The notes beneath the pieces are model-generated. The model ran no database searches. It was not told the origin of the DNA and saw only the letters and a program-made list of their open reading frames with translations. A program made the position numbers and the translations under genes. Below, piece after piece: positions 1-42,991 of a stretch of 42,991 nt of DNA. How positions within the stretch are numbered: position 1 is the stretch's first letter; every line of letters begins with the position of its first letter. The DNA is from a virus, in IMG/VR virus record IMGVR_UViG_3300044970_001592, positions 1 to 42,991 of that record; one strand, given 5' to 3'.

Positions 1-1163
1 TCCCAGTAGAATGTATCTAGTTTAAATGCTTGAAAACGTATTTTATCATTACGAATAAATCGTGCTTTTTCTTTCTTTGTGTAATACCAGAAACAATTTT
101 CGTTCCAGTAACTCACATGCGTTGGGTCTTGAAATGCGCCGCGACCATCTGTGCTAGGCACTTGAATAAATGCCCACCCACCATCTACGAGCACACGATG
201 AATCTCAGACATAATCTTATGTTTGTCATGAAGATGTTCCAGAATATGAGATGCAAAGATAACACCAACGCTATTATCAGGTAATGGAATACCATCATTC
301 AAATCGTGTTTGAGATTACCTTCTTCAAGATCAATGTTAATATTGCACCCTAATTTTGGATTGATGCCGCCACCAAGTTCTACAATGTGTAGTCTTTTGT
401 CTCTGGCATCCTTACATGCAAGATCCCAAGCATATTGTTGAAACAATTGTCTTGTCGTATCTTGGATTTGTTGATTTCGAAGCAACCAAGAGTTTTGTCC
501 AGTTATTCTATACAGATATAAAACTTCTGGAATATGGTGCATTTTTGTATTGAGATATGTTCGAATCATGAGTTCATGATCATCACATACACTTAATTCT
601 GGATTATGTCCACCGATTGATTTATAAAACGACGCTCTCCAGGAACGAACATGGTCAGGCGCATACCAGATAAATGACATTGAGCGACTTGTTGGTGGGA
701 AACTATTGTGTGCAATCAGTTTCTTTCCTTCCCACTCAATGACCCTTGCTGTCCATCCACATTCAGATGTGAATTGACTGAGATCTTCTTTGTCAGGATA
801 CCACATCGCATCATCACTATAGACAAATCCAACATCTGGATTTTCTTGATATGCTTTTGCAAGTTTCTCTAAACAATCTACTGTAAGAAGATCGTCATGG
901 TCCATTTCAACAAGCACTTCACCTGTTGCCAGGTGAAATGCTTTATTTTTGTTGAATCCAATATTTGTATTTGGGTCTGAACTTGTGTAGATTTGTACAC
1001 GTGGATCTGATTTAACAAAATCATCAATTTGATCTGGAGTTGCTCCTCCATTCAAAAATAGAACCCATTCCCAATTTGCATAGGTTTGGGTTCGTAGACT
1101 ATGATATAGTTCAGTTATAAACGCATTTTTAAGATGCGTTGGTGTAATCACGCTTATCTTCAC
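1..1163 (-). CDS. Glycosyltransferase family 2 - methyltransferase fusion (3' end beyond window)
   Basis: No stop codon occurs before the left edge, so only the first 387 codons are visible. The start is GTG at 1163: a stop lies two codons upstream in frame, the next in-frame Met is residue 87, and a GGGGT ribosome site precedes it. Residues 1-250 form a GT-A domain: KISVITPTH N-terminus and the metal-binding motif MDHDD at 87-91. From about residue 262 a class I methyltransferase follows, with SAM motif VELGGGINPK and a later SHILEH motif typical of the Methyltransf_11 group. It probably transfers a sugar and methylates the sugar or acceptor; the substrate cannot be read. It is the last visible gene of the run, 17 nt after the lipoprotein gene. 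Confidence 0.85.
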   Translation of the reverse strand, partial: MKISVITPTHLKNAFITELYHSLRTQTYANWEWVLFLNGGATPDQIDDFVKSDPRVQIYTSSDPNTNIGFNKNKAFHLATGEVLVEMDHDDLLTVDCLEKLAKAYQENPDVGFVYSDDAMWYPDKEDLSQFTSECGWTARVIEWEGKKLIAHNSFPPTSRSMSFIWYAPDHVRSWRASFYKSIGGHNPELSVCDDHELMIRTYLNTKMHHIPEVLYLYRITGQNSWLLRNQQIQDTTRQLFQQYAWDLACKDARDKRLHIVELGGGINPKLGCNINIDLEEGNLKHDLNDGIPLPDNSVGVIFASHILEHLHDKHKIMSEIHRVLVDGGWAFIQVPSTDGRGAFQDPTHVSYWNENCFWYYTKKEKARFIRNDKIRFQAFKLDTFYW

Positions 1164-1180
1164 AAATCACCCCAAATAAA

Positions 1181-1372
1181 TTATTGAGCGGCTGGAGCCT
1201 CAACGACAGCAGCATCAGCAGCAGGAGCGGCTTCAACAGCAGCATCTGCGGCAGGTGCTTCGGCAGGAGCAGCAACTTCGGCAGCAGGTGCTGCTTCAAC
1301 TGCGGCTTCTTCCTTTGCACCACATGCAACGAGACCAACAGCAACTAAACCAACTAGAATAACATTCTTCAT
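1181..1372 (-). CDS. Small Ala/Pro/Glu-repeat lipoprotein
   Basis: 63 residues. A Lys-Asn start and hydrophobic stretch end in the lipobox LVAC (Cys17) followed by Gly, so it should be exported and lipidated. The mature part is an imperfect repeat of EAAPAADAAV-type units, with no predicted fold and no further Cys. AAAAGGAGATAATT is a clear ribosome site. Small phage lipoproteins of this size can act in superinfection exclusion by blocking outer-membrane receptors; that role here is only inference. Its G+C-richer repeat codons generate a spurious ORF in another frame. Confidence 0.75.
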   Translation of the reverse strand: MKNVILVGLVAVGLVACGAKEEAAVEAAPAAEVAAPAEAPAADAAVEAAPAADAAVVEAPAAQ

Positions 1373-1410
1373 AATTATCTCCTTTTATATATTAACAACT
1401 AACAACAAAA

Positions 1411-1878
1411 TTATTTCTTATTTCGCTCAGCAAGTTTTGCTGCATAGGCTGCTTGCCTTTCTGCTTCCTTTGCTGCTCTTTCAGCATCACGAGCGGCTTC
1501 TTTTTCAGCCTGTGCTTTTGCGAAATCAGCATTCTTTTTAGCAATGGCTTCTTCTCTCCTCATAGCAACTACAAGTTTTCTTTCTTCAAGATATGTGTGT
1601 CTGCTAGGATCTTTACTTCCTGGTGCCTCATTCTTAACCATTGCAACAAATGCTTCAAGGTTGGTTTCTCTCATAACTCTACGATCTTCCAACCACTTGG
1701 CAGTAAGTTCTCTTGCTTGTCTAGCGCACTCAGCAGCCTTTTCTGGATTGTTCACACGCCAGTCTAGAATTTCTGTTACCTTTTCAGTTGCCCATTGCTC
1801 GGCAATTCTTGCTTCCTTTCCTTCTGGCGTTAATTTCAAAAAAGCATCTTCTGACATGTTTTGTATATTTACTGACAT
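1411..1878 (-). CDS. Hypothetical protein with charged C-terminal coiled coil
   Basis: 155 residues, family not recognised. The first two thirds are soluble and helical. Residues from about 110 to the end are an Ala/Glu/Lys/Arg-rich heptad-like stretch that should form a single long coiled coil. No membrane segment or signal peptide is visible. A GAGGG ribosome site precedes the start. It sits between the ribonucleotide reductase and the small lipoprotein, 23 nt after the reductase stop, and is probably co-transcribed with it. Confidence 0.7.
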   Translation of the reverse strand: MSVNIQNMSEDAFLKLTPEGKEARIAEQWATEKVTEILDWRVNNPEKAAECARQARELTAKWLEDRRVMRETNLEAFVAMVKNEAPGSKDPSRHTYLEERKLVVAMRREEAIAKKNADFAKAQAEKEAARDAERAAKEAERQAAYAAKLAERNKK

Positions 1879-1901
1879 TGTTTTGACCCTCGTGTTATAG
1901 A

Positions 1902-3788
1902 TCAGATCTCACAAACTCCAGCGGAGCATGCAAGTTCCTTTGCTGAAGTCGTTGTATCTGTTTCTTCCATAAACTCTACCCAGTTGATATCAACGTTTTG
2001 GAGCGCAAGAAGTTCATTGTACTTCGCTTCATCAATTTCTTCGTATGGTGCTTGGCGATATGAACCGTTGTCGCGTGGGAGGAAAGAAACACCTGAAAGA
2101 ATTGAGATGTTCTTGTAAACCCATGCACCAACTTCCATCCACTCATCATCACCAACGTATACGGTGATTGATGGCTTGTGTTCACACCAGTGATCCTGAT
2201 AGATCTTCCAAAGTTCCAACTGCTCAATCGCAGTCATGTCATTGCGAGTGACAGAGTTCTTTGGTGCCTTCATTGGGAATGAGAACACCCAATTTGACTT
2301 GCTGTAGAAATCTTCTTCAGCCTTATATCCCTTGCCAATCATAAACGTGGCAAGAGGATCCTTCATGTCTGCTCTCACACGGCGAATGTAAAACTGAGCA
2401 TAACGTGGGTGAATGCCTGATGCGGAATCCACCAATTGAGAAACAGTGCCTGAAGGTTTAACGCAAGTGATTGAAGCCGACTGTGGAATACCAAGAGCAT
2501 CGGCGAGTTCCTTATTTGTTTCAACGCACTGTAAACGAATTGCATCAAGAGCATCTGCCAGTTTCTGTGATGGCTTATTTAGCAACTTGTTATCACAGAT
2601 ACCTGTCAAGGAAACACCAAGCAATCTTTCTTCATCGCAGTTATTCTTCCAACGCTTGTTGATATAACGGAAGTCCGTCAACGTTGATTGGAGTGTACCA
2701 ATGATCGTAGCAAGACGAGCCTTACGCTTCAATGAGTCAACATCATCGTTTGCGCGAACAACGATTTCTGAGAGATTGCAGAATTCAAATGGACGCAAGA
2801 TAATTTCAGAACATGGGTTTGTGCCAAACTCATGCTTTGGATCACGACGACCATTCTTGGCAGCAACAGCCTGTGATGCTTGACGTGAGAAGATACCACG
2901 CTCACCTGAACGTGACATGTACAATGCATGCCATTCGTTCATGAACGTGTCCATATCTACTTGTTTGTCATACACTGCTGAAATATTCGCCAATGCTCTT
3001 TGTCCGTTATTTTTCCACCACTCTCCAGATTTTGCGTGACGCAAGTGGTCGTCGTTGAGGTCGGTGAGAGAAATGAGAGCAGAACGGCGAACGCCACCGC
3101 AAACAACAATATCAGCAATCTTGCATACGATGTCATGACACTCCAACGTTGATAGTTTCCTACCACGTGCCTTTTGGAAAATGTTAAGAGTAAATTTGAT
3201 AAGGTCAACAAGTGGCTCTGGACCAGAAGCGCGACCACCAAAGGTCTTCAATCGCTCACCTGCTGGACGAACTTTTGATGTATCCCACTTTGGGATCTTT
3301 CCAGAATACAAAAGAGAAATGATTTCACGATATGCTGAAGCCCAACCAATCTTTGAGTCGGCAACAACAACAGTTGTATCTGACTCATGTAATTCTTCTG
3401 GCACTTCTGGTAGTTTGTTTGTATACTTTGACTCAACAGAGAAACCAACGCCAGTGCCGCACATCAAGATGTACATGATCTCGTCAAATGCTTTTGGTGT
3501 ATCAATGGCGACATAGGAGCAGTTATATCCAGCCACTTGATCTTTTTCCAAAGCAGGACCAGCAGTCATCAAGCAACGCATTGATGGCATAACTTCCAAG
3601 TTTAGGATTGCTGAACGCAATTCATCCCAAGGAACTGCTTTATTTTCGTTTGTGCGATTCTTAAAGAAATTAATATAACGGTCTACGGTTTCATCCCATG
3701 TTTCACGACGACCCAATTCGTCATTGAAACGTGCGTAACGGGAAATATGGATAAAGTCCTGATAAATGGACGGAAGTCTTGTCGCCAT
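1902..3788 (-). CDS. nrdJ: Class II (adenosylcobalamin-dependent) ribonucleoside-triphosphate reductase, monomeric type
   Basis: 628 residues. It reduces ribonucleotides to deoxyribonucleotides with a B12-derived radical. The catalytic set matches the Lactobacillus leichmannii monomeric reductase: Cys90 (YNCS) and Cys337 (FCNL) as redox pair, Asn324-Pro-Cys326-Ser-Glu328 as radical site with the same 11-residue Cys-Cys spacing, and a C-terminal C-x4-C (Cys621, Cys626) for re-reduction. It is about 110 residues shorter than the Lactobacillus enzyme. The start at MATRLPS is chosen because AAGGAG lies just upstream; a 33-codon in-frame extension would run into thyX. It replaces the class I NrdAB of T4, so the phage needs host cobalamin but not oxygen. 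Confidence 0.93.
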   Translation of the reverse strand: MATRLPSIYQDFIHISRYARFNDELGRRETWDETVDRYINFFKNRTNENKAVPWDELRSAILNLEVMPSMRCLMTAGPALEKDQVAGYNCSYVAIDTPKAFDEIMYILMCGTGVGFSVESKYTNKLPEVPEELHESDTTVVVADSKIGWASAYREIISLLYSGKIPKWDTSKVRPAGERLKTFGGRASGPEPLVDLIKFTLNIFQKARGRKLSTLECHDIVCKIADIVVCGGVRRSALISLTDLNDDHLRHAKSGEWWKNNGQRALANISAVYDKQVDMDTFMNEWHALYMSRSGERGIFSRQASQAVAAKNGRRDPKHEFGTNPCSEIILRPFEFCNLSEIVVRANDDVDSLKRKARLATIIGTLQSTLTDFRYINKRWKNNCDEERLLGVSLTGICDNKLLNKPSQKLADALDAIRLQCVETNKELADALGIPQSASITCVKPSGTVSQLVDSASGIHPRYAQFYIRRVRADMKDPLATFMIGKGYKAEEDFYSKSNWVFSFPMKAPKNSVTRNDMTAIEQLELWKIYQDHWCEHKPSITVYVGDDEWMEVGAWVYKNISILSGVSFLPRDNGSYRQAPYEEIDEAKYNELLALQNVDINWVEFMEETDTTTSAKELACSAGVCEI

Positions 3789-3801
3789 TATTTGCTCCTT
3801 G

Positions 3802-4461
3802 TTATTCTGTTGCGATAAATTGTGTTGAAAGAGGGAAAACCTCAGCGATAACTTTAGCGCACTCTTTAGCAATTTCCATGTGCTCAAGTTGAGTGCCGTT
3901 GCCGCTTCGGAGTTGTATATAGTGAATCCAAGATCTTAACGTTCCGCTCATATAGAGACGAGACATAGTTAATCCTTCTGGAAGAATAGCGCGTGCTTGC
4001 TCTTTTGCAATACCGTTATTAATCGCCCATTTGTAGTGAACTTTTACAAGTTCGATAATATCTTTTTGTCGAGCGTTCCACTCGTAGATCAATGGGAAAT
4101 TGTCAGTCTTGACACTATTCTGGCGATTCTTTTCATCTTGAAGTCGCGCTTCACGCAAAACAAATTCAAGTTCCTTTACAGGATCAGCATAACGCTGAGA
4201 AAATTCTTGGAAAGAGAAACTGCGATGACGTAGAATCTGACGTGCAATGTCACGTGTTGTTTCAATTTCCAAACACATGGTTGCCATCTCAAGTGGTGAC
4301 CAATGCTGGTGCTTGATCAGATACTTGATCAATTTTTCTGATGTTTCAGAATTAATTTGATTGGAGGGATTGGACACTCTTGCGCAGAAAGCAACAAGGT
4401 CCGTTGGCGTATCCAATCCCTCAAGAACTGGCTTGCTATATGATATCAATTTTACTTTCAT
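3802..4461 (-). CDS. thyX: Flavin-dependent thymidylate synthase ThyX
   Basis: 219 residues, the usual ThyX length. It makes dTMP from dUMP using FAD, NADPH and methylene-tetrahydrofolate. The signature RHR-x7-S is present (Arg78-His79-Arg80 to Ser88, followed by Gln-Arg-Tyr), and the later segment GTLRSWIHYIQLR carries the conserved substrate-binding arginines. It lies directly upstream of nrdJ, 13 nt apart, so thymidylate and deoxynucleotide synthesis are probably co-expressed. It takes the place of T4's unrelated thymidylate synthase (td). Confidence 0.95.
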   Translation of the reverse strand: MKVKLISYSKPVLEGLDTPTDLVAFCARVSNPSNQINSETSEKLIKYLIKHQHWSPLEMATMCLEIETTRDIARQILRHRSFSFQEFSQRYADPVKELEFVLREARLQDEKNRQNSVKTDNFPLIYEWNARQKDIIELVKVHYKWAINNGIAKEQARAILPEGLTMSRLYMSGTLRSWIHYIQLRSGNGTQLEHMEIAKECAKVIAEVFPLSTQFIATE

Positions 4462-4463
4462 GA

Positions 4464-4721
4464 TTACTCGCCTATTACATTAAATACTTGTGCTTGTTTT
4501 GGCTTGATTACCTTTGTGCCACCTTGAGCCGCGAGCGTTTGCGCTCTAACGTATGCATCATTATACTCGGCATGTGTGCTGTCGTCAAACCACCACCACT
4601 TATCAAAGAAATATTTTGGCTTGCGCTTGTACTCAACAAACCACATGTTGTTGTAGTGCGAAAGGCGAACCTGTACGATTGGATCTAAAACAATTTCTAA
4701 ACCTTGATCTGATAGATTCAT
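4464..4721 (-). CDS. Hypothetical protein, Trp/Tyr-rich
   Basis: 85 residues, family not recognised. A beta-rich N-terminal half leads to a KWWWFDDS segment and a short helix (YNDAYVRAQTLAAQGG). There is no signal peptide or membrane segment. Start ATG at 4721 is one base after the primase stop, with AAGGTG upstream, so translation is coupled to the primase. Position between primase and ThyX suggests a DNA-metabolism accessory role, as inference only. Confidence 0.75.
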   Translation of the reverse strand: MNLSDQGLEIVLDPIVQVRLSHYNNMWFVEYKRKPKYFFDKWWWFDDSTHAEYNDAYVRAQTLAAQGGTKVIKPKQAQVFNVIGE

Positions 4722-4722
4722 C

Positions 4723-5799
4723 TCAGCACCTTTTCCAATTCGTGAATACCATTTTAGCAGACAAACCGCTATGGGTATTCTTATCTATAATCTCTTTTAT
4801 TTCATCTACTGTTGATCCATGCTGTATCATTTCATTGATGTCTTTTCCAACCACACTCGCAGGAAACAAGCAAACCTTGTGTCCCTTATCTATTGACTTT
4901 TCAATCTGCTTCACAATATCTTTATTGCGAGGCTCATTATCATAAACAAGAACTACATCTAGTTCTGGAAAAATTGCAGCCACACCGCCCAAATTACTAT
5001 CGCCACTGGCAACGCAATTCGGGAGAAAATATGAATCAAACTGCCCTTCAACGACGTAGATTCTAGTTTCTTTCCGTACACGGTGCAATCCAAACACCTT
5101 CTTCTCATCTGACACCTTTACAGTCACGTACCTGATCTTGGTATCAGACAAAGCCCTTCCTGCGACGTTTGTGATTTCTCCCTTTTCGTTAGTATAAAGG
5201 AGCACAATACGGTCGTCGTTTGGAACCTCTTCTTTACCGTGATCTGGAAACTCGGAATCCAAGAAATCTTTAAACTTGGGAACAAATAGAATCTCTTCCC
5301 AGTATTTCTCTGGAACCTTTCTCTTTTTTATATAGGTTCGAGCATAGTGCTCTTCAGGAAGATTTACTATACTATAATGTGCAAACGCTCTTGTTGTTCT
5401 CTCCAGGCTTTCAACTGGCGCTGGATCTCCTCTGGACTGGTCGAGAGTAGACTGGAATCTGGAATAGGCGTTTCCCTTGAGTTGTTCGAAATCAGGCTTC
5501 TTGTAGTTGTGGTGTCCTGTTTCACCAGTTGCGTATCGTTCCAAGACGTACTGCTTATAGGTTGTACCATCGACGTGCTCCAGAAACTTCGCAAACGTCG
5601 TAGACTTGCCGCAATTGTGGCAGATGAAGAAGTAGTCGTTGGACTTGCGATAAACATAGCCTCTCGCCTTCAGTTTGTTCTTCTTCGAGTCACCGCAATA
5701 GGGGCATCGAAAGTTATAGAGATCAGTTTGCTTTTGCTTAAACTGCTCTAACTTTGATGATACAAAACCAAGAAATTTTCTATCAATATAAACGGACAT
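4723..5799 (-). CDS. 61: DNA primase, T4 gp61 type
   Basis: 358 residues; T4 gp61 is about 340. It makes short RNA primers on the lagging strand together with the gp41 helicase encoded at 27962-29338. The N-terminal zinc site has Cys32-x2-Cys35 and Cys60-x2-Cys63. The TOPRIM catalytic domain has Glu251 in VVEGQFDSYF and Asp287-x-Glu289 in LVYDNEP. It is the first gene after the promoter at 5830-5858, which begins the primase-thyX-nrdJ run. Its own ribosome site is weak (GGTGA about 15 nt upstream). Confidence 0.92.
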   Translation of the reverse strand: MSVYIDRKFLGFVSSKLEQFKQKQTDLYNFRCPYCGDSKKNKLKARGYVYRKSNDYFFICHNCGKSTTFAKFLEHVDGTTYKQYVLERYATGETGHHNYKKPDFEQLKGNAYSRFQSTLDQSRGDPAPVESLERTTRAFAHYSIVNLPEEHYARTYIKKRKVPEKYWEEILFVPKFKDFLDSEFPDHGKEEVPNDDRIVLLYTNEKGEITNVAGRALSDTKIRYVTVKVSDEKKVFGLHRVRKETRIYVVEGQFDSYFLPNCVASGDSNLGGVAAIFPELDVVLVYDNEPRNKDIVKQIEKSIDKGHKVCLFPASVVGKDINEMIQHGSTVDEIKEIIDKNTHSGLSAKMVFTNWKRC

Positions 5800-5829
5800 A
5801 ATGTATAAAAATTCACCAACGGATCAATC

Positions 5830-5858
5830 ATTATATACTACTTTATCTCAAAAGGCAA
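5830..5858 (-). promoter_or_regulatory. Sigma-70-type promoter for the primase/thyX/nrdJ run
   Basis: On the minus strand there is TTGCCT (5853-5858), a 17-bp spacer and a perfect TATAAT (5830-5835). The predicted start site is near 5823, giving a leader of about 24 nt before the primase ATG at 5799. It separates the lysis/envelope genes upstream from DNA-metabolism genes downstream, which should be expressed at different times. Confidence 0.6.
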
Positions 5859-6188
5859 TCCCATTCTTGATAAAATCCAACCAATAACAACAGCACCGCC
5901 CATCACCAGCCAGCGCCATTTGTTGAGATCTTCAATTTTTTGTTTCTCAATTTGATGTTGTTCTTTCATTTCTTGACGAAGTGCTTTGATTTCTTCCATG
6001 ATTGAGACTTCAATTTCTTCAATCTTACTATGGACTTCGCGGAGTTCGTCATTGTGCTGCTTCTCAAGTTTGTCAAGAGTTCGATCAAACTTTTCATAGA
6101 TTACAGAGAAGAAAGAAATCTTTTCTCTCATTGCAGCGACTTCAGTCTCTATTTTACTGAGTTTGTTCTCGAAATCAACCATTTTCAT
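5838..6188 (-). CDS. Coiled-coil protein with C-terminal membrane anchor
   Basis: 116 residues. Residues 1-88 are charged and heptad-like (one long coiled coil). A single hydrophobic segment at about 91-109 (WLVMGGAVVIGWILSRM) follows, with only a few residues after it. This is a tail-anchored layout with the coiled coil probably cytoplasmic. The start is either the first Met (6188) or the third residue (6182); GGGATAG favours neither strongly. Lysis or membrane remodelling is likely from position next to the spanins, but no family is recognised. Confidence 0.75.
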   Translation of the reverse strand: MKMVDFENKLSKIETEVAAMREKISFFSVIYEKFDRTLDKLEKQHNDELREVHSKIEEIEVSIMEEIKALRQEMKEQHQIEKQKIEDLNKWRWLVMGGAVVIGWILSRMGLPFEIK

Positions 6189-6330
6189 CTATCCCGTATT
6201 GGTTTTTAAGCAAGTATGCTCTGGTTTTATTGTTTTTGTTTTTACAGATTTCATCACTCACTTTCGTTTCCCAAATGAACGGAAACAGCCCATGTATAAT
6301 CAACACAAACGCCCACTTCCATGCGCGCAT
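6175..6330 (-). CDS. Possible small membrane peptide
   Basis: 51 residues from ATG at 6330. Residues 4-20 (WKWAFVLIIHGLFPFIW) are a membrane segment, followed by a basic polar tail. It fills an otherwise empty 160-nt gap after the outer spanin and overlaps the next start by 14 nt, a spacing seen at other junctions here. Against it, no ribosome binding site is visible. An in-frame ATG further upstream inside the outer-spanin gene is a less likely start. Confidence 0.45.
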   Translation of the reverse strand: MRAWKWAFVLIIHGLFPFIWETKVSDEICKNKNNKTRAYLLKNQYGIDENG

Positions 6331-6352
6331 TAAGTGTCTTATATAGGATATA

Positions 6353-6535
6353 TTATTGTCCTGCAGGTGGGACATTTTGTGCAGGTGATGCAGGTGGGAC
6401 AATTGTTTTCAATGGTTTAGGTGGAGCCATCAATTCTTTTGGTGGCTCAGGCATTTCAATCTTTGGCACCAAACGAGTTAGTGGATTCCCGCAACCAGCA
6501 AGAAATACAAAAGAAAGTGCAATTAGATACTTCAT
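6353..6535 (-). CDS. Outer-membrane spanin subunit (Rz1-like lipoprotein)
   Basis: 60 residues. The signal ends in lipobox LAGC (Cys15) followed by Gly-Asn. The mature part is short and strongly proline-rich, ending VPPAGQ. This is the layout of outer spanins, which sit in the outer membrane and join the inner spanin to fuse the two membranes at lysis. ATG at 6535 is chosen over an earlier in-frame codon because AAAGGAG lies at the right distance and because it gives an ATGA overlap with the inner spanin stop. Confidence 0.8.
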   Translation of the reverse strand: MKYLIALSFVFLAGCGNPLTRLVPKIEMPEPPKELMAPPKPLKTIVPPASPAQNVPPAGQ

Positions 6536-7092
6536 TGCGCTTCTCCTTTCTTCCATGGCATCTTTGGCATGTCAGGAAGTTTAATGTCTAAACCACGATC
6601 AGCATTTTGTTTATCAACGGATGCTTTGGTTTCAAGAATCCATGATTGCAAACTTACTAATTGCTGAGCATTCTGCAAGCAAACAGAGTAATTGCCAAGA
6701 ACAGTTCCGAGAGCCTGATTGTCTTTGACGACTGAATCAGTATCATCGGTTGTCTTTTCTGGATCGAGTTCTAGACCCTGCACACTTGTGTCATGCAGAT
6801 ATACCCAACCATTTGTAAGATTAAACTTACCAGGAACTTGTTGTTGAGCAGCGTCGCGATAAATTGTTTCTTTTTGAGTCACAACTTTAATCTTGTCAAC
6901 GTACTCAGTGACAACACGTTCTTTGATGTTGGCTTGTTCTTTTTCAAGTTCAATCTTTAACTGCTCTGCTTCGTTCGCAGCCTGTTGAACCATGACTTCG
7001 CCAGCATCAGTTCCTTTCTTATAACCTGCGGCAAATGCACCGCCGACTATAAGAACCACTGCAAGGATCTTATATGGTAATGGTATAAGCAT
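6532..7092 (-). CDS. Inner-membrane spanin subunit (Rz-like)
   Basis: 186 residues. An N-terminal signal anchor (residues 4-22, PLPYKILAVVLIVGGAFAAG) is followed by Lys-Lys and a long periplasmic coiled coil to about residue 80. A globular stretch with one Cys (YSVCLQNAQQL) follows, typical of Rz-type proteins. It should pair with the lipoprotein encoded immediately downstream (ATGA overlap). It is somewhat longer than lambda Rz (153). Confidence 0.8.
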   Translation of the reverse strand: MLIPLPYKILAVVLIVGGAFAAGYKKGTDAGEVMVQQAANEAEQLKIELEKEQANIKERVVTEYVDKIKVVTQKETIYRDAAQQQVPGKFNLTNGWVYLHDTSVQGLELDPEKTTDDTDSVVKDNQALGTVLGNYSVCLQNAQQLVSLQSWILETKASVDKQNADRGLDIKLPDMPKMPWKKGEAQ

Positions 7093-7095
7093 GAA

Positions 7096-7263
7096 TTAAT
7101 CTCGCGACCAAATGTTGGCTTCAACCTTGTCGTTTAGCCACATGCTCCAACCCAATAGAGCAGAGTATGCGCTAAACGCAAGATTTGAAATTAAAAGAAA
7201 GAGTTCCGCTAACCATTTAAACAGATAGATAAATGGAATAGCAAATGGCTCAAAGACAAACAT
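7096..7263 (-). CDS. Small hydrophobic membrane protein
   Basis: 55 residues, below usual ORF cut-offs. It starts MFVFEPFAIPFIYLFKWLAE and has a second hydrophobic/aromatic stretch (LISNLAFSAYSALLGWSMW) before a polar tail. Its ATG shares one base with the TAA of the gene before it (TAATG), and its stop lies 3 nt before the inner-spanin ATG, so it fits the gap exactly. It probably spans the inner membrane once or twice. A lysis role is plausible from position only. Confidence 0.7.
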   Translation of the reverse strand: MFVFEPFAIPFIYLFKWLAELFLLISNLAFSAYSALLGWSMWLNDKVEANIWSRD

Positions 7264-7481
7264 TATTTTGCCTTCTTTGCGCGAGCCTTCTTCACTTTCT
7301 CGACTACTTTACCAGCAGCCTCTACTGCTTCGGCTTTTGCTTCAGAAGCAACTTCACCGACAGTATGAACAACATCTTTATGGTCAACAACGCCATCATT
7401 GTTTGCGTCTGGCTTCTTCCATAATTTCCAGGCAACCCAACCGCCAACAACAACTAATAGTAATACAAGTAACGTACCCAT
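7263..7481 (-). CDS. Membrane-anchored protein with an EF-hand-like loop
   Basis: 72 residues. One N-terminal membrane segment (residues 2-19) is followed by KLWKK and a canonical 12-residue calcium-loop pattern DANNDGVVDHKD: Asp1, Asn3, Asp5, Gly6, Asp9, Asp12. An Ala/Glu/Lys helix with a very basic end completes it. The second of two ATGs (7481) is chosen because AGGAG lies six bases before it; the first ATG touches the ribosome site. The topology places the loop on one membrane face near the lysis genes. Function unknown. Confidence 0.75.
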   Translation of the reverse strand: MGTLLVLLLVVVGGWVAWKLWKKPDANNDGVVDHKDVVHTVGEVASEAKAEAVEAAGKVVEKVKKARAKKAK

Positions 7482-7493
7482 GATCATCTCCTA

Positions 7494-7718
7494 TTATTTT
7501 TTAGCGAATTTCTCCGCAACAGTAGTACCAAGTCCAGCCACAACAATCATCATCATAGAATCATACATAAATTGTTCTACTGTAAGGTCCCAGAACAAAT
7601 TAAGTACGAAAGCGAGTGCAACCAAAAAGGTTGCCAAAAACGTAATCACACGCTTTGAGGAAATAGAGCCATTGACTCCATCTGAAAGCATTGACTTAAT
7701 ATTCTCTAATAGATTCAT
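7494..7718 (-). CDS. Putative holin (two membrane segments)
   Basis: 74 residues. A short amphipathic N-terminus and ISSKRV lead into a first membrane segment (residues 24-44). A short WDLTVEQF turn follows, then a second segment (50-66) and a basic end (EKFAKK). The SSKR start and the AGLGTT-x-EKF end resemble small phage proteins annotated as holins. Holins open the inner membrane so endolysin reaches the wall. The spanins lie just downstream. The other candidate is the two-segment protein at 15715-16059 beside the endolysin. Confidence 0.6.
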   Translation of the reverse strand: MNLLENIKSMLSDGVNGSISSKRVITFLATFLVALAFVLNLFWDLTVEQFMYDSMMMIVVAGLGTTVAEKFAKK

Positions 7719-7882
7719 TTCTGTCTCCCAACTGTCAGTGTGGCAGCGTCAGTAATTTTTTTCCTGACGATTTCTTGCTCTACTTGTATCGCAAAACGAT
7801 AGTCATGCGTTACAAGTAAAACCTTATTCCCTATACTCACAATATATCGCTTTGGAGCATTTCGGAGACATAACGTTTCCAT
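7715..7882 (-). CDS. Small hypothetical protein upstream of the putative holin
   Basis: 55 residues, missed by standard length cut-offs. It is a small basic beta-alpha protein (VSIGNKVLLVTHDYRFAIQ, then a charged helix). Its TGA overlaps the holin ATG (ATGA), which is good evidence that it is translated. The start is the second of two adjacent ATGs (7882), five bases after AAGG; the first (7885) is possible. No family recognised. Confidence 0.65.
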   Translation of the reverse strand: METLCLRNAPKRYIVSIGNKVLLVTHDYRFAIQVEQEIVRKKITDAATLTVGRQK

Positions 7883-7887
7883 CATCC

Positions 7888-8427
7888 TTATTTAGCCAAT
7901 GGATTTTCCCAGGCTTTCTGGATCTTTTCGTCGACTTTCTTCTCCAATTCCTTCAATTTAGCGTCTGTTTCGCGTTCGATCGTTCTCAATCGGGCTGACA
8001 TTTCGCGATCTGTTACACCGACGAATCCACGCACTTCCTTATCCAACTCGCGATTACGACGCTCTGCAGCATCAACATCGGCTTGCAGGCTATCAATATC
8101 ACCCTTTAGATCTGAACGAACGTCGCGGAGAATATCACCGCTTTCGTCGACCATTACGACTGCATTATCAACACGTTCTTCCATTTTGGTGATGCGTTCG
8201 TTGATTGCAGAAAGATCTGGGGCAACGTATTCTTGAATCTGTTGCTTCATATCCATGTAATCTTTATAGAACTCAAAGGCTCCATAAAGACCGCCAAGAA
8301 CCGTGGATACAATACCACCAGCGATCATAAGTTTTGCTGGTGTGAAACTGTAACCGCCAATGCTGATTACTGTATTTGGATCAACAGCGGCTTCTAATTG
8401 ATCTACTTTCTCGTCTAAATTACTCAT
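7888..8427 (-). CDS. Membrane protein with long coiled coil
   Basis: 179 residues. The N-terminal 30 residues include SIGGYSFTPAKLM. A membrane segment at about 33-50 (IAGGIVSTVLGGLYGAFEFY) follows, and residues 60-175 are charged coiled coil. ATG at 8427 has GAGGAG upstream and overlaps the previous stop by 8 nt; an upstream in-frame extension would run into the previous gene. Similar anchor-plus-coil proteins occur beside fibre or lysis genes in marine T4-like phages. Function unknown. Confidence 0.75.
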   Translation of the reverse strand: MSNLDEKVDQLEAAVDPNTVISIGGYSFTPAKLMIAGGIVSTVLGGLYGAFEFYKDYMDMKQQIQEYVAPDLSAINERITKMEERVDNAVVMVDESGDILRDVRSDLKGDIDSLQADVDAAERRNRELDKEVRGFVGVTDREMSARLRTIERETDAKLKELEKKVDEKIQKAWENPLAK

Positions 8428-10681
8428 CTTTGTATTGCTCCTCGACCATACGTTTGTAAGTATCAGTGTTTCCTTTCTCAAGGAAGTACGAACCACGAAC
8501 ATTGTCCTTTATGACTATGTTTTTATAAATGTCTTCAGGTTTGTAAAATGGCACATCGGTTAGTCTTTGTGATAGGTAAGAACTCACATCTACTTCTGCA
8601 CCAATTGCTGCAACAATACCTGATTGATCAGCGTCCATATAGTTTGCATTGATAGCATCTTGTTGCTCTTTGTTTGCGGCAACAACTTGCTCAGCACGAA
8701 CCTCGGCATCTGATTTTTCAATCGGTTTCAACACACCAAGAATCTCAAGGTTCATCATGCTTGGTGGTTGATTAAATGTATTTGCCATAGCAAGTGCTGG
8801 GTCAACCAATGCGTTTGTAGTTTCAGCATCTTTTGCGGATTCATCATCAAACTTTTGCTCTGATGATGCAGCAGCGGCAGCAACAATGTTTAATGCTTCA
8901 GCCTCTTGATCTTCTGCTGTTGCCACTTGTTGTGCGTTCTCAGCCATCATTTCTTTGCCAACATCAAAACTCATTTCAGCAGACGCTTCCGCTTGTACAA
9001 TTGCCTCGGCAACTACGGCTTCGGTTGTCGTTTCGACAACATCAGCAACTACAACGTTTGACTCTTGAGTTTGAGTTTCTTCCGCAACAACGACTTCTTC
9101 TGACTGTGTTGTTGTGATAGAACTATCAGCGGCAACCATTGATGTTTCAGCCGCAGCAGCCGAGACTGATTCAGCCTCTGCCACTGATTCATTTGCAGAT
9201 GCTTCAGTCCCAGCAAGAGTTACCGCTAACGCTTCCTGCCCTAACACTCTACCTGTTTCCAACAATTCAGCAGAAGCATCACCTTCATTTGAAGCAACAG
9301 CAATTTCTTCGCTCGTTGTTTCGCTTGATGATGAAACTTCGGCAACTGCAGTTTCAGAAGTTTCGCTTGCGCTTCTTGTTGACGATGAAGAAGATGCAAC
9401 AGTTGACGTTGTTTCGCCAGCAACACTTCCTGCAGCAGTTGCATCAGCAGCCACTGACAATGCCGCTTCAAGAACGTCTTTAGAAATTGAATCAGAAAGC
9501 ACTGATGCCTTTTCTTCATTTTCTAATGTTTTAGCAACAACAACAGTTTCAACTGCAGTGGCTTCCTCTTCCTCATCAGTTGCTTCTTCATCAGCAAGTA
9601 ATTCTTCAATATTTTCTTCCACAACTTCTTCAGAGGCAATTTCTTCTGCAACGAACACTTCTTCAGCAACTGGATCAACTGCTGGTTCTTCATCTTCAGT
9701 AAATGCATCTGATCCGTCATCGGAACCGCTATCGAATCCTGTATCAGCAAGCATTGTTTCATCAACTGCATCGTTTGTTATGCTATCAATAATGCAACTT
9801 GGATCAGTTGGATCGGTTACGCAATTGACTTCAGCAACAGGCGGTGCTATGTTGCTACCGAATTCGCAACTCTTAACAACACCGCCAATTGGATCGCTAC
9901 CCCAGTCGCCGTTTGTGCAAGCATAAGTTCCTGCTTCAAATTCTTGATAAATGTAAACGCCATCAGCACCGTATCTTACAACGCCACGCTCGGTAAGTGT
10001 AAACAATTCATTTTCGCCAGCCAGTCTTTTCCAGTATAGAAAATCTGTTGGAGGTGGTGCTGCAGAATATGTTAAACTTAAATCAAGGGCTCTGACCTGT
10101 GGACCATAATAACCAGCCCAAAATCGATCATCTTTACCCGTAAAACTAATTTGGATTCGTCCAATTTCGGACATATCATATGGGTTGTCAAAGTTTATCT
10201 CACCACCAAATAATGTCCAACCGTTAGTGGTTTGCCCTAATTGGAAATTGTGTGCTTCTAAAATATTATTGTTTGGGTCATAAAATCTAATGTTAGCAGT
10301 CAATGTTCCTCTGCTAAACTCTTGGTTGAAATATTCCCAACTGTATTTGAAACTATCAATCAAATTTCCCTTTGATGGCAACTCACTGCTACCAAACAAA
10401 TTATAATCAACGGTGCCTTGAGCATAGCCAAATATAAAAGTTCCTGTTTGACCGTTGTAGGCAGGAATATTACCACCTGATAAACCACCGCCACCTGTAT
10501 TCAAATTAATGAATCCAGTCCAAGTAAAGTTTGTTCCTGGTGGTGGAGGATTTAATGTAGTGTAGATTATATTCTCTGTTTCACCAGTGGGTGGTGATTG
10601 TGGAATATACGGACCAGGAGTGTACTCCTGCGCGAACGCAGGAGCCACTGCCAATAGAAGTAGCGCGAAAAGTCGCTTCAT
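8420..10681 (-). CDS. Large exported acidic low-complexity protein
   Basis: 753 residues. A Sec signal peptide ends at AFA-Q (residues 1-17). Residues 20-215 look like a beta-sandwich domain (Gly/Asn/Phe/Tyr-rich). Residues 215-300 hold two cysteine pairs. About 300-620 is a Glu/Ala/Ser/Thr/Val low-complexity stretch. The final 110 residues are ordered and end DVPFYKPEDIYKN and a charged tail; I recall similar C-termini in T4-like cyanophage proteins. It should leave the cytoplasm. The gene shares one base with the Asn/Thr-rich exported protein before it, so the two are probably made together. Function unknown. Confidence 0.8.
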   Translation of the reverse strand: MKRLFALLLLAVAPAFAQEYTPGPYIPQSPPTGETENIIYTTLNPPPPGTNFTWTGFINLNTGGGGLSGGNIPAYNGQTGTFIFGYAQGTVDYNLFGSSELPSKGNLIDSFKYSWEYFNQEFSRGTLTANIRFYDPNNNILEAHNFQLGQTTNGWTLFGGEINFDNPYDMSEIGRIQISFTGKDDRFWAGYYGPQVRALDLSLTYSAAPPPTDFLYWKRLAGENELFTLTERGVVRYGADGVYIYQEFEAGTYACTNGDWGSDPIGGVVKSCEFGSNIAPPVAEVNCVTDPTDPSCIIDSITNDAVDETMLADTGFDSGSDDGSDAFTEDEEPAVDPVAEEVFVAEEIASEEVVEENIEELLADEEATDEEEEATAVETVVVAKTLENEEKASVLSDSISKDVLEAALSVAADATAAGSVAGETTSTVASSSSSTRSASETSETAVAEVSSSSETTSEEIAVASNEGDASAELLETGRVLGQEALAVTLAGTEASANESVAEAESVSAAAAETSMVAADSSITTTQSEEVVVAEETQTQESNVVVADVVETTTEAVVAEAIVQAEASAEMSFDVGKEMMAENAQQVATAEDQEAEALNIVAAAAASSEQKFDDESAKDAETTNALVDPALAMANTFNQPPSMMNLEILGVLKPIEKSDAEVRAEQVVAANKEQQDAINANYMDADQSGIVAAIGAEVDVSSYLSQRLTDVPFYKPEDIYKNIVIKDNVRGSYFLEKGNTDTYKRMVEEQYKDE

Positions 10682-12051
10682 TAGCCGCCTACTGATGCTG
10701 CTGGAATATCAGTTGACTTCTCTTGTTCTTCTTTTGCCCAGAATTTCCACCACTTCTTCTTGAAGTCTGGACGTTCTTCTTTATTGCCTGTCCACTGCTC
10801 GGTTGCTTCCTTACCAATCTTACCCATATATGGGCAAGGTGTACCTGCCATTTCCATTGCCTTGAAGACACGCTCGTCTTGGCACATTAGAGAAACAGCA
10901 GCAACCTTCATGCCCATGTCGTATAGGGTCTTGGATAGTTTCAAGCGTTCGCAATTCATGTCACGGACTGCCTTACCAGCAGAAACACCGAACACTTGAG
11001 TCTGAACAGCGCCAGAAACGCCTGACACGCAGACGTCCTGGCTATATGTTGAGATCATTGGAGCGATAGCACTTGCTGGTGGGGCTTTGATCGTTGTTTC
11101 TGACTTTGTGATGTTTTCGTTACGATTGATATTCGTATTTGTGTTTTCAGTTTTTACGTTGCTTTGGCTTGTGCTTTCAGACTTGTTTACGTTTTCGTTC
11201 TTGTTAACAGCAGTTGATGTGCTCACGCTCACGTTGTTGTTATTGTTTGTGTTAACACTTGTGCTATCGTTCTTGTTCAGGTTTGTATTTGTTGAAGTTG
11301 AAACGTTGTTATTGTTATTCGTGTTCGTTGAAGTTGAAACGTTATTGTTATTGTTTGTGTTTACGTTATTTGAATTGATATTCGTATTGTTCGTATTGTT
11401 ATTATTATAAGTCACTTCACCAGACAAGTTATTGTTGTTCGTATTTGTGCTTGTTGACACATTTACATTGTTATTGTTATTGGTATTAAGGCTTGTTGAA
11501 GTGCTCACATTATTGTTATTATTCGTGTTTAGGCTCGTTGAATTACTGACATTGTTGTTAGTATTCGTAGAGGTATTCACATTGGTATTCGTTGAGACAC
11601 TATTATTATTATTCACATTGGTGTTCGTCGAGACACTATTATTATTGTTAGTGCTCGTGCTGTTCACCGTTGACGTATTCACATTGTTATTGTTATTCGT
11701 CGAGGTTGTATTGTTATTATTGTTATACGTCACTTCACCAGACATATTATTATTGTTGGTGTTGACGTTTGTATTCGTAGACGTCGAATTATTCGTGTTT
11801 ACGTTATTGTTATTATTCGTATTCGTACTTGTAGAAGTCGAATTATTCGTGTTAATATTCGTATTGAGATTCGTATTATTCGTCGTCTCAGTACTCGTAT
11901 TAACGTTCGTGTTATTGTTCGTGTTTGTATTTGTCGTCGTTGATGTTGTGTTCACATCAGACGTTGAGTTTACTGTTGAAACTGTTGTGGTCGTTTGACC
12001 GAATGCTGCTGCAGAAAACAACAGCGTGAAAACTGCGAGTAACTTTTTCAT
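10681..12051 (-). CDS. Exported Asn/Thr/Ser-rich repeat protein
   Basis: 456 residues. A signal peptide (MKKLLAVFTLLFSAAAFG-Q) is followed by about 310 residues made almost only of Asn, Thr, Ser and Val, in units such as NTNNNNNVSTST. The motif SGEVTYNNNN is embedded twice. A C-terminal domain of about 125 residues follows, with four cysteines (DVCVSG, MNCERLKL, LMCQDERV, GTPCPYMG) and a basic WWKFWAKEE tail. The Cys domain resembles ones I recall in marine T4-like phages. The repeats look prion-like or surface-fibre-like. A weak late-promoter-like box lies 75-83 nt upstream. Function unknown. Confidence 0.8.
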   Translation of the reverse strand: MKKLLAVFTLLFSAAAFGQTTTTVSTVNSTSDVNTTSTTTNTNTNNNTNVNTSTETTNNTNLNTNINTNNSTSTSTNTNNNNNVNTNNSTSTNTNVNTNNNNMSGEVTYNNNNNTTSTNNNNNVNTSTVNSTSTNNNNSVSTNTNVNNNNSVSTNTNVNTSTNTNNNVSNSTSLNTNNNNNVSTSTSLNTNNNNNVNVSTSTNTNNNNLSGEVTYNNNNTNNTNINSNNVNTNNNNNVSTSTNTNNNNNVSTSTNTNLNKNDSTSVNTNNNNNVSVSTSTAVNKNENVNKSESTSQSNVKTENTNTNINRNENITKSETTIKAPPASAIAPMISTYSQDVCVSGVSGAVQTQVFGVSAGKAVRDMNCERLKLSKTLYDMGMKVAAVSLMCQDERVFKAMEMAGTPCPYMGKIGKEATEQWTGNKEERPDFKKKWWKFWAKEEQEKSTDIPAASVGG

Positions 12052-12116
12052 TATTGATCCTCTAATTGTTTTAATTACGAAACAATCAGCAAATTTAATA
12101 ATGAAAACTCTATAAT

Positions 12117-12506
12117 TTACCAGACCTTATTTATTCGAATTCCACTTTCATCGTTAGTCCAGACTATGGCTATTTTAGAGCCCAACACAGCCCATCTGGC
12201 ATGTTTTAGTATCGGATAATCATCAGAATATTTAATCATCATGTAATAACCAACCTGACCCAATAAAAACCCAGCAGCGATAGTCGCATCATTAGGTTGG
12301 CTACCGAATAATGGATTTTTTTCTTCGCATGGACTAACAACTTTCTGACTTATGCAGAGTTCTGTTTGTTTAAAATCTGCATAATTAATAATTGTATACC
12401 CAATATATTCGGCTTTTTCAGTATCTTTCCAGTCATGCCAATCCCGTTGTTTACTGTTCAATTCGCATCCAAACAATACCAAAAACAGGATTGTGGCATA
12501 TTTCAT
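12117..12506 (-). CDS. Small lipoprotein
   Basis: 129 residues. The signal sequence ends with FGC (Cys14) in a lipobox-like context. Two further cysteines (ELC and SPC) could pair in the periplasm. The segment DFKQTELC to NPLFGSQPND, then a hydrophobic helix (ATIAAGFLLGQVGYYMM), resembles small envelope proteins with the pattern D-x2-QT...NP-x-FG-x2-P. ATG at 12506 shares one base with the upstream stop (TGATG) and has GGAGAG before it; an earlier TTG is less likely. Role unknown; superinfection exclusion is one option. Confidence 0.7.
   Translation of the reverse strand: MKYATILFLVLFGCELNSKQRDWHDWKDTEKAEYIGYTIINYADFKQTELCISQKVVSPCEEKNPLFGSQPNDATIAAGFLLGQVGYYMMIKYSDDYPILKHARWAVLGSKIAIVWTNDESGIRINKVW
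12126..12134 (-). promoter_or_regulatory. Late-promoter-like box upstream of the Asn/Thr-rich gene
   Basis: The minus strand reads ATAAATAAG, close to the T4 gp55-type late consensus TATAAATA, and sits 75-83 nt before the ATG at 12051. It overlaps the end of the preceding gene, so it may be coding coincidence. The same TAAATAAG core occurs at 24039-24047. Confidence 0.25.
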
Positions 12507-13756
12507 CAATAAACTTCTCTCCAACTAAATCCAGCATAAACATTCGTTGTTGTAGTTCCAATATTCGTTGCTGCGAGGACATAAATTTCAGAGTTCGAAC
12601 TATCGTAATTTTGTGTAATAAAGTTTCTTCTTGCTGTTGGACCTTCCTGAATATTTGCAGGACCAGCAGCCGATTTCTGATCGTTTTGTGATGTTGCCGA
12701 AGCAAATCCGTTCAAGAATTCTCTTCCGTCTGTGTATGCATAGGCTTCGCTAATATACTCAACCGCACTTTCTGTTGAAACAGAAACCCAATTATTCGCT
12801 CCGATAGAAAGGTAACTCAAATCTGGTAATTTTAGAACGCGATATCGAATATTATCTGCAGTCGTAAAGACTTCAGTCGCCTTCATTCTACAAATGGCTC
12901 TATTTGGTTGGTTGTTGAAAGTGTTTTTGAGTCGAATAGCAAGAACTGGTAGTGTCGTTCCTGCTGCAATAACTTTAGCGTTTGATTGAACTGCCCAATC
13001 TCGACCTGCTTCGATATATCCACCCTCGCTAACCACTGTGGCACAGATTTGTTCCAGAACACCGCCTATAGTTGTTCCTGTATTTCTTGCTTCGTATCGA
13101 ACAGGAAGATCTGGATTTCGCATATAAACAGTATCTAAATTATTTGAGTTATAAAACTCATGAGCAATAATATAGTCGCCATCATGCGCGAATCCGCAAC
13201 GAACAGTTCCTACGCCAAGCCATTGAAAGTCAATAAATGACAATTGTGTGTTAGATGCGTCTAAATTAAATCCACTTTTTCCTGTCCCATCACAGGTATC
13301 AATATTCCATTGAGATTGTGAAATGCTTCTCTCTTGTGGTGATCCAGTTACATTGGATCGAATAACCCAGTTGAGGATTCCATTTCCAGTTTGTTCTAAG
13401 AAAATCCCGTTATTTGAATCGAAATAGCCTACCCTTTTTGTAACATTTTCAGTATTGCCGTGTAAATTGAAACTAGTAAGAATCACCTGACTCTTTCCAG
13501 GCATATAATTATGGTACATCTTGGATTGATGAATTGATACTGCATTTGTAGCATTATTTGTGGTTAGATTCGCAGAGGCTCTACTTGTGTTAAACTGAAC
13601 ATCACCACCATTAGCAGTATTAACAAGAAATTGAGTATCAATGCTTTTAGTTAAATAATAATCGTTGAGTGTATATGGTTGAGAGGTTCGCAGACGACCA
13701 AATGCATCTTTGTTTGCGTCAATAAAATCTACTTTGTTATTGTATAAATGAGACAT
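12506..13756 (-). CDS. Virion structural / fibre-associated protein
   Basis: 416 residues, no signal peptide or membrane segment. It begins with DAFGRLRTSQPYTLNDYY and contains SKMYHNYMPGKSQ, KRVGYFDSNNGIFLEQ and DFQWLGVGTVRCGF. I recall this arrangement from structural proteins shared by marine T4-like phages and some podophages, often next to fibres. The fold is beta-rich. It is translationally coupled to the fibre-like protein before it (one-base overlap). Confidence 0.7.
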   Translation of the reverse strand: MSHLYNNKVDFIDANKDAFGRLRTSQPYTLNDYYLTKSIDTQFLVNTANGGDVQFNTSRASANLTTNNATNAVSIHQSKMYHNYMPGKSQVILTSFNLHGNTENVTKRVGYFDSNNGIFLEQTGNGILNWVIRSNVTGSPQERSISQSQWNIDTCDGTGKSGFNLDASNTQLSFIDFQWLGVGTVRCGFAHDGDYIIAHEFYNSNNLDTVYMRNPDLPVRYEARNTGTTIGGVLEQICATVVSEGGYIEAGRDWAVQSNAKVIAAGTTLPVLAIRLKNTFNNQPNRAICRMKATEVFTTADNIRYRVLKLPDLSYLSIGANNWVSVSTESAVEYISEAYAYTDGREFLNGFASATSQNDQKSAAGPANIQEGPTARRNFITQNYDSSNSEIYVLAATNIGTTTTNVYAGFSWREVY

Positions 13757-14544
13757 TAGATTACTCTCCAGCCATCACGATAAATGAATTTGAGTCCGCC
13801 ATTATCAACCTGAAGGCGAACATAGTTATGATTGTCTATTTTATCCGAACCACTTGGGTATATATCAATAAACCGAGCAGGTGCGCCAGCATTACCTGAT
13901 TCATCTTTGACATAGAACTCACGACCAGTAAATACTTGTGCTGCTGGTGGTAATGTAATTGTTACTGTAGAAGCAACATTTACACCAATATAATAATCAT
14001 CATTTGTAACTTGATAGGTATTTGAAGTTACATAAGTGGTATTCGCAACGATTTCTTTTGGATTGATATAATCCATCTGAAACCAGCCATTTCGAAATGT
14101 TACAAATTGCTTGTCATTTGCGATTGAGTTACGATCAAAATCGTCTGCATCAAACACACGAACAATACCTGTACCACCACCGCCCCATGACATTGTTGAG
14201 ATCTTTTGCATCATCTCCGCAATGGTGCGCCGCATTCCCTCAATTTCTTTATCACGATATACGCTTGTGTTAGCGTTTGCAGTTGCAAGAACATTTGCAA
14301 CTTGTTTTACAAGTTCTTCTTTTGGTGGTAATTCAACTGCTGGTGGCGCAGGAGGTGGTGGAACAGCCTCAACAATCTCGACCTTTGGGAATTCGACTAC
14401 AGGTGGTTCGACTTTTTTGATTCCAAGAAACTTCTCATTCAATTCTTCTTCGCGGCGAATTGAAGCAACCAGTTCTTCATCGACTGGTTGCCCAAATGCC
14501 TTCATCATTTGAACAAGGAGTTTCTTCTCCTCAAGTGTCTTCAT
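13756..14544 (-). CDS. Fibre-like structural protein
   Basis: 262 residues. The first 60 residues are charged helix, then a proline-rich linker (EAVPPPPAPPAVELPP). A coiled coil follows to about 120, a glycine turn (WGGGGTG), and a C-terminal beta domain. Its DDYYIGVNVASTVTITLPP, GREFYVKDESGNA and DIYPSGSDKID pattern is common at phage fibre and tailspike ends. It is probably a trimeric fibre or fibre-adaptor protein. It lies between the endolysin and another structural gene. Confidence 0.7.
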   Translation of the reverse strand: MKTLEEKKLLVQMMKAFGQPVDEELVASIRREEELNEKFLGIKKVEPPVVEFPKVEIVEAVPPPPAPPAVELPPKEELVKQVANVLATANANTSVYRDKEIEGMRRTIAEMMQKISTMSWGGGGTGIVRVFDADDFDRNSIANDKQFVTFRNGWFQMDYINPKEIVANTTYVTSNTYQVTNDDYYIGVNVASTVTITLPPAAQVFTGREFYVKDESGNAGAPARFIDIYPSGSDKIDNHNYVRLQVDNGGLKFIYRDGWRVI

Positions 14545-14548
14545 ATTA

Positions 14549-15706
14549 TTACACTACAAATCCAGGTTTGTAAACAGTCTTACCCTTCACATTCACTGCA
14601 GTTAAAATTTGCTTGCGATTCTTTCCTTCAGAATAGGAAGCATGAACCCAACCAGAGTTTGGTCCTTCTTTCGGATCATAGAATTCTAATATAATCTGAT
14701 CAAATTCGCAATTCTCTGAAACCCATTTTGCTAGTTCTGGATTAGGTAGACCATCGATTTCGAAGTCTACGGCTTCTCCATTGCAATGCTGAGACTTGCT
14801 GCTTCCACCGACGGCAGCGTTAAGAGCGGCACCACGATAGCCACTGTTAATACGAACAGGCTTGCCAAAGTGACGACGAACTGGCTCAAGAATTTTCTCA
14901 CAGACTTTTTTGAGGTTTGATGCATGGACTGGACCTGGTGTATTATCAATTCTCTTACGCATCGCAGTTTCTGACTTTGTAAACTCATTAAGTTTAAAGT
15001 GTTCTGTCAACTGCATATCTGGTGTCACTGCAGTAATTGCTGGCGCTGGCTTCGTAACAGGATTTACGACTGGCGCGGCTGCTGGTGCTGCGCTTGTTGC
15101 CCACGCAATGTATTTCTTTGTCTTATCCGAGCGATCCGCCAAGCCGTGAGTACCACCATTAATTTTCTTAGTAAGGGATAATATCGCAGCATCTGTCACT
15201 CCTTGATCGCAGATTGCCCATAGTTTATTTCGTTCGAAGAAAAACATCGCAGATTCGAATGCCAATTCCGTAGCAACAAGATCTGGATTGCTCATTACAT
15301 CTGGACGCTTGCAATAATCAGCAAATGCTTTATAATTGTCACGACCAGTCAATTGTAACGCGCCGCGACCACGATAACGCCATCCGTCTCCAGATGCTTC
15401 GTTTCCGTTGCCCATACGTGATGCATAAACTCTATTTGCAATCTTCTCTGGCTTTCTTTCATATTGAGCAGCAAGAGCATCCGTCGGAAAATACTTTCCG
15501 AAAACCCCCCTCAATCCCTTTGCTGAATAATTCAGATTCTCAGAAAACGCTTTAAATCCACCTGTCTCGTGAGCAGTCTGTGCGAAGAAATGTGCCGCAC
15601 GAACAGGTGAGAGTTTATAGAATGCCATTGCTGCTTTAAAAGTGCCTGGACCCCAAGCACCGTCAGCAGCAATCCCGATTTTTTGTTGTAACGACTTTAG
15701 GCTCAT
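14549..15706 (-). CDS. Two-domain endolysin: GH19 muramidase/chitinase-like plus M15 peptidase
   Basis: 385 residues. Residues 1-205 are a glycoside hydrolase 19-type domain with catalytic Glu47 in FAQTAHETGGF, then NYSAKGL and WRYRGRGALQLTGRDNY. An Ala/Pro linker (205-230) follows. Residues 231-372 are a peptidase M15 domain with zinc ligands His307 and Asp314 (HCNGEAVDFE) and His355 (SGWVHASY). It should cut both the glycan and the peptide of host peptidoglycan. There is no signal peptide, so it needs a holin. GAGGTGA is a strong ribosome site. Confidence 0.9.
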   Translation of the reverse strand: MSLKSLQQKIGIAADGAWGPGTFKAAMAFYKLSPVRAAHFFAQTAHETGGFKAFSENLNYSAKGLRGVFGKYFPTDALAAQYERKPEKIANRVYASRMGNGNEASGDGWRYRGRGALQLTGRDNYKAFADYCKRPDVMSNPDLVATELAFESAMFFFERNKLWAICDQGVTDAAILSLTKKINGGTHGLADRSDKTKKYIAWATSAAPAAAPVVNPVTKPAPAITAVTPDMQLTEHFKLNEFTKSETAMRKRIDNTPGPVHASNLKKVCEKILEPVRRHFGKPVRINSGYRGAALNAAVGGSSKSQHCNGEAVDFEIDGLPNPELAKWVSENCEFDQIILEFYDPKEGPNSGWVHASYSEGKNRKQILTAVNVKGKTVYKPGFVV

Positions 15707-15714
15707 ATTTCACC

Positions 15715-16059
15715 TCAAGCAATTTCGTCTTCAACTTCTTCAACCAATTCTTTCATTGGCTCTGGAAGGATTTCTTCTTGCTTTGGTGGCTCTGCTGCTT
15801 TTGGTTCTTCTTTCTTGTCGTCTTGTTTACCAAGCATAATGCCTGATAAAATACCAGTCAAAAAAGTTGCAATTGGCGTAATCAACTCAAAGAACTTCGC
15901 GTCGTTTGGTGATTGCTGCATTGGCTGTGTGACGAAGATGAGTGAGTAGAGAACTACAAACACAATACCCGTCAATGTAAATGCTAATGATAGACCGACA
16001 ATAAATTTCAATCGAGCCATCAATTCTGTTTCAGTATAACGTGGACCCTTTAACATCAT
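15715..16059 (-). CDS. Two-segment membrane protein, alternative holin candidate
   Basis: 114 residues. Membrane segments are at about 18-42 (IVGLSLAFTLTGIVFVVLYS) and 58-76 (LITPIATFLTGILSGIMLG). A long acidic Pro/Glu tail follows, which should stay cytoplasmic. It lies immediately upstream of the endolysin, a usual place for a holin, but the large acidic tail is atypical. Two adjacent ATGs (16059, 16056) can serve; AGGAG fits either. No family recognised. Confidence 0.7.
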   Translation of the reverse strand: MMLKGPRYTETELMARLKFIVGLSLAFTLTGIVFVVLYSLIFVTQPMQQSPNDAKFFELITPIATFLTGILSGIMLGKQDDKKEEPKAAEPPKQEEILPEPMKELVEEVEDEIA

Positions 16060-16307
16060 TATTCTCCTGTAGATTCATCAACAACTGCAGCAGGTTCTGC
16101 CGCTTCTTCAACAACTGGGCTTTGCTCAACCACTGGTGATTTAGGTGGCAAGCCATTTAGTGTATCAAAACAAAATCCATCAACTTCACAAGCAGGGCGA
16201 TTGCACTCTGCTTTTTCGGCATTTGCTGGATCCTGACACTCGTATCTATATCTATCTTCACATCCGATTAATAACAAAGCAGTTGCAAACAATGCTAATG
16301 CTTTCAT
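16059..16307 (-). CDS. Cysteine-containing small lipoprotein
   Basis: 82 residues. Signal with lipobox LIGC (Cys16), then EDRYRYECQDPANAEKAEC and NRPACEVDGFC. Four more cysteines likely form two disulfides in the periplasm. The tail is Pro/Val/Glu-rich with a tandem SPVVE unit. Similar lipoproteins with a DRYRY-CQDPAN core occur, to my recollection, in T4-like cyanophages. Overlaps by 4 nt at its start and 1 nt at its stop tie it to its neighbours. Confidence 0.75.
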   Translation of the reverse strand: MKALALFATALLLIGCEDRYRYECQDPANAEKAECNRPACEVDGFCFDTLNGLPPKSPVVEQSPVVEEAAEPAAVVDESTGE

Positions 16308-16654
16308 TTTTTCTTCCCGTATTTTAGATATACCATTGCACCAGTCAATTCATCTTCAATAATAATAGGCGCGTCGCGATTCTCTTTAGCATATTGGCGG
16401 ATCGCTTCACCAGTTTCGTCTCGACCAACGTAACTTGAATAGTGTTCGAATTTCTTTTTACCAAGTTTGGCTTTGTTAAACGCATCAGAGGAAACAACGA
16501 AGACTTGCGTATTTGCAAACATCTTACGTCGAATCATTTTACCCTTTGTCGTCACACCCTTTGGTACAGGTGGAATTTCTGGTTCAAGACCAGCAACCTG
16601 TCCGCTACCAACAGTGTTTACAATTTCTTCTTTGATTTGTTTAATTTTTTTCAT
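16304..16654 (-). CDS. Hypothetical basic protein
   Basis: 116 residues, strongly basic at both ends (MKKIKQIKEE; KYGKKK). A central segment has MFANTQVFVVSSDAFNKAKLGKKKFEHYSSYVG and a predicted beta-alpha pattern. There is no signal or membrane segment and no recognised family. No strong ribosome site is visible before the ATG. Its ATGA overlap with the lipoprotein supports expression. Confidence 0.7.
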   Translation of the reverse strand: MKKIKQIKEEIVNTVGSGQVAGLEPEIPPVPKGVTTKGKMIRRKMFANTQVFVVSSDAFNKAKLGKKKFEHYSSYVGRDETGEAIRQYAKENRDAPIIIEDELTGAMVYLKYGKKK

Positions 16655-16699
16655 TGACTTTTGCTTGACTTTAGGACAAAATAAGTATGTCTCGGATGA

Positions 16700-17089
16700 T
16701 CAAAGTTCTCTTAAGATCGATACAAGTTTTAGATCCAATTGAATATCGCTTGAAATAATATCCTCTCCTCGAATTCCTTTTACTCTTTCTGGCATTGCCG
16801 AAGTGTAAATCAAAAACGTTTTGAGTGCGCTATAATCTAGAGGATCAACTCTTGTAAAGAGCATTCTTGTGCTTGGTTCAACTCCAAAAACATTCTGTAT
16901 AATCACCAAGTGATTCAACAATAATCTTTCTTTTATCTCGCCCGTCAATCTATAACGATGCAATAATCGTTTGATATATCGAATTCTTTTATAGTCGTCA
17001 TCGAATTCGCTATCAATGCAGTTTGGCTTATCATAGCACTTTGCTGCATATAACAATATATTGGAATCATTCAATTCATCAAAAAACAT
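16700..17089 (-). CDS. Conserved T4-like phage protein
   Basis: 129 residues, all-helical, no membrane segment. It starts MFFDELNDSNILLYAAKCYD and contains YIKRLLHRYRLTGEIKERLL and HLVIIQNVFGVEPSTRMLF. I recall this pattern as widely conserved in T4-like cyanophages and pelagiphages, where no function is assigned. Its neighbours are internal-virion-type genes, so an assembly or virion role is possible. Confidence 0.75.
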   Translation of the reverse strand: MFFDELNDSNILLYAAKCYDKPNCIDSEFDDDYKRIRYIKRLLHRYRLTGEIKERLLLNHLVIIQNVFGVEPSTRMLFTRVDPLDYSALKTFLIYTSAMPERVKGIRGEDIISSDIQLDLKLVSILREL

Positions 17090-17092
17090 AGA

Positions 17093-17554
17093 TTAATATT
17101 CGTCAGTATTACCTGCATCATCGTCGCGTTTTGCATACCACGTTGATGGACGCATCTCAATCTCATCGTCTTCTCTATCTAGAAGATCTTCGGCGTCAAC
17201 AGACATAAGAGAATCTAATTCTTCTGTGGTTACAATCTGCGCATAACCGTCAACAAATCCATCTTCACCTGTATCATAGACGACATAAAGATGAAGACCA
17301 GAATCTCCGAGAAGATAATCTAATTCTGCACCTAGATCCAAGAATTGTTGAGTTGCTGATTGAGGAAGAAGGATTCCATAACGCTCTAATGTTCCGCGAA
17401 GTTGATTCAGGAAAATAGGAGCATTTTGGTATGGCTTCTCTGTGAGAACGTCTAGATCAGCATTGATTGCGTCGAAGTTCCCCTCAACGTGTTTTGCATC
17501 AACGTCTAATGTTTCTTCAGCAGCCTCGGTGATAAACTTATTGAACGTTAACAT
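17093..17554 (-). CDS. Hypothetical acidic protein with capsid-targeting-like N-terminus
   Basis: 153 residues, acidic. The first residues, MLTFNKFITEAAEE, closely match the capsid-targeting sequence of T4 internal proteins (MKTYQEFIAEA in IPIII), including an I-T-E/A site like those cut by the gp21 protease. The rest has no recognised domain. It overlaps the preceding gene by 17 nt. Inference: an internal head protein processed during maturation. Confidence 0.7.
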   Translation of the reverse strand: MLTFNKFITEAAEETLDVDAKHVEGNFDAINADLDVLTEKPYQNAPIFLNQLRGTLERYGILLPQSATQQFLDLGAELDYLLGDSGLHLYVVYDTGEDGFVDGYAQIVTTEELDSLMSVDAEDLLDREDDEIEMRPSTWYAKRDDDAGNTDEY

Positions 17555-17972
17555 CAGTCTTCACCTCTGGTGCCTTATTGATCTTATTTTTCTGCCCCTT
17601 GACAATATCAATCGCCTTTTGAGCGGCAGATGCTTGTTTGTCTTTGATGCGTTCTTTACGAGCAGCAAGAGTTCCTGCTTGCTTCTTTCCCATATTCTGG
17701 GCTTTTGTTTGTGCATCGAATTTTGCTTGAGCAGCCTTCACGTATGGTTTCATTTCTTCGTTCATTTCGCCTTCCATATAATTAGCAGCGGTTGAAATAT
17801 AATCTTCGGCAAGAGTAATTTTGCTTTGAACCCACTCTGGAAGATTTGAATTTGGCTCTAGCATATCATGCATGCGCTTTGCGTTTGCGATGATGCTCTT
17901 GAGTTGTGACATTGCCATGTCACCTTCGTAATCATACTCGCCTTGATCTGCCGCAGATAATTTATTCGCCAT
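17538..17972 (-). CDS. Conserved helical protein, probable internal virion component
   Basis: 144 residues. It begins with SAADQGEYDYEGDMAMSQLK and carries MLEPNSNLPEWVQSKITLAE plus DYISTAANYM, a module I recall repeatedly in head-core or internal proteins of T4-like marine phages. The C-terminal third is Lys/Ala/Gln-rich. It overlaps the large basic protein by 11 nt. Confidence 0.7.
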   Translation of the reverse strand: MANKLSAADQGEYDYEGDMAMSQLKSIIANAKRMHDMLEPNSNLPEWVQSKITLAEDYISTAANYMEGEMNEEMKPYVKAAQAKFDAQTKAQNMGKKQAGTLAARKERIKDKQASAAQKAIDIVKGQKNKINKAPEVKTDVNVQ

Positions 17973-19614
17973 CTTTTTTCTCCAACTTGGCTGCTAGTTT
18001 CTTGCGAATGGCATTTCCGATTGCCTTACGCTTATTATGTAGGTAGACGTCTGTCTTATCGGTATCGCCGTCATTGTCGATATCTTTATCTTCACGACCG
18101 ACTGCGTCCATACCTTCACCAAGTTTCTTACCAGCAGCAGCCGCAGCCTGGAACTTTTCTTTTCCATACTTCTTGCGACCGATTGCAGCAGCAACAGCGG
18201 CTGGATCACGAGCGCCACCCTTCTTTGCTGATGCCATTACTGCCTTGAAGCCCATGTATTTTTCATCGACTTTCTTTTTCTTTTCTTCTTCATCGTCATC
18301 TTCCATATCATCTTCTTCTTCATCATCTTTCATTTTATCTTCATAATCATCTTCCATGTCATCCATTTTCTTGGCTTCTTGGAAGTTTAGTTCTTCGGCT
18401 TGTTTGCCCTTTCCTGTTGCGGCATAGTAAGCGCCGAGTGCCATATTGATGCGCTCTTTCTTGCTCTTACCAGCAAACTTTGGATTGTCAGAAGCAACGA
18501 AATCGCTGATCCACTTTGATGCTGGATCGGCTGCTGTGAGTTTTTCTTCGATGTATTGCATTTCTTCTGAGTACATTCCCTTTTGAGTTTTTTGAGCGGT
18601 TACTTTTGGAGAAGCATCAACTTTAGGTTGGGCTCCAACATACTTGAGGCGGCTAACCTTTGATCTCATTTTACCGATATCTTTTTGAAGATTTTTCTGA
18701 GCAACACCGCTAAATGCTTTTTGCCAGTCTTTTGCGGCTTCATCAACAGCGACTTCTTCAAAATGAGCCTTCATGTGTGCTTCGGTGTCTTTCTTGGTCT
18801 GATTTGGACCAAGACCACCAAGTTTTGTCATGCGACGAATATACTTTTTAGAAGCGGCAGCAGCACGAGGATTCTTATCGCGATTCAAGAAGTTCTTGAC
18901 ATCAGATGACTTTGGACGAGCGGCTGCTTCATAATCGAAGCGCATGTTGGCTTCATCGACCTGCTCAACTTCTTCTTTCTTCATTCCTGCTTTCATTGCT
19001 TTGCGAGCAAGATTACGAACATAACGATATTCTGCTGGTTGTTTTCCTGCTGGCATTTTTGGTTTCTCCTTAACTGGTCCACCAAGAAGTTTTTCGGCTT
19101 CTTGTTTTGTTGCTTCTTCTACTTTTGGTTTATATCGAGCAACTGGTCTCTTTTTATAGACTGGTGGCTTATCTGATGATGTTGGATCGATATCGACTGA
19201 ACCTGCTTTTGGATGACCATAACGATTGTATTCGCCATTTGTCTCAAAAACTTTCTGCTCTTGCGTATAGCGAACAAGGGCGACCTTTGGATTGATTCCT
19301 GCCTTAATTCCCTTGATGATTTCTTTTGCGCTGCTTTGACCGACGCCAGCCATTGCACTGCTGCCGCCTGATCCACCTGCACCGATAGGAGCGCGACCGC
19401 CTTTGGCATAGTAGGCTTTCTGGCGTTCCATGCTGATTTCACGAGCAGACTTTGGTTTAACAGGTGCTGCTACTTTCTTTTCCGCAGGTTTGATCTTACC
19501 AGACTGCGCAGCAGATTTCTCTTTTGGCATTTCCATGTTATTCTTTTTGTACCAAGCCTTTTGAGCGGCTTTTGACATTAAATGCAATTTTGCTGGAACT
19601 TTTACGTCTGCCAT
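17962..19614 (-). CDS. Large basic mosaic protein with EF-hand-like loop, probable internal virion protein
   Basis: 550 residues, Lys/Ala-rich, largely disordered. Visible modules in order: a basic N-terminus; a Gly/Ser linker; repeated VEQVDEA/AVDEAAK-type sites; EKLTAADPASKWISDF with NPKFAGKSKKERINMALGAY (a module I recall from many T4-like phages); an extreme Asp/Glu-Met stretch (DDMEDDYED); and EF-hand-like loop DIDNDGDTDKTD at 511-522. Acidic/basic mosaics of this kind are typical of head-core or ejected proteins. AAGGG precedes the start. Confidence 0.75.
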   Translation of the reverse strand: MADVKVPAKLHLMSKAAQKAWYKKNNMEMPKEKSAAQSGKIKPAEKKVAAPVKPKSAREISMERQKAYYAKGGRAPIGAGGSGGSSAMAGVGQSSAKEIIKGIKAGINPKVALVRYTQEQKVFETNGEYNRYGHPKAGSVDIDPTSSDKPPVYKKRPVARYKPKVEEATKQEAEKLLGGPVKEKPKMPAGKQPAEYRYVRNLARKAMKAGMKKEEVEQVDEANMRFDYEAAARPKSSDVKNFLNRDKNPRAAAASKKYIRRMTKLGGLGPNQTKKDTEAHMKAHFEEVAVDEAAKDWQKAFSGVAQKNLQKDIGKMRSKVSRLKYVGAQPKVDASPKVTAQKTQKGMYSEEMQYIEEKLTAADPASKWISDFVASDNPKFAGKSKKERINMALGAYYAATGKGKQAEELNFQEAKKMDDMEDDYEDKMKDDEEEDDMEDDDEEEKKKKVDEKYMGFKAVMASAKKGGARDPAAVAAAIGRKKYGKEKFQAAAAAGKKLGEGMDAVGREDKDIDNDGDTDKTDVYLHNKRKAIGNAIRKKLAAKLEKKDGE

Positions 19615-19618
19615 TTTA

Positions 19619-20110
19619 TTAACCCTTTAGAATTGAAGTGAACATCCAGCCAAATTTCTTGTGTTGATCGAATAGATCTTGCAAGAAGTTTCCAAGACCA
19701 ACTTCGTCGGCTGCTTCTGCCATTTTCTGACAGGCTAGTAATCCTGCAAGAATTTTAGTATTATCTTCGGCTAGTGCAGAAACCATTTCCATACTTGATA
19801 ATGGATCTTTATTTTCTGATAGTTGTGAATTTGCAATCAATGATGCGAGATTCATTGGCGCTAGAGCATTGAGGGCACGAATTTCTTCTGCGAGGCGGTC
19901 CATATTATCAAAGACGCCTTCGTATACTTTACCGAAAAATTCATGGTATTGAGGAAAATCTTTCCCAACTACGTTCCAGTGGAAAGAGTGGGCTTTAAAG
20001 TAGAACACAAATGCATCTGAAAATACATTCATTAGTGCATTAATGAGAGCAGGTTCTGCTTGTTCGGTGACCATTTGTTCTGCTTGTTCAACTAGGTTAT
20101 GGTATTTCAT
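19619..20110 (-). CDS. Dps-like ferritin
   Basis: 163 residues. The four-helix ferritin core shows the Dps signature FHWNVVGKDFPQYHEFF. Compared with E. coli Dps ferroxidase residues, His44, His56, Asp71 and Glu75 are kept at the right spacing, but the usual Asp four residues after the second His is Gly60. Dps proteins store iron, detoxify peroxide and may coat DNA; this one may have altered iron chemistry. ATG at 20110 follows GAGG by six bases and overlaps the cupin by 14 nt; an earlier TTG is unlikely. It lies among internal-virion genes. Confidence 0.85.
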   Translation of the reverse strand: MKYHNLVEQAEQMVTEQAEPALINALMNVFSDAFVFYFKAHSFHWNVVGKDFPQYHEFFGKVYEGVFDNMDRLAEEIRALNALAPMNLASLIANSQLSENKDPLSSMEMVSALAEDNTKILAGLLACQKMAEAADEVGLGNFLQDLFDQHKKFGWMFTSILKG

Positions 20111-20378
20111 CGAATTCCTCAATCTTTATTTTTAAGTCTGTTGTTCCACGTTTAATTCTATGGAAAGTTTTGGCAGGTATAAAAAAGTGATCGCCTTTAT
20201 ATAACTTATAGGGTAATTCATCTTCAAATTGAATTTCCCAACCAGAACCTTCTAAAATCTCAATATATCTTCCTTTCTCATCACGGTGCCATGCTAATTC
20301 TTCGACAAGAACATCGTGCTTGAATGTGCGCACGAACGTCCAAGTATTTAGTTTTTCGTCTGTGTATGGTTTATCCAT
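20097..20378 (-). CDS. Small single-domain cupin
   Basis: 93 residues. One cupin barrel: ELAWHRDEKGRYIEILEG forms motif 1 and YKGDHFFIPAKTFHRIKRG forms motif 2, with His at both expected positions. The enzyme activity or ligand cannot be told. It is far shorter than RmlC and lacks its catalytic pattern, so it does not complete the rml pathway nearby. ATG at 20378 shares one base with the upstream stop (TAATG). Similar small cupins are known to me from T4-like cyanophages. Confidence 0.8.
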   Translation of the reverse strand: MDKPYTDEKLNTWTFVRTFKHDVLVEELAWHRDEKGRYIEILEGSGWEIQFEDELPYKLYKGDHFFIPAKTFHRIKRGTTDLKIKIEEFDEIP

Positions 20379-22864
20379 TACCACCAAAGTTTGCCAGAGT
20401 TACTGAAAAATCTTGGATAACGACAAGCCCAATAAGAGGCTGAAGTCTTGTCCTTATTTGACAAGCAATGATGGCGAGCAACGAAACTGCGAGTTGCGGC
20501 TGGATCATTAAATTTCTTTGCCATTCCAGATTGACTGAAACGAACCTTTTTAATTCCACCGTCGCCAGTGCGAACATAAACCGCACCGCCGCCACCTTCA
20601 CGCCATGGCTTGCCAATACCCTTTCCGTCGGTCTTATCTTCTTCGTTGATTTCTTCTTCGAATGGGAAATCAAGAAGAACTTCCTGACCCTCAAACATCG
20701 CTTTTTCGCCAATGTCTGATTTGAGTAGATCCTTTTCCCACTCATCTTGTGGCTCGTATGTGCCTTCGCTATAAAGACGTTTGGCTTCTGAGATCATCTC
20801 AAAAAACATGTCAGATCCTGGACGGAAAACGTTTTCGGTGAATGAGATCTTATTTTCAAGATGATATTCAACGGCTTCCTTTACAGACAATTTCTTGTCT
20901 AAGACTGCTTTCAACTTTTCTTTGTCTCCAGTCTGTCCAATGCGAATGACGGACTTTTGATATTTCCAATCTGGAATCTTTCGTAATTCAGTACCGCCAC
21001 CCCAAGTCTTCACGCGCTCATATCCTGGAGGAACTGGATGCCCTGCTTTTGGTCCTGGAACCTGACGAGGCGTTGGCATAAAATGTTTTAGTGGTTTCTT
21101 TTCTTCTACTTTAATAAGAGAAACTGTTGGAAGACCATCTAGCGTTGAACTGCGAAGATCTCCTGGAGTCATTTTTCCTTTCTTTGGTTTCTTTGTAGAG
21201 ATCGTTGGTGTGATATCAACAACAGCCTCATTCATTTCTGGGCAGCAAACTTCTTGGTCAAACAACTCATTGATGTCTGCGTCTTCACGGAGATCTTTAT
21301 CTGCTGTGTGATAAGTCTTACCCTTGTTGATATAAGAGTTTACACGAGCATGACCCCACTGTTGTGGTGTTGTTCCTGGACGGTGACCAGAGTTCCATGC
21401 AGCAACACCGCGCTTGTAGACTTTGCGGAGTGTTGATACAGAAACGCCAGACTTTGCTGCCTTTGCTGCTAGAGAAGAATCTGATTCTTCGATCTTATTT
21501 TCTTTCTGACGTTCTTTCACTGCCGTGATGTTACCAGACTTTGCAACATGGCGAAGTTTCTTTGGCAATTCTTCGGCTTCGTTTGCCATCATTTTACGAA
21601 CAGCAAGAGTATGCTTGCTTGGTTTTGTCTTTGCTGTTTTGTCGCCAGGAGCAGGTTCATATGCACGTGGATCTTTATCTGATAACTTGCCCATCTTTTT
21701 CCAATGAGCCTTACGTGCTTTTGCAGTTGATGGACTTAATCCAGCGACATATTTCTTTGGTAAACCAGACTCCTTATCTTTTGGAACTGGAGCATACTTT
21801 TCTTTTATCGTTAAAAAAGACTTTGGGTTTGGGGTTTCTAGAATCTCCAATCCGTGGTTTGAGATGCGCTCGAGAAGTTTTTCGATCTGAGATGCAAAGA
21901 ATACTTTTTCCATGTCTGTTGATTCATGGAGATTGATTGAATTGTTAAACACAAAACAATCTAATTCTTCGGCGAGTTTTTCTGCACGATACCACTTCTC
22001 CAATCTCTTATTTTCTACAAGAGGTTGTTCGCGGGATTCGTTGCGAAGTTTTGAGACTTTATTTGAAACAGAAACGTAGACATGATCAAACTCATATCCT
22101 TCAAGCATTGCTTGCACTAGTGCAATTTTCTCAGCATCAGCAGCGCCATTGATAACAATATTAGTTTTGCTTTCTACGAGTTCTGATGCATTTCCAGAAA
22201 GAACCTGATCGATCTGAACTTCAGTCAAATCAAAACGAGAAAAGATGTTCTTAAGAACATAGTCCTTTCCGCTTCCTGGACCACCAAGTAGAAAAATACC
22301 AATAGGGGCTGTTGATTCCATTTGCATACCTTTTTTCAATTTATCGTGTATTTGTTTACCAAGTTCTTTATCACTGTAATGCGAGATAAATTCTTTTTCT
22401 TTTCCGTGCCTCACCAAGTCGCGAAGTTTAGAAGCAGACATACCTTCTGCGCCTTCGGCATCAGGATCTCGATGACCTGCTGATCTTACGTCGACTTTTT
22501 TGATACCAGGAAATTCTTTAGTTCTATATTTATTGAGTAGAGAATCGAACTCTCCAACGCGATCAGAGCCAACAACCATGGTTACATGAGTGTGACCTTG
22601 CTTTTCTAAATGCTTCATTGCGTCAATAGCAGTGCGCACTTTACCGCTTGAGACTATATTTGCATTTGGGAATAGACGACGCATGAATCCAACTTTTTCG
22701 CCATGAGCAAGTGGATTCTTTTTAGCATCTTGTGAGTGCGAAGGAAACACATAATGTTTCCCGCCAGTCTTTTCAGCATGCGCCTGAACTGCGCTAATTA
22801 ATTTTCCATGCCCTGTTTCGGTAGGAGCATTAAATCTTCCAAATGTAAATGTTGCTTTGCTCAT
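20378..22864 (-). CDS. Multidomain protein: nucleotidyltransferase-like + P-loop kinase-like + phage structural modules
   Basis: 828 residues. Residues 1-175 are a cytidylyltransferase-like HIGH domain (TFGRFNAPTETGHGKLI, with the first His of HxGH replaced by Thr, and a later SASKLRDLVRHG). Residues 186-330 hold a Walker A, GGPGSGKD, with Lys200. About 455-520 has SSLAAKAAKSGVSVSTLRKVY and WNSGHRPGTTPQQWGHARVNS, a module common in phage proteins (DUF5824-like). The end carries GGGGAVYVRTGDGGIKKVRF and ARHHC...YWACRYPR, another phage module (DUF5872-like). It could be a virion-carried enzyme. The mosaic layout is typical of internal virion proteins. Confidence 0.8.
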   Translation of the reverse strand: MSKATFTFGRFNAPTETGHGKLISAVQAHAEKTGGKHYVFPSHSQDAKKNPLAHGEKVGFMRRLFPNANIVSSGKVRTAIDAMKHLEKQGHTHVTMVVGSDRVGEFDSLLNKYRTKEFPGIKKVDVRSAGHRDPDAEGAEGMSASKLRDLVRHGKEKEFISHYSDKELGKQIHDKLKKGMQMESTAPIGIFLLGGPGSGKDYVLKNIFSRFDLTEVQIDQVLSGNASELVESKTNIVINGAADAEKIALVQAMLEGYEFDHVYVSVSNKVSKLRNESREQPLVENKRLEKWYRAEKLAEELDCFVFNNSINLHESTDMEKVFFASQIEKLLERISNHGLEILETPNPKSFLTIKEKYAPVPKDKESGLPKKYVAGLSPSTAKARKAHWKKMGKLSDKDPRAYEPAPGDKTAKTKPSKHTLAVRKMMANEAEELPKKLRHVAKSGNITAVKERQKENKIEESDSSLAAKAAKSGVSVSTLRKVYKRGVAAWNSGHRPGTTPQQWGHARVNSYINKGKTYHTADKDLREDADINELFDQEVCCPEMNEAVVDITPTISTKKPKKGKMTPGDLRSSTLDGLPTVSLIKVEEKKPLKHFMPTPRQVPGPKAGHPVPPGYERVKTWGGGTELRKIPDWKYQKSVIRIGQTGDKEKLKAVLDKKLSVKEAVEYHLENKISFTENVFRPGSDMFFEMISEAKRLYSEGTYEPQDEWEKDLLKSDIGEKAMFEGQEVLLDFPFEEEINEEDKTDGKGIGKPWREGGGGAVYVRTGDGGIKKVRFSQSGMAKKFNDPAATRSFVARHHCLSNKDKTSASYWACRYPRFFSNSGKLWW

Positions 22865-24009
22865 ATTACGCTCTTTTGTGCCTTCAAGATTGCAGATCGT
22901 TTACGATTGGCTTCTGTAAACTTGCGTGGAACAAACTTAACGCCACCAGCAACAAAACCTTCGCCTGTTGATTCAATATTGTCAATGCTATGTTTATATC
23001 CACCATGTGCAGTTTTGGATAGCGCATCTGCAGCGGCATACGTTGCTTTTTGTAAATGATGGTGGATCTCAAACGAACGATCGAATTTACCCATGTGTTC
23101 ATCAACATGGTTTAATGCAGCCTGCATTTCGTCGCGTTTTTGATTTTTAGATTTTTCTGTCTTAACAGAATCAATACGCTTTTGGTGATACTTCTCAAGA
23201 AACTTCTTGTAACCCTTTACGGATGGCTTTTCGCCAGTATCAATTGTTGAGTTTGCGTAACGCTGTAGAGTTTCTTCATGACCAGTCAAGTGTTCATGCG
23301 GATGATCTTTAGCGAGTTTCTTGGCAGCGGCAAGATGTTCCATTGCCTTTCTTTTTGCTTCAGGGCTGAGTTTTCTTTCTTCGCCAGAAACAACGTGACT
23401 CATCACGTGAACGTCTGGATGTTCTTTTAATTCGCCAGCCTCAATAGGGCTGACCTTGCCACTTGCATCTATTCTGGAATGCAATGCAATGCTCAATGGC
23501 GCTTTGGCGAGTTTCTTGCCTTCTGGAGTATTTTTAGAAATTGAATACTTGATTGTATTTGGAGTGTGGCTAATATGACCGTCTTCTTCTTTGCGGTCTT
23601 CAAGAGAACTTAAATATCCACCCTGATACTCTCCAGATCCTTCTGGAAGAACCTTATGAACATGGCGCAATATGTTCATAAGCGGACCAGCGACGTATGG
23701 CTTTTTGCTATACTGCTGTTTTATATCTTCTGGCGAATAGTTGTATTGTGCACCTGGACCCTTATATTTTACGCCGACCTTACCTTCAGGGGTTTTAGTG
23801 ACCTGAAAAGACATACGATCGTCAATTTTACGAGTTACAGGAGTGCGCCCACTTACAACGCCTTGAATCTTGGAGAGAGCCGATCCGATTGCGCCTCGAC
23901 GAGCATGAAATGCCGATTCGAATGGATGCGGAAGGTGTTGAATTCCTCTTGCAGCACTTTTAGGCTTAACTTCTTCTGTTAATGGTATATACTGCTTGAA
24001 CCCAAACAT
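22861..24009 (-). CDS. Conserved phage protein resembling DUF6267-type, with capsid-targeting-like start
   Basis: 382 residues. The N-terminus MFGFKQYIPLTEE resembles T4 capsid-targeting sequences with an L-T-E/E gp21-type site. Then HPFESAFHARRGAIGSALSK, VTRKIDDRMSFQV and GVKYKGPGAQYNYSPEDIKQ give a pattern like a large phage family (DUF6267) with a nucleotidyltransferase-like fold. A charged His/Lys-rich helical region follows. The family link is from memory and moderate. It overlaps the next gene by ATGA. GGAGAGAG is its ribosome site; a late-promoter-like box lies 30-38 nt upstream. Confidence 0.7.
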   Translation of the reverse strand: MFGFKQYIPLTEEVKPKSAARGIQHLPHPFESAFHARRGAIGSALSKIQGVVSGRTPVTRKIDDRMSFQVTKTPEGKVGVKYKGPGAQYNYSPEDIKQQYSKKPYVAGPLMNILRHVHKVLPEGSGEYQGGYLSSLEDRKEEDGHISHTPNTIKYSISKNTPEGKKLAKAPLSIALHSRIDASGKVSPIEAGELKEHPDVHVMSHVVSGEERKLSPEAKRKAMEHLAAAKKLAKDHPHEHLTGHEETLQRYANSTIDTGEKPSVKGYKKFLEKYHQKRIDSVKTEKSKNQKRDEMQAALNHVDEHMGKFDRSFEIHHHLQKATYAAADALSKTAHGGYKHSIDNIESTGEGFVAGGVKFVPRKFTEANRKRSAILKAQKSVI

Positions 24010-24038
24010 TCTCTCTCCACACTGTGGGATTATTACCT

Positions 24039-24047
24039 CTTATTTAG
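24039..24047 (-). promoter_or_regulatory. Late-promoter-like box before the internal-virion run
   Basis: The minus strand reads CTAAATAAG, overlapping the rmlD-like stop, 30-38 nt before the ATG at 24009. It resembles T4-type late boxes (TATAAATA) except at the first two bases. It stands at the change from sugar genes to internal-virion genes, where a late start would be expected. Confidence 0.3.
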
Positions 24048-24829
24048 TTCAAATGTGGTTTCATCTTTTGAATTGCTCGGACTAGAGCCTCTCGAATATC
24101 GCTCATTCCCTCATGCGCAGGAATCGTACAAGTCGAACGACCTGCGGCTGTCGCATTACGGAATTCCTCTGGAGTAAACCATTCAGGACGAATACCCATC
24201 AAATCGGCGAGTTCATGCATACTGACCGAACCTTTATTCACAAGATTGTAATATCCGTTTGGCTCTTCAGCAACCATAAGATCGCAAGCCACACGCACTG
24301 CCTCATCAAGATCGGTAAGTGAGTTCTGTCCAGCGTCAATCAACTTTGCATTCTTGGCATAGTTGTAGACCTTGTTCAGATAGTTTTTCTGCTCAACAGA
24401 TCCTGTAAACGGCATACGAATACGATAGACTTGGGCTTTTTTGCCGAGATAAATGTCAGATACACCCTTTGAGATTGAATACGTGCTTCCGAAATAGTTC
24501 GGAGCAGCATTTACGTCTTTAATTTCGCCCATGTAGATACAGCCACTTGAGAAGTGTGCCATACGAGTTCCAGTCTTTTCGGCGGCTTCGCTCAAGATTC
24601 CTGGGAAAATCGCATTTCCGTAAATAGTATTCTCTTTGTTTGCTTCACAAGCATCAACGTTTGGTGTTCCAGTTACACCCGCACAGTTCACAACCCAATC
24701 GTAAGTTGCACGATGCAATGCTTCAACAGCATCATCATGGGAACAGAGCGTCACGACGTACCCACGTGTCACCAATTCTTCAAATACTTTACGACCAGTC
24801 CATCCTCGACCAACAACTAAAAAATGCAT
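24044..24829 (-). CDS. rmlD: RmlD-like NAD(P)-dependent dTDP-sugar reductase
   Basis: 261 residues, extended short-chain dehydrogenase fold. Nucleotide-binding VVGRGWTGRK lies at 5-14, Ser94/Ser95 in FSSGCIYMG, and the catalytic Tyr117-x3-Lys121 in YSISK. RmlD reduces dTDP-4-keto-rhamnose to dTDP-rhamnose. Because no RmlC is present, it might instead reduce the RmlB product directly or make another 6-deoxyhexose. It follows rmlA by 2 nt and belongs to an rmlB-rmlA-rmlD run. Confidence 0.8.
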   Translation of the reverse strand: MHFLVVGRGWTGRKVFEELVTRGYVVTLCSHDDAVEALHRATYDWVVNCAGVTGTPNVDACEANKENTIYGNAIFPGILSEAAEKTGTRMAHFSSGCIYMGEIKDVNAAPNYFGSTYSISKGVSDIYLGKKAQVYRIRMPFTGSVEQKNYLNKVYNYAKNAKLIDAGQNSLTDLDEAVRVACDLMVAEEPNGYYNLVNKGSVSMHELADLMGIRPEWFTPEEFRNATAAGRSTCTIPAHEGMSDIREALVRAIQKMKPHLN

Positions 24830-24831
24830 AA

Positions 24832-25707
24832 TTAAATCCTCGTGTGTAGAATTTTATAAAGATACTTACCATAATCCGACTTACTATACTTATCAGCAGC
24901 CTGTTGCACCTGCCGCTCTGTGACCCATGCGTTTCGAAGAGCAATTTCTTCTGGGCATGCAATCATCATTCCTGTTCTCTTTTGCACTGAACCAACAAAT
25001 ACAGATGCTTCAGCAAGAGACTCAAACGTGCCTGTATCAATCCAAGCAATACCACGATTCAAATATTCAACTTTACAATTGTGATCTTTCATGTAAAGAT
25101 TATTAATATCTGTAATCTCAAGTTCACCGCGAGCAGAAGGTGCGATCTGCCATGCATAGTCTACTACTCTATTGTCATAGAAGTAAAGTCCAGTGATCGC
25201 ATAATTGCTCGGTGGTACTTGCGGTTTCTCAACAACTCTAATTGGATCACCATTGTTGTCAACTTCAAGAACACCAAATCGTTCTGGATCATTTACATGA
25301 TATGCAAACAAAGTGCAACCTGTGTTATTCCAGTTTGCTGAATTGAATCGATTGATCAAATCATTTCCGTAGAAAAGATTGTCACCAAGAATCAATGTAA
25401 CATCGTCTCGACCAATCCACTTTTCAGCAATGCGGAAGCATTCAGCGATACCATTTGGCTCCAATTGAACAGCATAAGAGATATTCAATCCCCATTGCGA
25501 TCCATCACCAATCAAATTTTCAAAAGGTCCACGATCTGCTGGTGAAGTGATAATGAGTATATCTCGAATTCCTGCCAACATCAACGTTGAGATAGGATAA
25601 TAGACAAGCGGTTTATCATAAATTGGAAGCAATTGTTTTGAAATCACTTTCGTGCAAGGATATAGGCGTGTACCCAATCCTCCTGATAGAATAATTCCTT
25701 TACGCAT
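24832..25707 (-). CDS. rmlA: Glucose-1-phosphate thymidylyltransferase RmlA
   Basis: 291 residues, the normal length. It joins glucose-1-phosphate and dTTP to give dTDP-glucose. Signature GGLGTRLYPCT near the N-terminus is followed by KQLLPIYDKP, and later by LILGDNLFYG and the VVEKP motif. The ATG at 25707 is chosen because it gives the known RmlA N-terminus (MRKGIILSGG) and has GGAGTGG upstream; it overlaps rmlB by 8 nt. It would draw on dTTP made with the phage's own thyX. Confidence 0.94.
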   Translation of the reverse strand: MRKGIILSGGLGTRLYPCTKVISKQLLPIYDKPLVYYPISTLMLAGIRDILIITSPADRGPFENLIGDGSQWGLNISYAVQLEPNGIAECFRIAEKWIGRDDVTLILGDNLFYGNDLINRFNSANWNNTGCTLFAYHVNDPERFGVLEVDNNGDPIRVVEKPQVPPSNYAITGLYFYDNRVVDYAWQIAPSARGELEITDINNLYMKDHNCKVEYLNRGIAWIDTGTFESLAEASVFVGSVQKRTGMMIACPEEIALRNAWVTERQVQQAADKYSKSDYGKYLYKILHTRI

Positions 25708-26653
25708 TATTATACCACTCCAATGTTTTTGTGAGTCCATCAATGAAGTTAGTCTTGGCTTGCCATCCAAGTTCTCGTTGAATCTTTTTGCTATTCATAG
25801 AATATCTAAAGTCATGACCTTTGCGATCTGGAACAAAATTAATCCAGTTCTGATACATGTTTACTGGCTTGCCCATAAGATCAAGAATAGTTGTGATCAT
25901 GTCGAGGTTACTCATCTCAACACCACCACCAATATTATATCGCTCGCCAGATTTAAAGTTCGCACCGATTGTCAATAGAGCGTCGCAGTGATCCTCAACA
26001 AACAGCCAATCGCGAACATTCTGACCAGTGCCGTATAGAGGAACTGGTGTATTGTTTTTAATATTACGAATGATCGTTGGGATGAATTTTTCTGCGTGTT
26101 GTCGCGGACCGTAGTTGTTTGAACAGTTAGTTACAACGGCTTCAATCTTATGTGTGTTAACATATGATCGAACAAGATGATCGCTCGCTGCTTTGGTGGC
26201 AGAGTATGGATTGCGAGGATCGTATGGTGTGTTTTCGGTGAAACCTAGATCATCATGACCCAAACTTCCATAGACTTCGTCAGTAGAAACGTGTACTAAT
26301 TTCCCACCGTGTTTACGGATACACTTGAGGATATTGTGAGTTCCGTAAATATTTGTATCCAAGAAAACGTCGTCACCACGAATGGAATTATCCACATGAG
26401 ATTCAGCAGCAAAATGGAAAGTAATATGCGGTTCGAAATCATGATACAAACTCTCCAAATGTCCGAAGTTGCGAATGTCGCAACGTTTGAGTTTGAGTCG
26501 CCAATCGTTCCAATAACCGTCTAGATTATGTTCATCCGCCGCATATGAACAATTGTCGATAACAATGATCTCATCATCAGGATACTTATTCAGATGAGAG
26601 ATTACAAAGTTAGAACCAATAAAACCCAAGCCACCAGTCACAAATGTAGTCAT
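25700..26653 (-). CDS. rmlB: dTDP-glucose 4,6-dehydratase RmlB
   Basis: 317 residues, somewhat short for the family (about 340-360). NAD-binding GGLGFIGS at 7-14; FAAESHVDNSI; catalytic Thr124-Asp125-Glu126 (STDEVYG) and Tyr150-x3-Lys154 (YSATK). It converts dTDP-glucose to dTDP-4-keto-6-deoxyglucose, the branch point for rhamnose and other deoxysugars. It lies 3 nt after the nuclease-like gene and overlaps rmlA. Confidence 0.94.
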   Translation of the reverse strand: MTTFVTGGLGFIGSNFVISHLNKYPDDEIIVIDNCSYAADEHNLDGYWNDWRLKLKRCDIRNFGHLESLYHDFEPHITFHFAAESHVDNSIRGDDVFLDTNIYGTHNILKCIRKHGGKLVHVSTDEVYGSLGHDDLGFTENTPYDPRNPYSATKAASDHLVRSYVNTHKIEAVVTNCSNNYGPRQHAEKFIPTIIRNIKNNTPVPLYGTGQNVRDWLFVEDHCDALLTIGANFKSGERYNIGGGVEMSNLDMITTILDLMGKPVNMYQNWINFVPDRKGHDFRYSMNSKKIQRELGWQAKTNFIDGLTKTLEWYNNA

Positions 26654-26656
26654 AAA

Positions 26657-27358
26657 TTATTTCTTCGCCCTCGCTGCAATAACAATTAAATCTTTATCAT
26701 TCTCTAAATCAACGTCTGATTTGTTTAATGACACAGCCTGTAGTGCTGTTGAAAATCTATAGTTGTATATAGGGGTGCTTCCACCGCGTTTTAGTCTGAT
26801 GCGTAAACGTAGTTTTGGATTGAATTCTGGAACGCCAAGTTTTGCAACGTCCTTACCCATATAAAACAAACCATACTTCCCAATTTGAATATAATAAGTT
26901 TTTTTACTTGCGTAGTAATCTGCAACAGCACTTGCTTTCACATCAATAAATCGATCTTTGAACTTGGCATAATCATGCGCAACGTCAGAAGGTTTAAACT
27001 TATCTAGTGGTACTGTAAATTTTCTTGGTGGTCCAGCGCTGCCCCATTCTTTGTTTACAAGTTCAGGGACTTTGATAGAAGTTAAAAATTCTCTCATCTG
27101 TTCGGCGGATTCTGTTTTTGCTCCACCCAATATCCATTTTCTCTTTTTAAGATCATAATCTAGAGAACCTTGACCAAAATCAACCTTGAGATCCAACTTA
27201 ACTTCGACTTTGTATTTCACACCTTTGATAATGATTTCAGCGTCTGGTGCATTTGAATCTGCTCCTGCACCCTGAAATCCTGAACTTTGAATTTTATATT
27301 TTTTGAGCAATTTATTAATTTTGCCCTCATATAAAATTCCTTTGTTATCTGCAGCCAT
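26657..27358 (-). CDS. PD-(D/E)XK nuclease-like protein
   Basis: 233 residues from ATG at 27358 (AAGG upstream; 14-nt overlap with the metalloprotease-like gene). The N-terminal half reads ILYEGKINKLLKKY, then PDAEIIIKG and YKVEVKLDLKVDFGQG. This is a PD-(D/E)XK nuclease layout with Pro38-Asp39, Glu52-x-Lys54 and an upstream Glu11. The C-terminal half is beta-rich and unrecognised. It could be a DNA nuclease for recombination, host DNA breakdown or packaging repair. Family assignment rests on the motif alone. Confidence 0.6.
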   Translation of the reverse strand: MAADNKGILYEGKINKLLKKYKIQSSGFQGAGADSNAPDAEIIIKGVKYKVEVKLDLKVDFGQGSLDYDLKKRKWILGGAKTESAEQMREFLTSIKVPELVNKEWGSAGPPRKFTVPLDKFKPSDVAHDYAKFKDRFIDVKASAVADYYASKKTYYIQIGKYGLFYMGKDVAKLGVPEFNPKLRLRIRLKRGGSTPIYNYRFSTALQAVSLNKSDVDLENDKDLIVIAARAKK

Positions 27359-27962
27359 TCTTATAGACCTTTTTGAGAAATCTTTTCCAGACTTTTGGAT
27401 CTTGTTTTCGAAATGTTTGGCGATACATGAAGACTGCTTCGCATTCTCGCCAACCAATCTTATGTGCGTGCCGTAATTTATTTATATCGAGTTTTTCAGC
27501 CTGAGTTTCATAAGCATGAGCATCAATTTCATCTGGGTTTCCATAATACATTGCTTTGAGTTTGTTTTGTTTTGGTTTTGGCTTGTATTCTTTTTGCAGA
27601 AGAAATGGTCGTTGTTTTTGCTGATGTTTGTGTCTATACTCATGGTGAATTGCTCGAATAATCTTTACAGCAAGATTCTTTGCACCCCTTTCAGTTATGA
27701 TTGCTTTCTTGGAGTCTTTCGGGAAATGTAGACTGATGTAGATATGCTCTGGAATAAAATCTGAAATCTTGTTACAGTAATGCGCATTTATAATTACATT
27801 ATGATCTTCATAGTATTCAGAGTCAAATCTTTCTGACGAAAAGCAAACAATATACGGCTTGAACGCTTTGTTCAACTCACGAATGATTGAAGGTATATGT
27901 TTCTCACCGACCCAATTTTCGGCAAGAGCATATACCTTCTTTTCGATCTTTTTTAATTGCAT
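27345..27962 (-). CDS. HExxH metalloprotease-like protein
   Basis: 205 residues. A predicted helix carries AIHHEYRHKHQ with His107-Glu108-x2-His111, and a later helix NPDEIDAHAYETQAE offers Glu145 or Glu152 as third zinc ligand, as in gluzincin-type sites. The C-terminus is very basic. It could be a zinc protease or a structural relative. It has no signal peptide, so it acts in the cytoplasm. Stop and start overlap with gp41 by one base. Confidence 0.65.
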   Translation of the reverse strand: MQLKKIEKKVYALAENWVGEKHIPSIIRELNKAFKPYIVCFSSERFDSEYYEDHNVIINAHYCNKISDFIPEHIYISLHFPKDSKKAIITERGAKNLAVKIIRAIHHEYRHKHQQKQRPFLLQKEYKPKPKQNKLKAMYYGNPDEIDAHAYETQAEKLDINKLRHAHKIGWRECEAVFMYRQTFRKQDPKVWKRFLKKVYKNGCR

Positions 27963-29338
27963 TACACTTTCAGATTCTTAAACTTATCTGCGCTACGACC
28001 TCGATCGAAGACTGGCTTCGATTCTGTTTCCTGCATCACAGCATCTTGGGCTTTCTGCTCAAGATCATAAAGTTTCATCTTACCTCGATCAATACCAACC
28101 GTAAATCTCTTGTGGAGATTAGGATCATTATATCTGTTTTTCAACTGCTTTACAAGGATCTGATTCAATTGCTGAAGTTCCTCTGTGCTCACCAAAGCAA
28201 ACATGAAGTCAGCAGTTGCTGGCAGACCAAACGATTCAGAAGTATCCTCTAGTCCAGGATCCGAGTTGCTAAAGCCAGATCGAGTCGTCTGAGTAGCCGA
28301 AACGATCGGTACATTATTCTCCACCGCCAAGCCGCGAAGTTCTTCAGCAATCGCTTTGATATAGGTATAGGAGTTGACATTCGCACCTGCTTTGATTCGC
28401 GCTGACGCACAAATATTTAGATAGTCAACAAAAATAATATCTGGACGAAAGTTTTTCTTCAGAGCAAGATCATTGATCAGTGCGCGAAAGTGAGCAGGAT
28501 TAGCAGATGCAGTTGGATATTCTTTAATGATCAACTTACCCTTGACCTTTTCCTTCAGTTTACCCATGCGCTTCTCATACATGTCTTTCGGCATGTTCAT
28601 GAGATCGTCCAGGTTCACATTGAGAAGATTCGCGTCAATACGTTCGGCGATCTTCTCTTCAGCCATTTCTAGAGTAATGTAAAGAACGTTGTAGTTCTGA
28701 ACCAAACAAGAAGCAGCCACATGGCACATAAACAGAGACTTGCCGACGCCAGTACCTGCAAGAGCAATGTTAAGGGTCTTTTGCGGCAATCCTCCTTTAG
28801 TGATTTTGTTGAAATACTCCAAATCAAAAGGGATTCTTTTTTCGATACGATGATAGAAATCATACCGATCAGCGTAACTATCCAAAAAGTCGTGACCAAT
28901 GTGAGGATCGAAACTAACCCCCAAAGCATCAGACAAAAGAGTAGGAATGCTTCCTTTGCCCCTCGCCTGATCTTTGCCATCGAGTATCTGAATGCTGTCC
29001 ATGATAGCATTATAGATTGCTTTTTCTTGACAAAACTTTTCTGTAGTGTCAAGAAGCCATTCGAGTTTTTGTTCTGATTTGTCACTTGCTACTTCCTTTA
29101 GCAGTTCAAGAGACTTATTTAACTCAACCTCTGTGAGTTTGGTCGACTCTTTGAGAGAAATTTGAAGAGCCGCAATCGGAGGAAGGCTGTTATACTTTAG
29201 AACGAATTCCTTTATTTCCTCGAATAGTTTTCTTTCGTGGCTTTCGGTCAGATACTCTTTCTTCAAGAACGGCAGAGATTTCCTCATGAATGCTTCGTTC
29301 CGAATCAGATTCGACAAGATCAAGTTCTCTGTTTTCAT
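27962..29338 (-). CDS. 41: Replicative DNA helicase, T4 gp41 (DnaB-family)
   Basis: 458 residues; T4 gp41 is 475. RecA-type motor with Walker A GTGVGKS (195-201) and Walker B IIFVDYLNI. The segments ITKGG, YITLEMAEE and ESFGLPATADF match T4 gp41 closely. It unwinds the fork and loads the primase at 4723-5799. ATG at 29338 (GGGGATAGGA upstream) starts a protein aligning from its first residues with T4 gp41, so the 149-nt overlap with the preceding gene is real and out of frame. Confidence 0.93.
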   Translation of the reverse strand: MKTENLILSNLIRNEAFMRKSLPFLKKEYLTESHERKLFEEIKEFVLKYNSLPPIAALQISLKESTKLTEVELNKSLELLKEVASDKSEQKLEWLLDTTEKFCQEKAIYNAIMDSIQILDGKDQARGKGSIPTLLSDALGVSFDPHIGHDFLDSYADRYDFYHRIEKRIPFDLEYFNKITKGGLPQKTLNIALAGTGVGKSLFMCHVAASCLVQNYNVLYITLEMAEEKIAERIDANLLNVNLDDLMNMPKDMYEKRMGKLKEKVKGKLIIKEYPTASANPAHFRALINDLALKKNFRPDIIFVDYLNICASARIKAGANVNSYTYIKAIAEELRGLAVENNVPIVSATQTTRSGFSNSDPGLEDTSESFGLPATADFMFALVSTEELQQLNQILVKQLKNRYNDPNLHKRFTVGIDRGKMKLYDLEQKAQDAVMQETESKPVFDRGRSADKFKNLKV

Positions 29339-29663
29339 TCCTATCCCCAATTGAATTCTCAATAGCACTCAGAAGTATATTACGCATCACGTTAGAAGTA
29401 AAGCGAACAAACCTCTGAGATTTCACATCACAATTGTTTACATTTGAGATGACATCATAATCAAATGTTAATTGACCGTCATCAGAAACCTTCACATCTT
29501 TAAACTCAACAATTACACCATCATATTTCTTGAGAAATTTAATTGCAAACGATCCAGGTTCACCATTCAAATCAACAAAGAATGTGTAATGTTTGTCTAA
29601 TTTGATGAACTTTCGAGCATACCAAAATTCAAGTTTAGCAATTAGATCGTAGATCTTACTCAT
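29190..29663 (-). CDS. Hypothetical protein overlapping the gp41 start
   Basis: 157 residues. Residues 1-105 look like a folded alpha/beta domain (YTFFVDLNGEPGSFAIKF, DGQLTFDYDVI). The last 50 residues are charged, basic at the end, and lie in the out-of-frame overlap with the helicase gene. Its start overlaps the uvsX stop by 8 nt. No family recognised. Its place between uvsX and gp41 suggests recombination or helicase loading, as inference; it is not visibly similar to T4 gp59. Confidence 0.7.
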   Translation of the reverse strand: MSKIYDLIAKLEFWYARKFIKLDKHYTFFVDLNGEPGSFAIKFLKKYDGVIVEFKDVKVSDDGQLTFDYDVISNVNNCDVKSQRFVRFTSNVMRNILLSAIENSIGDRNENRELDLVESDSERSIHEEISAVLEERVSDRKPRKKTIRGNKGIRSKV

Positions 29664-30705
29664 CTTCTGCCTCTGCGTCTAGATTGCCAGCAACTGCAGA
29701 ACTGAATTGATAATTCTTGCGCACCCACTCTTTGAATGATTCATCAGCAAGGATGCTAGTCCAGAAATCAGCCGACTCTGTATCAGCAATACGCCACTTC
29801 TTGTCTTGGACTTCACCAGTTTCAGTATTTACTTTAGCATACCAACCATTGCTTGGCTTGACAACGTGACCAGATTCAAGTGCCATCTCAAGCAGACCAC
29901 TGAACTTACTGATGCCACCATCAAAGCGCACAGTCACAGGGATCTTGGCTTTCTCGCGAACATAACGCGACTTCTCAACGTTGATGATAAAGTTATAGCC
30001 AATTAGATCCTGACCATCCTTTTCTTGTTGACGACCAAGAATATAGATGTTATCAGCAGAGTAATAGGAACCTGTTCCGCCACCAACAATATCCTTGGGA
30101 AACATACCGATTTCTTTGTAGGTATGATTTACTACAACCATAGGAATGTCTTTAAGGGTGAGGTGAGGCGTCACCATACGGAACAGGGATTTTATTTGCT
30201 TGGCACGAGTCATATCCCCAACTGACTTTTGCTCAAGTGCATCCTCAACTTCTTTCTTCGATGCAAGATTACCAATGGAGTCAACAACAATCATCACGCG
30301 CTCGCCACGCTCAATGTTTTGCAATTGATTCATCACATCAAACTTCAATTGTTCAACATCCGTGATTGGAGTGTGAACAACACGATCGGTATCAATACCA
30401 AATGAACTGAAATAATTTTGCGGAGTACCAAACTCTGAGTCATAGAAAAGAACAACAGCGTCTGGATACTTGTCTTGATATGCTTTCACCATCAAGAGAC
30501 TGAATGCAGTCTTGAAGTGCTTCGAAGGACCAGCCCACATCGTGAGTCCAGGAGTGAAGCCACCATCAAGATCGCCAGAGAACGCAACGTTCACGACAGG
30601 AATGCTAGTCTGGATCATGTCCTTTGCAGCAAAGAACTTGGAGTTAGCAAGAATAGCGGTGTCTTTAATTGTAGAATTTTTCTTCAACTTATCAAGTAGG
30701 CTCAT
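29656..30705 (-). CDS. uvsX: UvsX recombinase (RecA/RAD51 family)
   Basis: 349 residues; T4 UvsX is about 390. Walker A is GPSKHFKT (59-66), matching the atypical UvsX P-loop, and Walker B is VMIVVDSIGNL near 137-146. PMVVVNHTYKEIG and the GGGTGSYYSAD DNA-binding loop region follow. The acidic tail (DAEAEDE) is typical. It drives strand invasion in recombination-dependent replication. GGAGAA is a strong ribosome site. A possible middle promoter lies upstream. Confidence 0.94.
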   Translation of the reverse strand: MSLLDKLKKNSTIKDTAILANSKFFAAKDMIQTSIPVVNVAFSGDLDGGFTPGLTMWAGPSKHFKTAFSLLMVKAYQDKYPDAVVLFYDSEFGTPQNYFSSFGIDTDRVVHTPITDVEQLKFDVMNQLQNIERGERVMIVVDSIGNLASKKEVEDALEQKSVGDMTRAKQIKSLFRMVTPHLTLKDIPMVVVNHTYKEIGMFPKDIVGGGTGSYYSADNIYILGRQQEKDGQDLIGYNFIINVEKSRYVREKAKIPVTVRFDGGISKFSGLLEMALESGHVVKPSNGWYAKVNTETGEVQDKKWRIADTESADFWTSILADESFKEWVRKNYQFSSAVAGNLDAEAEDE

Positions 30706-30734
30706 GTTTGTTCTCCGTAATGAGATATTTGTAT

Positions 30735-30762
30735 TCTATAACAGATCAATCGAAAAAGCAAT
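30735..30762 (-). promoter_or_regulatory. Possible T4-type middle promoter before uvsX
   Basis: The minus strand has ATTGCTTTT (30754-30762), similar to the MotA box, a 13-bp gap and TATAGA (30735-30740). In T4, uvsX is a middle gene, so the position fits. The box overlaps the last codons of the polymerase gene and the -10 is only a 4/6 match, so the case is weak. No motA gene is seen in this window. Confidence 0.3.
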
Positions 30763-33286
30763 CTAGAGAGTTAATCTTTTCAGATTGCCAATTAATTGCC
30801 GTCAGAATGATTTGCAACGGTTCAAGAAACGACTTATCAAATTGTAGATCATAGTCGATGTATTGTTGCGCATCAAACTGTTTCGGCAAGGAAGAAAGGA
30901 ACGCAAGAGTATTGTTATTGAAAACGTTTGGTTGTTTCAGATAAACAAATTTAATCTTCTCACCTTCTTGGATCAATTGATACTTCTTGGTCAATTTAGA
31001 TGACTTGATGAAGTGATTGTATACCAACGCACCCTTCACGTGAATCGGAGTTCCTTTCTTAAAGATGCTTGCAGCGTCTGCATATTCTCCAAGACCATTT
31101 ACAGATCTTGGGAATGAGATTTCTTCGACTGGCAATTTCTTGAAGTCTGTTCTAAACTTGTCAATAAACTTATGCAAGTCATCTTGAGTTTGCGTCATGA
31201 TGATATTGATTGCTTCTTTAATCTTCTGACGACAAGCAGATGGTGTTGAAGACTTAACCGCTTCAAGACCCATGATCTTGAGTTTTGGTTTGGCATATGC
31301 CACGCCTTCGCTGTTATGAACATTGAGAATATATCGTTTCTTGGCAGTCCAGATTGCTTTATCAGCAAGAGACTCACGCTTCATTTCCATACGCTGTTGG
31401 AACGCATTGACATATTCCTTCAGTTCTTCATAGGAAGAATCAATGAATGGCTGGATCTTATCATCACAAACCTTATCCATAAACTTAATGACTTTCTTGG
31501 TGTCTGTTGTATCAGGATACAGTTTCTTGACCAACGGACCCATGTTCAAATAGATCGAGTCAGTATCAGATGCGATTACATAATCTTCGTCTTTTGTTTT
31601 CAGCAAGCCATTCATATACTCGTTAATCTTCTTTTCAATCCAACGAATAGACAACTGACCTGCTGTTGTAATGCCTTCAGCGATACGAATATCAAAGAAG
31701 CGGAAGTATTGATTACCTAGAGCACCGTAAGCGGAGTTTAACGTAACCTTTTTAGCCAACTGAAGATTGTTATATCGCGCAACTTGTTTCTCAAGATAGT
31801 GGACTTGGTTCTTATCTTCAAGAACAGTTTCGATTTTCTTTTTTGCTTCAAGTGCCAACTTCTTGTAGCGTGTGCGGTCTTTATACATGCTGTCCATAAT
31901 TTCAGGAAGCACACCCTGACCTTTCGACACATTAAAGAACTGCCCATTCGGCGTAAGTGTTACACCAAGACCAGCCAACTCACTAGTGTCAATCTTCTGA
32001 TGTAGCAGATTATCAACGTTGACTCTGTTGTTACTCAAGAAATTCTGCAGAGCAGGATGTTTACCTTGATCAACGAGAGTTTCCATTGAAATGTTATACT
32101 GCATGATCAAGTGTGGATACAGACTGTTCAAGTCAAATGATGCAACCCACTCATGCATTCCGCAGATTGGATCTTTAACATACGCACCCTCATACTGAGA
32201 ACTCTTGATGCTGCGAGACATTTGCGGAATCACAATGTTCTTTCTCAGCAGATAATTGTAAACAATCGCATCCCACATGCGCACTTGCGTGAACACGTCG
32301 TCATAGTTTACTTTGTTATCATACGCAAGAGTCAATGCCAACTCAATCAACTTCATCTTGTCTTCGAGTTTCTCAACAAGTTCAACGTCCTTGATGTTAT
32401 ACTCAATGAACTTTTGATAGTCGTGTTTGTAAAGTTGGTGCAGGTTTTCGAATTCAGAATAATCTAATTTCTTCTCATTCAATTCAACATGAGCAATATG
32501 ATCAAGACGATAAGACTCTTGTTGTGAATAGGTAAACTTACGATAGAGTTGGATGTAGTCAAGAATCGCAATACCAGAAATGTCATAGAACTGCACAGGG
32601 CGATTCATCATCACTGTTTCGCGTTTGTTGATTCGGTTCCAAGGTGACAGTTTCTTGGCTTCATCCTCACCGAACAGTTTGATGATACGATTGGCAAGAT
32701 ATGGAATATCGAATTGCTCGACGTTCCAACCAGTGACTACATCTGGATGCCATCTTGTCCATAGGTCGAGGAAGCGTCGTATGAGATCGGACTCATCACG
32801 GCACTTTGCATAGTGCACGTCGTCACGGTGCTTGCTATAATCGCCACAACCAAACACAAAATAATTACCCTTGACTTTGATAGAGATTGCTGTGATTGAT
32901 TCGTTTGCATCTCTTGGTTCTGGAAATCCGTTTTCGGATCCAACTTCGATATCAAGATAGGCAATAAGTATTTTACTGACATCCCAAAGAATATCGTCAG
33001 GATACTCATCAGCAATATAAGCATACTCATAGCGATTATTCCCAAAAATAGGAAAATTGTCGACACTTTCGTACCTCTGTAAAAATTCACGACATTCTGG
33101 AATGGTTCCAGGTTGTATTGGTTTAACATATTCACCAGCAAGTGTGGTGAATTCCGTTTTCTCGTTCGCCAAAAGATAAAAGGTCGGACGGAATTCAACC
33201 TTCCGTCTGACCCTCTTATCATTCTCGATGCCGCGATATAGGATATATTTTCCAGATACCGCAATGTTCGTATAGAAATCTGACAA
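30746..33286 (-). CDS. 43: Family B DNA polymerase, T4 gp43
   Basis: 846 residues; T4 gp43 is 898. Exonuclease residues Asp112 and Glu114 (LDIEVGSENG) sit at the same numbers as in T4, with Asp193 (GWNVEQFDIPY) and Asp300 (YNIKDVELV). Polymerase motifs: DLNSLYP with Asp385, KVTLNSAYGALGN, and SDTDSIY with Asp574 and Asp576. All catalytic residues are present. The start codon is TTG at 33286, five bases after GGGG; the resulting N-terminus aligns with T4 gp43. Confidence 0.95.
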   Translation of the reverse strand: MSDFYTNIAVSGKYILYRGIENDKRVRRKVEFRPTFYLLANEKTEFTTLAGEYVKPIQPGTIPECREFLQRYESVDNFPIFGNNRYEYAYIADEYPDDILWDVSKILIAYLDIEVGSENGFPEPRDANESITAISIKVKGNYFVFGCGDYSKHRDDVHYAKCRDESDLIRRFLDLWTRWHPDVVTGWNVEQFDIPYLANRIIKLFGEDEAKKLSPWNRINKRETVMMNRPVQFYDISGIAILDYIQLYRKFTYSQQESYRLDHIAHVELNEKKLDYSEFENLHQLYKHDYQKFIEYNIKDVELVEKLEDKMKLIELALTLAYDNKVNYDDVFTQVRMWDAIVYNYLLRKNIVIPQMSRSIKSSQYEGAYVKDPICGMHEWVASFDLNSLYPHLIMQYNISMETLVDQGKHPALQNFLSNNRVNVDNLLHQKIDTSELAGLGVTLTPNGQFFNVSKGQGVLPEIMDSMYKDRTRYKKLALEAKKKIETVLEDKNQVHYLEKQVARYNNLQLAKKVTLNSAYGALGNQYFRFFDIRIAEGITTAGQLSIRWIEKKINEYMNGLLKTKDEDYVIASDTDSIYLNMGPLVKKLYPDTTDTKKVIKFMDKVCDDKIQPFIDSSYEELKEYVNAFQQRMEMKRESLADKAIWTAKKRYILNVHNSEGVAYAKPKLKIMGLEAVKSSTPSACRQKIKEAINIIMTQTQDDLHKFIDKFRTDFKKLPVEEISFPRSVNGLGEYADAASIFKKGTPIHVKGALVYNHFIKSSKLTKKYQLIQEGEKIKFVYLKQPNVFNNNTLAFLSSLPKQFDAQQYIDYDLQFDKSFLEPLQIILTAINWQSEKINSLDCFFD

Positions 33287-33288
33287 GT

Positions 33289-33585
33289 TTACCCCACAAT
33301 CAATTGCTTTGGAGGCACAACAATTCCTGCCCCGAAGATTTGATTATACCCGTTTTTCACTTCATCGGCAACTTCGCAATTGACAATGACATGTACCTTA
33401 TCAACAGTAAATGGACCATTGCTTGATTGCATCCAAGGCATAAATCCAAGAACTGGACCTTCCTGACCTCGCTGCAGCACACAAGCAACTGGATTCTTGA
33501 ATGTTAGTTTGTCTTCATTCTCATTTGTAATTTCGACTACTAATTCCTCGCCACTTGCGAGTTTGAGAGACTTGATGTTCGACAT
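33289..33585 (-). CDS. Small beta-barrel protein, possibly Sm-like
   Basis: 98 residues from ATG at 33585 (AAGGAAG upstream). MSNIKSLKLASGEELVVEIT, then LTFKNPVACVLQ and VLGFMPWMQSS. This strand pattern looks like a small Sm-fold barrel and is, to my recollection, common beside T4-like cyanophage polymerase genes. RNA binding is possible but untested. It lies 3 bp before the gp43 start and overlaps the preceding gene by 65 nt. Confidence 0.75.
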   Translation of the reverse strand: MSNIKSLKLASGEELVVEITNENEDKLTFKNPVACVLQRGQEGPVLGFMPWMQSSNGPFTVDKVHVIVNCEVADEVKNGYNQIFGAGIVVPPKQLIVG

Positions 33586-33775
33586 TTTGTTTCTTCCTTT
33601 TGTAATTATCAAATAAACCTTTTTCTTTTAGACTTTGTGGTAAATTGTTTCTAAAAAACACACCATCTATCATTGTCCAAGTGTCCTTTCCAACTCGCAA
33701 TTTCCAACCATCAAACTCTTGGATAACAATTTCTTGTTTCAAAAGAAGATCGCGCAGTTCTGATAAACTGTTCAT
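33521..33775 (-). CDS. Hypothetical protein
   Basis: 84 residues. The first 60 residues (MNSLSELRDLLLKQEIVIQE, then FDGWKLRVGKDTW) look like a small folded domain; the basic tail lies in a 65-nt out-of-frame overlap with the next gene. Its start overlaps the preceding stop (ATGA). No family recognised. Confidence 0.65.
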   Translation of the reverse strand: MNSLSELRDLLLKQEIVIQEFDGWKLRVGKDTWTMIDGVFFRNNLPQSLKEKGLFDNYKRKKQNVEHQVSQTRKWRGISSRNYK

Positions 33776-33969
33776 TCTGCTGTTGATGTGTCGCTTGATT
33801 GACGCTTCATCTTAAAGCCAACATGACTTGCATGTGCAGCAATCATTGCGCGACGAAGATCGCCACGTGCATGCTGATCACCAGTAAAATTATAAACTTG
33901 ACCCATTGTCAGCATACGCTTGATTGAGCGCGGAAGTTTAGCGTTAAAAAAATCACTACGATTAGCCAT
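33772..33969 (-). CDS. Conserved small T4-like phage protein
   Basis: 65 residues. MANRSDFFNAKLPRSIKRML, then GDLRRAMIAAHASHVGFK. I recall this short pattern as conserved near polymerase genes in T4-like cyanophages. Basic and helical; function unknown. It overlaps both neighbours by a few bases. Confidence 0.75.
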   Translation of the reverse strand: MANRSDFFNAKLPRSIKRMLTMGQVYNFTGDQHARGDLRRAMIAAHASHVGFKMKRQSSDTSTAE

Positions 33970-34675
33970 TTAGTAAATCCTCACATTTTTTCCAAAAGTG
34001 TTCTTCTTGTCCTGGAACTCGAATTTGGAAATTGTGCCAGAACAAATCACCAATTTCCTCGTTTCCGTATGTTGTACCAAGACCATAATTTGGCAGTCCA
34101 TGTTCTAGAGTCCAATATGGACGTCGATCTTGTTCCCAGTCATAACGAAATACATCTCTATCATATCTCTTTGGCGGTAGCATGTCAACTTGAATGCCGA
34201 CTCTTTCTGCTTCATAAGTATATTCTTCGGCAACATCGCCGCGAGCAGTTTCAAGGGCAGATGGTCGATCCATCTTCACGAAATTTTCTCTGGACAATGC
34301 AACGGCAGAAGGTGCTGCAAACAAATGATTGTTATTCTGAATGTGTCCAGACCTCTGGGCATTGCCAATCAGTACACCATCAAGTGCTCTTGAAACATAG
34401 TAATCAATTGCATTCTCACTTACAGGAATGCAATCAATATCTAAAAACAAGACGTAATCAAACATCATTGTTTTTGGAATTTCAACATTGATACTTTTTA
34501 CTGGTTCACCCATACAAGTCCAGAAATAATCCATAAAGATTCCATGAGGCATCTCACCTTTAACGACGAAATGTGGAAGTTTAGTTCGATTGAATTTCTT
34601 TACGACCTCGGTTTGCAACTTAACCGTTTTAGGATTAATGTTGGGCATGTAATAAGATGCGATGCATGCGTTCAT
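33962..34675 (-). CDS. Putative glycosyltransferase (GT-A fold)
   Basis: 237 residues. YVLFLDIDCIPVSENAIDYY gives a DxD metal/nucleotide site near residues 78-80, typical of GT-A enzymes. The C-terminal half has aromatic acceptor-site-like stretches (RRPYWTLEHGLPNYGLG). The sugar and acceptor are unknown. ATGA overlap with the FkbM gene puts it in the glycan cluster. Confidence 0.65.
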   Translation of the reverse strand: MNACIASYYMPNINPKTVKLQTEVVKKFNRTKLPHFVVKGEMPHGIFMDYFWTCMGEPVKSINVEIPKTMMFDYVLFLDIDCIPVSENAIDYYVSRALDGVLIGNAQRSGHIQNNNHLFAAPSAVALSRENFVKMDRPSALETARGDVAEEYTYEAERVGIQVDMLPPKRYDRDVFRYDWEQDRRPYWTLEHGLPNYGLGTTYGNEEIGDLFWHNFQIRVPGQEEHFWKKCEDLLNG

Positions 34676-35388
34676 GGTTTTCTCTTATCTTCAAAAATTA
34701 AATTGACATAGTTCTGAGCAACCAAACGATATTCCTTTTCTTTAAGAAAATCTAGAATAGCATCTGTTGTTCCAGGAGCAATATGTTCGCTTGGTTCAAT
34801 TGTGATGAAGTGCGGTCTGTACTTATCAAAATCAATATCCTTCAATACCGCAAGATCCAATCCTTCAATATCAATACTGAGTAATAAAGAATCAACTTCC
34901 TTCATTGATTCAAGCAACTCATTGATTCGAACTGTGCGAACTTTAATTGTCTGTGTTGTTAAACGATTCTTTTCGACGAAGTCTTTACTCAATGTTGACA
35001 ATTCGTTTTGAGTGCTCACAAAGAACTCAATTTCTTTTTGATCATTATCAACAACTGCGGCTTCAACAATATGGTCAAATGGACGATGTTTACGCAATTG
35101 ATCAGCAAGAACAGGATTGGGCTCAACAATCATTCCCGTAATGCCATAAACTTTGTGCATTAAAAACGAAGCACTAGTGCACACTGGATGATTGCCACCA
35201 ATCTCAAGATAACTGAGTTTGAATCCAGGCAAACGATTTCTACGAGCATATGCTGTTATCATTTGATTGATCACAACATCCTCATAGTTCTGACTGTATG
35301 ATTCATCTAGCCATGCGGGGATAGTAGGATTTGGCATCCTACTCGCTTCAATTTCGTGATACACGAAAGGATTAACGATTCTGTGCAT
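34672..35388 (-). CDS. FkbM-family methyltransferase
   Basis: 238 residues. SAM motif SYLEIGGNHPVCTSAS, acidic loop MIVEPNP, then LLLSIDIEGLDLAVLKDI and FITIEPS, which together mark the FkbM (Methyltransf_21) family. These usually O-methylate sugars or small molecules. The start (GAGG upstream) overlaps the HAD-like gene by 17 nt. Confidence 0.85.
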   Translation of the reverse strand: MHRIVNPFVYHEIEASRMPNPTIPAWLDESYSQNYEDVVINQMITAYARRNRLPGFKLSYLEIGGNHPVCTSASFLMHKVYGITGMIVEPNPVLADQLRKHRPFDHIVEAAVVDNDQKEIEFFVSTQNELSTLSKDFVEKNRLTTQTIKVRTVRINELLESMKEVDSLLLSIDIEGLDLAVLKDIDFDKYRPHFITIEPSEHIAPGTTDAILDFLKEKEYRLVAQNYVNLIFEDKRKP

Positions 35389-36754
35389 TTCTAACCTCTT
35401 CCATATATTTGTTCTGCAGCATCATATAATCGCCGAGCGTTGAAAGCACTTCTGTTTTCTTGCAGAGCAATTCTGAAAATTCTTTAAACAATTGGACCAA
35501 ATTATCATGACTCATATGGGAAAGTTCTGTTGCGAGATTTGTGCCATAGTTGGGCGCTGTCTCTACTGCAAGATTAATTGGATAGTGGATATCTACCAGA
35601 TCATCCTCACCCATTTCACATCCACCAAATTCAGCAAAATAGACACCGTTGTGATTCTTAATAGATTTCAGATAACCATGATCGGCGCAATTGAACACTT
35701 CAATCATCTCATTTGTCTGACCAATCTGAGTGTTAGTCATCAAGAAATTGAATGTCGACGGCAGCGTCGGTTTTGTTTTGTTATAATGAAACACATCAGA
35801 GTAAATCAAAACATCAACGTTGAATGGATGTAATTTACACAGATGCTCCCACGTTGCTCCTGTGCTTGAAACATCCACCAACACTGCATTTGGAGGCATA
35901 TGTGCCTTTAAAAATCCAACTGCATCTTCAGGTTGCTCATATGCGACCTTTCGCGAGAATGGAATATAATACGCATTTCGATAAAACGCATTGTAGAGTT
36001 TATACAGAAGTTGGCAATCTCTACCGAGGAAAACAATATTTTCGTCTGCATGACGACGATGCAACAACTCGCATGCAATCAAAAGCATCGGAAGATTTAG
36101 TTGACACGAGATATCGCTCAACATTCTATTTTTCGGATAGAAATTGCGAAGTCTGGTCTCACGAACCAGACAACCAAGAAAACTCAATTTGTTTTCAAGC
36201 AATACCTTTTCGATTCCAGTGAATGTGATCGCATCAACAAAGTGTTCTGCATCAAATCCTCTTTCTCGAGCATTTTCAACGTCTGATGTGATGTTGTCTC
36301 CAGTGTGCGAAAGAAGTTTAATCCCTTTCAATTTATCCCAAAGCACCCCTGTTCTTTTATCAGAGTTTGATTGATAGATCGTAACTTGAGATTGACACCC
36401 AGCAGAGCGCACTAGTTCTAAAATGTCTGCACCAGAAAAGTACATGTCTGAGATAAGAACATCTCCATCGCGAACAGTGTCGATATTAGACAATGCAAAT
36501 GAATGCTTTTTTTCAAGTTCAACTTCAAGTTTATAGAACCTCATGAGTTCACTTTCGTTGATGATCTCTTGATTGACTAACTCTTGATAAATTTGATACA
36601 ACGATCTGTTTCCATTGTCTGCTGCTTTTCTTGCATCCAAAAACATCGGGTTTCTAGATGTTGATTGTATAATTTGCAGAATGTAATCGTTGGTGATAAA
36701 TCTTCGAGCAATCAACGTATCAAATACGTCGTATGACGATGGTGGTAATTTCAT
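35372..36754 (-). CDS. HAD-superfamily protein with extra C-terminal domain
   Basis: 460 residues. HAD motif I is SYDVFDTLIA with nucleophile candidate Asp9; the residue two after it is Phe, not Asp, as in dehalogenases rather than phosphatases. Motif II ISDMYFS and motif IV HTGDNITSDVENA are present. The second half is a separate alpha/beta domain (IVFLGRDCQLLYKLY, AVLVDVSSTG), an arrangement I recall from polysaccharide gene clusters. ATG at 36754 is preferred (GGAGA, ATGA overlap); 36763 is possible. Confidence 0.75.
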   Translation of the reverse strand: MKLPPSSYDVFDTLIARRFITNDYILQIIQSTSRNPMFLDARKAADNGNRSLYQIYQELVNQEIINESELMRFYKLEVELEKKHSFALSNIDTVRDGDVLISDMYFSGADILELVRSAGCQSQVTIYQSNSDKRTGVLWDKLKGIKLLSHTGDNITSDVENARERGFDAEHFVDAITFTGIEKVLLENKLSFLGCLVRETRLRNFYPKNRMLSDISCQLNLPMLLIACELLHRRHADENIVFLGRDCQLLYKLYNAFYRNAYYIPFSRKVAYEQPEDAVGFLKAHMPPNAVLVDVSSTGATWEHLCKLHPFNVDVLIYSDVFHYNKTKPTLPSTFNFLMTNTQIGQTNEMIEVFNCADHGYLKSIKNHNGVYFAEFGGCEMGEDDLVDIHYPINLAVETAPNYGTNLATELSHMSHDNLVQLFKEFSELLCKKTEVLSTLGDYMMLQNKYMEEVRNAQNR

Positions 36755-37491
36755 TTTCTCCATGGAAGAACTCCATTGTAAAATTGCAGCATTGCTTCGT
36801 TGCCTTTCTTAAAGAAATCTGCTTGTACCGAGATACCAGTGCTGCCGACTCTATAGTTTACCGTATAATCTCGGGTTGTGTCAAACCCCAACTTATTATT
36901 TGGATGCATCAATACTGCAGTCAATGCTCGATCGACTTCCATGACTCCAGGTTCTCTGGCTTGACGATACCAAATTGGAGCAATTTGAATTGCTATATCC
37001 TTGCGAACAAAGAAACAATTTACGTCTACGAAATGATCATTCAAGACTGACTTCCAGATTCCGAGACTCTCGCAATCGTCGTTACAAATAAAGTTGTACT
37101 TGTCATCAACAATCTTTCGGAATGAATATGCCCATTGCAATTCTTTTTCTTGTACAAGTTTAACGAGAGACTCAACATGATTCGGTTCAAGTGTGTTATC
37201 ATCATCTAACCAGATAACATAATCGCCACTTGCGAGAAAAGTAAAGCCACCGTACACACGATGACCATTAAAACGATTAGTGCCTGTAGGATATGGTAAT
37301 ACGCAAACATGTTCATTCGCTCCATTTGGGAATTCTGTTGCCTTCAGAATTTCATCTGAAGAATCCCATCTTTGACGACCATCTACAATAACAATATGTT
37401 CAACGTTTTTATATGTTTGATTGCGGACTGATTCAATGCATCGGGATAGTTCTGGTTTCCCGACTGTTGCAGTTATGATTGAGACTTTCAT
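36751..37491 (-). CDS. Glycosyltransferase family 2
   Basis: 246 residues. MKVSIITATVGKPELSRCIE, SVRNQTYKNVEHIVIVDG, and the metal site VIWLDDDNTLEPNH near residue 95 are standard GT2 features. A C-terminal aromatic region probably binds the acceptor. It has ATGA-type overlaps with both the 2OG oxygenase and the HAD-like gene. Confidence 0.9.
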   Translation of the reverse strand: MKVSIITATVGKPELSRCIESVRNQTYKNVEHIVIVDGRQRWDSSDEILKATEFPNGANEHVCVLPYPTGTNRFNGHRVYGGFTFLASGDYVIWLDDDNTLEPNHVESLVKLVQEKELQWAYSFRKIVDDKYNFICNDDCESLGIWKSVLNDHFVDVNCFFVRKDIAIQIAPIWYRQAREPGVMEVDRALTAVLMHPNNKLGFDTTRDYTVNYRVGSTGISVQADFFKKGNEAMLQFYNGVLPWRK

Positions 37492-38246
37492 GCGCTTCTC
37501 TTTTTACAAAATTCAAGGACACTTGGATCATCTTTTTGATCACGATATGGAGCATAGAGTGCTCGCTTTCTCGGCTCTGCTTTACTATCTATGTCACTCA
37601 CATAATAAACTGCGAGACTTCTTCGCGCAGTATCTGCAGGACAACGCAATGGTTCAGGAAGACCATGCCATGAGTTTTGTGTTGTATCAAACAACACCGC
37701 ACGATTAAATTTGTTATCAATCTTGGTGACACACTCTTTTGGTTCATTGGTTTTTTCGTCATGACTCCACAATTCCAAACCACCGCCCCATGATGACTTC
37801 CAATTTGGAGTTACATAGATGATTAGATTATAGTTGCGCATGAATGGGATTTTAGGATGCAGTGAATAGTCTTTATGGACATTCAACTTCCCACCAACAT
37901 TATGTGAGTGCATTCCACCGCCATGCAATCCGAAATCAGAACGGAGATGCTCATTGCCTGTTATAGTTTGAATGCAGTTCACAAAAGAACTGTCACAGAG
38001 ATTGTACAATGCGTTATAGATTGATGCAGGAAATCTATCCCAGTGAGAACATGCTTTCTTTTTCTCTACTGGATTATCATACGCAACCGTCCAAACAGAA
38101 TCATCGTGGTTTGGAAATTCAGTTGCGAGTTTTAATGCGAATTCTTTCTCAAAGAAGTTATCAATCACAACATGCTGAAACGGTTTAGCATTTTGAAATT
38201 GTTCTTTAAGAAATAGAAGATCGCTTATATCAATATGATTGAACAT
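37488..38246 (-). CDS. 2-oxoglutarate/Fe(II)-dependent oxygenase (prolyl-4-hydroxylase-like)
   Basis: 252 residues. Iron site His124-x-Asp126 (LNVHKDYS) and His194 (NSWHGLPEPL), with Arg208/Arg209 placed to bind 2-oxoglutarate (RRSLAVYY). NYNLIIYVTPNW and WGGGLELW are typical core strands. It may hydroxylate a protein or sugar in the glycan pathway. ATG at 38246 shares one base with the upstream stop; an earlier TTG is less likely. Confidence 0.88.
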   Translation of the reverse strand: MFNHIDISDLLFLKEQFQNAKPFQHVVIDNFFEKEFALKLATEFPNHDDSVWTVAYDNPVEKKKACSHWDRFPASIYNALYNLCDSSFVNCIQTITGNEHLRSDFGLHGGGMHSHNVGGKLNVHKDYSLHPKIPFMRNYNLIIYVTPNWKSSWGGGLELWSHDEKTNEPKECVTKIDNKFNRAVLFDTTQNSWHGLPEPLRCPADTARRSLAVYYVSDIDSKAEPRKRALYAPYRDQKDDPSVLEFCKKRSA

Positions 38247-38734
38247 TAGTCCCAAAGATTTTCATAGTATTTTCCAAACAAACGAAAGGCATTTTTCTTG
38301 CGATCATGATATGCTTTTGCTTTCACATAATCGTAAACACCTTCTTTGACTGTGACCATCTCGCTCCAATCTTGACCCTCTTTCTTTACAAATTTATATT
38401 TTGGTTTCTTGATAAAGAAGTTGGGATCGCGATCTCGAGCAAGTTCGCCAAATGCCCAGATCATTTCTTTCATGATCCAGTCCCAACGCTTGAAGTGATT
38501 GGAGTCTGTGTCCCATTCATTCTTCTTTGGCTTTGCGTTGGTAGAACGAAGATGCTCAGGAACATCTTCGTCTTCGGTGTAAGGTGCGCCGTGATTGGTC
38601 TTGTGCAACTGCTTGAGCATCGGATGAACGATGAGCGCAAGTGTACGATCCATAGACCAAGTATCCCATGGATCAATACGAACAGAAACTTTTTGCTCGC
38701 CTTTCTTCGGATACTTTCCGATAGAAATTTTCAT
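38246..38734 (-). CDS. Conserved phage protein
   Basis: 162 residues. MKISIGKYPK, VRIDPWDTWSMDRTLALIV, HPMLKQLHKTNHGAPYTEDE and NHFKRWDWIMKEMIWAFGEL form a pattern I recall in many large tailed phages, with no assigned function. Charged, soluble, partly helical. It is the second gene after the 38856-38884 promoter. Confidence 0.8.
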   Translation of the reverse strand: MKISIGKYPKKGEQKVSVRIDPWDTWSMDRTLALIVHPMLKQLHKTNHGAPYTEDEDVPEHLRSTNAKPKKNEWDTDSNHFKRWDWIMKEMIWAFGELARDRDPNFFIKKPKYKFVKKEGQDWSEMVTVKEGVYDYVKAKAYHDRKKNAFRLFGKYYENLWD

Positions 38735-38736
38735 AA

Positions 38737-38826
38737 TTAACCCTTCTTGCGTCTTGCCTTTCGCTTCTTTGATCCGAGTTTAGCACGACCCTTTCCGAAA
38801 CCTTTAGTGCCTGTCTTTGCTGGCAT
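38737..38826 (-). CDS. 29-residue highly basic peptide
   Basis: It starts MPAKTGTKGFGKGRAKLGSK and ends in a run of Lys/Arg, with 13 Lys or Arg in 29 residues. GAGGTGA is an excellent ribosome site, a near-ideal promoter lies 30 nt upstream, and the stop is 2 nt from the next ATG. These three facts make it a real gene despite its size. It could bind nucleic acid or the ribosome; ribosomal-protein tails look similar. It is the first gene of its transcript. Confidence 0.75.
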   Translation of the reverse strand: MPAKTGTKGFGKGRAKLGSKKRKARRKKG

Positions 38827-38855
38827 ATGTCACCTCGCGTTGTTTACATTCTTCA

Positions 38856-38884
38856 ATTATACGCTGTTGATCGGACAAAGACAA
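38856..38884 (-). promoter_or_regulatory. Strong sigma-70-type promoter
   Basis: TTGTCT (38879-38884), a 17-bp spacer, and perfect TATAAT (38856-38861) on the minus strand. The predicted start is near 38849, with a 23-nt leader containing the GAGGTGA ribosome site of the basic peptide. The -35 lies inside a palindrome (38873-38892). Confidence 0.7.
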
Positions 38885-38892
38885 CTTTGTCC
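38873..38892. promoter_or_regulatory. Palindrome over the -35 box (operator-like)
   Basis: GGACAAAG, four bases (ACAA), then CTTTGTCC: a perfect 8-bp inverted repeat covering the -35 hexamer of the promoter driving the basic-peptide gene. The shape and position suit a repressor or activator site. It could also be a hairpin in read-through RNA, but it has no T-tract. Confidence 0.5.
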
Positions 38893-38920
38893 AAACAGTT
38901 ATTTCTTCTTTTGTGCGAAA

Positions 38921-38949
38921 ACACCCGACGCAATAATCACGTCGGGTGT
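38921..38949 (-). terminator. Hairpin terminator ending the small-gene early operon
   Basis: A perfect 10-bp GC-rich stem (ACACCCGACG / CGTCGGGTGT) with a 9-nt loop. On the minus strand it is followed by TTTCGC, a short T-run. A smaller CCCC/GGGG hairpin lies just before it at 38963-38975. It stands 31 nt after the last gene of the operon and before the next promoter. Confidence 0.65.
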
Positions 38950-38979
38950 CTAGTTCGCAAATCCCCTTACAGGGGCTGA

Positions 38980-39189
38980 TCAAAGTTTAAACTTCTCTTC
39001 AACAGTAAATTTGTTGACATAATAATCATATATCAACCAAATAAACCAACCAATCATGCTCACAAGCATGAGCAGTAATCCTACTTGAAGACCAAGAATC
39101 TCAAGAAGAATATACCAACCAACAGCAACAACACTCACAAATACGAGCGATTTCAATGTTTCAACAATAGCCTTTGATCGAATACTCAT
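38980..39189 (-). CDS. Two-segment membrane protein
   Basis: 69 residues. Membrane segments at about 12-31 (LVFVSVVAVGWYILLEILGL) and 36-55 (VGLLLMLVSMIGWFIWLIYD), with a charged end. AAGGAGG is an excellent ribosome site. Last gene before the terminator. It might alter the host inner membrane early in infection; no family recognised. Confidence 0.8.
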   Translation of the reverse strand: MSIRSKAIVETLKSLVFVSVVAVGWYILLEILGLQVGLLLMLVSMIGWFIWLIYDYYVNKFTVEEKFKL

Positions 39190-39199
39190 AAAATCCTCC

Positions 39200-39520
39200 T
39201 TAACCTCGCCGCATGCGAGAAATATCTTTCATTTGTTCTTCATCAATAACAGGAACTGCGTTGCTTTTATGCATTGTCGCAATTCCCTTCACCAAAGTGC
39301 CTGTGTACTTCAGGCTCTCTCTTTTCTCTGTAAAGATTTTATCAGAGTTCAGCGACTCAACCTTCCGTGCCGAATCTGCGCCCACTCGTGGACCATAAGA
39401 CAAACTCGGCAATTCCTCTATTCCGAGAATTGCAGCGTTTCGGTTATACTTTTTCGCAACAACACCTTTGACCTTGCGCTTCTTTTTAGGCTTGAAGCGT
39501 GCAGCGCAATACACCATCAT
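39200..39520 (-). CDS. Conserved small phage protein
   Basis: 106 residues. The N-terminus is very basic (FKPKKKRKVKGVVAKKYNR). The C-terminal part LKYTGTLVKGIATMHKSNAV and DEEQMKDISRMRRG resembles a short segment I recall from many unrelated tailed phages. Function unknown. ATGATG start overlaps the previous stop. Confidence 0.75.
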   Translation of the reverse strand: MMVYCAARFKPKKKRKVKGVVAKKYNRNAAILGIEELPSLSYGPRVGADSARKVESLNSDKIFTEKRESLKYTGTLVKGIATMHKSNAVPVIDEEQMKDISRMRRG

Positions 39521-39705
39521 ACAGGATAAGTTTCCACGTGCATGTTATAGAAACGATTTAATTCAAGAATCTTTGCGCGCATCTCATGAGGAACAGGCAT
39601 GTCATGAATCGCGTTCAAAGCAATCATCGAGTTGGCAAAATGTCGAAGAGCCTTCAATTCTTCTGTCGTGCCGCGAGGATGGACTTCAAAATCCTCTTTA
39701 GACAT
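39517..39705 (-). CDS. Small helical hypothetical protein
   Basis: 62 residues from ATG at 39705, chosen because GGAGAA lies five bases upstream; a longer in-frame ORF would overlap the previous two genes. The core, LKALRHFANSMIALNAIHDM and MRAKILELNRFYN, is two amphipathic helices. No family recognised. Confidence 0.7.
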   Translation of the reverse strand: MSKEDFEVHPRGTTEELKALRHFANSMIALNAIHDMPVPHEMRAKILELNRFYNMHVETYPV

Positions 39706-39829
39706 TAGAGTTCTCCAATCGCTTACGCTTCCAATCAAGATACTCAACAATTTTCGTTCCCACATATACGAAAACTGTCGTGTGTAAAGAAAGAAGAACT
39801 AGAATCAAATTGATATTAAGTGTTTGCAT
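39698..39829 (-). CDS. 43-residue single-pass membrane peptide
   Basis: Too short for most gene finders. MQTLNINLILVLLSLHTTVF and a few more hydrophobic residues form one membrane segment, then KIVEYLDWKRKRLEN gives a basic tail. The ATG shares one base with the previous stop (TGATG), AGAAGG is a good ribosome site, and the stop overlaps the next start by 8 nt, so it fits the gap exactly. Confidence 0.65.
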   Translation of the reverse strand: MQTLNINLILVLLSLHTTVFVYVGTKIVEYLDWKRKRLENSNV

Positions 39830-40050
39830 CAAACCTTCTCCACAAGTTTAGACAAAGTGTAATCAGCAATTTTTGCTCGAATCATCGTTGGAATATCTGT
39901 GTATGGATCTTCCAAGAAATAAGAGCAACCATCCTTCCATGTATTGTACTTGACAAATCGAGCAAAATCAAGCATATGTTTACGGTTTTTTGGATCAAAC
40001 TTAACTCGATCTCTCGGCGCAAGAACAGAACGACGATACTCATTCGTCAT
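39829..40050 (-). CDS. Conserved small phage protein
   Basis: 73 residues. FDPKNRKHMLDFARFVKYNT, then CSYFLEDPYTDIPTMIRAKI. I recall this FDP...DFA...P...IP-x-MI pattern from T4-like cyanophages. Mixed alpha/beta; function unknown. It overlaps the previous gene by 11 nt. Confidence 0.75.
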   Translation of the reverse strand: MTNEYRRSVLAPRDRVKFDPKNRKHMLDFARFVKYNTWKDGCSYFLEDPYTDIPTMIRAKIADYTLSKLVEKV

Positions 40051-40228
40051 CTAATTGTTCCTCATCTTCAGCAAGAACATCAATCACGTCCCAACCAAGT
40101 TCGATCAAACGATCTTGAACAAGGTCTGGTCGTGCACCGCGCAATTCTTCTTCTGTGAAGATGACAACAGCACATCCTAACTCTTCAAGTTGACGAGACA
40201 ATTCAACAATTTTTGACAAGTCACTCAT
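40040..40228 (-). CDS. Small acidic hypothetical protein
   Basis: 62 residues. A helix then ELGCAVVIFTEEELRGARPD and a helix-strand end; similar short proteins with an AVVIFTPEE-type core occur in other phages. The tail is Asp/Glu-rich. The start shares one base with the previous stop. Confidence 0.75.
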   Translation of the reverse strand: MSDLSKIVELSRQLEELGCAVVIFTEEELRGARPDLVQDRLIELGWDVIDVLAEDEEQLDDE

Positions 40229-40461
40229 TAGTAATGCTCCGCATTGTAATCAATATCATTAGGTTCAAACGTGAGATCATCATACGACACCATGTCAGTA
40301 TCTAACTCATCATAATCCATATCTCGATTCTCATACGCTGCAAGAATCTCATGAACCTGCGCGAGAGAAATTCCCAATGAAGTAGCAATTTCCTTTTCCT
40401 TCATGCCATCTTCACGATACATGTCAATGACGTCAATCTCAATATTCTTAAAGTATCCCAT
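40228..40461 (-). CDS. Small protein with helix-turn-helix-like segment
   Basis: 77 residues. Residues 19-42 (GMKEKEIATSLGISLAQVHE plus the following Ile-Leu) form a helix-turn-helix of the kind in sigma region 4 or small DNA-binding proteins. A strongly acidic tail (about 45-77) follows, which may mimic DNA or block dimerisation. A transcription-modifying role early in infection is plausible but unproven. Confidence 0.75.
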   Translation of the reverse strand: MGYFKNIEIDVIDMYREDGMKEKEIATSLGISLAQVHEILAAYENRDMDYDELDTDMVSYDDLTFEPNDIDYNAEHY

Positions 40462-40685
40462 TAGAACGGCACTCCTTCAGTGGTCGGAATTCGATTTAAA
40501 TCTTCCTGCGTCTTGCGATCGCCAACAACCAAGAGCAGATGACAAGCACGCTCAAGTTTCTCAGCAAGACTATAACAGTCCTTTGCACTCAGATCATACT
40601 GTGTCATCGTGTTCGCAAGAACATGATCAGCAGCATCCACCAAATCAATTGCTTCACTCAACAAAGTTTCAGTTTGCTTTTTCAT
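40461..40685 (-). CDS. Small helical hypothetical protein
   Basis: 74 residues from ATG at 40685 (GGGG five bases upstream; a longer in-frame ORF would overlap the previous gene). Helical: TETLLSEAIDLVDAADHVLA and KLERACHLLLVV. No family recognised. One-base overlap with the next gene. Confidence 0.7.
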   Translation of the reverse strand: MKKQTETLLSEAIDLVDAADHVLANTMTQYDLSAKDCYSLAEKLERACHLLLVVGDRKTQEDLNRIPTTEGVPF

Positions 40686-40686
40686 A

Positions 40687-40899
40687 TCAACCCCAGTCCT
40701 TGAAATTACCGCTGGCTTGATTGTCCTGCCAGCCACGAATATACTCCTGACACTCTTCGAGAGTCATTTCTGACTGCTGAATCTCATCAGAGTTATAAGT
40801 GCCGCCCACGAAATAGTGCGGACGAAACGATCGCTGATAGTAACTGTCGGCAGAACCACGATCATACGGACTGCCATGACCACGATCAAGACGCATCAC
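40687..40899 (-). CDS. Conserved small phage protein, DRGSADSYY motif
   Basis: 70 residues. SPYDRGSADSYYQRSFRPHY and the ending ASGNFKDWG match a short protein I recall in very many tailed phages (pattern DRGSAD-x-YY, later a charged helix, then a KDWG-like end). Function unknown. ATGA overlap with the previous gene. Confidence 0.8.
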   Translation of the reverse strand: MMRLDRGHGSPYDRGSADSYYQRSFRPHYFVGGTYNSDEIQQSEMTLEECQEYIRGWQDNQASGNFKDWG

Positions 40900-41162
40900 G
40901 CCACCACCTGCACGCGAGGCTCAGCATTTTTCTCTTCCGCGAGATCATCGAAGAAAGAATTGCCAGGAAGCGGAGCAACAAACGTGTCCGACAGAAATTT
41001 CTTGTCTGTCTTTCCCTGCCACACACGCTTGATCGTGTTGGCTCGGAAAGTGCCGTCTGAAAGAACAGCAGTCACAAGACCGACATAATAGCAGTCATTT
41101 ACACCAACGAAGTCAAGAGATTTGACGACGTCACCAATTTTCACAGTGTTTTCATATTTCAT
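40896..41162 (-). CDS. Hypothetical protein, first gene after leaderless promoter A
   Basis: 88 residues. A beta-rich core (VKIGDVVKSLDFVGVNDCYY, then VGLVTAVLSDGTFRANTI) suggests a small barrel; the tail is charged. No family recognised. ATG at 41162 has no ribosome site. Instead a perfect TATAAT ends seven bases upstream, so transcription should begin on the A of the ATG. Confidence 0.75.
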   Translation of the reverse strand: MKYENTVKIGDVVKSLDFVGVNDCYYVGLVTAVLSDGTFRANTIKRVWQGKTDKKFLSDTFVAPLPGNSFFDDLAEEKNAEPRVQVVA

Positions 41163-41168
41163 AAGACT

Positions 41169-41197
41169 ATTATAACACACGGACATGAAATATACAA
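41169..41197 (-). promoter_or_regulatory. Early promoter A (leaderless mRNA predicted)
   Basis: TTGTAT (41192-41197), 17-bp spacer, TATAAT (41169-41174), then six bases and the ATG at 41162. No Shine-Dalgarno sequence fits between them. The region upstream of the -35 is nearly identical to promoter B. Confidence 0.7.
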
Positions 41198-41232
41198 CAG
41201 AAATAACTCTTGTAAAATCAATAACTTACGAG
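41193..41232 (-). repeat. 40-nt promoter-upstream repeat, copy A
   Basis: Matches copy B (41431-41470) at 38 of 40 bases, including TTGATTTTACAAGAGTT and ending in the TTGTA of the -35 box. In this copy the repeat also covers the last codons and stop of the gene at 41218-41400. Both copies lie exactly 30 nt before the next ATG. Confidence 0.85.
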
Positions 41233-41400
41233 CATCTCTTGGAACACACGTTTTGCCTGTTCAAACGTGGTGTCGTTGAGGCGAATCTTGTTGCCTGTGC
41301 TGCGGCATTCAATCTCATACATGTAATTTCCCACATGCCAGAGTGTGTGGCGAGCACCGAATTTGTCATTTTCAGACATGATATAATGATACTGTTTCAT
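41218..41400 (-). CDS. Small hypothetical protein, first gene after leaderless promoter B
   Basis: 60 residues. DKFGARHTLWHVGNYMYEIE and NKIRLNDTTFEQAKRVFQEM suggest a beta sheet with one helix. No family recognised. ATG at 41400 has no ribosome site; GATAAT ends seven bases upstream. A weaker ribosome-site-free internal ATG (residue 8) is possible. Confidence 0.7.
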   Translation of the reverse strand: MKQYHYIMSENDKFGARHTLWHVGNYMYEIECRSTGNKIRLNDTTFEQAKRVFQEMLVSY

Positions 41401-41406
41401 ACAACA

Positions 41407-41435
41407 ATTATCGTATAAAACACAGAATTCTACAA
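41407..41435 (-). promoter_or_regulatory. Early promoter B (leaderless mRNA predicted)
   Basis: TTGTAG (41430-41435), 17-bp spacer, GATAAT (41407-41412), then six bases and the ATG at 41400. Same geometry as promoter A. Confidence 0.65.
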
Positions 41436-41470
41436 CAGAAAAAACTCTTGTAAAATCAACAACTTACGAG
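41431..41470 (-). repeat. 40-nt promoter-upstream repeat, copy B
   Basis: 38 of 40 bases equal copy A. Here it is intergenic, after the dCMP deaminase stop at 41508. It still contains the LVS-stop-like codons that in copy A end a gene, so it looks like a duplicated gene-end plus promoter. Confidence 0.85.
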
Positions 41471-41507
41471 ATCCCGTAAAACGAACGGAGGAGGCGCGAG
41501 AGCGATC

Positions 41508-41999
41508 CTAGAATGGGGGTTCCCCTAGTTCTGGGGGCAGGTCGAAATAGCGTATTCGGACTCCTGCCTCGCGCAGCATGGTTTCGGCGTGTTCGATCGA
41601 GTAATGCTTGCCAGCACCGACTCCCTGCCATGGACGATTGGGACCGATGACTTCTTTGATCCCTGCTTGAATCAATGCGCGAGTGCAATCAGCGCATGGC
41701 TTTGGTTCCCAATTTAAATATGCGCGTGAGTTGTTGAGTGAAACACCAACGCGAGCAGCATTAAAGATTGCATTGCGTTCAGCGTGTTCAACCCAATGAT
41801 ATTTTTCTGGTCGCTTCCAGCGATCTTTCCAATCTTCTTCAATGCCTCTTGGAAAACCATTAAAACCCGTCGACAAGATGACGTTATCATCATTGACGAT
41901 TACACACCCCACCTTTGTCGACGGATCCTTGCTTTTCTGAGCGATCAGAGTAGCCTGCAAGATAAACAATTCATCCCACGATAGTTCATCACGAATCAT
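41508..41999 (-). CDS. cd: Deoxycytidylate (dCMP) deaminase
   Basis: 163 residues. It deaminates dCMP to dUMP, the ThyX substrate. Zinc and catalytic residues: His72-Ala-Glu74 (VEHAERNAIF) and Cys102-x2-Cys105 (PKPCADCTRAL). TKVGCVIVN and TGFNGFPRG are typical. T4 has the same enzyme (gene cd, 193 residues). Followed by 37 bp of intergenic DNA before repeat copy B. Confidence 0.94.
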   Translation of the reverse strand: MIRDELSWDELFILQATLIAQKSKDPSTKVGCVIVNDDNVILSTGFNGFPRGIEEDWKDRWKRPEKYHWVEHAERNAIFNAARVGVSLNNSRAYLNWEPKPCADCTRALIQAGIKEVIGPNRPWQGVGAGKHYSIEHAETMLREAGVRIRYFDLPPELGEPPF

Positions 42000-42016
42000 A
42001 ATATAGTTCTCAATGA

Positions 42017-42454
42017 TTATTTGATTTGAATCTTACGAGGCTTCTGTTCTTCAGGAATGACATTCTCAAGATGAATTGAAAGAATGCCATCAGCAAGTTC
42101 AGCATCGCGAACCACTACTGTGTCGGACAAAACAAATTGGCGAGAGAACTGACGTCCAGCAATACCTTTTACAAGATATGTGCGTTCATCTGTTTCTACT
42201 TTTTTGCCTTTGACCTTTAGAGAATTTTTCTCAGCAGTGATTTCGATCTCATCTTGTTTGTATCCAGCAACTGCAACTTCCACGATAAAATTATATTCGT
42301 CTGTTTTGACGACATTCACAGGTGGAAATGTGTTCTGAGATCCTGTTAGTAGATGAGCGGCATTATCAAGAGCAGCGAACGTATTCTCGAAACCAAGTGC
42401 TGTTGGTAGAAGACGATCGAGTGATGCAGCCGTGAGTGCGGTAATATTAGTCAT
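42017..42454 (-). CDS. Small heat-shock protein Hsp20 (IbpA-like)
   Basis: 145 residues. An alpha-crystallin domain from about 45: NVVKTDEYNFIVEVAVAGYK, then EIEITAEKNSLKVKGKK, FSRQFVLSDTV and ADGILSIHLENVIPEE; C-terminal IQIK is an I-x-I anchor. It is an ATP-independent holdase chaperone. Hsp20 genes are common in T4-like cyanophages. AAAGGAG is a strong ribosome site. Confidence 0.93.
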   Translation of the reverse strand: MTNITALTAASLDRLLPTALGFENTFAALDNAAHLLTGSQNTFPPVNVVKTDEYNFIVEVAVAGYKQDEIEITAEKNSLKVKGKKVETDERTYLVKGIAGRQFSRQFVLSDTVVVRDAELADGILSIHLENVIPEEQKPRKIQIK

Positions 42455-42519
42455 TTTGTTACTCCTTTAATAAGCAAGTATTGTTATGGACCCCAAATGG
42501 GCATCCAAAGACTATTTAG

Positions 42520-42991
42520 TCAAACTGGACCTATTTTCCAATCTTCCATTGGAGGAGTTTCAGATGAAACGCCAGTTGAACCAAATCCACCACTACGCTC
42601 AGAGTGTTTCTCTGGTCGTGTGTTTAATACAGCAATATGAAACGGTTCGTTGCAAACAATTTCGCCTTGAGCAACGCGATCGCCTTTACGAATCGTTGCA
42701 TGCATCTTTGAGACGTTTGTTAAAAGGACAAACACTTCTTCTTGATAATCCACATCAACGATGCCTTCGCAATTCGCAAGAATCAATCCTTTCTTCAACG
42801 AAAGTCCAGAGCGAGGATGGAGGCGAATACTATGATTTTGTAGTGGCAATTCTGCGCGTGAGATGTCAGCGTATGTTTCAATTGTCCTGCGATGATCGAT
42901 CTTGAAAATCAAGCCTGTCGGAATCAACAAACGATCTCCAGGATAAATTGAGATTTCTCCAAATGAATTTATTTCGCGCTCAACAGGTGAA
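42520..42991 (-). CDS. dut: dUTPase (5' end beyond window)
   Basis: About 156 codons visible; the reading frame stays open to the right edge, and the earlier in-frame TTG near 42930 is not the true start. Trimeric dUTPase motifs: HPRSGLSLK (uracil/phosphate site), ANCEGIVDVDYQEE (catalytic Asp), RKGDRVAQ, and C-terminal P-loop-like SGGFGSTG. It splits dUTP to dUMP and pyrophosphate, feeding ThyX and keeping uracil out of DNA. The C-terminus extends about 20 residues past the last motif. Confidence 0.9.
   Translation of the reverse strand, partial: SPVEREINSFGEISIYPGDRLLIPTGLIFKIDHRRTIETYADISRAELPLQNHSIRLHPRSGLSLKKGLILANCEGIVDVDYQEEVFVLLTNVSKMHATIRKGDRVAQGEIVCNEPFHIAVLNTRPEKHSERSGGFGSTGVSSETPPMEDWKIGPV

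Follow-up and report, generated by a model that had tools for sequence, protein, structure and literature searches.

Leaderless messages are known from phages, the lambda cI mRNA made from pRM being one of them, and T4 early mRNAs ordinarily carry a leader that includes a Shine-Dalgarno (SD) sequence. T4 late promoters consist of TATAAATA at -10 and have no -35 element, and sigma-70 RNA polymerase starts transcription about seven bases past the -10 element, at a purine. In Burkholderia cenocepacia, leaderless mRNAs with a -10 element next to the start codon have been described (PMC4603805). The host protein IHF, whose consensus is TAAnnnnTTGATW (PMC10380432), stimulates the Pe promoter of phage Mu (PMC3820752) as well as lambda pL (Giladi 1998, cited in PMC6528607). 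T4 early promoters belong to the sigma-70 type and are also conserved in sequence further upstream than the -35 element, and a review of T4 promoters contains no occurrence of IHF (PMC2988021). Finally, PMC4503421, citing Arbiol 2010 and Comeau 2014, describes the PeSL cassettes found in T4-like phages as terminator stem-loops fused to early promoters.

The window analysed here is a stretch of 42,991 nucleotides from a viral record (IMGVR_UViG_3300044970_001592). Its minus strand, on which both copies and genes 1 and 2 lie, carries the arrangement TTGTAx-N17-(G/T)ATAAT-N6-ATG twice, ending in ATGs at 41400 and 41162. In copy 1, a 40-nt conserved block (41431..41470) contains the IHF consensus TAAGTTGTTGATT (41454..41466; reverse complement AATCAACAACTTA, that is WATCAANNNNTTR), a match to TAAnnnnTTGATW, and a T6 tract (41439..41444; an A-tract on the opposite strand) nine nucleotides from the IHF core. 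The -35 element TTGTAG (41430..41435) is separated by a 17-nt spacer from the -10 element GATAAT (41407..41412), which ends 6 nt before the ATG, the six bases being TGTTGT. This ATG opens gene 2 (41218..41400), which encodes a 60-aa protein. The block of copy 2 (41193..41232) overlaps the 3' end of gene 2 and contains the IHF consensus TAAGTTATTGATT (41216..41228, first base at -66 from the ATG). It is followed by the -35 element TTGTAT (41192..41197), the same 17-nt spacer, the -10 element TATAAT (41169..41174) and, after the six bases AGTCTT, the ATG of gene 1 (40896..41162), encoding 88 aa. Both genes are predicted to be leaderless, and their products have no assigned function and no PHROG or Pfam match. 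The two blocks differ at 2 positions (38/40 identical) and end 30 nt before the ATG in both copies, and exact or near copies of the block are present in IMG/VR contigs. Re-reading of the sequence and a repeat search of the window, which recovered the block pair independently (family D12), thus bear out the twin-promoter geometry proposed in the earlier note. Elsewhere in the window, a long array of diverged 36-54 nt repeats occupies positions 11234-11946, within a gene at 10681-12051.

Just upstream of ATGs 41400 and 41162, the anti-SD duplex energies are +0.3 and +0.9 kcal/mol, i.e. there is no SD sequence, and the median over rough gene calls in the window is -4.6 kcal/mol. That both ATGs lack an SD sequence was therefore correctly noted. 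The accompanying claim of an SD at nearly all other genes was overstated, as a strict SD core is present at one of the first four ATGs in only 21 of 46 rough gene calls of the window.

A search with the block pattern returned four, then nine viral contigs, and protein searches with the downstream products yielded 71 loci homologous to gene 1 and 60 homologous to gene 2. For comparison of upstream regions, 70 gene-1 loci were picked by protein similarity only, with no use of the block, and gave 44 distinct regions. With a -10 element defined as a hexamer agreeing with TATAAT at no fewer than five of six positions (by eye, 4/6 or better was seen in none other), its end lies exactly 6 nt before the ATG in 38/44 regions and 7 nt before it in 6/44. 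As a background rate, 3459 ATGs that open 60 codons or more were counted in four contigs, and 65 of them (~1.9%) have a TATAAT-like hexamer at 6 nt. In the ortholog regions, the -10-to-ATG distance is kept even where the IHF-to-ATG distance moves by one base. A wider census, seeded with the block itself, comprised 193 distinct copies (the -10 elements of six were assigned by an explicit rule, automatic picking having mis-called some). The leaderless layout is present in 134 of these, at 6 nt in 119, 7 nt in 13 and 8 nt in 2, and since many loci are related, such counts overstate the number of independent events. These 134 copies stand before about 20 protein families, with T or C as the base before the ATG in all 134 and a median SD duplex energy near zero (0.2 kcal/mol). 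The bases that follow the hexamers (TATAAT, GATAAT, TAGAAT and the like) vary, and a -35-like element lies 17 nt upstream of the hexamers; the possibility of T4 late promoters was rejected on these grounds.

The layout goes beyond chance, as it recurs in dozens of related contigs. The earlier note had proposed that both mRNAs begin at the AUG, and had named genes kept with the spacing lost as the pattern that would speak against this. No such pattern was seen among the relatives: the -10-to-ATG distance is kept (6 nt, or 7 in one clade), though the block-to-promoter spacing drifts by a base and downstream genes differ. The established sigma-70 start, a purine about seven bases past the -10 element, would fall on the A of the ATG, and the leaderless reading of the cassette mRNAs is well supported at the level of sequence comparison. 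The clade with 7 nt indicates some slack in the spacing, and a start point off by one or two bases would give a leader of 1-2 nt instead. A TA-rich -10 element about 6 nt before the ATG, the missing SD sequence and the expected start at the A of the ATG are all shared with known leaderless mRNAs. Unlike these, however, the cassette is standardised, is repeated before many phage gene families and has a leadered version too.

In this leadered version, the cassette precedes genes with SD sequences, the coding start lying some 20-60 nt downstream, behind the SD. ATA replaces ATG at the same +1 in 14 of 35 leadered copies; the presence of an SD in 35/35 is circular, as an SD core was required to call these copies leadered. 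One such copy stands before a tRNA cluster. Of the distinct gene-2 orthologs behind the cassette, 9/9 use ATG as start codon, with an SD that is weak or missing (median 0.3 kcal/mol); orthologs that lack the cassette and lie behind another gene have GTG and a strong SD in 7/10 (-6.6 to -10.0). Similarly, the leaderless and the leadered form both occur in the MKxYYEV gene family, depending on the contig. In leadered cassettes of L269, L239, L218, L185 and L281, an ATG at +1 opens a leaderless mini-ORF of 7-8 codons, the stop of which overlaps the next start (TAATG/TGATG); this overlap suggests translational coupling. A conserved leader (ATAGGGTGAGGAATTGGTCCCC...GGAAGGAATAG), which could be a structured 5' UTR, follows the cassette at L161:4177-4300, and similar ones occur in L212, L268, L096 and L175.

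As for the conserved block, the idea of a phage or host factor site can be sharpened, by consensus match, to host IHF. The block core TAAGTTATTGATT (WATCAANNNNTTR on the opposite strand) matches TAAnnnnTTGATW, and this motif lies at -65 to -67 in 43 of the 44 gene-1 ortholog regions; resampling gives an expectation of 0.25. TTGATT and AA never change, but most N positions and Y do, which is the pattern that would be expected for IHF, the invariance being partly conditioned because it was computed on the 43 consensus-matching regions. T-rich positions 22-26 of the profile adjoin the IHF core and are conserved as well, so that an A/T tract flanks WATCAA on its 5' side; at H' of lambda attP, the letters of which were confirmed in lambdoid records, a T-tract likewise lies nine bases from the IHF core. 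Apparently, the block is a docking site for this host DNA-bending protein. As in Mu Pe and lambda pL, the candidate site lies upstream of a host sigma-70 phage promoter. In contrast to these, it is close (centre near -60) and belongs to a multi-copy cassette, every intact copy of which has one, and the promoters run straight into start codons. A query with the 46-nt consensus gave only weak, scattered phage matches, which may be IHF sites by themselves. Block-like copies also occur in unrelated-looking contigs with another downstream layout (L195, L243, L246 and L272; GACATT boxes, repeated copies), and these are perhaps plain IHF sites of other phages.

The slot between two cassette copies is variable. 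In the window it holds the 60-aa gene, and in L001, L003 and L004 it holds other genes and a GTG version of the 60-aa gene. In L002 the slot is empty and one hybrid copy remains, composed of the left flank of copy 1 and the right flank of copy 2. Homologous recombination between cassette copies would be the simplest reading of this variation.

We propose, with a probability of roughly three quarters, that these sequences represent a repeated, recombination-prone early-promoter cassette combining an IHF site, a sigma-70 promoter and a start codon at +1. Each self-contained cassette would offer a host IHF site centred near -60, where IHF would bend the DNA beside the -35 element and aid the loading of host RNA polymerase. 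At the sigma-70 promoter, with its 17-bp spacing, RNA would start seven bases past the -10 element, at an A, and where this A opens an AUG, the resulting leaderless mRNA could be started by 70S ribosomes or by 5'-AUG recognition, with no need for an SD sequence. With the cassette repeated around the phage genome, genes between copies would be swapped or lost by recombination. The proposal builds on the observed layout, conservation, SD absence, IHF consensus, repetition and gene exchange, and goes beyond them in predicting where transcription starts, that IHF binds and activates, that expression is early and that translation is leaderless.

The same promoters might be leaderless with the block acting as an extended UP element or as the site of a phage-coded activator, which we consider unlikely. 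At -40 to -66, the place of alpha-CTD UP elements, the block is rich in A+T, and 'uber' UP/-35/TGn/-10 promoters is a description that has been given to T4 early promoters (PMC2988021). Conservation also extends to some of the N positions in the IHF motif (e.g. T in 42/43). The near-universal presence of the exact consensus 13-mer in the ortholog regions (43/44) argues against this, however, as does its retention in the divergent lineages L044, L054 and L058 despite changed flanks. Alternatively, the ATGs might not be real starts, or the 5' ends might lie upstream owing to readthrough from the dCMP deaminase gene, so that the messages would be ordinary ones. The genes do belong to a co-directional cluster and there is an in-frame ATG at 41186. 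That ATG, however, is absent in many orthologs, lies upstream of the -10 element and has no SD, and ordinary messages would leave both the conserved hexamer-to-ATG distance and the pyrimidine at -1 without a reason, making this highly improbable.

Slimmer still is the chance of a PeSL-type cassette, in which a terminator stem-loop joined to an early promoter would act mainly as a mobile recombination unit. Repeated promoter cassettes in T4-type phages, with different, exchangeable genes between several copies, are common to both, as far as the description of PeSL in PMC4503421 goes, and the single hybrid copy of L002 looks as if the intervening gene had been lost. Folding against shuffled sequences, however, found no stem-loop in the block (median z -0.06, 3% below -2; individual blocks from -1.7 to +1.1) or in the 60 nt upstream of it (median z -0.41). 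The block was therefore rejected as a terminator or hairpin, and the cassette lacks the stem-loop that defines a PeSL; in its upstream part it has the IHF consensus instead.

Both leaderless mRNAs and phage promoters boosted by IHF have precedents, and the novelty of the proposed IHF-leaderless cassette lies in their union in one repeated unit. In the literature searched, no report was found of a combined IHF and leaderless promoter cassette in multiple copies. T4 early mRNAs are leadered and have an SD, whereas the cassette mRNAs are predicted to be leaderless. If the proposal is true, the cassette provides a natural system, present in many copies, in which to test leaderless translation, with the same families leaderless or leadered in sister phages behind one promoter. 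It would also account for T4-type phages swapping small genes without an accompanying ribosome-binding site, and would tie early phage transcription to host IHF. We give even odds to the broader notion that a T4-type lineage runs much of its early programme on such a plug-in cassette. The cassette would then express whatever gene comes to lie behind it, with no ribosome-binding site needed, and toggle genes between leaderless and leadered modes as they move, in one form via a leaderless mini-ORF with a stop that overlaps the start of the following frame.

The window encodes a family-B DNA polymerase, a dCMP deaminase, Hsp20 and a dUTPase. Its polymerase is 88-89% identical to those of related contigs G001, G003 and G006, 60% to that of G008 and 50% to that of G002, and its best match among deposited phages is to Synechococcus T4-type phages (about 54%). 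Despite this match, a cyanophage reading was rejected, given that the nine records searched contain no psbA and that tmRNAs of beta type are present. These permuted tmRNAs, matching Rfam beta_tmRNA, are located in contigs G001 (173 kb) and G002 (152 kb), at L161:12763-13112 (+) and L145:8560-8860 (-). Their type suggests an IHF-bearing host among Betaproteobacteria; B. cenocepacia, for example, has ihfA/ihfB. No cultured relative was found at the DNA level or for the gene-1 protein, and the bacterial genomes searched contained neither the block nor a gene-1 relative. Two related phage contigs also carry the Rfam COG2908 cis-regulatory RNA (RF02939), at L169:13348-13392 (-) and L145:11099-11143 (-).
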